Below, piece by piece: positions 1 through 41,209 of a stretch of 41,209 nucleotides of DNA (positions are counted from its first letter, which is position 1; each line of letters starts with the position of its first letter). The stretch comes from Acidimicrobiia bacterium (GTDB lineage Bacteria > Actinomycetota > Acidimicrobiia > IMCC26256 > JAMXLJ01): assembly GCA_035651955.1 (NCBI GenBank), contig DASRES010000061.1, forward strand, positions 1 to 41,209. Reading direction: 5' to 3'. Position numbers and translations under genes: made by a program. Under the pieces are notes generated by a model that ran no database searches, was not told the DNA's origin, and saw nothing but the letters and a program-made list of their open reading frames with translations.

Positions 1-1
1 C

Positions 2-178
2 GTCGCGGGGCGGCTCGGGCAACCCGTGATCGCGCGCCTGTTCCGCCGGGCCGCGGACCCCGACGGCCGGGCGTTGCGCGACCACCTCGCGGCCGCGGCG
101 CGCTATCGCCTCGCCGACCACAACCTGCGCCCGGGCGAGCACCGCGCGATCACCCGTCTCGTGAGACCGTCTCGATGA
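2..178 (+). CDS. C-terminal fragment of an unknown protein (5' end outside window)
   Basis: An open frame enters from the left edge and ends at the TGA at 176-178, giving 58 residues rich in Arg and Ala and ending in LVRPSR. The stop overlaps the ATG of the next gene in an ATGA arrangement, which suggests translational coupling with the DUF488 gene. The codon pattern (G/C third positions) resembles the neighbouring genes. I do not recognise the family from this fragment, and no membrane segment or catalytic motif is visible. The reverse-strand frames here look like shadows. Confidence 0.55.
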   Translation, partial: VAGRLGQPVIARLFRRAADPDGRALRDHLAAAARYRLADHNLRPGEHRAITRLVRPSR

Positions 179-729
179 GCGCGCCCGCACCGCTGCTCAC
201 GGTCGGGCACGGAACGCTCACGGCCGAGGAGCTCACCCGGGTGCTCCACGACGCGGGCGTCGAGCTGCTCGTCGACGTCCGATCGCACCCGGGCAGCCGC
301 CGCCACCCGCAGTTCGGTCGTGACGCGATGGCACGCTGGTTGCCGGACGACGCAGGCATCGCGTACGAGTGGGCGCCCGGCCTCGGCGGTCGGCGACGCA
401 CGAACCCGGCGTCGCGCAACACCGCGCTCACACATCCCGCGTTCCGCGGCTACGCCGACTACATGGCGACACCGGAGTTCGCCGACGCGCTCGACCGGCT
501 CATGACGAAGAGACAGGGCCGGCGCACGACCGTCATGTGCGCGGAGTCGGTGTGGTGGCGGTGTCACCGGCGACTGCTCGCCGACGCGGCCGTGTTGCTG
601 CGGGACACGCCCGTCGTCCACCTGTTCCACGACGGCCGCCTGCAACCGCACCGCCCGACTCCCGAGGCGCGCGTCGAGGACGGTGTCCTCGTGTACGACG
701 CCGGCGAAGCCCGCTTGCCGGGCGTCTGA
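175..729 (+). CDS. DUF488 family protein
   Basis: 184 residues, the usual size for DUF488. The family signatures are visible in order: TVGHGT at residues 9-14, DVRSHPGSRRHPQFG at 34-48, GIAYEW at 61-66, LGGRR at 70-74, and the late CAESVWWRCHRRLL block beginning at Cys122 (Cys122, Glu124, Cys130, His131). The biochemical role of DUF488 is not established; the conserved Cys/His/Arg residues suggest a small catalytic or nucleic-acid related domain, but that is inference. It starts at the ATG overlapping the previous stop and ends about 25 bases before bioB, so the two may be co-transcribed. Confidence 0.9.
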   Translation: MSAPAPLLTVGHGTLTAEELTRVLHDAGVELLVDVRSHPGSRRHPQFGRDAMARWLPDDAGIAYEWAPGLGGRRRTNPASRNTALTHPAFRGYADYMATPEFADALDRLMTKRQGRRTTVMCAESVWWRCHRRLLADAAVLLRDTPVVHLFHDGRLQPHRPTPEARVEDGVLVYDAGEARLPGV

Positions 730-754
730 GAGAGCTCCACTACGCTCCCCGCCC

Positions 755-1834
755 ATGCCGCTCGCCACCGCCGAACGTGCCCTGCTCGAAGAGCGCCGAC
801 CGCTGACGCGCGACGAGGTGCTCGCGGTCGCGCACCGCCCGCTCGACGAGCTTCCCGATCTGATCGCGCTGGCGCACCGCGTGCGCCTCGCGTACTGCGG
901 GCCGGAGGTCGAGCTCGAGAGCCTGATCAACGCGAAGTCGGGTGCGTGTCCCGAGGACTGCACGTTCTGCTCGCAGTCGGTCCGCTACCACACGGGCGTC
1001 GACGTGTACGCGTTCCTCGATCTCGACGACGTCCTGGAAGCCGCACGCGCGACGCGCGCCGCGGGCGCGACGCAGTTCTGCATCGTCGTCGCGGTGCGCG
1101 GTCCCGAGGAACGGCTGCTGCGCAAGGTGATCGACGCCGTCCATGCGGTGCACGACGAGACCGGGCTCGAGGTCGCGTGCTCGCTCGGTCTGCTGACGCG
1201 TGAGCAGGCACAGCGCCTCGCGGATGCAGGTGTGCGCCGCTACAACCACAACCTCGAGACGTGCCGCGCGCTCTACCCGTCGATCTGCACGACCCACTCG
1301 TGGGACGACCGGCTGCAGACGGCGCAGTACGCGAAGGACGCGGGGATGGAGCTGTGCTCCGGCGGGATCCTCGGCATGGGCGAGACGCTCGAGCAGCGCA
1401 TCGACTTCGCGTTCGAGCTCGCCGCGCTCGACCCGTGCGAGGTGCCGATCAACCTGCTCGACCCGCGTCCGGGGACGCCGCTCGCCGACTCGGTGCTCAT
1501 GTCGCCGCGCGAGGCGCTGCAGGCGATCGCCCTGTTCCGGCTCGTGCTGCCGCGCGCGTGGCTGCGACTCGCGGGCGGGCGCGAGCGCGTGCTCGGGGAG
1601 CTGCAGTCGATGGGCCTCCTCGCCGGCGCCAACGCGCTCATCGTCGGCAACTACCTGACGACCGGTGGGCGGTCACCCGAGGAGGACCGCGCGCTGCTCG
1701 ACGCGCTCGGCATGCCGGTCGCGGACGGGCCGGGCGAGGGTCGCTTCGTCGTCGACGACCGCGGCGCGCACTCGCTCCCCGCGCGGACGTCGATCCCCGT
1801 GTCGGTCAGCGGCGCAGGTGGACCGTCTCGTTGA
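755..1834 (+). CDS. bioB: Biotin synthase (radical SAM)
   Basis: Converts dethiobiotin to biotin by sulfur insertion using S-adenosylmethionine and two iron-sulfur clusters, in the cytoplasm. The 359-residue protein carries the radical-SAM motif CPEDCTFC (Cys65, Cys69, Cys72). It also keeps the residues typical of [2Fe-2S] binding: Cys in QFCIVVAVRGP, Cys in EVACSLG, Cys in ELCSGGILGMGE and Arg in RLAGGRE. YNHNLET and GNYLTTGG are further BioB signatures. I chose the ATG at 755, about 25 bases after the DUF488 stop, because an upstream in-frame start would run into that gene. The last 29 bases overlap the convergent histidine phosphatase gene. No bioA, bioD or bioF is seen here. Confidence 0.97.
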   Translation: MPLATAERALLEERRPLTRDEVLAVAHRPLDELPDLIALAHRVRLAYCGPEVELESLINAKSGACPEDCTFCSQSVRYHTGVDVYAFLDLDDVLEAARATRAAGATQFCIVVAVRGPEERLLRKVIDAVHAVHDETGLEVACSLGLLTREQAQRLADAGVRRYNHNLETCRALYPSICTTHSWDDRLQTAQYAKDAGMELCSGGILGMGETLEQRIDFAFELAALDPCEVPINLLDPRPGTPLADSVLMSPREALQAIALFRLVLPRAWLRLAGGRERVLGELQSMGLLAGANALIVGNYLTTGGRSPEEDRALLDALGMPVADGPGEGRFVVDDRGAHSLPARTSIPVSVSGAGGPSR

Positions 1835-2387
1835 AGCTCATCAGGTAGGGACCGGCGCGTCGCCGGCCGAGCCGCGTGATCGAGCCGAGCGACAGGTGCA
1901 TGTGCCACGCGAGGTCGTCGCCGGCGCCGAGCGCCCAGGCGACCGCGGCCTTGATCGGTGAGACGTGCGAGACGGCGACGACGAGCCCGTCTCGCGCCAA
2001 CAGCTCGTCGCACAGCGTCGCGACCCGCGTGCCGACGTCGGTCAGGCTCTCGCCGTCCGGGAACGCGACGGCGGGGTCGGACGACAGCGCGGCCGCGTCG
2101 CGCGGGACCTCGGCGAGCGACCGTCGCTCCCACGCGCCGTAGTCGATCTCGATCAGCCGCTCTTCGACGGCCGGGACGATCCCGCACGCGTCACCGATCG
2201 CGTCCGCAGTCTGCCGCGCGCGCAGGAGCGGGCTGGTGACGATCTCGACCGGGTGTTCGTGAGCGAGCGCCCGCGCGGCCGCACGCGCCTGCATCCGGCC
2301 CAGCGCGGTGAGGGGCGGATCGGAGCGGCCGAGGAGACGGCCCGCGCGGTTGTCCGCCGTCTCGCCGTGCCGTACGAAGACGAGCAT
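1806..2387 (-). CDS. Histidine phosphatase (phosphoglycerate-mutase-like) family protein
   Basis: 193 residues with the complete phosphohistidine-phosphatase signature. VRHGET at residues 5-10 holds nucleophile His7, and TSPLLRARQTA at 51-61 gives the second Arg. LIEIDYGAWE at 78-87 holds the acidic residue, and AVSHVSPIK at 138-146 holds the second His (141). Substrates cannot be read from sequence; relatives include alpha-ribazole phosphatase (CobC) and broad phosphatases. Its ATG at 2387 overlaps the stop of the upstream membrane-protein gene, making it the last gene of a five-gene minus-strand operon. In mycobacteria the equivalent domain is fused to RNase H (Rv2228c), whose RNase H half here lies two genes upstream. 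The 3' end overlaps bioB convergently. Confidence 0.92.
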   Translation of the reverse strand: MLVFVRHGETADNRAGRLLGRSDPPLTALGRMQARAAARALAHEHPVEIVTSPLLRARQTADAIGDACGIVPAVEERLIEIDYGAWERRSLAEVPRDAAALSSDPAVAFPDGESLTDVGTRVATLCDELLARDGLVVAVSHVSPIKAAVAWALGAGDDLAWHMHLSLGSITRLGRRRAGPYLMSFNETVHLRR

Positions 2388-2899
2388 CAACGGGGCGGTC
2401 GGCGGACGGGACGGGCGGTCGCGCGTGGCGCAACCGCGAGCCGGCCCGTCCGTAGGAACGTCTCGCGCGTCCGGCGGTTCGCGAGGCCGAACCGGTCCAC
2501 CATCCAGACGATCGCGATCGCGCCCGCGAGCTCCTCGAGCACGACGACGCCCCACGCGGGCAGCAGCGCACCGTGCGGGAACGACGCGCCCAGCGTCGGC
2601 CACCACAGGACGTGCGTGTCGGTCCACGCGCCCGCGAGCACGAGCCCGCAGAACATGCCGATCGGCAGGCACAGCAACCGCCGGCGGAGCAACCGCGGGC
2701 GGCCGATCGTCGCGAGCATCACCGCGGCGAGGAGGGCGACCGCGCCGAGCAGGGTGTGGCCGAACGCGGGGCGGCCCCACGGGGCGTCGATCACGAGCGG
2801 CAGCAGCGATCCGAGCGCGACGAGGCGGTAGTCGACGCCGTGGCTGCGGAACACCGCCCACACGATGAGCACCGAGCCCGCGACGTACCAGAGGAACAC
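2387..2899 (-). CDS. Multi-pass membrane protein, possibly YdjM/DUF457-like
   Basis: 170 residues with about four hydrophobic segments: near residues 3-18, 25-38, 48-66 and 77-92, with a further one around 113-135. The segment SLLPLVIDAPWGRPAFGHTL has an Asp followed by His at the spacing seen in YdjM/DUF457 membrane-bound putative metal hydrolases, but the match is loose and I would not claim activity. The tail is Arg/Pro-rich and probably cytoplasmic. The start is GTG at 2899, only three bases after the RNase H stop, and its stop overlaps the phosphatase start, so it is translationally locked between those two genes. That position is unusual because the flanking genes are fused in mycobacteria. 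Confidence 0.8.
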   Translation of the reverse strand: MFLWYVAGSVLIVWAVFRSHGVDYRLVALGSLLPLVIDAPWGRPAFGHTLLGAVALLAAVMLATIGRPRLLRRRLLCLPIGMFCGLVLAGAWTDTHVLWWPTLGASFPHGALLPAWGVVVLEELAGAIAIVWMVDRFGLANRRTRETFLRTGRLAVAPRATARPVRRPPR

Positions 2900-2902
2900 G
2901 GC

Positions 2903-3340
2903 TCAGACCTCGCCGGGCGGCAGGTCGAGCGCGGCGTTGACGAGCGCGTCGGCGTCGGTGTTCTGCTCACGGGGCACGTGCTCGAGATCGACACGCTCGT
3001 AGGGCGCGAGCAACGCGCGCGCCCGGTCGAAGAGCGGACGCAGGCCCGCGTGCTTCACCTTGTAACGACCCTCGAGCTGGCGGATGAGCAGCTGGGAATC
3101 GGCGCGAACGTGGATCCCGCGCGCCGGGAAGTCGCGCGCGGCCTCCAGGCCCGCGATCAACGCCTCGTACTCGGCCACGTTGTTCGTCGCGACGCCGATG
3201 CGACGGCTGACAGTCGCGAGCCGCGTCGGTGGACGGGTCGACGGGTCGAGCACGACCGCGCCGATGGCGGCGGGACCCGGGTTCCCGCGCGCGCCGCCGT
3301 CGCAGTAGAGCAGCACTGCCTCGCGACGCCCGTCGCTCAC
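2903..3340 (-). CDS. RNase HI-type ribonuclease
   Basis: 145 residues, a single RNase H domain that would cleave RNA in RNA-DNA hybrids. The four acidic catalytic positions are visible: Asp14 in LYCDGGARGNPGP, Glu57 in NNVAEYEAL, Asp81 in VRADSQL, and Asp131 in the NTDADALVN block. The last is preceded by His121 in HVPREQN. TNNVAEYEALIAGL is characteristic of the actinobacterial and archaeal-like type I group. I chose GTG at 3340 because it overlaps the upstream zinc-ribbon stop (GTGA) and places the first beta strand properly; the longer open frame is a shadow of that gene. The fused phosphatase domain seen in mycobacterial Rv2228c is absent and is encoded separately downstream. Confidence 0.92.
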   Translation of the reverse strand: MSDGRREAVLLYCDGGARGNPGPAAIGAVVLDPSTRPPTRLATVSRRIGVATNNVAEYEALIAGLEAARDFPARGIHVRADSQLLIRQLEGRYKVKHAGLRPLFDRARALLAPYERVDLEHVPREQNTDADALVNAALDLPPGEV

Positions 3341-4056
3341 GGCTGCGGCACCAGGATGCAGCCGCAATTGTCGCAGAACGCGACGGTCCCGTCCGCCGCG
3401 CGCTTGATCCGCTCGGCCTCCGTCGCCGGGATGTCGAGGTGGCATCCCTGGCAGGTCCGTCCGACGAGGCGCGCCGCGCCGACACCGCGCGCCTGGGCGC
3501 GACAGCGTTCGTACGTCGTGAGGAGGTCGGCCGGGAGGTCGCGCGTCAGCTCGCCGCGCGCGCCACTCTCCTGCGCGATCTCGCCGTCGATCGTCGCCTC
3601 CTGCTCGGCCAGCGCCGCTCGCTGGTCCGCGACGCCCGCCTCGATGCCGGCGATCTGCGCCTCGAACGCGGCGACCTCGGCGTCGAGCGACTCGCGCTGC
3701 TCCATCAGCGCGAGCTCGTCGTCCTCGACCGACGAGCGGTGACGGCGGAGCTGCTCGATGTCCGCCTGCATGGCCTGCAGCTCCCGCGGTGAGGAGATCT
3801 CGCCCGAGTAGAGCCGCTTCTCCGTCTCGATCGCGCGCTGTTCGAGGGCGCGCGCCTCGTCGTCGAGACGGCGCTCCTCGCGGGCGACGTCGTCGCGCCG
3901 GGCACGCGCGTCCGCGAGCAGCGGGGTGAGCTCGCGCAGGCGCGCGTCCGCCTCCGCGAGCGCGGCGCGCTCGGGCAGCGTGTCGCGCCGATGCCGGAGG
4001 CGGTCGATGGCGGTGTCGCGTTCCTGGACCGCGAGCAACGTGTCGAGCGCGGGCAT
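3337..4056 (-). CDS. Coiled-coil protein with C4 zinc ribbon (CT398/Rv2229c-like)
   Basis: 239 residues. Residues 1-170 are a long charged coiled coil with heptad-like Leu/Ala and many Glu/Arg. RLYSGEISSPRELQAMQADI (81-100) is the conserved turn of this family. The C-terminus has a four-Cys zinc ribbon: Cys202 and Cys205 in TCQGC, Cys228 and Cys231 in FCDNCG. The family is widespread in actinobacteria and is usually annotated as a C4-type zinc-ribbon protein of unknown function, often next to RNase H as here. I chose the ATG at 4056, ten bases past the penicillin-binding protein stop; upstream residues in the longer frame are low-complexity Arg from that gene's tail. Confidence 0.93.
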   Translation of the reverse strand: MPALDTLLAVQERDTAIDRLRHRRDTLPERAALAEADARLRELTPLLADARARRDDVAREERRLDDEARALEQRAIETEKRLYSGEISSPRELQAMQADIEQLRRHRSSVEDDELALMEQRESLDAEVAAFEAQIAGIEAGVADQRAALAEQEATIDGEIAQESGARGELTRDLPADLLTTYERCRAQARGVGAARLVGRTCQGCHLDIPATEAERIKRAADGTVAFCDNCGCILVPQP

Positions 4057-4066
4057 CCCGGCGAGA

Positions 4067-6277
4067 CTACCGGGGCACTGCTGCGGTGGTGACCGTGCTC
4101 GGAGGCGGTGACGACGACGGCGTCGGCTTCGCGGACGTGCTCGTCGTCGCGGGCGCGCTCGTCGACGTCGGGGGCTGCGTCGGCGGCGCCGACGAGGGCG
4201 GCGACTGGCCACCCGACCCGCCGCTGTCCGGCTGCGCCGACGAGGTGCCGCGACCCGCGTCGGTGATGCGCCGACCGGGCGGCCACAGCGACTGGTCGGG
4301 CGCGACGAAGTCCTCGTTCGGCTGGCCCGCGAGCGCGGAGTTCATGAAGTTCTTCCAGATGATCGCGGGCCACGTCCCGCCGAACACGGTGTTGTAGCGA
4401 CCGACACGGCCCATCGGGGTCTCGCTCGCGAGGTTCCCCATCCACACGACGGCGGTGAGCTGCGGCGTGTACCCGTCGAACCAGGCGTCGGTCTCGTTGT
4501 CCGTCGTGCCCGTCTTGCCCGCCGCGACACGACCGCCGTCGAGCCGCGCGCTCGTACCGGTGCCGTTCGTGATGACGCCACGAAGGATGTCCGTGACGGT
4601 GCGGGCGACCTGCGGATCGATCACGCGGTTGCCGGCCGTCTTGTTCTGGAAGATCGTCTTGCCGTCGGGCCCGACGACCTTCGTGACGAAGATCGGGTCG
4701 TGACGCACGCCGTCCGCCGCGAAGGTGTTGAAGATCGTCGCCATGTCGAGCGGCGTCTGACCGCCGGCCGACCCGTACACCATCGTCGGCACCTTCACCT
4801 GCGCGGTGTTGCCGTTGACGTCGGGCCGGTTGTCGGTCTTGTCGAGCTGCCAGTAAGGGCACGTCGCCTTGGTCGTCGTCGCACCGGCGCAGATGCCGAG
4901 CCGCTGCGCCATCTCGGTGATCTTGTCGAGGCCGAGGCTCGCGCCGATGCGCAGGTACGCGCAGTTCACGGAGTCGACCGTCGCAGTGCGGATGCTCTCC
5001 GTGCCCGGGCCCTGCTCGGCGTTCTTCAGGGGCGGTGTCGGCGGGTAGCCGGGGAACTGCACGACGCACGGCGACGTACCGCTCACGCTGTCGTTCGGCG
5101 AGTAGCCGTTCTCGATCGCGGTCGCGAGCGTGACGACCTTGAACGTCGACCCCGGCTGGCGTCCCGAGTTCGCACCGGCGCGGTAGTGGGTGGCGATGTC
5201 GAACTGGTTCTGCTGGAACCCGGGGCCGCCGATCAGCGCGCGCACCGCGCCCGTCTGCGGGTCCATGACGACCATCGCCGCGGTGATGCCGTCGGCACGG
5301 GGCGTCGCCTGTGCCAACGTGCCCGCGATCGCCTGCTGGGCCAGGTACTGCAGGCGCGGGTCGTACGTCGTGTAGACGCGCAGGCCGCCGCGCAGGACCG
5401 CGTTCTCGCGGTCGGCCGCGGTCGCGCCGAGGCGAGGATCGTCGAGCAGGCGCTGCTCGACCTCGGCGAGGAAGTAGTTGTCGGGGCGGTAGTCGGCCGG
5501 TGGCAGCTTCGTCGGCAGCGGCTCGAGCGCGGCGGCGAACGCCTGCATCCGGTTGATGTAGTGCTGGTCGATCATGCGCTGCAGGACGACGAGGCGGCGC
5601 TCGCGCGCGGCGTCGGGGTGGACGAACGGGTTGTAGCCCTCGGGGTTCTGGATGAGTCCCGCGAGCAGCGACGCCTGCCCCAACGTGAGCTGGCCCAGCG
5701 GCTCACCGTCGAAGAAGCGCTCGGCCGCGGTCTTCACGCCGTAGGAGCCCTGCCCGAAGTAGACGGTGTTGAGGTACTCCTCGAGGATCTGCTTCTTCGA
5801 GAACTGGTCGGCGAAGCGGTAGGCGAGGATCACCTCGCGGACCTTGCGGTTGAGGTCGCGCTTCGGCGTGAGGATCCGGTTCTTGATGAGCTGTTGCGTG
5901 ATCGTCGAGCCGCCCTGCTCGACCCTTCCCGACGTGACGTTCGCCCAGAGCGCGCGGAACGTCGACTGCAGGTCGACGCCCGGGTTCTTCCAGAACGTGC
6001 GGTCCTCGGTCGCGATCACCGCGTTGACGAGGTCCTTCGGGACCTGCGCGAGCTTCACGCGCTCGCGGTCGTCCGCGGCGAAGATCCCGATCTGGTTGCC
6101 GTTGGCGTCGTAGACCAGTGTCCGCTGCGCCAGCGTGCTCAGGTGGTCGGCGATCTTCGAGCTGAACCGGGTGCTGTTGAACAGCGTCGCGGACGCGGGG
6201 ATCAGCGCCGCGAAGCACAGACCCAGACCTGCCCCGCCGGCGAGGACGATGACGGCGAAGCGCCGCAGCCTGCGCAC
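4067..6277 (-). CDS. Class A penicillin-binding protein (glycosyltransferase/transpeptidase)
   Basis: 736 residues; a bifunctional enzyme that polymerises and cross-links peptidoglycan at the outer face of the membrane. There is a signal anchor at about residues 7-29. The GT51 domain spans about 50-230, with catalytic Glu91 in ATEDRTFW, GGSTITQQL (122-130) and a second Glu in ILEEYLN. The transpeptidase domain runs about 330-650, with nucleophile Ser377 in GSTFK (Lys380), SVN at 436-438 and KTGT at 588-591. The last ~70 residues are Ser/Thr/Pro-rich, a likely wall-spanning tail. Four Cys (404, 439, 463, 473) in the extracytoplasmic part may form disulfides. The start is GTG at 6277; the ATG 18 bases upstream is followed by an in-frame stop. 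It heads the five-gene operon. Confidence 0.96.
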   Translation of the reverse strand: MRRLRRFAVIVLAGGAGLGLCFAALIPASATLFNSTRFSSKIADHLSTLAQRTLVYDANGNQIGIFAADDRERVKLAQVPKDLVNAVIATEDRTFWKNPGVDLQSTFRALWANVTSGRVEQGGSTITQQLIKNRILTPKRDLNRKVREVILAYRFADQFSKKQILEEYLNTVYFGQGSYGVKTAAERFFDGEPLGQLTLGQASLLAGLIQNPEGYNPFVHPDAARERRLVVLQRMIDQHYINRMQAFAAALEPLPTKLPPADYRPDNYFLAEVEQRLLDDPRLGATAADRENAVLRGGLRVYTTYDPRLQYLAQQAIAGTLAQATPRADGITAAMVVMDPQTGAVRALIGGPGFQQNQFDIATHYRAGANSGRQPGSTFKVVTLATAIENGYSPNDSVSGTSPCVVQFPGYPPTPPLKNAEQGPGTESIRTATVDSVNCAYLRIGASLGLDKITEMAQRLGICAGATTTKATCPYWQLDKTDNRPDVNGNTAQVKVPTMVYGSAGGQTPLDMATIFNTFAADGVRHDPIFVTKVVGPDGKTIFQNKTAGNRVIDPQVARTVTDILRGVITNGTGTSARLDGGRVAAGKTGTTDNETDAWFDGYTPQLTAVVWMGNLASETPMGRVGRYNTVFGGTWPAIIWKNFMNSALAGQPNEDFVAPDQSLWPPGRRITDAGRGTSSAQPDSGGSGGQSPPSSAPPTQPPTSTSAPATTSTSAKPTPSSSPPPSTVTTAAVPR

Positions 6278-6332
6278 GACAGGTCAGGATGGCATACGCG
6301 GGTCGCGCGGAGGCGCCGCGGCGCCGCTCACC

Positions 6333-6348
6333 GTGACGGATGCGTCAC
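6333..6348 (-). terminator. Small hairpin over the aldo/keto reductase stop
   Basis: GTGACG (6333-6338) pairs with CGTCAC (6343-6348) around a four-base loop, covering the stop codon at 6345-6347. There is no T-run, so an intrinsic terminator is only a possibility. The adjacent GC palindrome at about 6311-6324 could add to the structure. Confidence 0.25.
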
Positions 6349-7316
6349 CGTGAGCCGACGACGCGGCGAGCGAGGGCCGGGAGCGCGGCCGCGCCTCGCT
6401 CGGGCCGGTAGGCCTCCGCCGCCTCGGTGAGCGCGGCGTCGTCGGCATCGGACAGGTCGAGATCCCCGGCGGCTGCGTTCGCCTCGAGCTGCGCGACGCT
6501 CCTCGCACCCGGGATCGCCACGACGTTCGGCCGGCGGATCAGCCACGCCAGCGCGACCTGCGCGGGCGTCGCGCCGTGCCGGTTCGCGACGGAGCGCAAC
6601 ACGTCGAGCAGCTCGGCGCCGCGGGTGAGGTTCTCGGGGAGGAACAGCGTGTTCGTGCGCCGCGCGGACCCGGCCGGCAGGTGCTCGGCGTCGTACTTCC
6701 CCGACAGGAAGCCCTGCGCGAGCGGGCTGTACGCGATCACGATCCGGTCGTTGGCCTGCGCCCACGGGACGAGATCGCGCAGCGGTCCGCGCTCGGCGAG
6801 GTTGAACTTCACCTGGTTCGACAGCAGCGGCCGGCCGAGCGCGTCCTGCGCGCGACGCCAGCGCGCGAGCGAGTAGTTGCTGACGCCCGCGTGCGCGACG
6901 AGCCCGCTGTCGAGGACGCGCCGCATGCCTGCCATCGTCGGGCCGTCCGGAACGACCGGGTTCGGCCAGTGCACCTGGTACAGGTCGATGTGCGCGACAC
7001 CCAGACGGCGCGCGCTGCGACGGGCGCGCCACTCGACGACCGGGGCGAACGGGGCGACCGGGAAGAGCTTCGTGGCGACGAAGACGTCGCCGCGGCGGTC
7101 CGCGATCGCGTCGCCCACGATGCGCTCCGAGCGCCCGAACGCGTACATCTCCGCGGTGTCGATCAGGTCGACGCCGAGTGCCAGCGCCCGGTCGACGATG
7201 GCGCGGGCCTCGTGACGTGCGTAGTCGTCGCCGTAGCCCCACTCACGGGCCCCGAACTGCCACGTGCCGAGCCCGATCGCAGAGACCCGGACGCCGCCGG
7301 CCTCGACGTAGCGCAT
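6345..7316 (-). CDS. Aldo/keto reductase
   Basis: 323 residues, an NAD(P)H-dependent (beta/alpha)8-barrel oxidoreductase of the AKR superfamily. The catalytic tetrad is present: Asp53 and Tyr58 in LIDTAEMY, Lys83 in FVATKLF and His116 in LYQVHWP. The SNYSLARW and QVKFNL blocks, plus AYSPLAQGFLSGKY, are typical of the group that includes YajO and plant auxin-induced homologues. The ATG at 7316 begins MRYVEAGG, the usual N-terminus for this family; the longer frame upstream is a shadow. The physiological substrate cannot be told. It is separate from the penicillin-binding protein by 67 bases and faces the AddB gene divergently. A small hairpin (6333-6348) overlaps its stop. Confidence 0.93.
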   Translation of the reverse strand: MRYVEAGGVRVSAIGLGTWQFGAREWGYGDDYARHEARAIVDRALALGVDLIDTAEMYAFGRSERIVGDAIADRRGDVFVATKLFPVAPFAPVVEWRARRSARRLGVAHIDLYQVHWPNPVVPDGPTMAGMRRVLDSGLVAHAGVSNYSLARWRRAQDALGRPLLSNQVKFNLAERGPLRDLVPWAQANDRIVIAYSPLAQGFLSGKYDAEHLPAGSARRTNTLFLPENLTRGAELLDVLRSVANRHGATPAQVALAWLIRRPNVVAIPGARSVAQLEANAAAGDLDLSDADDAALTEAAEAYRPERGAAALPALARRVVGSR

Positions 7317-7437
7317 CCCGCGATGCTGCCCGATTGCGCGTTCGCTGTCACACCCCGTCGTTAGGGTCTGGGTCGTGGGAGTCGCGAACGAAGCCGGGCC
7401 GTGCGCGGAGCGCGGGACGGCCCGGCCCGAGGGAGCA

Positions 7438-10400
7438 ATGAGCGCGGAGAACAGGTTGCGGCTCGTCCCGTTCGGCGGTGCGGCGCACCGGGCGCTGGAA
7501 GCGCTGCTCGCGGACCTGCAGGCCGACGATCCTCTCGCCGCGGTCACCGTCGTCGTCCCCACGGTGTACGCGGCGCTCTCGGTGCGGCGGCGGCTCGCGT
7601 CGCGCCTGCACGACGGGCGCGGGTTCGCGAACGTGCGGTTCGAGCTGATGCCCCGGGTCGCCGGGCTGCTCGGCGCGCCACGTCTCGAAGCGGCCGGCCG
7701 CCGGCCGCTCACACCGGCGACGGCAGCCGAGATCGTGCGGTCCGTGCTCGGTGACGTGCCGGGACCGCTCGGCGACCTGCGCGACCACCCGAGCACCGTG
7801 CGGGGCCTCGAACGGACGCTCGCCGACCTCCGGCGCGCCCGTCCCGCGACGTTGCAGCGGTTGCGGGCCCGGGGTGCACGCGCCGCGCACGTCGTCGCGT
7901 GTCTCGAGGAGTACCGACGGCGGACGCGGAACTTCTACGACGCCGACGACCTGCTCGACGCGGCGGCCGCGGCCGTGCACGACGATCCGTCGGCGACGCG
8001 CGAGCTCGGGTTCGTCGTCGTGTACCTCCCCGACGCGCTGTCGGTGAGCGAGCAGGAGCTCGTCGGCACGTTCGCGGCCACGGGCGGCGCGGCCGTGCTC
8101 CTCGGTACCACTGGCGAGCCCGACGTCGACGCGCCGACGATCGCGCTCGCGCAACGGCTCGCCGGCGTGCTCGGTCCCGCGGTGACCGTCGCCGGTGACG
8201 ACGCGGCCGCGCCGGACGTGCTGCTGGTCGACGCGCCCGATCCGGACGACGAGGTGCGCGCCGCGTTGCGGGAGGTGCTGCGACGGGCCGAGGACGGTCC
8301 GTCACCGGTGCCGCTGTCGCGCGTCGCGTTGCTGTACCGGATCGCCGAGCCGTACGCGCGCGTCGCGTTCGAACAGCTCGCCGCGGCCGGGATCCCGGCG
8401 AACGGCCCGACAGCGCGCCGCCTGCACGACTCCGGCGCCGGCCGCGTCCTCGAGGGTGCGCTCGCCCTCGCGACGTCCGACCTGCGCCGTGACGCGCTCG
8501 CGGCGTGGCTCGCGACCGCGCCACTGCGCGACCCGGGTGACGAGCACGGGATCGACGCGCACCGGTGGGACGTCGTGTCCCGGCTCGCCGGTGTCGTCGC
8601 GGGCGCCGACGAGTGGACGGCGCGGCTCGACACGCACGAGATGCGGCTCGAACGCCGAGCCGACGACCTGCGCGACGACGCCGACGCGACCGACGGCGTC
8701 CGCGGCGCGATCGACGTCGAGCTCGCGGAGACACGGCGGCTGCGTGCATTCGTCGAGCGGCTCGCCCAGGACCTCGTGGCACCCGAGCCGGCGACATGGG
8801 CGTCGCTCAGCGCGTGGGCCGTCGACCTGCTCGACCGTTACACCGGAGGAACCGCCGCGCGCGCGCACTGGCCCGAGATCGAGCAGCACGCCGCGCGCGA
8901 GATCGTCGCTCGCGTCCGGTCGCTCGGGGAGCTCGACGACGTCGCGGGCGACGCCGACCTCGCGGCGTTCCGCGTCGCGGTCGCCCGTGAGCTCGACGCC
9001 CCGCTTGGCCGCGAGGGCACGTTCGGGACGGGCGTCTTCGTCGGCCCGTTGCGCGCCGCGGCCGGGACCGACTTCGACGTCGTCGTCGTGCTCGGGATGA
9101 ACGAAGGAGCGTTCCCGCCCAGCGCGCGCGACGACCCGCTCCTCCCCGACGACGAGCGTGGCGGCACCGACGACGCCGACGAGATCGCGCCGCGCGCGAC
9201 CCGTCAGGACGAGCATCGCCGGTATCTCGCGGCACTCGCGTGCGCACCGGCGCGCGTCCTCACGTGGTCGCGTGCCGACGTGCGTGCGCAACGGGCGAGC
9301 AACCCGGCGCGCTGGCTGCTCGACGAGGCGTCGCGACTCGCGGGGCGCGTCCTCGGTGCGCCCGATCTCGCCGAGCTGGCCGCGCCCTGGTACCGGTCGG
9401 TCGAGTCGTTCGAGTCCGGTCTCGTCGACGAGTCCACGGAACCGGTGTCGTTCGGCGAGCTGGAGCTGCGCGAGCTGCGGTGCCTGCAGCGCGCGGGCGG
9501 TCGTGTCGACGACCACCCGTTCGTGCTCGGCGACGTCGCGCTCGCGCGCGGACTCGACGCCGTCCGCACGCGGACCGGTCGCGTGCTCGGCCGCTTCGAC
9601 GGGTACGTCGGCGATCTCCCCGACGTCGCGGGAGGTCTCGACCGCGTCCAGTCCGCGACGTCGCTGCAGCGGTACGCGACGTGCCCGCGCCAGTACTTCC
9701 TCTCGGAGGTCCTCGGGCTGCGCGACGTCGAACGGCCCGAGGCGACGGACGTGATCAACGGCCTGGACCGGGGGACGCTCGTCCACGCGATCCTCGAGCA
9801 GTTCGTGCGCGAGGCACGGCCCCGCTCGGCGCCCGGCGAGCCCTGGGACGCCCAGGAGCGCGCCCAGCTGCTCGCGATCGCGCAGCGTCACTTCGACGAC
9901 GCCGCGGCCCGCGGCATCACGGGCCGGTCGCTGCTGTGGCAGGTCGAGCAGCGCCGGATCCGGCGCGTGCTCATCGACGCGCTCGACGCCGACGAGCAGA
10001 ACCGCGCGTGCCTCGGTGTCGTGCCCGACCCCGGCCTGCTCGAGCTGTCGTTCGGCGACGACGATGCCGGCGAGCGTGGCGCGAACGTCCCGCCGGTCGA
10101 GATCGACCTCGGCGACGGCCGCCGGGTCGCGTTCCGGGGGCGCGTCGACCGCGTCGACCGCTCGCCCGACGGCACGCGTCTCGTCGTCCTCGACTACAAG
10201 ACCGGCAAGGACGACGAGTACAAGAAGCTCGATGCCGACCCGGTCCAGGCCGGCCGGCTCCTGCAGCTCCCGATCTACGCGCTCGCGGCGCGACACGTGG
10301 ACGAACGGGTCGCGGCTGTGTCCTCGTACTACTTCTTCCTGGAGCCGTCCACGCGCGACCACCTCCGTGGCTACACCGTGACGGACGAGACGCTCGACCG

Positions 10401-10638
10401 GCTCGGGGAGGTCCTGCGCGTCCTCACCGACGGCGTGCGCGACGGCCTGTTCCCCGCCCGCCCCGGTCCCGAGGACCGCGAGAGCTGGGCGAACTGCCGA
10501 TACTGCAGCTTCGACCGGATCTGCGCGCGCGACCGCGGTGCCGCCTGGCAGCGCGTGCAGACGGACGACCGGCTGCGCGCGTACGTCGAGCTCGCGGACG
10601 GACCGGTGGAGCCGGAGCCCGAGGAGGTCGGGTCGTGA
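7438..10638 (+). CDS. addB: AddB-like PD-(D/E)XK nuclease subunit with Fe-S cluster
   Basis: 1066 residues, the expected size of the AddB subunit of the AddAB helicase-nuclease that resects double-strand breaks for recombination. The C-terminal nuclease shows GRVDRVD near 902-907 and DYKTGK with Asp919/Lys921. It is bracketed by four Cys in the AddB order: Cys749 in YATCPRQYF, then Cys1020-X2-Cys1023-X5-Cys1029, which would hold a [4Fe-4S] cluster. VLGMNEGAFPPSARDDPLLPDDE is a typical AddB/RecC-type block. The N-terminal end (VPFGGAAHRALE) lacks a recognisable Walker A, so ATP hydrolysis by this subunit is doubtful. I chose the ATG at 7438, preceded by GGGAG. The stop overlaps the next start (GTGA). 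Confidence 0.9.
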   Translation: MSAENRLRLVPFGGAAHRALEALLADLQADDPLAAVTVVVPTVYAALSVRRRLASRLHDGRGFANVRFELMPRVAGLLGAPRLEAAGRRPLTPATAAEIVRSVLGDVPGPLGDLRDHPSTVRGLERTLADLRRARPATLQRLRARGARAAHVVACLEEYRRRTRNFYDADDLLDAAAAAVHDDPSATRELGFVVVYLPDALSVSEQELVGTFAATGGAAVLLGTTGEPDVDAPTIALAQRLAGVLGPAVTVAGDDAAAPDVLLVDAPDPDDEVRAALREVLRRAEDGPSPVPLSRVALLYRIAEPYARVAFEQLAAAGIPANGPTARRLHDSGAGRVLEGALALATSDLRRDALAAWLATAPLRDPGDEHGIDAHRWDVVSRLAGVVAGADEWTARLDTHEMRLERRADDLRDDADATDGVRGAIDVELAETRRLRAFVERLAQDLVAPEPATWASLSAWAVDLLDRYTGGTAARAHWPEIEQHAAREIVARVRSLGELDDVAGDADLAAFRVAVARELDAPLGREGTFGTGVFVGPLRAAAGTDFDVVVVLGMNEGAFPPSARDDPLLPDDERGGTDDADEIAPRATRQDEHRRYLAALACAPARVLTWSRADVRAQRASNPARWLLDEASRLAGRVLGAPDLAELAAPWYRSVESFESGLVDESTEPVSFGELELRELRCLQRAGGRVDDHPFVLGDVALARGLDAVRTRTGRVLGRFDGYVGDLPDVAGGLDRVQSATSLQRYATCPRQYFLSEVLGLRDVERPEATDVINGLDRGTLVHAILEQFVREARPRSAPGEPWDAQERAQLLAIAQRHFDDAAARGITGRSLLWQVEQRRIRRVLIDALDADEQNRACLGVVPDPGLLELSFGDDDAGERGANVPPVEIDLGDGRRVAFRGRVDRVDRSPDGTRLVVLDYKTGKDDEYKKLDADPVQAGRLLQLPIYALAARHVDERVAAVSSYYFFLEPSTRDHLRGYTVTDETLDRLGEVLRVLTDGVRDGLFPARPGPEDRESWANCRYCSFDRICARDRGAAWQRVQTDDRLRAYVELADGPVEPEPEEVGS

Positions 10639-13600
10639 GCGCGGTCGAACGCGACGACGACGCCGTCCGCGTGCAGGTGCGCGAGCAGCACGGGCGGACG
10701 ATGTTCGTCGAGGCCGGCGCGGGCACGGGCAAGACCACGACGCTGGTCGCCCGCATCGTCGCGATGGTCGTCTCGGGGTCCGCGCGGCTGTCGGAGGTCG
10801 CGGCGATCACGTTCACCGAGGCCGCCGCGGCGGAGCTGAAGGACCGCGTGCGCGTCGAGCTCGAGCGGGTCGTCGCCGACGACACGACCGAGGCCGACCG
10901 GAGCGAACGCGCCCGTGCCGCGCTCGACGAGCTCGACGACGCGGCGATCTCGACGCTGCACTCGTTCGCGCAGCGGATCCTGGCGACGTACCCGTTGGAG
11001 GCCGGTCTCCCTCCCGGCTTCGAGGTCGCCGACGACATCGCCGCGACGCTCGCGTTCGATGCCCGGTGGAACGCGTTCCTCGACGAGCTCCTCGCCGACG
11101 AGGCGCTCCACGACGTCCTCGTCGCCGCGTTCGCGCTCGGGCTGAAGGTCCGTCACCTCCGCGCGCTCGCCCGTGAGCTGCACGACCACTACGACCGCCT
11201 CACCCGCGCAGCCGACGACTGCCGCGAGCCGCGTGGCGTCCCCGTCGTCGACACCGCCCGCATCCTCCAGCCGCTCGACGAGGCGTTCGCGCTCGTCCCC
11301 CGCTGCATCGCGACCGACGACCGTCTGGCCACGCACGTCCTCGGGCTCGAGCGCTTCCGCGCGCGCCTGCGCGAGGCCGGGGACCGTCTCGACGTGCTCG
11401 AGGTGCTCGCCGACGCACCGAAGCTCGCGTCGAGCAACGGGCGCGCCGAGAACTGGCGCGACGGGTGCAAGCGGGACGTCGTCGCGCACCTCAAGCAGGC
11501 GAACGACGCGCTGGTCGAGACGTTGCGCGACGTCCGCGCGGCGCTCGTCTCGCCGATCGTGGCGCGCGTCGTGGCGTTCACGGTTCGGAGCGCGGACGAG
11601 CGCCGCCGGGAGGGGATGCTGGAGTACCACGACCTGCTGGTGCTCGCGCGTGACCTCGTGCGCCGCGACGCGGCCGTGCGCGGTGCGCTCGCGCGACGGT
11701 TCACCCGCGTGCTCGTCGACGAGTTCCAGGACACCGACCCGCTCCAGGCCGACCTCGCGCTCCTGCTCACGTCACGTGCCCCGTCGGCGAGCGGCGCCGA
11801 CACACCGGTGCCCGTCGACGCCGAAGCGCTCACGCCGGGCGCGCTGTTCCTCGTCGGCGACCCGAAGCAGTCGATCTACCGCTTCCGGCGCGCCGACATG
11901 GGCGTCTACCTGCGCTTCCGCACGGGGCTCGGCGACGATCCGATGCTCCTCGTGGAGAACCACCGGTGCGTGCCCGGCATCGTCGACTGGGTCAACCACG
12001 TCTTCGCCCGCCGGTTCGCGGACGGGCGGCCGGAGCTGCAGGCACCGTGGGTGGCGCTGACCGCCCACCGCTCGCCGCTGCCCGGGACGCGGAGCCCGGT
12101 CCAGGTCTTCGGCGAGGAACGCGACGCCCGCATCGACGAGGTGCGCCGCGCCGAGGCGCGCGACGTCGCCGCGATCGTCAGCCGCGTCGCGGCCGAGCGT
12201 TGGACGATCAGCGAACGGTCCGGCGACACGATGCGAGCCGCGACGTACAAGGACGTTGCGATCCTGCTGCCGACGCGTGCCGCGCTCCCGGCGATCGAGG
12301 CCGCGCTCGACGACGCCGGCATCCCGTCCCGGGTCGAGAGCCAGTCGCTCGTGTACGCGACGGCCGAGGTGCGCGATCTCGTGACGATCCTCACCGCCGT
12401 CGACGACCCGACCGACGAGATCGCGGTCGTGGGCGCGCTGCGCACGCCCGCGTTCGCGTGCGCGGACGACGAGCTCGTCGGCTACCACCTCGCGCACGGG
12501 CCCTGGGACTACCGCCGCCGCCCGCCCGACGAGCTGCGCGACCACGTCGTCACCCGAGCGCTCGCCGCGCTCCACGAGCTGCACCGCGACCGCTGGACGA
12601 CGAGCGTGAGCGGCTTGCTCGACCGGATCGTGCGTGAGCGCCACGTGCTCGAGCTCGCGCTCGCGTACCCGCGCCCACGCGACCACTGGCGTCGGGTGCG
12701 CTTCCTCGTCGACCGGGCGCGCGCGTTCGACGCCGCGGGCGGGTCGGACGTCCGTGCGTTCGTCGACTGGGTCGAGGAGCAGGCCTCGGAGCAGGCACGA
12801 GCGGTCGAGGTCGTCGCCCCGGAGCCCGACGACGACGCCGTCCGCATCACCACGGTGCACGCCTCCAAGGGGCTCGAGTACCCGATCGTCGTCCTCGCCG
12901 GGCTCAACGCCCGCGACGACGACCGCCTCCCGTCCGCGCTCTGGAGCGACGACGGCCTCGAGGTCCGGCTCGCGCCGAAGGACGTCGCCTTCGCGACGCC
13001 CGGCTACGAGACCGCGTGCGCGAACGAGAAGGATGCCGTCGCGGCGGAGCGCGACCGGCTGCTGTACGTGGCCGCGACCCGCGCGCGCGACCACCTCCTC
13101 GTCAGCCTGCACCGGTCGACGAAGGCCCGGCCGTGCGGTGCGGAACGCCTCGCCGCGTGTCTCGACGGTGCGCCGGGTGAGCGCATCGACCCGGGCGAAC
13201 CCCGTTCCGGGCACGTCGACGCGGCCGCGGCGGGTCGCGCGGAACGCGCGTCCACGGTCGACGCCGCGTCGGTGGTCGAGGCGTGGCGGGCCCGCCGCGA
13301 CGCCGTGCTGGCGCGCGCGGCGGATCCCGTCGTGAGCGCGACCGCGCTGTCGCACCGGCTCGCGCTCGCGACGGGCGCGGTCACCTCCGGCGACGACGTC
13401 GACGAGGAGGACGGGGCGGGTGCGGGGAAGGACGAGATGCTCGTCGACGACGACGTCGCGGTCTCCGTTCGCCGCGGTCGATCGGGCACCGCGGTCGGGC
13501 GCGCGGTGCACGCGGTGCTGCAGACGGTCGATCTCGCGACCGGCGACGGGCTAGCAACGGCCGCGCGCGCCCAGGCCCTCGCCGAAGCGGTCCCCGACCG

Positions 13601-13997
13601 CGAGGAGGAGGTCGCCCGTCTCGCACGGGCGATGTTGCAGGCGCCGGTGGTCCGGCTCGCGGCCGGCGTGCGGTCCTGGCGAGAGGTGCCCGTCACCGCG
13701 CAGGTTGGTGGCACGACCGTCGAGGGCGTGATCGACCTGCTCGTCGACGCGCCCGACGGGCTCGTCGTCGTCGACTACAAGACCGACCGCGTCGCGACGG
13801 TGGCGGCCGTCGACCGGGCCGTCGCGCGACATCGTCCCCAGGGCGCCGCGTACGCGCTCGCGCTCGAGACGCTGCTCGGACGGCCGGTGGTCCGCTGCGT
13901 GTTCGTCTTCGTGACGCCCGACGGTGCGGTCGAGCGCGACGTCGCGGACCTGCGCGACGCGGTCGCGCAGGTCCGCGAGGCCCTCACGTCCGTGTGA
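10635..13997 (+). CDS. addA: AddA-like UvrD/RecB superfamily helicase-nuclease
   Basis: 1120 residues; the motor subunit partnering the preceding AddB-like protein. SF1A motifs are in order: Walker A GAGTGKTT (Lys33), TFTEAAAAELKDR (Ia), STLHSFAQRIL, Walker B DEFQDTD (362-368), LVGDPKQSIYRFRRAD (III), ENHRCVPG (IV), TTVHASKGLEYP (V) and YVAATRARDHL (VI). The C-terminal RecB-type nuclease has GRAVHAVLQ, then VIDLLVD and VVVDYKTDR (Asp1047, Lys1049). The start is GTG at 10635, overlapping the addB stop, so the two should be translated together at near-equal levels. The much longer upstream open frame is a shadow of addB. Mycobacterial AdnAB differs in having motor and nuclease domains in both subunits. 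Confidence 0.94.
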   Translation: MSAVERDDDAVRVQVREQHGRTMFVEAGAGTGKTTTLVARIVAMVVSGSARLSEVAAITFTEAAAAELKDRVRVELERVVADDTTEADRSERARAALDELDDAAISTLHSFAQRILATYPLEAGLPPGFEVADDIAATLAFDARWNAFLDELLADEALHDVLVAAFALGLKVRHLRALARELHDHYDRLTRAADDCREPRGVPVVDTARILQPLDEAFALVPRCIATDDRLATHVLGLERFRARLREAGDRLDVLEVLADAPKLASSNGRAENWRDGCKRDVVAHLKQANDALVETLRDVRAALVSPIVARVVAFTVRSADERRREGMLEYHDLLVLARDLVRRDAAVRGALARRFTRVLVDEFQDTDPLQADLALLLTSRAPSASGADTPVPVDAEALTPGALFLVGDPKQSIYRFRRADMGVYLRFRTGLGDDPMLLVENHRCVPGIVDWVNHVFARRFADGRPELQAPWVALTAHRSPLPGTRSPVQVFGEERDARIDEVRRAEARDVAAIVSRVAAERWTISERSGDTMRAATYKDVAILLPTRAALPAIEAALDDAGIPSRVESQSLVYATAEVRDLVTILTAVDDPTDEIAVVGALRTPAFACADDELVGYHLAHGPWDYRRRPPDELRDHVVTRALAALHELHRDRWTTSVSGLLDRIVRERHVLELALAYPRPRDHWRRVRFLVDRARAFDAAGGSDVRAFVDWVEEQASEQARAVEVVAPEPDDDAVRITTVHASKGLEYPIVVLAGLNARDDDRLPSALWSDDGLEVRLAPKDVAFATPGYETACANEKDAVAAERDRLLYVAATRARDHLLVSLHRSTKARPCGAERLAACLDGAPGERIDPGEPRSGHVDAAAAGRAERASTVDAASVVEAWRARRDAVLARAADPVVSATALSHRLALATGAVTSGDDVDEEDGAGAGKDEMLVDDDVAVSVRRGRSGTAVGRAVHAVLQTVDLATGDGLATAARAQALAEAVPDREEEVARLARAMLQAPVVRLAAGVRSWREVPVTAQVGGTTVEGVIDLLVDAPDGLVVVDYKTDRVATVAAVDRAVARHRPQGAAYALALETLLGRPVVRCVFVFVTPDGAVERDVADLRDAVAQVREALTSV

Positions 13998-14007
13998 TGC
14001 CGTCGCG

Positions 14008-15000
14008 TCAGCGGCCGGAGCGCACCCAGCGTGCGAAGCGGTGCGGTCGCCCGTCGTCGACCATCGCGTCGTCCTCGCGTGCACGCTCGTCGCGCTCGGC
14101 GCTCGCGACGTCCACCCTGTCGCCCCCGTCGCGTACGGGGACCGGCGCGTCCGGCGCGACGACCGGGACGACGCGGTCGTCGCGGGTGTCCGCGGTGTCG
14201 TCGGCGTGGTTCGTGTCGCCGGCGCGCTCGTACCGACCGCCCTCGGCGCGACCGCGTCCGCCGTCGCTCAGGAAGTCGTCGCGCTCCGCTGCCGCACCCG
14301 CGCCCGTGCCCGCGGCGGCGCCGGCTGCCGCGCCGGCGCCCGCGGCCGACGGCGGGCTCGTCGTCTCGACCCGCTCACGCGCCGCGGCGTTGCGCGCCTC
14401 GGCCTCGCGACGAGCTTCCGCCTCGGGGCCGATCTCCGGGTCGAGCGCGTCCTCGAGCAGGTGCTGGTGCCACCGCTCGCCGCGGATCCCGCCGAAGAAG
14501 CTCCCCACGAGGCCGCCCACGAAGGCGAGCACGCCGGTCAGCGCGCCGATACCCCACCAGGTCGCGCTGTCGGTGGGAGCGCCCTGCGTGCGGAGCCCGT
14601 CGCGGATCGTCGTCGGGCCGCCCTCGGCCCACACGATCGCGGCTGCGATCACGAGCACGACCAGGGTCGTGATGAACACGGCCAACCCGTGCGTCGCACC
14701 CGCGCGGCGGGCCATGCGGCCGGCGACGTAGCCGCCGAACCACCATGCGCCCAGCACGACGATCGCGGTCGCGATCCCGGACCCGAGCCCGATCGCGCGC
14801 CAGTCGCCCCGGCTGAAGCCGCGGGCATCGATCCCGATCACCTGCACGATCGCCACCGCGATGCCGAGGACGAGGGCGAACGCCCCGAACCCGGCGAGCA
14901 CACCCGCCGCCGTCGACACCCCGGACACCCGTCCCCGGCCGGCGTCGTGCACCAGCGCGAGGCGGGCGTGCCGGTCCTCCACCTTGGTCCCCCGTGCCAT
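14008..15000 (-). CDS. Four-pass membrane protein with charged C-terminal tail
   Basis: 330 residues. Four hydrophobic segments lie at about 30-56, 71-94, 104-126 and 147-172. The Gly-rich GGYVAGRMARRAGATHGLAV region resembles YrzE/TIGR04086-like membrane proteins. From about residue 173 the protein is soluble and low-complexity: an Ala/Gly run (about 219-238), then a strongly charged Asp/Arg-rich tail. The function is unknown. I chose the ATG at 15000, since GGAGG lies eight bases upstream of it; the ATGs at 15015 and 15006 lack suitably spaced ribosome sites. The gene ends 11 bases from addA, convergent, and is divergent from the small lipoprotein gene. Confidence 0.8.
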   Translation of the reverse strand: MARGTKVEDRHARLALVHDAGRGRVSGVSTAAGVLAGFGAFALVLGIAVAIVQVIGIDARGFSRGDWRAIGLGSGIATAIVVLGAWWFGGYVAGRMARRAGATHGLAVFITTLVVLVIAAAIVWAEGGPTTIRDGLRTQGAPTDSATWWGIGALTGVLAFVGGLVGSFFGGIRGERWHQHLLEDALDPEIGPEAEARREAEARNAAARERVETTSPPSAAGAGAAAGAAAGTGAGAAAERDDFLSDGGRGRAEGGRYERAGDTNHADDTADTRDDRVVPVVAPDAPVPVRDGGDRVDVASAERDERAREDDAMVDDGRPHRFARWVRSGR

Positions 15001-15073
15001 GGTCATCGCCTCCATTCGGTCTTGGAAAGAGGCATGCCCACGGCCTCACCTGGGGAAACGCGCCCGCGGTTGG

Positions 15074-15091
15074 CCCCCGTATCGTCGGGGG
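15074..15091. promoter_or_regulatory. Inverted repeat in the divergent intergenic region
   Basis: CCCCCG (15074-15079) and CGGGGG (15086-15091) flank TATCGT, which could be a -10 element (TANNNT) for the lipoprotein gene starting at 15124. A second pairing, CCCGTA with TACGGG (15076-15081 and 15092-15097), overlaps it. It could be a promoter-operator or just a GC-rich hairpin. Confidence 0.3.
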
Positions 15092-15123
15092 TACGGGCCA
15101 GTGAGGGGGAACGGAGGGCGACA

Positions 15124-15519
15124 ATGAGACGGACGCTGGCGGCCGTGGCGGCCGTGACGGCCGCGGTGGCGCTGCTCGGGGCGGGCTGCTCGAGCGCCAC
15201 CCAGAGCTCGGCCAAGGACACCGTGAAGAACGCGACGAACGACGCGAAGCAGGCCGTCGCGCACACGACCGCGGACGGGTTGAGCGCGGCGATCAAGCAC
15301 CAGGCCGACGTCCAGCACCGTCCGGCCCGGTCCATCGAGGTGGTCAAGGCTGCAGTCGACGACCTGCATCTCGGCGATTCGGTCACCGGCGTGACCGACG
15401 CCAACCACGACGGACTCGTCGACAGCGGGAAGATCCAGGTCGAGGTGGCCGGCAAGTTCGCCTGCCTCGCGCTGCCGCCGACCGGCAACGACGTCGTCGT
15501 GACCAACGGTCGCTGCTGA
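15124..15519 (+). CDS. Small lipoprotein of unknown function
   Basis: 131 residues with a lipoprotein signal: MRRT, a hydrophobic Ala/Val/Leu stretch, then LLGAGC, predicting lipidation at the Cys and anchoring outside the membrane. The mature part starts with a Ser/Lys/Asn/Ala-rich region (about 25-55) reminiscent of a short helix or linker. It continues with a small domain ending in CLALPPTGNDVVVTNGRC, whose two Cys could form a disulfide. I do not recognise a family. The ATG at 15124 is preceded by GGAGGG at a good distance. It is transcribed away from the membrane protein and stands alone before the flavoprotein gene. Confidence 0.8.
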   Translation: MRRTLAAVAAVTAAVALLGAGCSSATQSSAKDTVKNATNDAKQAVAHTTADGLSAAIKHQADVQHRPARSIEVVKAAVDDLHLGDSVTGVTDANHDGLVDSGKIQVEVAGKFACLALPPTGNDVVVTNGRC

Positions 15520-15573
15520 CGCGAGCGAGACGAGCGGCCGCACGCCCGGACCTCGCACTGGCATGCTGCGTCG

Positions 15574-16545
15574 GTGATCGCGACCGCGCTCACGCAGCGG
15601 CTCGGGTGCCGCGTCCCGGTGCAGCAAGCGGGGATGGGCGGCGTCACGACGGTCGAGCTCGTCGAGGCCGTGGCCGCGGCCGGCGCCATCGGCACGCTGC
15701 CCGGGCTCGACGCGATCCCGCTCCGTGACCGCCTGGCCCGCCTGGCCGACCGGCCCGGGCTCGCCTACGGCGTCAACTTCCTCGTCCCGTTCGTCGACCC
15801 GGCCGACGTCGAGCTCGCCGCGCGTGAGAGCCGGTTCGTCGAGATGTTCTACGGCGATCCCGAGCGCGCGACGGTCGAGCGGATCCACGCGGGCGGCGCG
15901 GAGGCGTGGTGGCAGGTCGGCTCCGTCGCCGAGGCGTGCGCGGCCGTCGACGCCGGGTGCGACGTCGTCATCGCCCAGGGCGTCGAGGCCGGCGGCCACG
16001 TGCGCGGCACGACCCCGCTCCTGCCCCTGCTCGACGGTGTGCTCGGCGCGCTCGACCGCGCCGGCACGCGCGACGTCCCGGTCGTCGCCGCGGGCGGGAT
16101 CGCGACCGCGCGCGGCGTCGCCGCGGTCCTCGCCGCGGGCGCGTCCGCCGCGCGCGTCGGCACGCGGTTCGTCGCGACCGACGAGTCGTGCGCCCATCCC
16201 CGCTACAAGGACGCCCTCGTGCACGCGAGCGGAGTCGACACCGTCCTCACCGACCGCTTCGGCGCGGGATGGCCGGACGCACCGCACCGCGTCCTGCGCC
16301 GCGCGCTCGACCGCGCGAACGAGGCCACGACCGACGTCGTCGGCGCGACCCGGCACGCGGACGCGGAGATCCCGGTCGTGCGATGGTCGCCGATGCCGCC
16401 GACCGTCGACACGACGGGCGCGATCGAGGCGATGGCGTGCTACTGCGGGCAGGGCGTCGACGCCGTCACCGGCAGAGAACGCGCCGCGGACGTCGTGCGC
16501 GAACTCGCGGAGGGCGCGGAACGGCTGCTCCGTTCGTGGTCGTGA
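15574..16545 (+). CDS. Nitronate monooxygenase / NPD-family flavoprotein
   Basis: 323 residues, an FMN-binding TIM barrel of the nitronate monooxygenase / 2-nitropropane dioxygenase family. The N-terminus has the PVQQAGMGGVTT active-site loop, the middle has VIAQGVEAGGHVRG (FMN phosphate region), and PVVAAGGIAT and ARVGTRFVATDES follow. These match the family closely. Members oxidise alkyl nitronates or act as enoyl reductases, and the true substrate here is not known. The start is GTG at 15574; the ATG at 15563 is out of frame. The stop overlaps the GTG of the DUF1206 gene, indicating translational coupling to a membrane protein, which is not an expected partner for this enzyme. Confidence 0.92.
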   Translation: MIATALTQRLGCRVPVQQAGMGGVTTVELVEAVAAAGAIGTLPGLDAIPLRDRLARLADRPGLAYGVNFLVPFVDPADVELAARESRFVEMFYGDPERATVERIHAGGAEAWWQVGSVAEACAAVDAGCDVVIAQGVEAGGHVRGTTPLLPLLDGVLGALDRAGTRDVPVVAAGGIATARGVAAVLAAGASAARVGTRFVATDESCAHPRYKDALVHASGVDTVLTDRFGAGWPDAPHRVLRRALDRANEATTDVVGATRHADAEIPVVRWSPMPPTVDTTGAIEAMACYCGQGVDAVTGRERAADVVRELAEGAERLLRSWS

Positions 16546-17366
16546 CGACCGAGAGCACGGCGCAACGAGCGGCCGACAGCCCGCGGGTGCAGCGCGCCGC
16601 CCGGTGGGGGCTCGCGACACGCGGCGTGTTGTACCTCGTCGTCGGTGTGCTCGTCGTCGAGCTCGCGTTCGGCCGGCGCGTGGAACCGAACTCGCAGGGC
16701 GCGCTGCGCGCCGTCGCGCACCAGCCGCTCGGAACCGCGCTGCTCGCGCTCGTCGCGGTCGGGCTCGCGGCGCACGCGTGTTGGCAGGGCCTGCTCGCGG
16801 TCGCCGGACCCGACGGTGCCGGTGACGCTCGTCGCGCCGCCGTCGCGCGCGTCGCGAACGTGGGTCGCGCCCTGCTGTACGCGGCGCTCGCGGTGATCGC
16901 GGTCCAACTCGTCGCCGGCGCAAATCCGACCGCGTCGAGCACGCGCGAGCAAGAGGATTGGACCGGCCACGTGTTGCGGTGGCCGGGCGGGCGCGCGCTC
17001 GTCGTGATCGTCGGTCTCGCGGTCGTCGTCGGCGGTGTGGTCGTCACGTGGCGCGGGTTCGACGGCCGGTTCCGGCGCGACCTCCACCTCGACGAGATGA
17101 GCATCCCGATGCGCCGGGTCGTCTCCGCGCTCGCGAAGGCCGGCATCGCGGCGCGCGGCGTCGTCGCGGCGCTCGTCGGCGTGTTCGTGGTCGAAGCCGC
17201 GGTGCGCTTCGATCCCGCCGACTCGAGCGGCATCGATGGCGCCCTCGCCCGTCTCCGCAACGCCCGGTACGGCCCGGTGCTGCTCGTGATCGTGGCGGCC
17301 GGTCTCGCGGCGTACGGGCTCTACACGTTCGCGCTCGCCCGCTACGGCGACGTGACCCGTTCCTGA
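16542..17366 (+). CDS. DUF1206 membrane protein
   Basis: 274 residues made of three repeated units of about 80 residues, each with a pair of membrane segments. Each unit opens with an ARxGxxxRG/A-like start: RWGLATRGVLYLVVG (about 20-34), ANVGRALLYAALAV (about 105-118) and AKAGIAARGVVAALVG (about 198-213). This is the DUF1206 architecture, a six-helix membrane protein of unknown function common in actinobacteria and some other bacteria. The first 20 residues are polar and cytoplasmic. The start at GTG 16542 overlaps the previous stop. The long upstream extension in the same frame is a shadow of the flavoprotein gene. Confidence 0.92.
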   Translation: MTTESTAQRAADSPRVQRAARWGLATRGVLYLVVGVLVVELAFGRRVEPNSQGALRAVAHQPLGTALLALVAVGLAAHACWQGLLAVAGPDGAGDARRAAVARVANVGRALLYAALAVIAVQLVAGANPTASSTREQEDWTGHVLRWPGGRALVVIVGLAVVVGGVVVTWRGFDGRFRRDLHLDEMSIPMRRVVSALAKAGIAARGVVAALVGVFVVEAAVRFDPADSSGIDGALARLRNARYGPVLLVIVAAGLAAYGLYTFALARYGDVTRS

Positions 17367-17388
17367 CCCGGGCCGCCCCCGTCGTACA

Positions 17389-17404
17389 CTGACGCCGACG
17401 TCAG
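17389..17404. promoter_or_regulatory. Perfect 6-bp inverted repeat upstream of ferredoxin
   Basis: CTGACG (17389-17394) and CGTCAG (17399-17404) are separated by four bases. The left arm directly abuts a -10-like TACACT (17385-17390), and the dyad sits 45 bases before the ferredoxin ATG. This position is typical of a repressor operator, for example of the TetR type, but no regulator gene adjoins it. It could alternatively be a hairpin ending the DUF1206 transcript. Confidence 0.45.
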
Positions 17405-17449
17405 GCTCGCGGCGTCGACGTCCAGCCCACTCACCCGTCAGGAGGCGCC

Positions 17450-17647
17450 ATGGCCCGCGTGCGGGTCGACCCCGATCGCTGCGTCGGTCACGGCCGCTGC
17501 TACGCGCTCGCGCCCGAGGTGTTCGACGCCGACGACGAGGGCCACTGCCTGATCCCCAACGAGCACGTCGACGGCGAGCTCGAGATCCAGGCGCGCGTGG
17601 GCGAGGAGAGCTGCCCCGAGAGCGCGATCACGGTCGAGGACGACTGA
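17450..17647 (+). CDS. Single-cluster ferredoxin, His-variant CxxHxxC type
   Basis: 65 residues, the usual size of actinobacterial [3Fe-4S]/[4Fe-4S] ferredoxins that pass electrons to cytochromes P450. The cluster ligands are Cys11, Cys17 and Cys55-Pro56, with His14 where a fourth Cys would sit in a [4Fe-4S] protein (C-V-G-H-G-R-C). This substituted pattern is known from mycobacterial P450 ferredoxins and normally favours a [3Fe-4S] cluster. The strong ribosome site GGAGG lies six bases before the ATG. No P450 or ferredoxin reductase gene is found in the window, so its partner is encoded elsewhere. Confidence 0.93.
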   Translation: MARVRVDPDRCVGHGRCYALAPEVFDADDEGHCLIPNEHVDGELEIQARVGEESCPESAITVEDD

Positions 17648-17666
17648 ACGCCCGTCTCGGGTTCGA

Positions 17667-18701
17667 TCAGCGCGACCGACGTCGACGGCGTGACGGCGAG
17701 AGATCCGGCGTCTCCCACCCGGCGTCCGGCGCGGCGACGTCGGTGCCGGGGGCCACGACCGCGTCGATGCGATCGAGCGTGTCGGCGTCGAGACGGACGT
17801 CCGCACCGGCGAGCAGGTCGCCGAGCTGCTCCGGCGTACGCGGCCCGATGATCGCGGACGTCACCGCCGGGTGCTCCAGGACCCAGGCCTGCGCGAGATG
17901 CGTCAGCGAGAGGCCGGCGTCCGCCGCGATCTTCTCGAGCTCGTCGATCACGTCGAACTTTCGGCGCACGTCGTCGCGCTCGGTGTCGAAGCGCGCAGGC
18001 GTACGGCCCCGCGCGGCGCGCGAGTCCTCGGGAACCGGCGCGCCCCGCCGGTACTTGCCCGTCAGCCAGCCACCGTTGAGCGGACCCCACACGATCACGC
18101 CCATGCCGTAGCGGAGGCACGTCGGCAGGACGGCGCGCTCGATGCCACGGGCGAGGATCGAGTACGGAGGCTGCTCGCAGACGAACCGCTCGCGGTTGCG
18201 TCGCTCGGCGACCCATTGCGCCTCGACGATGAGCTCCGCGGGGAACGTCGACGAGCCGATCGCACGGACCTTGCCCTGGTGCACCAGGTCGCTGAGCGCG
18301 CCGAGCGTCTCGTCGATCTCGGTCGCGAAGTCGGGCCGGTGGATCTGGTACAGGTCGATCCAGTCGGTACGGAGCCGGCGCAGGCTGTTCTCGACCTCGC
18401 GCACGATCCACCGCCGCGAGTTGCCGCGCTGGTTCGGGTCGGCGCTCATCGGAGCGTGCACCTTCGTCGCGAGGATGACCTCGTCGCGGCGGCCGGCGAG
18501 CGCGGCGCCCACGATCTCCTCCGACTCGCCCGCCGAGTACACGTCCGCGGTGTCGACGAAGTTGACGCCCGCACCGAGCGCGGTGTGGATCATGCGGACG
18601 CACTCGTCGTGGTCGCGGTTGCCCCACGCGCCGAACATCATCGCCCCGAGGCAATGGGTGCTCACCGTCATCCCGGTCCGTCCGAGCGTGCGCTGCTGCA
18701 T
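17667..18701 (-). CDS. Aldo/keto reductase (second)
   Basis: 344 residues with the AKR tetrad Asp50 and Tyr55 in NFVDTADVY, Lys80 in ILATKVH and His121 in LYQIHRP. RTLGRTGMTVS at the N-terminus and GNSRRWIVREVENSLRRL are typical of the AKR group that includes YajO-like and Tas-like enzymes. It is clearly a different subgroup from the reductase at 6345-7316 (longer, and with GPLNGGWLTGKY in place of SPLAQGFLSGKY). I chose the ATG at 18701 because GGAGG lies eight bases upstream of it; the GTG at 18722 would extend by seven residues. The C-terminus is a run of Arg and Ser. The gene converges on the ferredoxin gene. The substrate is unknown. Confidence 0.92.
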   Translation of the reverse strand: MQQRTLGRTGMTVSTHCLGAMMFGAWGNRDHDECVRMIHTALGAGVNFVDTADVYSAGESEEIVGAALAGRRDEVILATKVHAPMSADPNQRGNSRRWIVREVENSLRRLRTDWIDLYQIHRPDFATEIDETLGALSDLVHQGKVRAIGSSTFPAELIVEAQWVAERRNRERFVCEQPPYSILARGIERAVLPTCLRYGMGVIVWGPLNGGWLTGKYRRGAPVPEDSRAARGRTPARFDTERDDVRRKFDVIDELEKIAADAGLSLTHLAQAWVLEHPAVTSAIIGPRTPEQLGDLLAGADVRLDADTLDRIDAVVAPGTDVAAPDAGWETPDLSPSRRRRRSR

Positions 18702-18815
18702 GGTCCGGTCCTCCCAGGTCACGGCCGCCGACGGCGCCGTCGATCGTACGCGGACCGTCTGCAGGCCTCAGCTGTGCACGGTTCCCGCCGATCAGGCGAC
18801 GGAGGGCGTGCACCC

Positions 18816-19631
18816 ATGGACGACGACAACCTTCTCCTCGGCGAGGTCACCCGCCTGCCCGTGCACCCGGGCGCCGCCGTGCGGCTCCTCTGGCTGCTCG
18901 ACGACCCGAACGCGTCCGCCGCGTCGATCGGCGCGCTCGTCGAGACCGACCCGGCGCTGTCGTTGCAGGTGATCCGCATGGCGAACGCGCCGTACTTCGG
19001 GCTGACGAACCGGATCGCGAGCGCGCAGCGCGCGGTCGCCGTGCTCGGGTTCGAGACCGTCCGGGCCCTCGCTGCCGGCGCCGCGTTCGACCTCTTCTCG
19101 GAGAAGGGCGACTCGGTCCCGCCCGACTTCTGGCCGCACTCGCTCCAGACCGCCGCGGCCGCGGCGCTGCTCGCGGAGTCGGTGGATCTGACGCCCAGCG
19201 ACGCGTTCAGTGCTGCGTTGCTCCACGACATCGGCAGCGCGTTGCTGTTCCGGCGTGTCCCGCGCCGGTACCGGCGCGTGCTCGACCACGTCGCGCGGGA
19301 CGCCTGCTCGCTCACACTCGCCGAGCGGGAGGAGTTCGGCATCACGCACGCGCGCATCGGCGCGGTCGTGCTCGACACGCTGCGCTTCCCGCGGTCGATG
19401 GCGAACGCGGTCGAGATGCACCATCTCCCGCTCGACCGCACGGATCCTCCGCTCGCACGCGTCATCGCGGCGTCGGACGCGCTCGCGCACCTCGCGGCCG
19501 ACAGTCGCGCCGACACCTCCGGCGCGCGCCGTCTGCTCACGCTGCTCGACGTCGACCCGGACACGCTCGACACGCTCGTCCCTCGTGTCCACGAGAAGGC
19601 CGACGCGCTCGCGGGGTTCATCGCGGCCTGA
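18816..19631 (+). CDS. HDOD domain protein
   Basis: 271 residues, one HDOD domain covering nearly the whole protein. The first half carries RLPVHPGAAVRLLWLLDDPNAS and SLQVIRMANAPYFGL. The HD-like core follows, with ALLHDIGSALLF (about 135-146) and VEMHHLP later. HDOD proteins are non-catalytic relatives of HD-GYP phosphodiesterases and usually take part in signalling or cell-cycle control. Here the HD pair is retained (His-Asp in LLHDIG), so catalytic loss cannot be assumed from this motif alone. The start is the ATG at 18816, with GGAGGG nine bases upstream. It stands alone, divergent from the aldo/keto reductase. Confidence 0.9.
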   Translation: MDDDNLLLGEVTRLPVHPGAAVRLLWLLDDPNASAASIGALVETDPALSLQVIRMANAPYFGLTNRIASAQRAVAVLGFETVRALAAGAAFDLFSEKGDSVPPDFWPHSLQTAAAAALLAESVDLTPSDAFSAALLHDIGSALLFRRVPRRYRRVLDHVARDACSLTLAEREEFGITHARIGAVVLDTLRFPRSMANAVEMHHLPLDRTDPPLARVIAASDALAHLAADSRADTSGARRLLTLLDVDPDTLDTLVPRVHEKADALAGFIAA

Positions 19632-19721
19632 CCGCGCGATCGCCCGGGGGCGGCGCTCGGTTTACAACCTCGTCCCCCGCCGCGAGGATGACGCCTCGCA
19701 TCCGGCATCAGGGGAGGGGTC

Positions 19722-21071
19722 ATGGGCGCCTGGCGGACGCGCATCACGCGCATGACGGCGTGCCTCGGCGCGCTGGCGATGGTCGGAACGCTGACAGTCG
19801 GCACGGCGCACGCCGACGGCCGTGGCGGCGACCATCACGAGACGGGTCACCATCACGGTGACGACGAGCGCACCGTCCCGCACCTGCGCGACCTGCAGCA
19901 CATCGTCGTGCTCATGCAGGAGAACCGATCGTTCGACGACTACTTCGGTCAGCTGAACGCGTACGGGCAGCGCCGCACCGCAGCCGAGCCGACGACCGGC
20001 AACCCCGACCCGACGAACCCGAACGGGCCCGCGATCACACCGTTCCACATGCCCCTGCCGTGCCAGGTCGCGGACACCAACCACTCGTGGACCGGCACGC
20101 ACGCCGAGATCGACGGCGGGAAGATGGACGGCTTCACCGCGCAGAACGTCGACCCCGCCGACGCGACCGGCAGCCGCTCGATGGGCTACTACGACCAGAC
20201 CGACCTGCCCTTCTACTACGCGCTCGCGAACACCTTCGGGATCGGCGACCGCTACTTCGCGTCGGTCCCCGGCCCGACGTACCCGAACCGCTTCTACGAG
20301 ATGACGGGCACGTCGTTCGGTCACATCCAGAACGACGCGCCGCCGCCCGCCGGGTTCACGCAGAAGACCATCTTCGGGCTGCTGTCGGACGCGGGGATCT
20401 CGTGGAAGGTGTACTACGCGCAGTTCCCGGTGGCGTCGTTCTTCGCCGACGTGCGCGCACACGCGCAGAACGTCGTGCCGATCGCGCAGTACTTCGCGGA
20501 CGCCAAGGCCGGGACGCTGCCGCAGGTCGCGTTCGTCGAGCCGATGTACATCGGGACGATGTCGCAGGAGTCGGACGAGCACCCTCCGGCCAACATCCAG
20601 GTCGGCCAGCAGTTCACCGCGGGGATCGTGAACGCGCTCATGGCCAGCCCGAACTGGACGTCGTCCGCGTTCATCCTCACGTACGACGAGCACGGCGGCT
20701 TCTACGACCACGTCGCGCCGCCCGCCGCGCCCGCGCCGGACAACATCCCGCCCATGTTGAAGCCGGGTGACACGCCCGTCGGGTTCACACAGTACGGCGT
20801 GCGCGTCCCGTTCGTCGTCGTGTCGCCGTTCTCGAAGCCGCACTTCGTGTCCCACGACGTGAGCGACCACACGTCGATCCTGCGGTTCATCGAGCGGCGG
20901 TACCACCTCGCGCCGCTCACACGACGCGACGCGCAGGCGAACACGCTGCTCGAGTACTTCGACTTCGCGCACCCGCACTTCGACAAGCCGCCCGTCCTGC
21001 CCGCTGCGACCATCGACCAGGCCAAGGCGGCGCAGTGCGCGGCGTTGCACCCGGGCATCCTCGGCCTCTGA
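19722..21071 (+). CDS. Secreted phosphoesterase, phospholipase C / AcpA type
   Basis: 449 residues with a signal peptide (Arg-rich start, hydrophobic 12-28, AHA cleavage site near 31), then a His-rich patch (38-45). The mature enzyme shows the alkaline-phosphatase-fold phosphoesterase signature QENRSFDDYFG (66-76). It also shows PGPTYPNRFYEMTGTS, VAFVEP, a DEHPP block, TYDEHGGFYDHVAPP (320-334) and YGVRVPFVVVSPF. These motifs define the bacterial phospholipase C / acid phosphatase AcpA family, which acts outside the cell on phospholipids or phosphate esters. The His-rich patch may bind metal. The ADH gene follows after 20 bases with its own ribosome site, so the two probably share a transcript, although the functional link is not obvious. 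Confidence 0.93.
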   Translation: MGAWRTRITRMTACLGALAMVGTLTVGTAHADGRGGDHHETGHHHGDDERTVPHLRDLQHIVVLMQENRSFDDYFGQLNAYGQRRTAAEPTTGNPDPTNPNGPAITPFHMPLPCQVADTNHSWTGTHAEIDGGKMDGFTAQNVDPADATGSRSMGYYDQTDLPFYYALANTFGIGDRYFASVPGPTYPNRFYEMTGTSFGHIQNDAPPPAGFTQKTIFGLLSDAGISWKVYYAQFPVASFFADVRAHAQNVVPIAQYFADAKAGTLPQVAFVEPMYIGTMSQESDEHPPANIQVGQQFTAGIVNALMASPNWTSSAFILTYDEHGGFYDHVAPPAAPAPDNIPPMLKPGDTPVGFTQYGVRVPFVVVSPFSKPHFVSHDVSDHTSILRFIERRYHLAPLTRRDAQANTLLEYFDFAHPHFDKPPVLPAATIDQAKAAQCAALHPGILGL

Positions 21072-21091
21072 TCGGGAGGAGCTGACGCACC

Positions 21092-22324
21092 GTGCAGGCA
21101 CTGCTCTACGGCGTCAAGCCGGAGCCCCAGCCCGAACCGGAGACCGACAACGCGCTGCTGCGCGCGCTCGCGCACACACCGATGCGGCTCGTCGACATGG
21201 ACGACCCCGGCTTCCTGCTGCCCGACTGGGTCGTGACGCGCCCGCGCATGACGGGCATCTGCGGCTCCGACAGCAAACAGGTGTTCATGGACTGGGGCGA
21301 CGTCCGCACGCCGGACAACCCGATGAAGGGCTTCTTCTCGATGCCCCAGGTGCTCGGGCACGAGGTCGTGGCGGACGTCGTCGCGCTCGGTCCGGCCGCC
21401 GCGGGTCTCGAGGTCGGCGACCGCGTGGTGCTCAACCCGTGGCTGTCGTGCGCGCCGCGCGGCGTCGACCCTGTCTGCGCGAGCTGCGCACGCGGCGATC
21501 TCAGCCTGTGCGCGAGCTTCGGCGTCGGCCCGATCGCGCCCGGGATCCACACGGGAACGTCACGCGACGCGAGCGGCGGCTACGCGCAGCTCATGCCCGC
21601 GCACGACTCCATGCTGTTCCGGGTCCCCGACGCGGTCCCCGACGAGCTCGCGGTGTTCGCCGACCCCTTCGCGGTCATGCTTCACGCGATCACGCGGCAT
21701 CCACCGGCACCGGGCGGTCGCGCCATGGTGTACGGCGCGGGCGCGCTCGGCACCTGCGCGAACGCGATCCTGCACGCGCTGTACCCGGACGTCGACGTCC
21801 TCGTCGTCGCTCGCTTCGACGCGCAGCGCGACATGGCCCGCAAGCTCGGCGCGACGGTGATCGCGCACGAGCCCGCGATGCAGGTCGTCGAGGAGGCAGC
21901 CGCGTGGTCGGGCGGCGTCCTGCAGGCGAGCGACGGGCTGCCGATGGCCTACCCGGGTGGCATCGACGTCGTGTACGACACGATCGGCAAGCGCGAGACG
22001 TTCGAGATCGGGACCCGCGTCCTGAAGGCACGCGGAACGCTCGTGAAGGCCGGCGTCCACGGCCCGACGCTGTGGGAGGACACCCCGCTGTACTTCAAGG
22101 AGATCTCGATGGTCGGGTCGAACGCATTCGGCGTCGAGGACGTCGACGGCGTGCGCCGGCACGGGATCGAGCACTACCTCGACCTGGTGGCGAACGGTCG
22201 CGTCGACCTGACCGGCATGCTCACCCACACGTTCCCGCTCGAGCGTTGGCGTGACGCGTTCACGACGCTGGCGACGCAGGACGCATCCGGCGCCATCAAG
22301 GTGGCGTTCGACTTCCGCGACTGA
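21092..22324 (+). CDS. Zinc-dependent alcohol dehydrogenase family protein
   Basis: 410 residues, an MDR-superfamily NAD(P)-dependent dehydrogenase. The catalytic-zinc ligands are visible as Cys57 in GICGSD and His90-Glu91 in VLGHEV. A structural-zinc set of four Cys (120, 129, 132, 140) lies in a lobe with a slightly expanded first gap. The Rossmann motif YGAGALGTCANA follows. The protein is longer than the usual ~350 residues, with about 30 extra residues at the N-terminus (a Pro/Glu-rich run) and an insert around 265-285. The substrate is unknown. The start is GTG at 21092 after GGGAGGAG. A strong hairpin terminator follows 34 bases after the stop. Confidence 0.9.
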   Translation: MQALLYGVKPEPQPEPETDNALLRALAHTPMRLVDMDDPGFLLPDWVVTRPRMTGICGSDSKQVFMDWGDVRTPDNPMKGFFSMPQVLGHEVVADVVALGPAAAGLEVGDRVVLNPWLSCAPRGVDPVCASCARGDLSLCASFGVGPIAPGIHTGTSRDASGGYAQLMPAHDSMLFRVPDAVPDELAVFADPFAVMLHAITRHPPAPGGRAMVYGAGALGTCANAILHALYPDVDVLVVARFDAQRDMARKLGATVIAHEPAMQVVEEAAAWSGGVLQASDGLPMAYPGGIDVVYDTIGKRETFEIGTRVLKARGTLVKAGVHGPTLWEDTPLYFKEISMVGSNAFGVEDVDGVRRHGIEHYLDLVANGRVDLTGMLTHTFPLERWRDAFTTLATQDASGAIKVAFDFRD

Positions 22325-22357
22325 TCCCGCGCCCGGCGGGCGCTTCCGCGTGACGCG

Positions 22358-22387
22358 ACAAGGCCCCTCCGAATGGAGGGGCCTTGT
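22358..22387 (+). terminator. Rho-independent-type hairpin terminator
   Basis: ACAAGGCCCCTCC (22358-22370) pairs perfectly with GGAGGGGCCTTGT (22375-22387), a 13-bp stem with the four-base loop GAAT. The T-run is short (the stem ends TTGTCTC), which is common in high-GC actinobacteria. It sits 34 bases after the alcohol dehydrogenase stop and 36 bases before the stop of the convergent 50-residue membrane-protein gene, so it could serve both strands. Confidence 0.85.
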
Positions 22388-22422
22388 CTCACCTTCGCGG
22401 ACGCGCGACGCGACGCGCGTGC

Positions 22423-22575
22423 TCAAGCCCTCGCGTGGAACACGCTCACGCCACCGGGACCGATGAGCAGACCGACGATGATCAGCACGATCCCGCCGAT
22501 GATGGAGCCGCTCAGCAGCCAGATGATGCCGGCGACGACGAGCGCCACCGCGATGAGCCACAGGATGAATGCCAT
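22423..22575 (-). CDS. Small two-helix membrane protein
   Basis: 50 residues, MAFILWLI at the start and two hydrophobic helices (about 3-21 and 25-41) joined by SGS, ending in GPGGVSVFHARA. GGAGG lies about 8-12 bases before the ATG at 22575. Hydrophobic composition, ribosome site and the facing terminator support a real gene. Such proteins resemble small actinobacterial membrane proteins without known function. It is divergent from the ABC transporter ATPase. The longer frame upstream is a shadow. Confidence 0.75.
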   Translation of the reverse strand: MAFILWLIAVALVVAGIIWLLSGSIIGGIVLIIVGLLIGPGGVSVFHARA

Positions 22576-22668
22576 CCGAAACGTCCTCCGTGTCGTCACC
22601 CCCGCCGGGGTTGCGCCAGGGGTTACCCCGGAGTCACGGGCTCGAAACGCGGCGCGTAGCCTGCAGCC

Positions 22669-23469
22669 GTGCACGACAGCGTCGCGAGCGACGTCACGTC
22701 CGCGAGCACGCGGCCCGCGCTGTGTGCGCGTGGCCTCGTGAAGTCGTTCGGTGCGAAGCGCGCGGTCGCGGGTGTCGACCTGGACGTGGCACACGGCTCG
22801 TTCTTCGGGATCGTCGGCCCGAACGGTGCGGGCAAGACGACGACGTTGCGGATGGCAACCGGTCTGTTGCGTCCCGACGGTGGGCGCGTGTGGGCCGAGG
22901 GAATCGACGTGTGGGCGCAACCCGTCGACGCGAAGGCGCGCATCGGTGTGCTCCCCGAGGAGCTCGCGCTGTTCGAGCGGCTCACCGGGTTGGAGCTACT
23001 CACGTTCCACGGGTTGCTGCGCGGCATGGACGCCGGCGTCGTCGCGACGCGGTCGCACCAGCTGCTCGACCTCCTCGGTCTCGACGACGCGGCGGACGTG
23101 CTCGTCGTCGACTACAGCCACGGCATGCGCAAGAAGGTCGCGCTCGCGGCCGCGCTCATCCACGCGCCGCGCCTGCTGTTCCTCGACGAGCCGTTCGAGG
23201 CGATCGATCCCGTGTCGGCGCGGGCCATCCGGAACGTGCTCGAGGAGTTCACGAAGGGCGGCTCGACGATCGTGTTCTCGAGCCACGTGATGGAGCTCGT
23301 CGAGCGCCTCTGCGATCACGTCGCCGTCATGGCGGGTGGGCGCGTCGTCTGGGCCGGCGCGCTCGCCGACCTCCGCGGGACCGGAACACTCGAGGACGCG
23401 TTCGTCGCGCTCGTCGGCGAACCCGCCTCGCGCCAGGAGCTGTCGTGGCTCTCGTCTTCGCGCGACTGA
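22669..23469 (+). CDS. ABC transporter ATP-binding protein
   Basis: 266 residues. Walker A is GPNGAGKTT (50-58) and the signature motif is the variant YSHGMRKK (149-156). Walker B is LLFLDEP (169-175, with Glu174), the D-loop is EAID, and the switch His206 lies in SSHVME. The variant signature, with Gly-Met-Arg-Lys instead of Gly-Gly-Gln, is common in ABC-2 type exporters. GTG at 22669 is the start. Its last 25 bases overlap the start of the permease gene in a different frame, a clear two-component export operon. The exported substrate is unknown. Confidence 0.94.
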   Translation: MHDSVASDVTSASTRPALCARGLVKSFGAKRAVAGVDLDVAHGSFFGIVGPNGAGKTTTLRMATGLLRPDGGRVWAEGIDVWAQPVDAKARIGVLPEELALFERLTGLELLTFHGLLRGMDAGVVATRSHQLLDLLGLDDAADVLVVDYSHGMRKKVALAAALIHAPRLLFLDEPFEAIDPVSARAIRNVLEEFTKGGSTIVFSSHVMELVERLCDHVAVMAGGRVVWAGALADLRGTGTLEDAFVALVGEPASRQELSWLSSSRD

Positions 23470-25046
23470 AGCTGCACCTCCTCCGCAACGGGTTCCGCAG
23501 CCGGCAGCGGCTCGTGATGTTCGTGCTCGCTGCGGTCGCGGCGGGCTGGATCGCGATCGCCGGTTTCTCGCTGCTCGCGTCGTTCCGGACACGACCCGAC
23601 GAGGCCCGTGACGCGACGACGGTGCTCTTCGCGTCCGTCGCGCTCGGATGGACGCTGCTGCCCGTCCTCGGCTTCGGCACGGACGAGACGCTCGACCCGC
23701 AGCGGCTGTGGCTGCTCCCCCTGTCCCGGCCCCGTCTCGTCGGCGGCCTGCTGGTCGCGTCGCTCGTCGGCATCGCGCCGGTCGCGACGCTGGCAGCACT
23801 GAGCGGCGCGATGGTCGCGTTGCCGCACGCCGCGGTGGAGGCCGTGTTCGTCGCGGTGGGCGTCGTCGGGACGTTGCTCCTCGGCGTCGTCGCGTCGCGC
23901 GCGCTCGTCACCGTCCTCACGCCGCTGCTCCGCTCCCGGCGCGGTCGAGACGTCATGATCGTCGCCGTCGCGATCCTCGCGGTCGCGCCGCAGGCCCTGC
24001 GGTTCATCGGTCCGCACACGTCCGGTTCGTTGACGCGCCGCACGTTGGCCGATGCGGCGCGGACGGTGCGGTGGACGCCGTTCGCGCTGGGCGGAACGGT
24101 CGCGACCGACGGATCGCGCGGACGGTACGGCGTTGCGCTGCTCGCCGCGGTCGCGCTCGCGGCGTTGATCGCCGCTCTGTTGTGGGTGTGGAGCGCGACG
24201 TTGGAGCGCGCGTCGACGGCCGCCGACACGCCGTCGTCACGCGCGCAGCAACCGGCACGTAGCCGCCCGGCGCTCGCGCTGTTCCCGCGCTACACGCCGT
24301 GGCTCCCCCACGACCGCGCCGGCGCCGTCGCCGCGAAGGATCTGCGCTACCTCGCCCGCGACCCGCGGCGGCGCGCGGCGCTCATCAGCGCGCTGGCCTT
24401 CCCCGTGGTGCTGCTCGTCTCCGCGGTCGGCAAGGGATCGGCCGGGCCGGCGACGACGCTGTTCGGGCTCGTCGCCACGCTCCCCGCGTCGCAGCTGTCG
24501 ATCAACCAGTTCGGGCTCGACGGCGAGGCGTTCTGGGCCAACGTCGTGTCCGGCGACGCGCCGGCCGCCGACCTCGCGGGCAAGAACCTCGCGAACGCGC
24601 TCTTCGTCACCCCGTTCGTGATGGTCGCGTCCCTCGTGTTCGCCGCGGTGAGCGGCGGTTGGTCGTACCTGCCGCTCACCTTCGGGCTGCTGCCCGCCGC
24701 GCTCGGCGTCGTGCTCGGCGCCGGGAACGTGACGTCGGTGCTCGCGCCATACGCGCTCCCCGACAAGCGCAACCCGACCGCCGCGAACACGGGGCAGGGC
24801 TGCATCGCCGGCTTCACGTCCCTCGCGTGCATGGCGGCCGAAGCGCTCGTGCTCGCGCCGCCCGCGATCGTCGTCGCGGTGTCGCTCGCGACGCTGCCCC
24901 TCGCGGCGGCGACGCTCGTGTCGATCGCCGTCGCCGACGCCTACGGCGCCGCCGTGTGGCTCGCCGGCCGCCGCATCGCGGCCCGCAACGCCGCGCACCG
25001 TCTTCCCGAGATCCTCGCCGCGGTCTCGCCGAAGCACGCGGCCTGA
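23445..25046 (+). CDS. ABC-2 type exporter permease
   Basis: 533 residues with about twelve hydrophobic segments in two halves (about 20-250 and 310-530), separated by a soluble linker rich in Ala/Pro/Ser. AKDLRYLARDPRRRAALISAL begins the second half and is typical of the ABC-2 / bacitracin-type permeases of actinobacteria. I chose GTG at 23445, within the end of the ATPase gene, because AGGAG lies five to six bases before it. The long upstream part of the same frame is a shadow of the ATPase. It forms one exporter with the preceding protein. Confidence 0.9.
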   Translation: MALVFARLKLHLLRNGFRSRQRLVMFVLAAVAAGWIAIAGFSLLASFRTRPDEARDATTVLFASVALGWTLLPVLGFGTDETLDPQRLWLLPLSRPRLVGGLLVASLVGIAPVATLAALSGAMVALPHAAVEAVFVAVGVVGTLLLGVVASRALVTVLTPLLRSRRGRDVMIVAVAILAVAPQALRFIGPHTSGSLTRRTLADAARTVRWTPFALGGTVATDGSRGRYGVALLAAVALAALIAALLWVWSATLERASTAADTPSSRAQQPARSRPALALFPRYTPWLPHDRAGAVAAKDLRYLARDPRRRAALISALAFPVVLLVSAVGKGSAGPATTLFGLVATLPASQLSINQFGLDGEAFWANVVSGDAPAADLAGKNLANALFVTPFVMVASLVFAAVSGGWSYLPLTFGLLPAALGVVLGAGNVTSVLAPYALPDKRNPTAANTGQGCIAGFTSLACMAAEALVLAPPAIVVAVSLATLPLAAATLVSIAVADAYGAAVWLAGRRIAARNAAHRLPEILAAVSPKHAA

Positions 25047-25056
25047 GCCGCGCCGC

Positions 25057-26226
25057 TCACGCGCGCGCGCCGGCCGATCGTGACGCGTCGTCGTACGCAG
25101 CGAGCATGCGGTCGAGGTGCGCGTCCCAGGTGTTGTCGCTCGCTACGTCGGTCGTCACCGCATAGAGCGACGGCTCGGCGGCGAACGCCTCGAGCCGGGC
25201 GCGGAGGGCGAACACATCGCGCGCGGGGAACAGCAGCGCGGCCGACTCCGGTGCGACGAGCTCCGGGATGCCGCCGATCTGCGCGCCGATCACCGGGATC
25301 CGCCGCGCCCGCGCCTCGTTCACCACGAGCGGCGCCGGGTCCTTCCACTCCGACGGCACGACGAGGCAGTCGATCGACGCGAAGAACGCGTCCTTGCCGG
25401 CGTCGTCGACCCAGCCGAGCCACTCGACCGACGCGGGTGTGCGCGTCGACAGCTCGTCGTACACGGGGCCGGTCCCCGCGATCCGCAGGCGCGCGTCACC
25501 GACCTCCGCGCCGGTGAACGCGTCGACGAGCGTCGGCACGCCCTTGTGACGCGTCACCTGACCGATGTAGCCGAACGTCACCGGGGCGCCGGGTTGGCGG
25601 GGCGCGACGGGGACGGGCTCGACGGGGTTCGGCAGCACGCGCAACCGGTCACGGATCCACGGGAGGTGCCGCTCGTGCTCGCGCGCGACGGCGTACGAGA
25701 CCGCGGTGACGACGTCGGGCGGATGCGGTCGTACGAGCGCCTCCCGCTCCATCGAGTAGAGGATGCAGGAGGTGCACCGCCGCTCGCACGCGGTTCCCGA
25801 CCGCTTCACCATCGACATGCGCTGGCACAGGAGCCAGTAGTCGTGCAGCGTGTGCACGTGCGCGTAGCCGAGCCGTGACGGTGTCGCGAGCGCAACGCCC
25901 GACAACCCGGCGACGGTGTGCGAGTGGACGACGTCGGGCCGGAACTCGCGGAGCGCGCGCTCGAGCGCCCGCTTGGCGTCCGGGTTGTAGAGATCCCGCG
26001 CGTGGAGCAGCGCGTGCTCGATCGCGTTCGCCGACGCGAACTCCTCGAGCGGGACCGGCCAGGGCTTCACCGTCGCCAAAACGCCCGGCCCGTCGACACC
26101 GAGCGTCACCGCGCCGACCTCGCAGCCGCGCGCGGCGAGCCGCGTCGCGAGCGCGTGCGCGTAGAGCTCGGCGCCACCGAGGACGCGCGGGGGCCACAGC
26201 GAGGAGACGATCAGGACACGACGCAT
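25057..26226 (-). CDS. GT4-family glycosyltransferase with Cys cluster
   Basis: 389 residues. The N-terminal half starts MRRVLIVSSLWPPRVLGGAELYAHAL, a GT-B fold hallmark (GGAE). The C-terminal half has VVPSEWKDPAPLVVNEARARRIPVIG followed by GGIPELV, the E-X7-E-type nucleotide-sugar site of family GT4. The middle contains TACERRCTSC, a Cys-X3-Cys-X2-Cys cluster beside HTLHDYWLLCQR, seen in a subgroup of GT4 enzymes and possibly structural. It likely adds a sugar to a cell-surface glycan or lipid; donor and acceptor cannot be told. It converges on the ABC permease (10 bases) and is divergent, by 92 bases, from a second glycosyltransferase. Confidence 0.92.
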   Translation of the reverse strand: MRRVLIVSSLWPPRVLGGAELYAHALATRLAARGCEVGAVTLGVDGPGVLATVKPWPVPLEEFASANAIEHALLHARDLYNPDAKRALERALREFRPDVVHSHTVAGLSGVALATPSRLGYAHVHTLHDYWLLCQRMSMVKRSGTACERRCTSCILYSMEREALVRPHPPDVVTAVSYAVAREHERHLPWIRDRLRVLPNPVEPVPVAPRQPGAPVTFGYIGQVTRHKGVPTLVDAFTGAEVGDARLRIAGTGPVYDELSTRTPASVEWLGWVDDAGKDAFFASIDCLVVPSEWKDPAPLVVNEARARRIPVIGAQIGGIPELVAPESAALLFPARDVFALRARLEAFAAEPSLYAVTTDVASDNTWDAHLDRMLAAYDDASRSAGARA

Positions 26227-26318
26227 CGGAGATCTCGCTCCCGGGACGGCGCCGGAGCGCGCCGAGTGTACCGGCGTCTCCGTTACCCTCGGACCGCTCG
26301 TCGCCTGAAGGGAGCCGT

Positions 26319-27485
26319 GTGTCGTCCGCATCCGGGAGCGCGCGCCCGCGTGTCGTCTACCTCGACCACACCGCGGTGCTGTCGGGCGCGGAGCTCGCGC
26401 TCGTCCGGCTGCTGCCGTCGCTCCACGTCGACGCGCACGCGGTGCTCGCCGCGGACGGACCGCTGGCCGAGCGCCTCCGCGCGGCCGGCGCGGAGGTGGA
26501 GGTGCTCGAGCTCGCGGCCGAGGGCCGCTCGGTGCGCCGGTCCGAGGTGACGCCGCGGCTGCCACTCGCGGCGATGCGCGCGACCGGCGCGTACGTCGTG
26601 ACGCTCGCGCGTCGCCTGCGCGCGCTGCGGCCCGATCTCGTGCACGCCAACTCGCTCAAGGCAGGCGTGTACGGCAGCATCGCCGCACGTCTCGCGGGTG
26701 TGCCCTTCGTGTGGCAGGTGCACGACCGGATCAGCACCGATTCGCTCCCGGCGCCCGCGGTCCGTCTGGTGCGCGCGATGCTCGCGACGCTTCCCGCCGC
26801 GGTCATCGCGAACTCGCAGTCGACGCGCGACACGCTCGGGAAGCTGTCGCGCCCGATCGTGCGCGTCATCGGGAATGCCATCCCGCCCCCGCCCGAGCCG
26901 GCACGTACTGGTGAGCACGGCGGCCCGTTGCGGCTCGGCCTCGTCGGCACGGTCACGCGCTGGAAGGGCCAGGACGTGTTCCTCGACGCGTTCGCGCGCG
27001 CGTTCCCGGACGGCAGCGAGCGCGCGGTCGTGATCGGCGCGCCTCTGTTCGGCGACGACGCGTACGCGGCGTCGCTGCACGGCCTCGTGGAGCGGCTCGG
27101 CATCGCCGAGCGCGTCGAGTTCCGCGGCTTCCGCGACGACGTCCCCGCCGAGCTCGGCCGCCTCGACGTCCTCGTGCACGCGTCGGTCGAGCCCGAGCCG
27201 TTCGGGCAGGTCGTCGTCGAGGGGATGGCCGCCGGGCTGCCGGTCGTCGCGGCGACACCGGGCGGACCGGCCGAGATCGTCGACGACGGCGTGACCGGCC
27301 TGCTGTACCCGATGGGTGACCGCGACGCGCTCGCTCGCGCGATGCGCGAGCTCGCCCACGACCCCGCGTTGCGCGCTCGTCTCGGCGACGCAGGTCGCGC
27401 CGCGGCGGCGCGCTACGCGCCGGAACGCATCGCGGCCGAGGTCGACGCGCTCTACGCAGACGTCCTCGCCCGCCGGCGGCGCTGA
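26319..27485 (+). CDS. GT4-family glycosyltransferase
   Basis: 388 residues. The N-terminal half has VLSGAELALVRLLPSL and DLVHANSLKAGVYGSIAARL. The C-terminal half has LVGTVTRWKGQDVFLDAF and VEPEPFGQVVVEGMAAGLPVVA with GGPAEIV, the retaining GT4 sugar-nucleotide signature. It is a cytoplasmic or membrane-associated GT-B enzyme for polysaccharide or glycolipid synthesis. I chose GTG at 26319 (reading VSSASGSARP), as GGGAG is six to eight bases upstream; the GTG at 26317 is out of frame. The pair with the divergent GT suggests a small surface-glycan locus, but no flippase or polymerase is nearby. Confidence 0.92.
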   Translation: MSSASGSARPRVVYLDHTAVLSGAELALVRLLPSLHVDAHAVLAADGPLAERLRAAGAEVEVLELAAEGRSVRRSEVTPRLPLAAMRATGAYVVTLARRLRALRPDLVHANSLKAGVYGSIAARLAGVPFVWQVHDRISTDSLPAPAVRLVRAMLATLPAAVIANSQSTRDTLGKLSRPIVRVIGNAIPPPPEPARTGEHGGPLRLGLVGTVTRWKGQDVFLDAFARAFPDGSERAVVIGAPLFGDDAYAASLHGLVERLGIAERVEFRGFRDDVPAELGRLDVLVHASVEPEPFGQVVVEGMAAGLPVVAATPGGPAEIVDDGVTGLLYPMGDRDALARAMRELAHDPALRARLGDAGRAAAARYAPERIAAEVDALYADVLARRRR

Positions 27486-27528
27486 CTACTTCGCCGCGGC
27501 CTTCGCAGCCGCGTCGAGCCTCCGCTCT

Positions 27529-27545
27529 CGGCGCCTCCGGCGCCG
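27529..27545. terminator. Hairpin between convergent genes
   Basis: CGGCGCC (27529-27535) and GGCGCCG (27539-27545) form a seven-base stem with a three-base loop, lying between the convergent glycosyltransferase and luciferase-like genes. Without a T-run on either strand it is a candidate bidirectional terminator only. Confidence 0.4.
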
Positions 27546-27550
27546 GGCCG

Positions 27551-28696
27551 CTAGGCCGCGCTTCCGCTCGCCTCACGGCTCGCTCGCTCGCGCTGCCGCG
27601 TGGTCCGGTGCACTGGGTCAGTGTCGATCTTCGGGATGACGTGCTCGCCGAGGAGCTTGATCGTCTTCAGCGTCTCCTCGCGCGTCGTCGTCCCGATGCC
27701 GAACACGAGCTGGTCGGCGCCGGCCGACTCCCAGCGGCGGCACTGCTCGAGCGCCTCGTCCGGGTCGCCACAGATCAGCGCGCCGATCTGGGTCATCGCC
27801 TCGAGGATCTCCGGCGTGTAGTTCGGGATCAGCTCCGGCCACACCGGCACCTCGGGCGGGTGCGGGAACGTGTCGTGGTAGCGGAACACGTTGCTCTGCA
27901 GGTATGTCAACGTCGAGTCGAGCGCCGCCTGACGCGCCTTCTTCGGGTCCTCGTCGACGATCGCGGCGGTCGTGACCATCACGTTGTCGTTGACGAACTT
28001 CCCGATCGGCTCCGCGTTCGGGATCGTGTCCTTATACGCCTTGAGCACCGGCTCGAGCTGCTGGATGTCGCCGACCGAGAAGCCGAGGACGCCGAGTCCC
28101 TTGCGCGCGGCCATCTCGTAGCTCGACGTGTTGCCCGCGGCGTACCACATCGGCGGATGCGGCTTCTTCCACGGCTTGGGCAGGATCTTGCGGGGCGGCA
28201 GCGACCAGAACTTGCCCTGGTAGCCCTCATAGGTGTCCTGGGTCCACATCTTCGGGAACTCACCGATGACGTCCTCCCAGATCTCCTTCGTCCCGGACAG
28301 GTCCTTCATGTCGGGGAGGAAGCCGAGGATCTCGTGGCTGCCCGCGCCGCGGCCGGTGCCGAACTCGAACCGTCCCTCGGAGAGATGGTCGAGCATCGCG
28401 ACGCGCTCCGCGACCTTGGCCGGGTGGTTGACCCGCGGCAGCGGGTTGAAGATGCCCGACCCGAGATGGATGCGCCGCGTCGCGCGCGCGAGGTAGCCGA
28501 GCACGACGTCGTTCGCGGAGAGGTGGGAGTACTCGTCGAGGAAGTGGTGCTCGGTCACCCACACGTACTTGAAGCCGGCCTCGTCGGCGGCGACGACCGC
28601 CTCGAGGTCCTCGAACAGCACGTGGTGCTCGGCGTCGGCGTCCTGCTCGCGCCGCGAATTCGGCACGAAGTTCTGGATGAAGAGACCGAACTCCAT
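27551..28696 (-). CDS. LLM-class flavin/F420-dependent oxidoreductase
   Basis: 381 residues, a luciferase-like TIM-barrel monooxygenase. It starts MEFGLFIQNFVP and contains the TEHHFLDEYSHLSANDVVLGYLA block, GSGIFNPLPRVNHPAKVAERVAMLDHLSEGRFEFGTGRG, and later PMWYAAGN, all typical of bacterial luciferase relatives using FMN or F420. Actinobacterial members often oxidise small organic or xenobiotic compounds. GGAGG precedes the ATG at 28696. The last ~17 residues are a low-complexity Arg/Glu/Ser/Ala tail encoded by a repetitive GC-rich stretch and may be non-functional. It is divergent from an IclR regulator, which probably controls it. Confidence 0.93.
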   Translation of the reverse strand: MEFGLFIQNFVPNSRREQDADAEHHVLFEDLEAVVAADEAGFKYVWVTEHHFLDEYSHLSANDVVLGYLARATRRIHLGSGIFNPLPRVNHPAKVAERVAMLDHLSEGRFEFGTGRGAGSHEILGFLPDMKDLSGTKEIWEDVIGEFPKMWTQDTYEGYQGKFWSLPPRKILPKPWKKPHPPMWYAAGNTSSYEMAARKGLGVLGFSVGDIQQLEPVLKAYKDTIPNAEPIGKFVNDNVMVTTAAIVDEDPKKARQAALDSTLTYLQSNVFRYHDTFPHPPEVPVWPELIPNYTPEILEAMTQIGALICGDPDEALEQCRRWESAGADQLVFGIGTTTREETLKTIKLLGEHVIPKIDTDPVHRTTRQRERASREASGSAA

Positions 28697-28743
28697 CGGC
28701 GCATTCCTCCCGGCGTGGGCGACGTGGTGGGGGGTGCTGGCGG

Positions 28744-28788
28744 GTGCGGTGCAGATGTGCAACGCTGTGGTTCATAAGCAAACCGCAC
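28744..28788. promoter_or_regulatory. Candidate IclR operator region in divergent promoter
   Basis: GTGCGGT (28744-28750) and ACCGCAC (28782-28788) are perfect inverted 7-mers 31 bases apart. The right one overlaps a smaller dyad, GGTT-N8-AACC (28769-28784). The region lies between the luciferase-like gene and the IclR gene and is the obvious place for autoregulation. Confidence 0.4.
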
Positions 28789-28832
28789 GTCGACCGTAGG
28801 GGAACCCCGCGACGCCGTCAAGGAACACCGCC

Positions 28833-29744
28833 GTGGAACGCCGCTCGCCGCCCGCACAGCGCGTCGTCAGCGTCATCGACGCGCTCGCCGCGCGCCCTGG
28901 GACCCGCCTCGGGCTGTCCGAGCTCGCCCGGGCTGCGGGCATCAGCAAGGCGACGTGCCTCGGGATCGTCAACGAGCTGTGCGGTGCCGGTTGGCTCGTG
29001 CGGGCCGGCGAGCCAAAGGCGTACTCCCTCGGCCCTGGCCTGCTCGCGGCGGGGACCGCCGCGCAGCGCAGCCATGCCGCCCTCGGCGTCGCGCGCCCCG
29101 TGATGCGCAGGCTCGCCGACGAGCTCGGTGCGGTGTGCACCGCGTCGACGGTGATCGGCGACGACGTCGTCGTGCTCGCCCGCGTCGGTGACGACGCGAT
29201 CGCTCCTGCGGTCAGGCCCGGCCAGACGTTCCCGTTCGCGCCGCCGTCGGGCGTGATGTTCGTCGCATGGGAGGACGACCGGCGCGTCGACGCGTGGCTC
29301 TCGAGCGCGCCGTTGACCACTGACACCGCCGCGATCACGGAGCTGCGCGCCGTGGTCGCGGCGTGCCGCCGGCAGGGCTTCCTCGTCGAGACGCTCGGCG
29401 ACTTCAACCTCGGTCTCTACTCGCGGCTCGCGCAGCTGCTCGACGACCTGCCGGGCCGCTACGCGGAGGTGGTCGAGGAGATGATGTCGACGATCACCCA
29501 GCAGGACTACATCCGCTACCTGACCGACGACGTCGACGGCGACGCGACGTACGCCGTCAGTCACGTGTGCGCGCCCGTCTTCGACGCCGACGCCCACACA
29601 GACCTCCTGCTCGCGGTGTTCCTGATGCGCCCCGACGTCGCGGCGCGCGAGCTGCGGGACTGCGCCCGCCGGCTCGTCGACGCGACGTCGTCGTTGACGG
29701 CATCGCTCGGCGGCCGCGACCCGTGGAACCGCCACGACGCGTGA
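28833..29744 (+). CDS. IclR-family transcriptional regulator
   Basis: 303 residues. An N-terminal winged helix (about 8-70) includes LGLSELARAAGISKATCLGIVNEL and YSLGPGLLA. An IclR effector-binding domain follows (about 85-290), with PVMRRLADELGAVCTASTVIGDDVVVLARVG. IclR proteins bind small aromatic or carboxylic effectors and often regulate divergent catabolic genes. The C-terminal part is longer than the average 250 residues. GTG at 28833 follows AAGGA. The neighbouring LLM oxidoreductase is its likely target; the effector cannot be inferred. Confidence 0.9.
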   Translation: MERRSPPAQRVVSVIDALAARPGTRLGLSELARAAGISKATCLGIVNELCGAGWLVRAGEPKAYSLGPGLLAAGTAAQRSHAALGVARPVMRRLADELGAVCTASTVIGDDVVVLARVGDDAIAPAVRPGQTFPFAPPSGVMFVAWEDDRRVDAWLSSAPLTTDTAAITELRAVVAACRRQGFLVETLGDFNLGLYSRLAQLLDDLPGRYAEVVEEMMSTITQQDYIRYLTDDVDGDATYAVSHVCAPVFDADAHTDLLLAVFLMRPDVAARELRDCARRLVDATSSLTASLGGRDPWNRHDA

Positions 29745-29796
29745 CGCCACCGCGCGTCGAGATTCCCGCCCGGTGCCGCTGGGAACACGTCCACGC

Positions 29797-30198
29797 ATGA
29801 CGCCGGTACTGCTGCTGCGCGCCGAGCTCCCCGCCTGCCCGACGAGTGTCGGCACGGCGCGTCACGCGGTGACGACGGAGCTGCGCGCGGCCGGCTTGGA
29901 CGACCTCACCGACGTCGCGACGTTGCTGACGTCGGAGCTCGCCACGAACGCGGTACGGCACGCGCGAACCCGGTTCCGGCTGTCGGTCGAGCGCGACGGC
30001 CCGTGCCTGCGTGTCGAGGTCACCGACGCGAGCGACGAGCCACGGCGCGTCTCACCGAGCGACCCGCTGCACGACCCGGTCACGCCCGAGCCGGGCGGGC
30101 TCGGGCTGGCGCTCGTGACCGCGCTCGCGACGCGCTGGGGGTTCGAGCAGCGCCGCGGCGACGGCGAGGTCGTCTGGTTCGAGCTCGCCGCGTCCTGA
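29797..30198 (+). CDS. HATPase_c protein (RsbW / anti-sigma-like)
   Basis: 133 residues, a stand-alone GHKL ATPase domain. The N-box is LTSELATNAVRHA (about 48-60), a DA pair lies in VTDASDE, and the G-box is GGLGLALVTALATRWG (about 97-112). This is the RsbW/SpoIIAB-like ATP-binding kinase fold common in actinobacteria, where such proteins may phosphorylate anti-anti-sigma factors or act as anti-sigma factors. No sigma factor or STAS partner is encoded in the window, so the target is unknown. I used the ATG at 29797; GTG at 29773 would add eight residues. The ribosome site is weak. Confidence 0.88.
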   Translation: MTPVLLLRAELPACPTSVGTARHAVTTELRAAGLDDLTDVATLLTSELATNAVRHARTRFRLSVERDGPCLRVEVTDASDEPRRVSPSDPLHDPVTPEPGGLGLALVTALATRWGFEQRRGDGEVVWFELAAS

Positions 30199-30265
30199 CC
30201 CGTCGCGACGTCGAGACGGGTCGCCCGGCGGGGCTCTTCATACGACGACGCATGCGTCGCCGTGG

Positions 30266-31324
30266 TCAGGACGAGAAGCGGCCGACCCTTGTGGTGGGGA
30301 CCGCCGCGCACGAGCCCCGTTCGATGTAATGGGAGACGACCCCGACCGGCGCGGCCCGTGCCTCGCCGGCGAGCTCGTCGAGGAGGTTGCTCGCGAGCTC
30401 GCGTCCCTCGCGTGCGAGGTCGCGGGTGACGACGCTCAGCTCCGTGCCGTAGGCCAGCGCCCAGTCGGAATCGCCGTACGCGACGACGGACACGTCACGC
30501 GGGACGCGCAGGCGCGCGTCCCGCAACGCGACGAGCGTCCACGGCACGAGGACGTGGCTCCCGCAGATCGCCGCCGTCGGCTCCGACTCGGCGAGGAACG
30601 CGCGTAGCTCGCGCCGTCCGTCCGCGAACCCGCGGGTCGGATCGACGCGCGCAACCGCGACCTGACCACCGTGTGCCTCGACGCGCGCACGCAGCACGCC
30701 GAGGCGGCTGCGCCGGTAGGCGCGCGTCGAGCTGCCGCGCGGCGTGGGAACGCCGACGAACGCGAAGCGCCGGTGACCGAGCGCGAGGAGACGGTCCGCC
30801 ATCTCACCCGTCGCGCCGGCCTCCCCGGCCTCCCAGTGCCGGACGCGCCGGCCTCGCGCGTCGAGGACCAGCGGTGCGACCGGAACGCCGTGCTCCAGGA
30901 AGCGGTCGAACAGGTCGGGCTCGAACGGACCGCCCAGGACGAGACCGTCCACGCCCTGGTCGAACAGTCGTGTGACCGCCTCGCGCTGCACCGCGCCCGA
31001 GCGCTGTCCGTCGGCGATCAGCACGACGTACCCGCGCTCTTGTGCCAGCGACTCGACACCTCGCAGGAACGGGAGGAACACCGGGTTCGCCAGGTCCGGC
31101 ACGAGCACACCGATCGACCGTGACTCGGCGCGACGAAGGCCGCGGGCGCGCTGGTCCGGCCGGTAGTCGAGTCGGGCCGCGGCCGCGGCGACGCGCGCAC
31201 GCACGTCCGCGCTGCCCTGGCCCGCGTTCAACGCCTTCGAGACCGTCGACGGCGTCACGCCCGCGGCCCGGGCGACGTCGAGGATCGTCGCGCGGCCCCG
31301 TCGGCGTGCTCGCTGCGCCACCAT
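30266..31324 (-). CDS. LacI-family transcriptional regulator
   Basis: 352 residues. The N-terminal HTH contains TILDVARAAGVTPSTVSKALN, the LacI signature, with the hinge region YRPDQRARGLRR. A periplasmic-binding-protein-like effector domain follows: SIGVLVPDLANPVFLPFLRGVE, FAFVGVPTPRGSSTRAYRR, VVAYGDSDWALAY. I chose the ATG at 31324, nine bases after GGGAGG, over the one at 31342, which lacks a ribosome site. The gene is divergent from a two-lipoprotein operon, with two repeated operator-like sequences in the intervening DNA. That makes it the likely repressor of that operon and of itself. The effector is probably a sugar or nucleoside, by family analogy only. Confidence 0.93.
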   Translation of the reverse strand: MVAQRARRRGRATILDVARAAGVTPSTVSKALNAGQGSADVRARVAAAAARLDYRPDQRARGLRRAESRSIGVLVPDLANPVFLPFLRGVESLAQERGYVVLIADGQRSGAVQREAVTRLFDQGVDGLVLGGPFEPDLFDRFLEHGVPVAPLVLDARGRRVRHWEAGEAGATGEMADRLLALGHRRFAFVGVPTPRGSSTRAYRRSRLGVLRARVEAHGGQVAVARVDPTRGFADGRRELRAFLAESEPTAAICGSHVLVPWTLVALRDARLRVPRDVSVVAYGDSDWALAYGTELSVVTRDLAREGRELASNLLDELAGEARAAPVGVVSHYIERGSCAAVPTTRVGRFSS

Positions 31325-31344
31325 CCCGGTCGGCCTCCCCATCG

Positions 31345-31398
31345 CGTTGGAAAACGATGTCGAGCGATGTTAGCGTGTCGTTGGAAATCGTTGTCGAG
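31345..31398. promoter_or_regulatory. Paired 20-bp direct repeats, candidate LacI operators
   Basis: CGTTGGAAAACGATGTCGAG (31345-31364) and CGTTGGAAATCGTTGTCGAG (31379-31398) are direct repeats with 18 of 20 identical bases and a centre-to-centre distance of 34. Each has a central CG with partial dyad symmetry, as in LacI-family operators. The second lies only 16 bases before the serine hydrolase ATG and the first just upstream of the lacI-like gene, so binding could block both promoters. Confidence 0.7.
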
Positions 31399-31413
31399 GG
31401 TTCCGGAGAGCGG

Positions 31414-32577
31414 ATGCGGCGGACACCGTCGGTCGTCCTCGTCGTGAGCATCGCGGTCGCGGTTGCGGTTGGCGGCGTCGCGTGCTCGGGCGGCGGATCC
31501 GAGCACGCAACGACCGCGTCGACGAGCTCGGCGGCGACCGTGCCGGGCGCGGCGTGGCAGACGATCGCGCCGGCGAGCGCGGGGCTCGACGGCGCGAAGC
31601 TCGACGCCATCGCGCAGGTCGCGCAGCGCGGGAGCTCGAACTGCCTCGTCGTGACGCGCGAGGGTCGCATCGCGGGCGAGTGGTACTTCCGCGGGACGAA
31701 CGCGTCGAGCGCCCAGGACGTCTACTCGATGACCAAGTCGATCACGAGCACGCTCGTCGGCATCGCGCAGGACGACGGCAGGTTGCGGATCGACGACCCG
31801 GCGTCGAGGTGGATCATTGAATGGCAGGGGACGCCCTCCGCGGGCGTGACGATCCGCGACCTGCTGAGCAACGACTCGGGTCGCCAGTGGAGCCCGGCCA
31901 TCGACTACCGCGACCTGCTCCGGGCACCCGACCGCACCGCGTTCGCGATCGGGCTCGGTCAGGCGGAGCCGCCCGGCCGCGTGTGGGCCTACAACAACTC
32001 GGCGATCCAGACGCTGCAACGCGTGCTGCAACGGGCGACAGGCGAGGACGTCGTGCAGTATGCGAAGCAACGGCTCTTCGATCCGATCGGCATGAGCCAG
32101 ACGACGATGACACGCGACCGCGCCGGCAACGCGCAGATGTTCGAGGGCGTCCGCTCGACGTGCCGCGACATGGCGCGCTTCGGGACGCTGATGCTGAACG
32201 ACGGCCGTTGGGGTGACCGGCAGGTCGTGTCCGCCGCGTGGGTGCGGGCGGCGACCGGTGCGCCGTCGCAGCCGCTCAACGCGGGATACGGCTTCCTGTG
32301 GTGGCTGAACCACGAAGGCGCGATCACGAACCCGCTCGTCGCGACAAGCCTCGATCAAGCTCAACAACCGTCGGAGCACGGTCAGATCGCGCCCGGCGCG
32401 CCGGCGTCGATGTACTGGGCGCTCGGGCTCGGCAACCAGTTGGTGCAGGTGGACCCCGGGTCGCGCACGGTCGTCGTACGGCTGGGCACGGGCACGCCCC
32501 GGCCGAAGCCGCCGACGTTCGGGCCGGCGGAGGCGAGCACGGTCGTCACCGAGGCGGTGAGGGAGGCACACCGGTGA
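31414..32577 (+). CDS. Lipoprotein serine hydrolase, beta-lactamase class C-like
   Basis: 387 residues. A lipoprotein signal ends VGGVAC (Cys24), followed by a Ser/Thr/Ala linker. The hydrolase domain has nucleophile Ser105 in SMTK (Lys108), YNN at 193-195 as the second element, and a C-terminal ALGLGNQLVQVDP strand in the third-motif area. Such enzymes cover esterases, D-aminopeptidases and penicillin-binding relatives; the true substrate is unknown. ATG 31414 follows GGAGAG, just downstream of an operator-like repeat. The gene overlaps the next lipoprotein start (GTGA), so both are co-translated under the divergent LacI regulator. Confidence 0.9.
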   Translation: MRRTPSVVLVVSIAVAVAVGGVACSGGGSEHATTASTSSAATVPGAAWQTIAPASAGLDGAKLDAIAQVAQRGSSNCLVVTREGRIAGEWYFRGTNASSAQDVYSMTKSITSTLVGIAQDDGRLRIDDPASRWIIEWQGTPSAGVTIRDLLSNDSGRQWSPAIDYRDLLRAPDRTAFAIGLGQAEPPGRVWAYNNSAIQTLQRVLQRATGEDVVQYAKQRLFDPIGMSQTTMTRDRAGNAQMFEGVRSTCRDMARFGTLMLNDGRWGDRQVVSAAWVRAATGAPSQPLNAGYGFLWWLNHEGAITNPLVATSLDQAQQPSEHGQIAPGAPASMYWALGLGNQLVQVDPGSRTVVVRLGTGTPRPKPPTFGPAEASTVVTEAVREAHR

Positions 32578-33971
32578 CCCGCACGCGAATCCCGGCGCTG
32601 CTCCTTGCGCTCGCGTTGACGTCGACGTCGGTCGCGTCGTGCTCCGGCTCCAGCTCGAAGGCGTCGCCGCGACCGAGCACGCCCGCACCGCACGAGAGCG
32701 ACACGCAGCTCGCGACCGACGCGTACGTCTGGGGCTATCCGCTCGTCGTCACCGAACGGACGCTGCAGTCGCTGGCGCGGCTGACACCGGTCAACCACCT
32801 GACGTTCCAGCCGGCCCGGTCGAACGTGTCGACACGAACGGTCGTGGCGCCGAACACGGACACGCTCTACGCCGTTGCGCCGCTCGACCTGCGTGGCGAG
32901 CCGTACGTGCTGACCCTGCCACGGATCACCGACCGCTACTACGTGTTCCAGTTCCTCTCCGCGTACACGGACTCGTTCGCGTACGTCGGCACGCGGGCGA
33001 CGGGCGGCCGCGCGGGGTCTTGGGCGATCACCCCACCGGGCTGGCACGGCACGCTCCCCGCCGGCATCACGCGCATCGCCTCACCGACGCCACAGCTCCT
33101 GATGCTCGGCCGCTTCCTCGTCGCCGACGATGCCGACGTCACGCGCGTGCACGAGCTGGGCCGCCAGATCACGCTGGAACCGTTGTCGAGCGTGACGCAC
33201 ACGACGCCCGCGCCCACGCCGCCGCCGATCGGCACGCCCGCGGGGACGCCGCAGTCAGTCGCGGCCGCCGGCATCCGGTTCTTCGACGAGCTCGGCGACG
33301 CGCTCGCCATCAACCCGCCCGTCGACCCGCGCGAGCGCGCGACGCTCGCGAGCTTCGCGAAGCTCGGCATCGGACCAGGACGCCACCCGAGCACGCACGT
33401 GCACGACGCGACCGTCCGCGACGCGCTCACGAGCGCGGTCTCCGCGGGTGAGCGACGCATCAGGGATGCCGGCGCGCACGCGGCGCACTCGAGCAACGGC
33501 TGGGTGACCAGCACGGACGTGGGCACCTACGACCACGACGCCTTGCAGCGGGCCGTCGTCGCGAAGATCGGCTGGGGCGCGAACATCCCCGCCGAGGCCG
33601 TCTACGCGCACTCGACCGGCGACACCGCGGGCGAGGCCTACGACGGCGCGCACGACTATGTCGTCCACTTCGACGCCGGCCGGCTGCCCCCCGTCAAGGC
33701 GTTCTGGTCGATCACGTTGTACGGGCCCGACAGCTTCTTCGTCGCGAACCCGATCGACCGGTACGCGATCGGCGACCGCACCGCCGGGTTGCAGTACGGA
33801 CCGGGCGGCTCACTCGACGTGTACGTGCAGCACGATCCCCCACCGGGACACGAGGCGAACTGGCTGCCCGCGCCGACCGGGCCGTTCTACCTCTCGATGC
33901 GCCTCTACCTCCCCGACCGCGCCGTCTTCGACGGGACGTACCGCTATCCGATCGTGACGCGCGTGCGCTGA
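32574..33971 (+). CDS. DUF1254/DUF1214 lipoprotein
   Basis: 465 residues. The lipoprotein signal ends SVASC (Cys23), with a short Ser/Pro linker. DUF1254 follows (about 40-170), with YVWGYPLVVTERTLQSL, VAPNTDTLYAVAPLDLRGEP and DRYYVFQFL. The C-terminal DUF1214 (about 350-460) shows ITLYGPDSFFVANPIDRYAIGDR and NWLPAPTGPFYLSMRLYLP. Both domains are of unknown biochemical function and usually occur together in secreted proteins. The start GTG 32574 overlaps the serine-hydrolase stop, with GGGAGG upstream. Pairing with a serine hydrolase in one transcript suggests a shared extracellular process. Confidence 0.93.
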   Translation: MTRTRIPALLLALALTSTSVASCSGSSSKASPRPSTPAPHESDTQLATDAYVWGYPLVVTERTLQSLARLTPVNHLTFQPARSNVSTRTVVAPNTDTLYAVAPLDLRGEPYVLTLPRITDRYYVFQFLSAYTDSFAYVGTRATGGRAGSWAITPPGWHGTLPAGITRIASPTPQLLMLGRFLVADDADVTRVHELGRQITLEPLSSVTHTTPAPTPPPIGTPAGTPQSVAAAGIRFFDELGDALAINPPVDPRERATLASFAKLGIGPGRHPSTHVHDATVRDALTSAVSAGERRIRDAGAHAAHSSNGWVTSTDVGTYDHDALQRAVVAKIGWGANIPAEAVYAHSTGDTAGEAYDGAHDYVVHFDAGRLPPVKAFWSITLYGPDSFFVANPIDRYAIGDRTAGLQYGPGGSLDVYVQHDPPPGHEANWLPAPTGPFYLSMRLYLPDRAVFDGTYRYPIVTRVR

Positions 33972-34041
33972 GACCGCGGGGAGCGAGCCCGCTGCACGCC
34001 CCGGCGCGAAGACGACACACTGGTGGTGTGGAACGGCGGCG

Positions 34042-37000
34042 GTGGACAACGGCCCGCCGGTGACTCCCGTCGGCCTCGAGGTCCGCCTCCTCGGTGAGGG
34101 CTCGGTCACGTTCGACGGGCGACCGGCGGACGCGCTCTCGGTGCCGCGCGTCCTGCGCCTGTTCGCGCGCGTCGCGATCGCGCCGAGCGGTGCGGTCGAC
34201 CGCGCCAAGCTCGCGTTCGACCTCTGGCCCGACTCGACCGACGCGCAAGCGCGCACGAACCTCCGCAAGCTGCTGCACGACGCGCGCTCCGCGCTGCCGG
34301 CGCTCGACGACGTCATGCAGCTCGATCGTGGCGTGCTTCGGTGGCGCGAAGGCGCGCCGGCGTACGTCGACGTGATCGCCCTGCGCGCGGCCCTCGACGC
34401 CGGAGACGCCGACACGGTCGTCACGCTCTATCGCGGCGACCTCCTGCCCGGGTGCTACGACGACTGGCTCCTGCGCGAGCGCGACGTCTTGCGGATCGCC
34501 ACCTGCGACCTCCTCGACGCCGCGGCGACCGCCGCACTCGAGGCCGACGACGCCCCGGGCGCCCTCCGGTACGCACGCGCGCTCGTCGCGATCGACCCGC
34601 TCCGCGAGGCCGGTCACCGCGCGTGCATGCGGGCGTCCTCGGCACTCGGCGACCGAACCGATGCCGTGCGCGCGTACCACCGGTGCGTCGAGGTGCTCGA
34701 GCAGCAGCTCGGTGTGGCGCCCGAGGCCGAGACGGTCGCGCTGTACGAGCAGATCCGCGACGCGCGCGGCCGCGCTCCCACGGTGACCATCGCTCCCCTC
34801 TCGTCGCGCACGACGACCGCGACGCTCGTTGGACGAGCGGACGAGCTCGCGACCGCACGAGCGCTGTGGGACCGGTGCGCCGCCGGCGAGCCCGCCCTCC
34901 TCGCCGTCACGGGTGAGCCGGGGATCGGCAAGACGCGCCTCGTCGCCGAGCTCGAGCGAGCCATCGCAGCCGACGGCGCCGCGACCGCGCGCACGCGCGC
35001 GTACGAGACAACCGCCGTCATGCCGTGGGGACCGGTCGTCGACTGGCTGCGCAGCAGCGCGCTCCAAGCCCGCGTCTCGCGCCTCGCCGACGTGTGGCGG
35101 CGGCAGATCGCGCGGCTCGTCCCCGAGCTGCGCAGCCCCGACGGCGACGACCTCGCGCCCGCGGACGCCGGCACGACGGGCAGGCGGATCCTCCTGGACG
35201 CCCTCGTCCACGCGCTGACCTCGGCCGGCACGCCGCTGCTGCTCGTGCTCGACGACCTGCAGTGGTGCGACGACGACACGCTCGAGCTCCTCGGGTATCT
35301 CGTCCCGGCCGCGCGCGACGCGCCGCTGATGATCGCGTGCACCGTTCGCGACGAAGAGGTCGTCGCGCGACCCGCGCTGCGCGCGCTGCTCACCGGCCTC
35401 GTCCGCGAGGGACGCGGGACGGAGATCCGTCTCGGTCGGCTGTCGTTCGACGACACGCTGCGGGTCGCGAGCGAGGTCTCGGGTCGTGCCATCGGGTCGG
35501 CGACTGCCCGCCGGGTCTGGGCCGAGACCGAGGGAAGCCCGCTGTTCGCGGTCGAGCTCGCGCGCGCCGACAGCTTCGACGACGACCGGCGCGCCCTCCC
35601 GCCGACGATCCACGCAGTCATCACGGCGCGCCTCGCACGGCTGTCGACGCGCGCACGGGATCTCGCGGAGGTCGCGGCCACGATGGGACGCGAGTTCGAG
35701 CCGACCCTGCTCGCCCGGGCGAGCGGCGCATCCGACGACGACCTCGTGAGCGGTCTCGACGAGCTCTGGCTGCGCCAGATCATCCGCGAGCACCACCAGG
35801 GCTACGACTTCACGCACGACAAGCTCCGCGAGGTGCTCTACGGCACGATCAGCCCCGCCCGGCGCCGACGCCTCCATCGCGGCGTCGCGGACGCGATCGC
35901 CGCCGAGCACGAGCGCGACCTCGCGCCCGTCAGCGCGACGCTCGCCGCGCACTACAGGGCTGCCAGGCTGCCCGACCGAGCGGTCGCCGCATACCGGCGC
36001 GCCGCCGAGTACGACGTCGAGATCTCGGCGCTCGACGACGCGATCGAGTGCCTCGACCGCGCGCTGGAGCTCCTGGCCGATCTCGCACCAGGTCGCGACC
36101 GCGACGAGCTCGAGGTCGAGCTGTGCGTGGCGCGGGGCACCTCGCTCTCGGTGCGGACGGGCTACGGATCCGACCGCACGATGGCGGCGTACGAACGAGG
36201 CGCGGCGGTCTGCCGGCGCTCGCGCGGCGTCGTGGATCCCGCGATCTTGCGCGGCCTCGCCCTCGCCGTCATCTCGCGCTGCGACTTCGCGCGCTCCGCC
36301 GCGCTCGGCTACGAGACGCTCGCCGCATCGCCGGCCGACCCGGTCGCGCTGGTCGAGGGTCACTACGTCGTCGGCGTGAGCGAGTTCTGGCGGGCCAACT
36401 TCGCGGCCTCGCGCGAGCACCTCGAGGCGGCGGTCGCGGCATACCGGGACGACGCGTCGCGCGAGCACATCCGCCGCTTCGCGCAGGACCCGCTGGCCGT
36501 CTGTCTCTGCCGCTTGGCCCTGACCCGGCTGTGGCAGGGCGACCGGGACGAGTCGGTTGCGCTCGTCGCGCGGGCGGTCGAGTACGCCGAGCGCCTCGAC
36601 CATCCGCCGACCCTCGCCTATGTCGTGCTCTTTGCCGCGATCGGCGCGATCGAGCGGGGCGAGCTCGACGTCGCCGCTGACCTGGTCGCGAAGAGCGACG
36701 AAATCTTCGGGCGCTACGGCGAGTTCGCGTACTTCCTGTCACTCGACCGTCTGCTGAGGGCATGGGTCGAGCTGGAGCGCGGTGACGGCACCGGGCTGCG
36801 CGCGATCCAGCGTGCGGTCGACGGGTGGCGCAACGCGACCCAGTCGCTGCACTTCACCTACGGGCTCACGCTGCTCGCCCGCGCGTACGCCCGCTACGGA
36901 CGACCCGAGGCAGGGCGGGCGGTCGTCCACGAGGCCCTCGCGTGGGGCGTCCGGCACGACCAGCACTACGCGGACGCCGCGCTCCTCGTCGTCGACGCCG

Positions 37001-37152
37001 ACCTGCTGGTCGCGTCGGGCGACGACCGATCGGCTCGTGACACGCTGACGAGCGCGCTCGAACGGGCGACGAGCCAGGGAGCGGCCTGGTTCGCGCGCCA
37101 GGCGCGCGATCGGCTCGCGACGCTCCCGAAGCGTTCCCCGACCGGCGCCTGA
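34042..37152 (+). CDS. Large BTAD-AAA-TPR transcriptional regulator
   Basis: 1036 residues. The N-terminal region (about 1-95) resembles an OmpR-like winged helix, followed by a bacterial transcriptional activator domain (BTAD, about 98-245). A nucleotide-binding domain has Walker A GEPGIGKTR (291-299, Lys297) and Walker B LVLDDLQW (Asp404-Asp405). A helical, TPR-like C-terminus extends from about 620. This matches the SARP/AfsR-related large regulators of actinobacteria, which activate neighbouring catabolic or secondary-metabolite genes. GTG at 34042 is the start in use; a GTG at 34060 is possible. It directly precedes the FAD oxidase and may control it. Confidence 0.9.
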   Translation: MDNGPPVTPVGLEVRLLGEGSVTFDGRPADALSVPRVLRLFARVAIAPSGAVDRAKLAFDLWPDSTDAQARTNLRKLLHDARSALPALDDVMQLDRGVLRWREGAPAYVDVIALRAALDAGDADTVVTLYRGDLLPGCYDDWLLRERDVLRIATCDLLDAAATAALEADDAPGALRYARALVAIDPLREAGHRACMRASSALGDRTDAVRAYHRCVEVLEQQLGVAPEAETVALYEQIRDARGRAPTVTIAPLSSRTTTATLVGRADELATARALWDRCAAGEPALLAVTGEPGIGKTRLVAELERAIAADGAATARTRAYETTAVMPWGPVVDWLRSSALQARVSRLADVWRRQIARLVPELRSPDGDDLAPADAGTTGRRILLDALVHALTSAGTPLLLVLDDLQWCDDDTLELLGYLVPAARDAPLMIACTVRDEEVVARPALRALLTGLVREGRGTEIRLGRLSFDDTLRVASEVSGRAIGSATARRVWAETEGSPLFAVELARADSFDDDRRALPPTIHAVITARLARLSTRARDLAEVAATMGREFEPTLLARASGASDDDLVSGLDELWLRQIIREHHQGYDFTHDKLREVLYGTISPARRRRLHRGVADAIAAEHERDLAPVSATLAAHYRAARLPDRAVAAYRRAAEYDVEISALDDAIECLDRALELLADLAPGRDRDELEVELCVARGTSLSVRTGYGSDRTMAAYERGAAVCRRSRGVVDPAILRGLALAVISRCDFARSAALGYETLAASPADPVALVEGHYVVGVSEFWRANFAASREHLEAAVAAYRDDASREHIRRFAQDPLAVCLCRLALTRLWQGDRDESVALVARAVEYAERLDHPPTLAYVVLFAAIGAIERGELDVAADLVAKSDEIFGRYGEFAYFLSLDRLLRAWVELERGDGTGLRAIQRAVDGWRNATQSLHFTYGLTLLARAYARYGRPEAGRAVVHEALAWGVRHDQHYADAALLVVDADLLVASGDDRSARDTLTSALERATSQGAAWFARQARDRLATLPKRSPTGA

Positions 37153-37155
37153 CGG

Positions 37156-37171
37156 GGAACGGTTCCGGAAC
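37156..37171. promoter_or_regulatory. Alternating pentamer dyads upstream of FAD oxidase
   Basis: GGAAC (37156-37160), GTTCC (37162-37166) and GGAAC (37167-37171) alternate in orientation, the last two forming the 10-base palindrome GTTCCGGAAC. They lie 66 bases before the oxidase ATG and could be an activator or repressor site, perhaps for the BTAD protein encoded just upstream. Confidence 0.4.
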
Positions 37172-37236
37172 GGCGGCGCCGTCACGGTGGTCGTCGACCG
37201 GGCGCGGCGCCCGGCGAGACGAGAGGAGATCCCGCG

Positions 37237-38604
37237 ATGACCACCATCGACGCGCTCCGGGAGCGCACACGGGGCGAGGTGATCACGCCTGGCGACCCCG
37301 GTTACGACGAGCACCGCATGGTGCACAACGGCATGCACGACCGCCGCCCCGCGGTCATCGTTCGCTGCGTCGACGCGGCCGACGTGATCGCCGCCGTCGA
37401 CCACGCGCGCGAGAACGGTCTCGATCTCGCGGTGCGCGGCGGCGGACACAGCGTTCCTGGCTTCGGCACATCCGACGGCGGCGTCGTCGCCGACCTCAGC
37501 CTGCTCGCCAACGTCCGCGTCGACCCCGCGCGCAAGACCGCACGTGCGGGCGGCGGCGCGACGTGGGGCGCCTTCGACCACGCGACGCACGCGTTCGGGC
37601 TCGCGACGACGGGCGGGGTCATCTCGACGACCGGCGTCGGGGGCCTGACCCTGGGCGGCGGCATCGGCCATCTCGCGCGCGGGTGCGGCCTGTCCATCGA
37701 CAACCTCGTGTCGGCCGACGTCGTGACCGCGGACGGTCGTCTGGTGAAGGCGAGCGACTACGAGAACGAGGACCTGCTGTGGGCGCTGCGCGGCGGCGGC
37801 GGGAACTTCGGTGTCGCGACGTCGCTCGAGTTCCAGTTGCACGATGTCTCGACGATCGTCGGCGGTCCGATGTTCTACGAGCCCGCCGACGCGCCGGCCG
37901 TCCTCGCGTTCTTCCGCGACTACATCGCCGACGCGCCCGAGCAGTTCGGCTGCTTCTTCGCGTGGCAGATCGCGCCGCCGTTGCCGTTCATCCCGGAAGA
38001 CCGTCACGGCGACCTGTTCTGCGCGCTCGTGACGTGTTGGACGGGGCCGATCGACGAAGCGGACCGCGTCCTGAAGCCGCTGCACGACGTCGCCGAGGTC
38101 AAGGCCGAGCACGTCGCGCCGATGCCGTACCCGGCGCTGAACTCGGCGTTCGACGCGCTGGTGCCACGCGGCTTGCAGCACTACTGGAAGGCGGACTTCG
38201 TCAACGCGCTGACCGACGAGGCGATCGCCGCGCACGTCGAGCACGGCGCGCGCACGCCGGTCGTCAACTCGACGATGCACCTCTATCCGATCAACGGCGC
38301 CGTGCACCGCGTCGGCGCGACCGAGACGGCGTTCGGTCACCGCGACGCGCAGTTCGCCGCGGTGATCGCGGGCATGTGGCCCGACCCGGCCGACAACGCC
38401 GCGAACACGAAGTGGGTGAAGGACTACTACGCCGCGATCCACCCGTACTCGGGGACGGAGGGCGGCTACGTGAACTTCATGGCCTCCGACGACGCCGGGC
38501 GCGTCGAGGCGAACTACGGCCCGAACTACGCGCGGCTCGTCGACGTGAAGCGCACGTGGGACCCGGGGAACCTGTTCCACCTCAACCAGAACATCCGCCC
38601 GTGA
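37237..38604 (+). CDS. FAD-linked oxidase with berberine-bridge C-terminus
   Basis: 455 residues. The FAD_binding_4 (PCMH) domain has VRGGGHSVPGFG (66-77), with His71 as the likely covalent FAD attachment site, and GVISTTGVGGLTLGGGIGHL. The position where bicovalent relatives carry Cys is Ile129, so a single covalent link is expected. The BBE segment ends GNLFHLNQNI, typical of the family. Substrates range from sugars to alkaloids and aromatics; the true one is unknown. GAGAGGAG precedes the ATG at 37237. Confidence 0.94.
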   Translation: MTTIDALRERTRGEVITPGDPGYDEHRMVHNGMHDRRPAVIVRCVDAADVIAAVDHARENGLDLAVRGGGHSVPGFGTSDGGVVADLSLLANVRVDPARKTARAGGGATWGAFDHATHAFGLATTGGVISTTGVGGLTLGGGIGHLARGCGLSIDNLVSADVVTADGRLVKASDYENEDLLWALRGGGGNFGVATSLEFQLHDVSTIVGGPMFYEPADAPAVLAFFRDYIADAPEQFGCFFAWQIAPPLPFIPEDRHGDLFCALVTCWTGPIDEADRVLKPLHDVAEVKAEHVAPMPYPALNSAFDALVPRGLQHYWKADFVNALTDEAIAAHVEHGARTPVVNSTMHLYPINGAVHRVGATETAFGHRDAQFAAVIAGMWPDPADNAANTKWVKDYYAAIHPYSGTEGGYVNFMASDDAGRVEANYGPNYARLVDVKRTWDPGNLFHLNQNIRP

Positions 38605-38618
38605 GCAGGAGGCCTCGT

Positions 38619-38664
38619 CCGGGCGGCGACGCGAGCGGACGACCGAACGCGCACCGCCGCCCGG
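38619..38664. terminator. Long-loop hairpin between convergent genes
   Basis: CCGGGCGGCG (38619-38628) and CGCCGCCCGG (38655-38664) form a perfect 10-base stem with a 26-base loop. It lies between the convergent FAD oxidase and SIMPL genes and could terminate both, but there is no T-run. Confidence 0.4.
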
Positions 38665-38698
38665 GTGGGGCCCGTCGCGTGTTGTTCGTCGAGGGTGC

Positions 38699-39347
38699 TC
38701 AGTCCGCGGCGATCGCGAACGTCATCACGACCCGCACGCGCACGGCCTGGCTCCCGGGCTCGATCGGCATCGGTGCCGCCGCGGCGGACGCGGCGTGGCG
38801 TCGCGCCACGAAGGCCGGCGCGAACGGTTGCCCGCCACCGTCGAGGCCCTCTTCGACCGCGAGGACGGGACCGAGACGCACGCCACTCGCCTTCGCGAGC
38901 TGCTCGGCCTTGATCCGGGCGTCCTGCACCGCATCCCGCCGCGCGGCCGCGTGGAGTGGAGCCGTATCCGAGACGGACAGCCGGATGCCCTGGATCGTCA
39001 CCGCGTCCCCGCCCGCAACGACGACGGCGTTCAAGAGGCCACTCACCTCGTCGATGCGGCGATCGGAGACGAGCACCCCGTAGGTCCCGACGCGCGCCGT
39101 CACGCGTCCTTGCGCCTGGTTCGAACCAGTCCTGCACGGCGAGGCTCTGTGTCCGCACGTTCTCGGTGGGCACACCCGACCGGTGGACCGCACCGACGAC
39201 TGCATCGGCGAGCTGCGCGACGGCGGCGATCGCGTCGGACGCGGAGTCCCGCATCGCCGTCACCACGAGCGAGATCAGGCAACGGTCCGGGACGCCGAGC
39301 GCCGACCCCTCGCCGGCCACCGCGATCACACGCTCCGCGTCGTTCAC
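38699..39347 (-). pseudogene. SIMPL-domain (DUF541) protein gene with one frameshift
   Basis: A SIMPL/DUF541 protein in two frames. The first part (GTG start at 39347) reads MNDAERVIAVAGEGSALGVP through VRTQSLAVQDWFEP. The second reads QAQGRVTARVGTYGVLVSD through KAEQLAKASGVRLGPVLAV to a stop at 38699. Removing one base in the stretch at about 39117-39129 joins them (DWFDQAQGRV) into a protein of about 215 residues, the usual size. The disrupted site is a perfect 14-base palindrome. It may be a real inactivating mutation, a sequencing error or, less likely, programmed frameshifting. SIMPL proteins are usually envelope-associated and of uncertain role. No signal peptide is seen, unlike many relatives. 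Confidence 0.85.
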
Positions 39348-39496
39348 GGCGGCACGCTAACGCCTCGGGCCGCCCGCTCAGCGGGGACGCGTGCCCGGTC
39401 GCGGCGGGATCGTGTGTACGGCCGGGACTCGCAGTGCGGGGCTGGGCAAGAATGGGTCCTGGCTCCTCTTCACGCGAGCGATGGGCAGGGTGACCC

Positions 39497-40987
39497 ATGA
39501 GACTGCACGCAGATCGCAAGGTCCTGCGCGTCCTGGTGAGCGCGTTCTCCGCTGCCGTGTTGCTGACCGGTTGCGGGATCGACTGGACGGGCCGGCTCTT
39601 CGACGCGAGCCACGGCAGCACGACCACCGACAGCGGTATCACGGCGTCGAACGTCTCGACGCTCACGATGAAGTGGCGTCTCGCGGCACCTGCGTGCAAC
39701 GGCCAGTCGTCGGGGTTCGGTTGGTTCGCGACGCCGGTCACGTCCAACGGCGTGATCTACGAAGGGTCGGACTACGGGTGCCTGCACGCGATCCGCGAGT
39801 CCGACGGCACGGTGCTGTGGTCGCGGTTCATGGGCTACGAGCCGGTGCTGACCTGCACGATGCCCCTCGGGATCGTGTCGAGCGTCGTCGTGCGCAACGA
39901 GAACAACACGACAGTCCTCTACTTCCACGCTCCCGACGGCTACCTCTACAAGCTCAAGGCGAGCGACGGGTCGACCTTGTGGCGAAGCCTCGTCATGGTC
40001 CCGTCCACGACCGCGAACGACGTGTACGCGTGGTCCAGCCCGACGGTCGCGAACGGCAAGGTCATCATCGGTGTGTCGTCGAACTGCGACGTGCCGTTCG
40101 TGCAGGGCCAGGTGCGCGCCTACGACGCCGCGACCGGCAATCTGCTGTGGATCCACAAGACGATCCCCGACGGATATGTCGGCGCCGGCGACTGGTACGA
40201 CGCAGCCGTCGACTCGAACGGCGACGTGTACGTGACGACCGGCTCGACGAGCGACGCGACCGGGACCGCACATCCCAACACGCAGAACGGCTTCGAGCAG
40301 GGCAGCCTGCTGAAGCTGAACGGCAGCACCGGCGCGTTGAGTTGGAAGGCCCCCGCACCGGACCAGACGGGCGACCCCGACTACGCGTCCAGCCCGATCC
40401 TGTTCACCGACGGCACGCGCGCCCTCGTCGGCGCGACGCACAAGGACGGGTGGTTCCGCGTCTACCGCCGCGACACCGGCGTCGAGGTGTGGCAGGCGAT
40501 GGTGGGAACGCGTGACCCGACCGGCGGCGGAAGCGGGTCGGTCTCGGGCGGCGGCGTGTTCGACGGGACCCACCTGTTCGTGGTCAGCAACGCGACCACG
40601 ACGGGCGGAACGTGGACGCAGTCCGCGCCGGGTGTGTGGGCGCCGCAGGGCGGCACCGCGGCCGCGGGATCGGTCCGCGAGCTCGACCCCGCGACCGGAG
40701 CACTCGTGTCGGTCGGCGGTACGCCGTTCGAGCTCGCGCTCCCGTCCACCGTCCTGGGACCGGCGTCGTTGAACGCCAACGGGCTCCTCGTCATCGCGGG
40801 CGGCCAGCTCTACGTGAGCTCGACCAGTCACCAGAACGGTGTGTTCGTCATCGACACGACGAAGCCGCCCAGCGTGCTGCGCCACCTCGAGGACGGCACG
40901 AACGCGGGAGAGTTCGCGCAACCCGTGATCGAGAACGGGGCGATCCTCGCGGCGAGCACGTCGGCGATCGTCAAGTGGGGTCAGTAG
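39497..40987 (+). CDS. PQQ-like beta-propeller lipoprotein
   Basis: 496 residues. The lipoprotein signal ends VLLTGC (Cys26). The mature part carries repeated PQQ-like blades: LHAIRESDGTVLWSR, LYKLKASDGSTLWRS, VRAYDAATGNLLWIH, LLKLNGSTGALSWKA and FRVYRRDTGVEVWQA. Each has the G-x-x-x-W signature of the BamB/PQQ dehydrogenase propellers. GAGDWYDAAVDSNGDVYVTTGS marks the central blade. No heme-binding CXXCH is present, so a simple quinoprotein dehydrogenase of the cytochrome type is unlikely; a structural or binding role is possible. The ATG at 39497 follows a modest AGGG site. It is divergent from the SIMPL gene and convergent with the last partial gene, overlapping it by seven bases. Confidence 0.92.
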   Translation: MRLHADRKVLRVLVSAFSAAVLLTGCGIDWTGRLFDASHGSTTTDSGITASNVSTLTMKWRLAAPACNGQSSGFGWFATPVTSNGVIYEGSDYGCLHAIRESDGTVLWSRFMGYEPVLTCTMPLGIVSSVVVRNENNTTVLYFHAPDGYLYKLKASDGSTLWRSLVMVPSTTANDVYAWSSPTVANGKVIIGVSSNCDVPFVQGQVRAYDAATGNLLWIHKTIPDGYVGAGDWYDAAVDSNGDVYVTTGSTSDATGTAHPNTQNGFEQGSLLKLNGSTGALSWKAPAPDQTGDPDYASSPILFTDGTRALVGATHKDGWFRVYRRDTGVEVWQAMVGTRDPTGGGSGSVSGGGVFDGTHLFVVSNATTTGGTWTQSAPGVWAPQGGTAAAGSVRELDPATGALVSVGGTPFELALPSTVLGPASLNANGLLVIAGGQLYVSSTSHQNGVFVIDTTKPPSVLRHLEDGTNAGEFAQPVIENGAILAASTSAIVKWGQ

Positions 40988-41209
40988 CGACCACCGCAAG
41001 GTCGTAGCGAGCGCTCGGCATGCCGGCGTCTGCGCGCCTCGCACGAGACACATGATCGCCGCGGACCGGCAACCGTGCTCGCGGCGAGCAGCCACGCGGC
41101 GCTGAGTCCGAAGGCGACGCTGAACGCGAGGTAACGAGCGTCGAGGTAGCGCCAGTTGTGCAGCGAGAGTCGCTGCGTGAACGCGAAGGGCAAGAGGATG
41201 CTGTAGCCC
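40981..41209 (-). CDS. C-terminal part of a membrane protein (5' end outside window)
   Basis: An open frame enters from the right edge and runs to a stop at 40981-40983, giving about 75 residues. The segment AFSVAFGLSAAWLLAAS is a clear membrane helix, preceded by NWRYLDARYL, and the end is a soluble Arg-rich, Cys-containing tail (CVSC). I cannot name the family. The TTG at 41193 could mimic a start, but the frame is open through the window edge, so the real start is probably beyond it. It overlaps the PQQ-propeller gene end by seven bases. Confidence 0.6.
   Translation of the reverse strand, partial: GYSILLPFAFTQRLSLHNWRYLDARYLAFSVAFGLSAAWLLAASTVAGPRRSCVSCEARRRRHAERSLRPCGGRY

Follow-up and report, generated by a model that had tools for sequence, protein, structure and literature searches.

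A conserved acidimicrobial operon with a diverged YdjM-like membrane protein between separate counterparts of the two Rv2228c domains

Introduction

Proteins of the NIF3 (DUF34) family are widespread among bacteria. Associations of NIF3 genes with genes for DUF164 (COG1579) proteins and with RNase H are known in diverse bacteria (PMC3372290; PMC8469502). In Mycobacterium tuberculosis, the cluster Rv2230c-Rv2229c-Rv2228c has been published as an arrangement in which NIF3 is followed by a zinc-ribbon gene (ZNR) and by a single gene that encodes RNase H (RNH) fused to a histidine phosphatase (HP), that is, NIF3-ZNR-[RNH+HP] (PMC7466739). According to published work, Rv2229c occurs in cell-wall and membrane fractions and is essential in M. 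tuberculosis (PMC5947703). In M. smegmatis, the phosphatase domain contributes to B12 synthesis and does not depend on the RNase H domain for its function; the fusion of the Rv2228c type has been attributed to drift, with no precursor state described (PMC7466739).

Here we describe a locus of an Acidimicrobiia bacterium, located in a window that comprises the whole analysed stretch of 41,209 nucleotides. Relatives of ZNR, RNase H and the phosphatase occur in it in the same order as in M. tuberculosis and in M. smegmatis (MSMEG_4305/4306). Different from Rv2228c, in which RNase H and phosphatase are fused and no membrane protein is present, the window contains separate genes with the gene of a membrane protein (MEM) between them. 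The NIF3 gene upstream in M. tuberculosis corresponds to the cluster of other lineages, whereas the window has a penicillin-binding protein gene (PBP) at this place. Compared with the NIF3-DUF164-RNase H neighbourhoods, the window shares ZNR beside RNase H; those neighbourhoods keep NIF3, which the lineage of the window has lost and which the class retains in other families. No match came from literature searches on an RNase H operon of Acidimicrobiia or on a "CdsZ" zinc ribbon, and the DUF34 survey does not mention a YdjM-type protein, a term absent from its text.

Results

Gene content and organization of the locus

Five minus-strand genes lie in a row in the order PBP, ZNR, RNase H, MEM and HP (Table 1), with gaps of 10, −4, 3 and −1 bases; ZNR and RNase H overlap in GTGA, and MEM and HP in TGATG. 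The reading frames agree with the gene boundaries and gaps of the initial annotation. Because of these gap sizes, the genes are most likely co-transcribed. The initial annotation had not reported that MEM belongs to a known superfamily or that bioB, convergent with the operon at its 3′ end, shares 29 bases with the end of HP; many genomes of the same order have bioB in the same position beside the operon.

Table 1. Features of the window discussed in the text.
Feature	Position	Strand	Assignment	Evidence
PBP	4067-6277	-	Class A penicillin-binding protein, PBP1A type	Pfam Transgly 1e-60, Transpeptidase 8e-36
ZNR	3337-4056	-	Coiled-coil and C4 zinc-ribbon protein, COG1579/DUF164, Rv2229c/MSMEG_4306 type	CT398_CC 2.8e-36, Zn_ribbon_9 1.1e-9
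RNase H	2903-3340	-	RNase HI, RVT_3 type; counterpart of the Rv2228c N-terminal domain	RVT_3 4.7e-21
MEM	2387-2899	-	Helical membrane protein, diverged member of the YdjM family (PF04307)	Relatives above the PF04307 cut-off
HP	1806-2387	-	Histidine phosphatase, branch 1; groups with the Rv2228c C-terminal domain	His_Phos_1 2.4e-49
bioB	683-1834	+		
1087 aa frame	7375-10638	+	Resembles an AddB/PD-(D/E)XK-type nuclease-helicase subunit	By eye

Domains of the operon genes were assigned with Pfam and NCBIfam. ZNR exceeds the cut-offs of the CT398/FlgZ/Rv2229c family PF24481 (125.5 bits) and of PF02591 (38.6 bits), keeps its CxxC pairs intact (four cysteines in the translation), and has MSMEG_4306 as its closest PDB structure (5y05, E 7e-15). 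The RNase H, which matches RVT_3/RNase_H (RVT_3 75.4 bits against a cut-off of 21.6), is the only RVT_3 gene in the genome of the window. Its closest PDB structure is Rv2228c (3hst, E 2e-30), aligned across the catalytic D, E, D and D, all of which are kept. The bifunctional RNase H-phosphatase model NF005567 (Rv2228c/SCO2299) needs one polypeptide scoring above 326 bits; the genes here are separate and match its halves with 151.8 bits (RNase H) and 145.4 bits (HP).

The position of the fused domain, left open by quick phosphatase trees, was resolved in a careful tree of 56 phosphatases, in which the operonic HPs of the class and six fused actinomycete domains form a clade (97/88) apart from 30 paralogues. 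Judged from this sequence grouping, HP is the counterpart of the C-terminal CobC-like domain of Rv2228c. The tree and the 3hst match bear out the initial assignment of RNase H and HP to the two domains of Rv2228c.

Conservation within the class

In our sample of 148 genomes of the class, MEM was detected in 116, ZNR in 117 and the RVT_3 RNase H in 70. MEM is detectable in 67 of these 70 RNase H genomes, lying directly downstream of RNase H in all 67, and the 49 genomes in which all three genes were detected show the order ZNR-RNH-MEM without exception. Where ZNR and MEM occur without an RVT_3 RNase H, MEM comes straight after ZNR (46 of 47 genomes). Median gaps across the class, with start codons approximate and some genomes represented twice, are 14 bases for PBP-ZNR, 3 for RNH-MEM and −1 for MEM-HP (commonest value −4). 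The order recurs with short gaps far beyond chance, and the operon is conserved and old; the comparison of gene neighbourhoods thus upholds the earlier reading of one conserved operon, the arrangement not being unique to this contig.

Sixty-six genomes had enough downstream sequence for both enzymes to be scored: RNase H and HP are both present in 24, HP alone is present in 16 and RNase H alone in 8, and 18 lack the two. The stable core of the operon is ZNR with MEM, ZNR being the most constant partner of MEM, and RNase H and HP are gained and lost separately. MEM was rejected as a factor dependent on RNase H or HP, since it persists without either. Counting against the pairing of ZNR and MEM, MEM occurs without a recognised ZNR in family f3 and in one f16 genome. 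At two such loci (L041 of f16 and L043 of f3), MEM lies directly after PBP (18-19 bases), and ZNR is either lost or too diverged to be recognised. Reduced genomes of family f18, near 1 Mb in size (L062, L068 and L071), retain NIF3-ZNR-RNH-MEM, with very diverged ZNR and MEM (about 20-30% identity).

In many families of the class, the next gene upstream of ZNR is PBP. NIF3 is present in 51 of the 148 genomes, all belonging to families f18, f20, f22, f25, f27, f32 and f34, and at the class loci that were read it sits directly upstream of ZNR. It was found neither in the genome of the window itself (G000, 96% complete) nor in any class family where PBP precedes ZNR. The simplest reading is that PBP took the upstream slot after NIF3 had been lost in the lineage of the window. 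An operon headed by a cell-wall synthase, as initially described, is therefore a feature of part of the class, while elsewhere NIF3 occupies that position. The retention of PBP next to ZNR, with short gaps, across many families hints at more than chance. The PBP-headed operon may be linked to wall growth, and a membrane link of the operon is plausible.

Origin and ligand loss of the membrane protein

The MEM of the window has no curated Pfam or NCBIfam match and stays below the 29-bit cut-off of PF04307. Relatives exceed this cut-off as YdjM proteins (for example L056, 48.5 bits), and PF04307 matches at E 0.1 in 35 of 46 members of the MEM clade. A match to HisKA_7TM (Pfam E 0.0018, below cut-off) was rejected as compositional. 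All operonic MEMs fall on one side of a branch (support 97/98) that separates them from 10 other YdjM proteins of the phylum, and in this sequence tree they have a single origin. MEM thus shares its sequence family and motif positions with the YdjM proteins, which are predicted membrane-bound metal-dependent hydrolases, whereas the operonic clade is separate from other actinobacterial YdjM proteins and the order of the window has lost the predicted ligands.

The putative metal positions, deduced from the family, are PDxxD, H and HxxxD (a D/D/H/H/D set). The full set is kept in 26 of 29 MEMs of other classes and in 25 of 43 of the same class, but in a single one of the 32 from the same order, and it is absent in the MEM of the window. 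The last H and D, those of HxxxD, are present in 29/29 and 27/29 MEMs outside the class and in 40/43 and 36/43 within it, respectively; both are lost in 31/32 MEMs of the order, compared with 0/29 outside the class, and the first D of the set is kept in only one MEM of the order. Typically, HLVLDG has become GLVLSG in this order, and it reads GLVLAG in the window. The MEM of the window is nevertheless 83% identical to that of a same-genus relative, the highest value of four operon genes tested, with a dN/dS of 0.17. In the order of the window, MEM is therefore without its predicted metal ligands and yet, by these substitution rates, under purifying selection. Such conservation despite ligand loss would be expected of a MEM that has kept a non-catalytic role.

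AlphaFold models of MEM are confident and helical (pLDDT 94). Foldseek found no similar solved fold in the PDB (best E 2.7), so that a phospholipase-C-like fold of MEM would be a prediction from sequence.

Relatives outside the class and fused forms

A profile search finds MEM in other actinobacterial families too. The order ZNR-RNH-MEM occurs outside the class in f37, f69 and f72, ZNR-RNH-MEM-HP in f51 and f78, and ZNR-(RNH)-MEM-HP in f42. In f51, NIF3 precedes ZNR by about nine bases, which gives the full NIF3-ZNR-RNH-MEM-HP cluster. Six families with the RNase H-phosphatase fusion (f54, f59, f66, f74, f83 and f86) have NIF3-ZNR-[RNH+HP]. Across the remainder of the phylum as sampled, ZNR-RNH lacking MEM is the most frequent state; NIF3-ZNR-RNH lacking MEM is common in other parts of the phylum.

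In the phosphatase tree, the f51 HP is placed near the operonic and fused HPs, and the f42 HP elsewhere. Since the f42 phosphatase is of another type, genes appear to have joined the position after MEM more than once; at the f42 loci (L091, L096 and L099), a phosphatase of another subgroup beside MEM was apparently recruited independently to the same position. A tree of ZNR and RNase H has weakly supported deep branches, and MEM presence requires five changes on it.

Discussion

Direction of change

We propose that the ancestral cluster would have been NIF3-ZNR-RNH-MEM and that the phosphatase would have joined it downstream of MEM before the Acidimicrobiia and Actinomycetes split. In the Actinomycetes, MEM would then have disappeared, and the RNase H and phosphatase genes on either side of it would have fused, giving rise to Rv2228c; in the lineage of the window, NIF3 would have been lost, with the class A PBP gene in its place. 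MEM derives from the YdjM membrane hydrolase-like family and, with its predicted metal ligands lost in this order, may now serve as a non-catalytic partner in the membrane to which ZNR is tethered, while RNase H and HP may be co-expressed passengers with separate substrates. To this explanation as a whole, an old operon with a ZNR-(RNase H)-MEM core, fusion after MEM loss and a non-catalytic MEM, we assign a probability of about 0.6.

For the direction of change on its own, the sequence comparison indicates that the fusion probably derives from separate genes with MEM between them. An unfused, MEM-bearing ancestor with fusion after MEM loss is favoured by the one origin and one position of operonic MEMs, by their presence in several deep branches of the ZNR and RNase H tree, and by the nesting of the fused domains near MEM-bearing lineages in that tree. 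The initial annotation had described the two halves as split by a membrane protein; the direction is likely the reverse, with separate genes and MEM appearing ancestral and the fusion derived.

The ancestral state might instead have been ZNR-RNH-HP, with the Actinomycetes fusing RNase H and phosphatase directly and a YdjM gene entering between them in the Acidimicrobiia and then spreading to, or independently entering, other classes. Both the prevalence of ZNR-RNH without MEM in the rest of the phylum sample and the five state changes are in keeping with such a history, and given these changes and the weak deep support, insertion and loss of MEM are not fully separable. However, later insertion sits poorly with operonic MEMs of one origin that always occupy the same position, and the families with MEM and no HP (f37, f69 and f72) offer no existing RNH-HP pair to enter. 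We consider later insertion rather unlikely.

Roles of the encoded proteins

HP might be the alpha-ribazole phosphatase (CobC) of B12 synthesis, as in M. smegmatis. It groups with the CobC domain of Rv2228c and matches TIGR03162 (CobC) with E 1e-32, although its 112.7 bits are below the curated cut-off of 162.9. CobS, the cobalamin synthase that works with CobC, was however not found in the window's 96% complete genome, and 22 of 27 same-order genomes with HP have it without CobS. A B12 role of HP is improbable for this reason, and we rejected it for this organism.

The initial annotation also suggested that RNase H and phosphatase act in a shared process. The two might work together in nucleic acid or cofactor processing at the membrane, with MEM tethering both; that RNH, MEM and HP are translationally coupled in the window and its relatives, and that the two enzymes are fused in Actinomycetes, could point this way. 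The genomes that have one enzyme without the other (HP alone in 16/66, RNase H alone in 8/66) and the functional dissociation of the domains in M. smegmatis (PMC7466739) speak against this idea, which we regard as having little likelihood. It is highly improbable that MEM has remained an active membrane hydrolase (YdjM or zinc phospholipase C type) in this organism. Relatives outside the order retain the D/D/H/H/D set, and a few weakly match Zn_dep_PLPC, but in nearly all MEMs of the order both the H and the D of HxxxD have been replaced, and the first D is kept in a single one.

Under the preferred explanation, an old operon with a non-catalytic MEM, the near-constant pairing of ZNR and MEM leads us to suggest, tentatively and at somewhat less than even odds, that MEM is the membrane partner of ZNR and contacts it. 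The cell-wall and membrane location reported for the ZNR homologue Rv2229c would agree with this role (PMC5947703). The broadest form of the proposal, in which a dead YdjM relative would be the dedicated partner of the essential Rv2229c-type protein in deep actinobacteria and its loss would have created the mycobacterial fusion, is on the unlikely side.

Significance

An unfused operon in which a MEM of single origin lies between orthologues of both domains would offer a precursor of the Rv2228c-type fusion, and such a precursor would fit the independence of the Rv2228c-type domains. MEM would also be the closest genomic neighbour named for the Rv2229c-type proteins, which are essential in M. 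tuberculosis. With predicted ligands kept in some orders and lost in one, MEM may represent a natural pseudoenzyme series.
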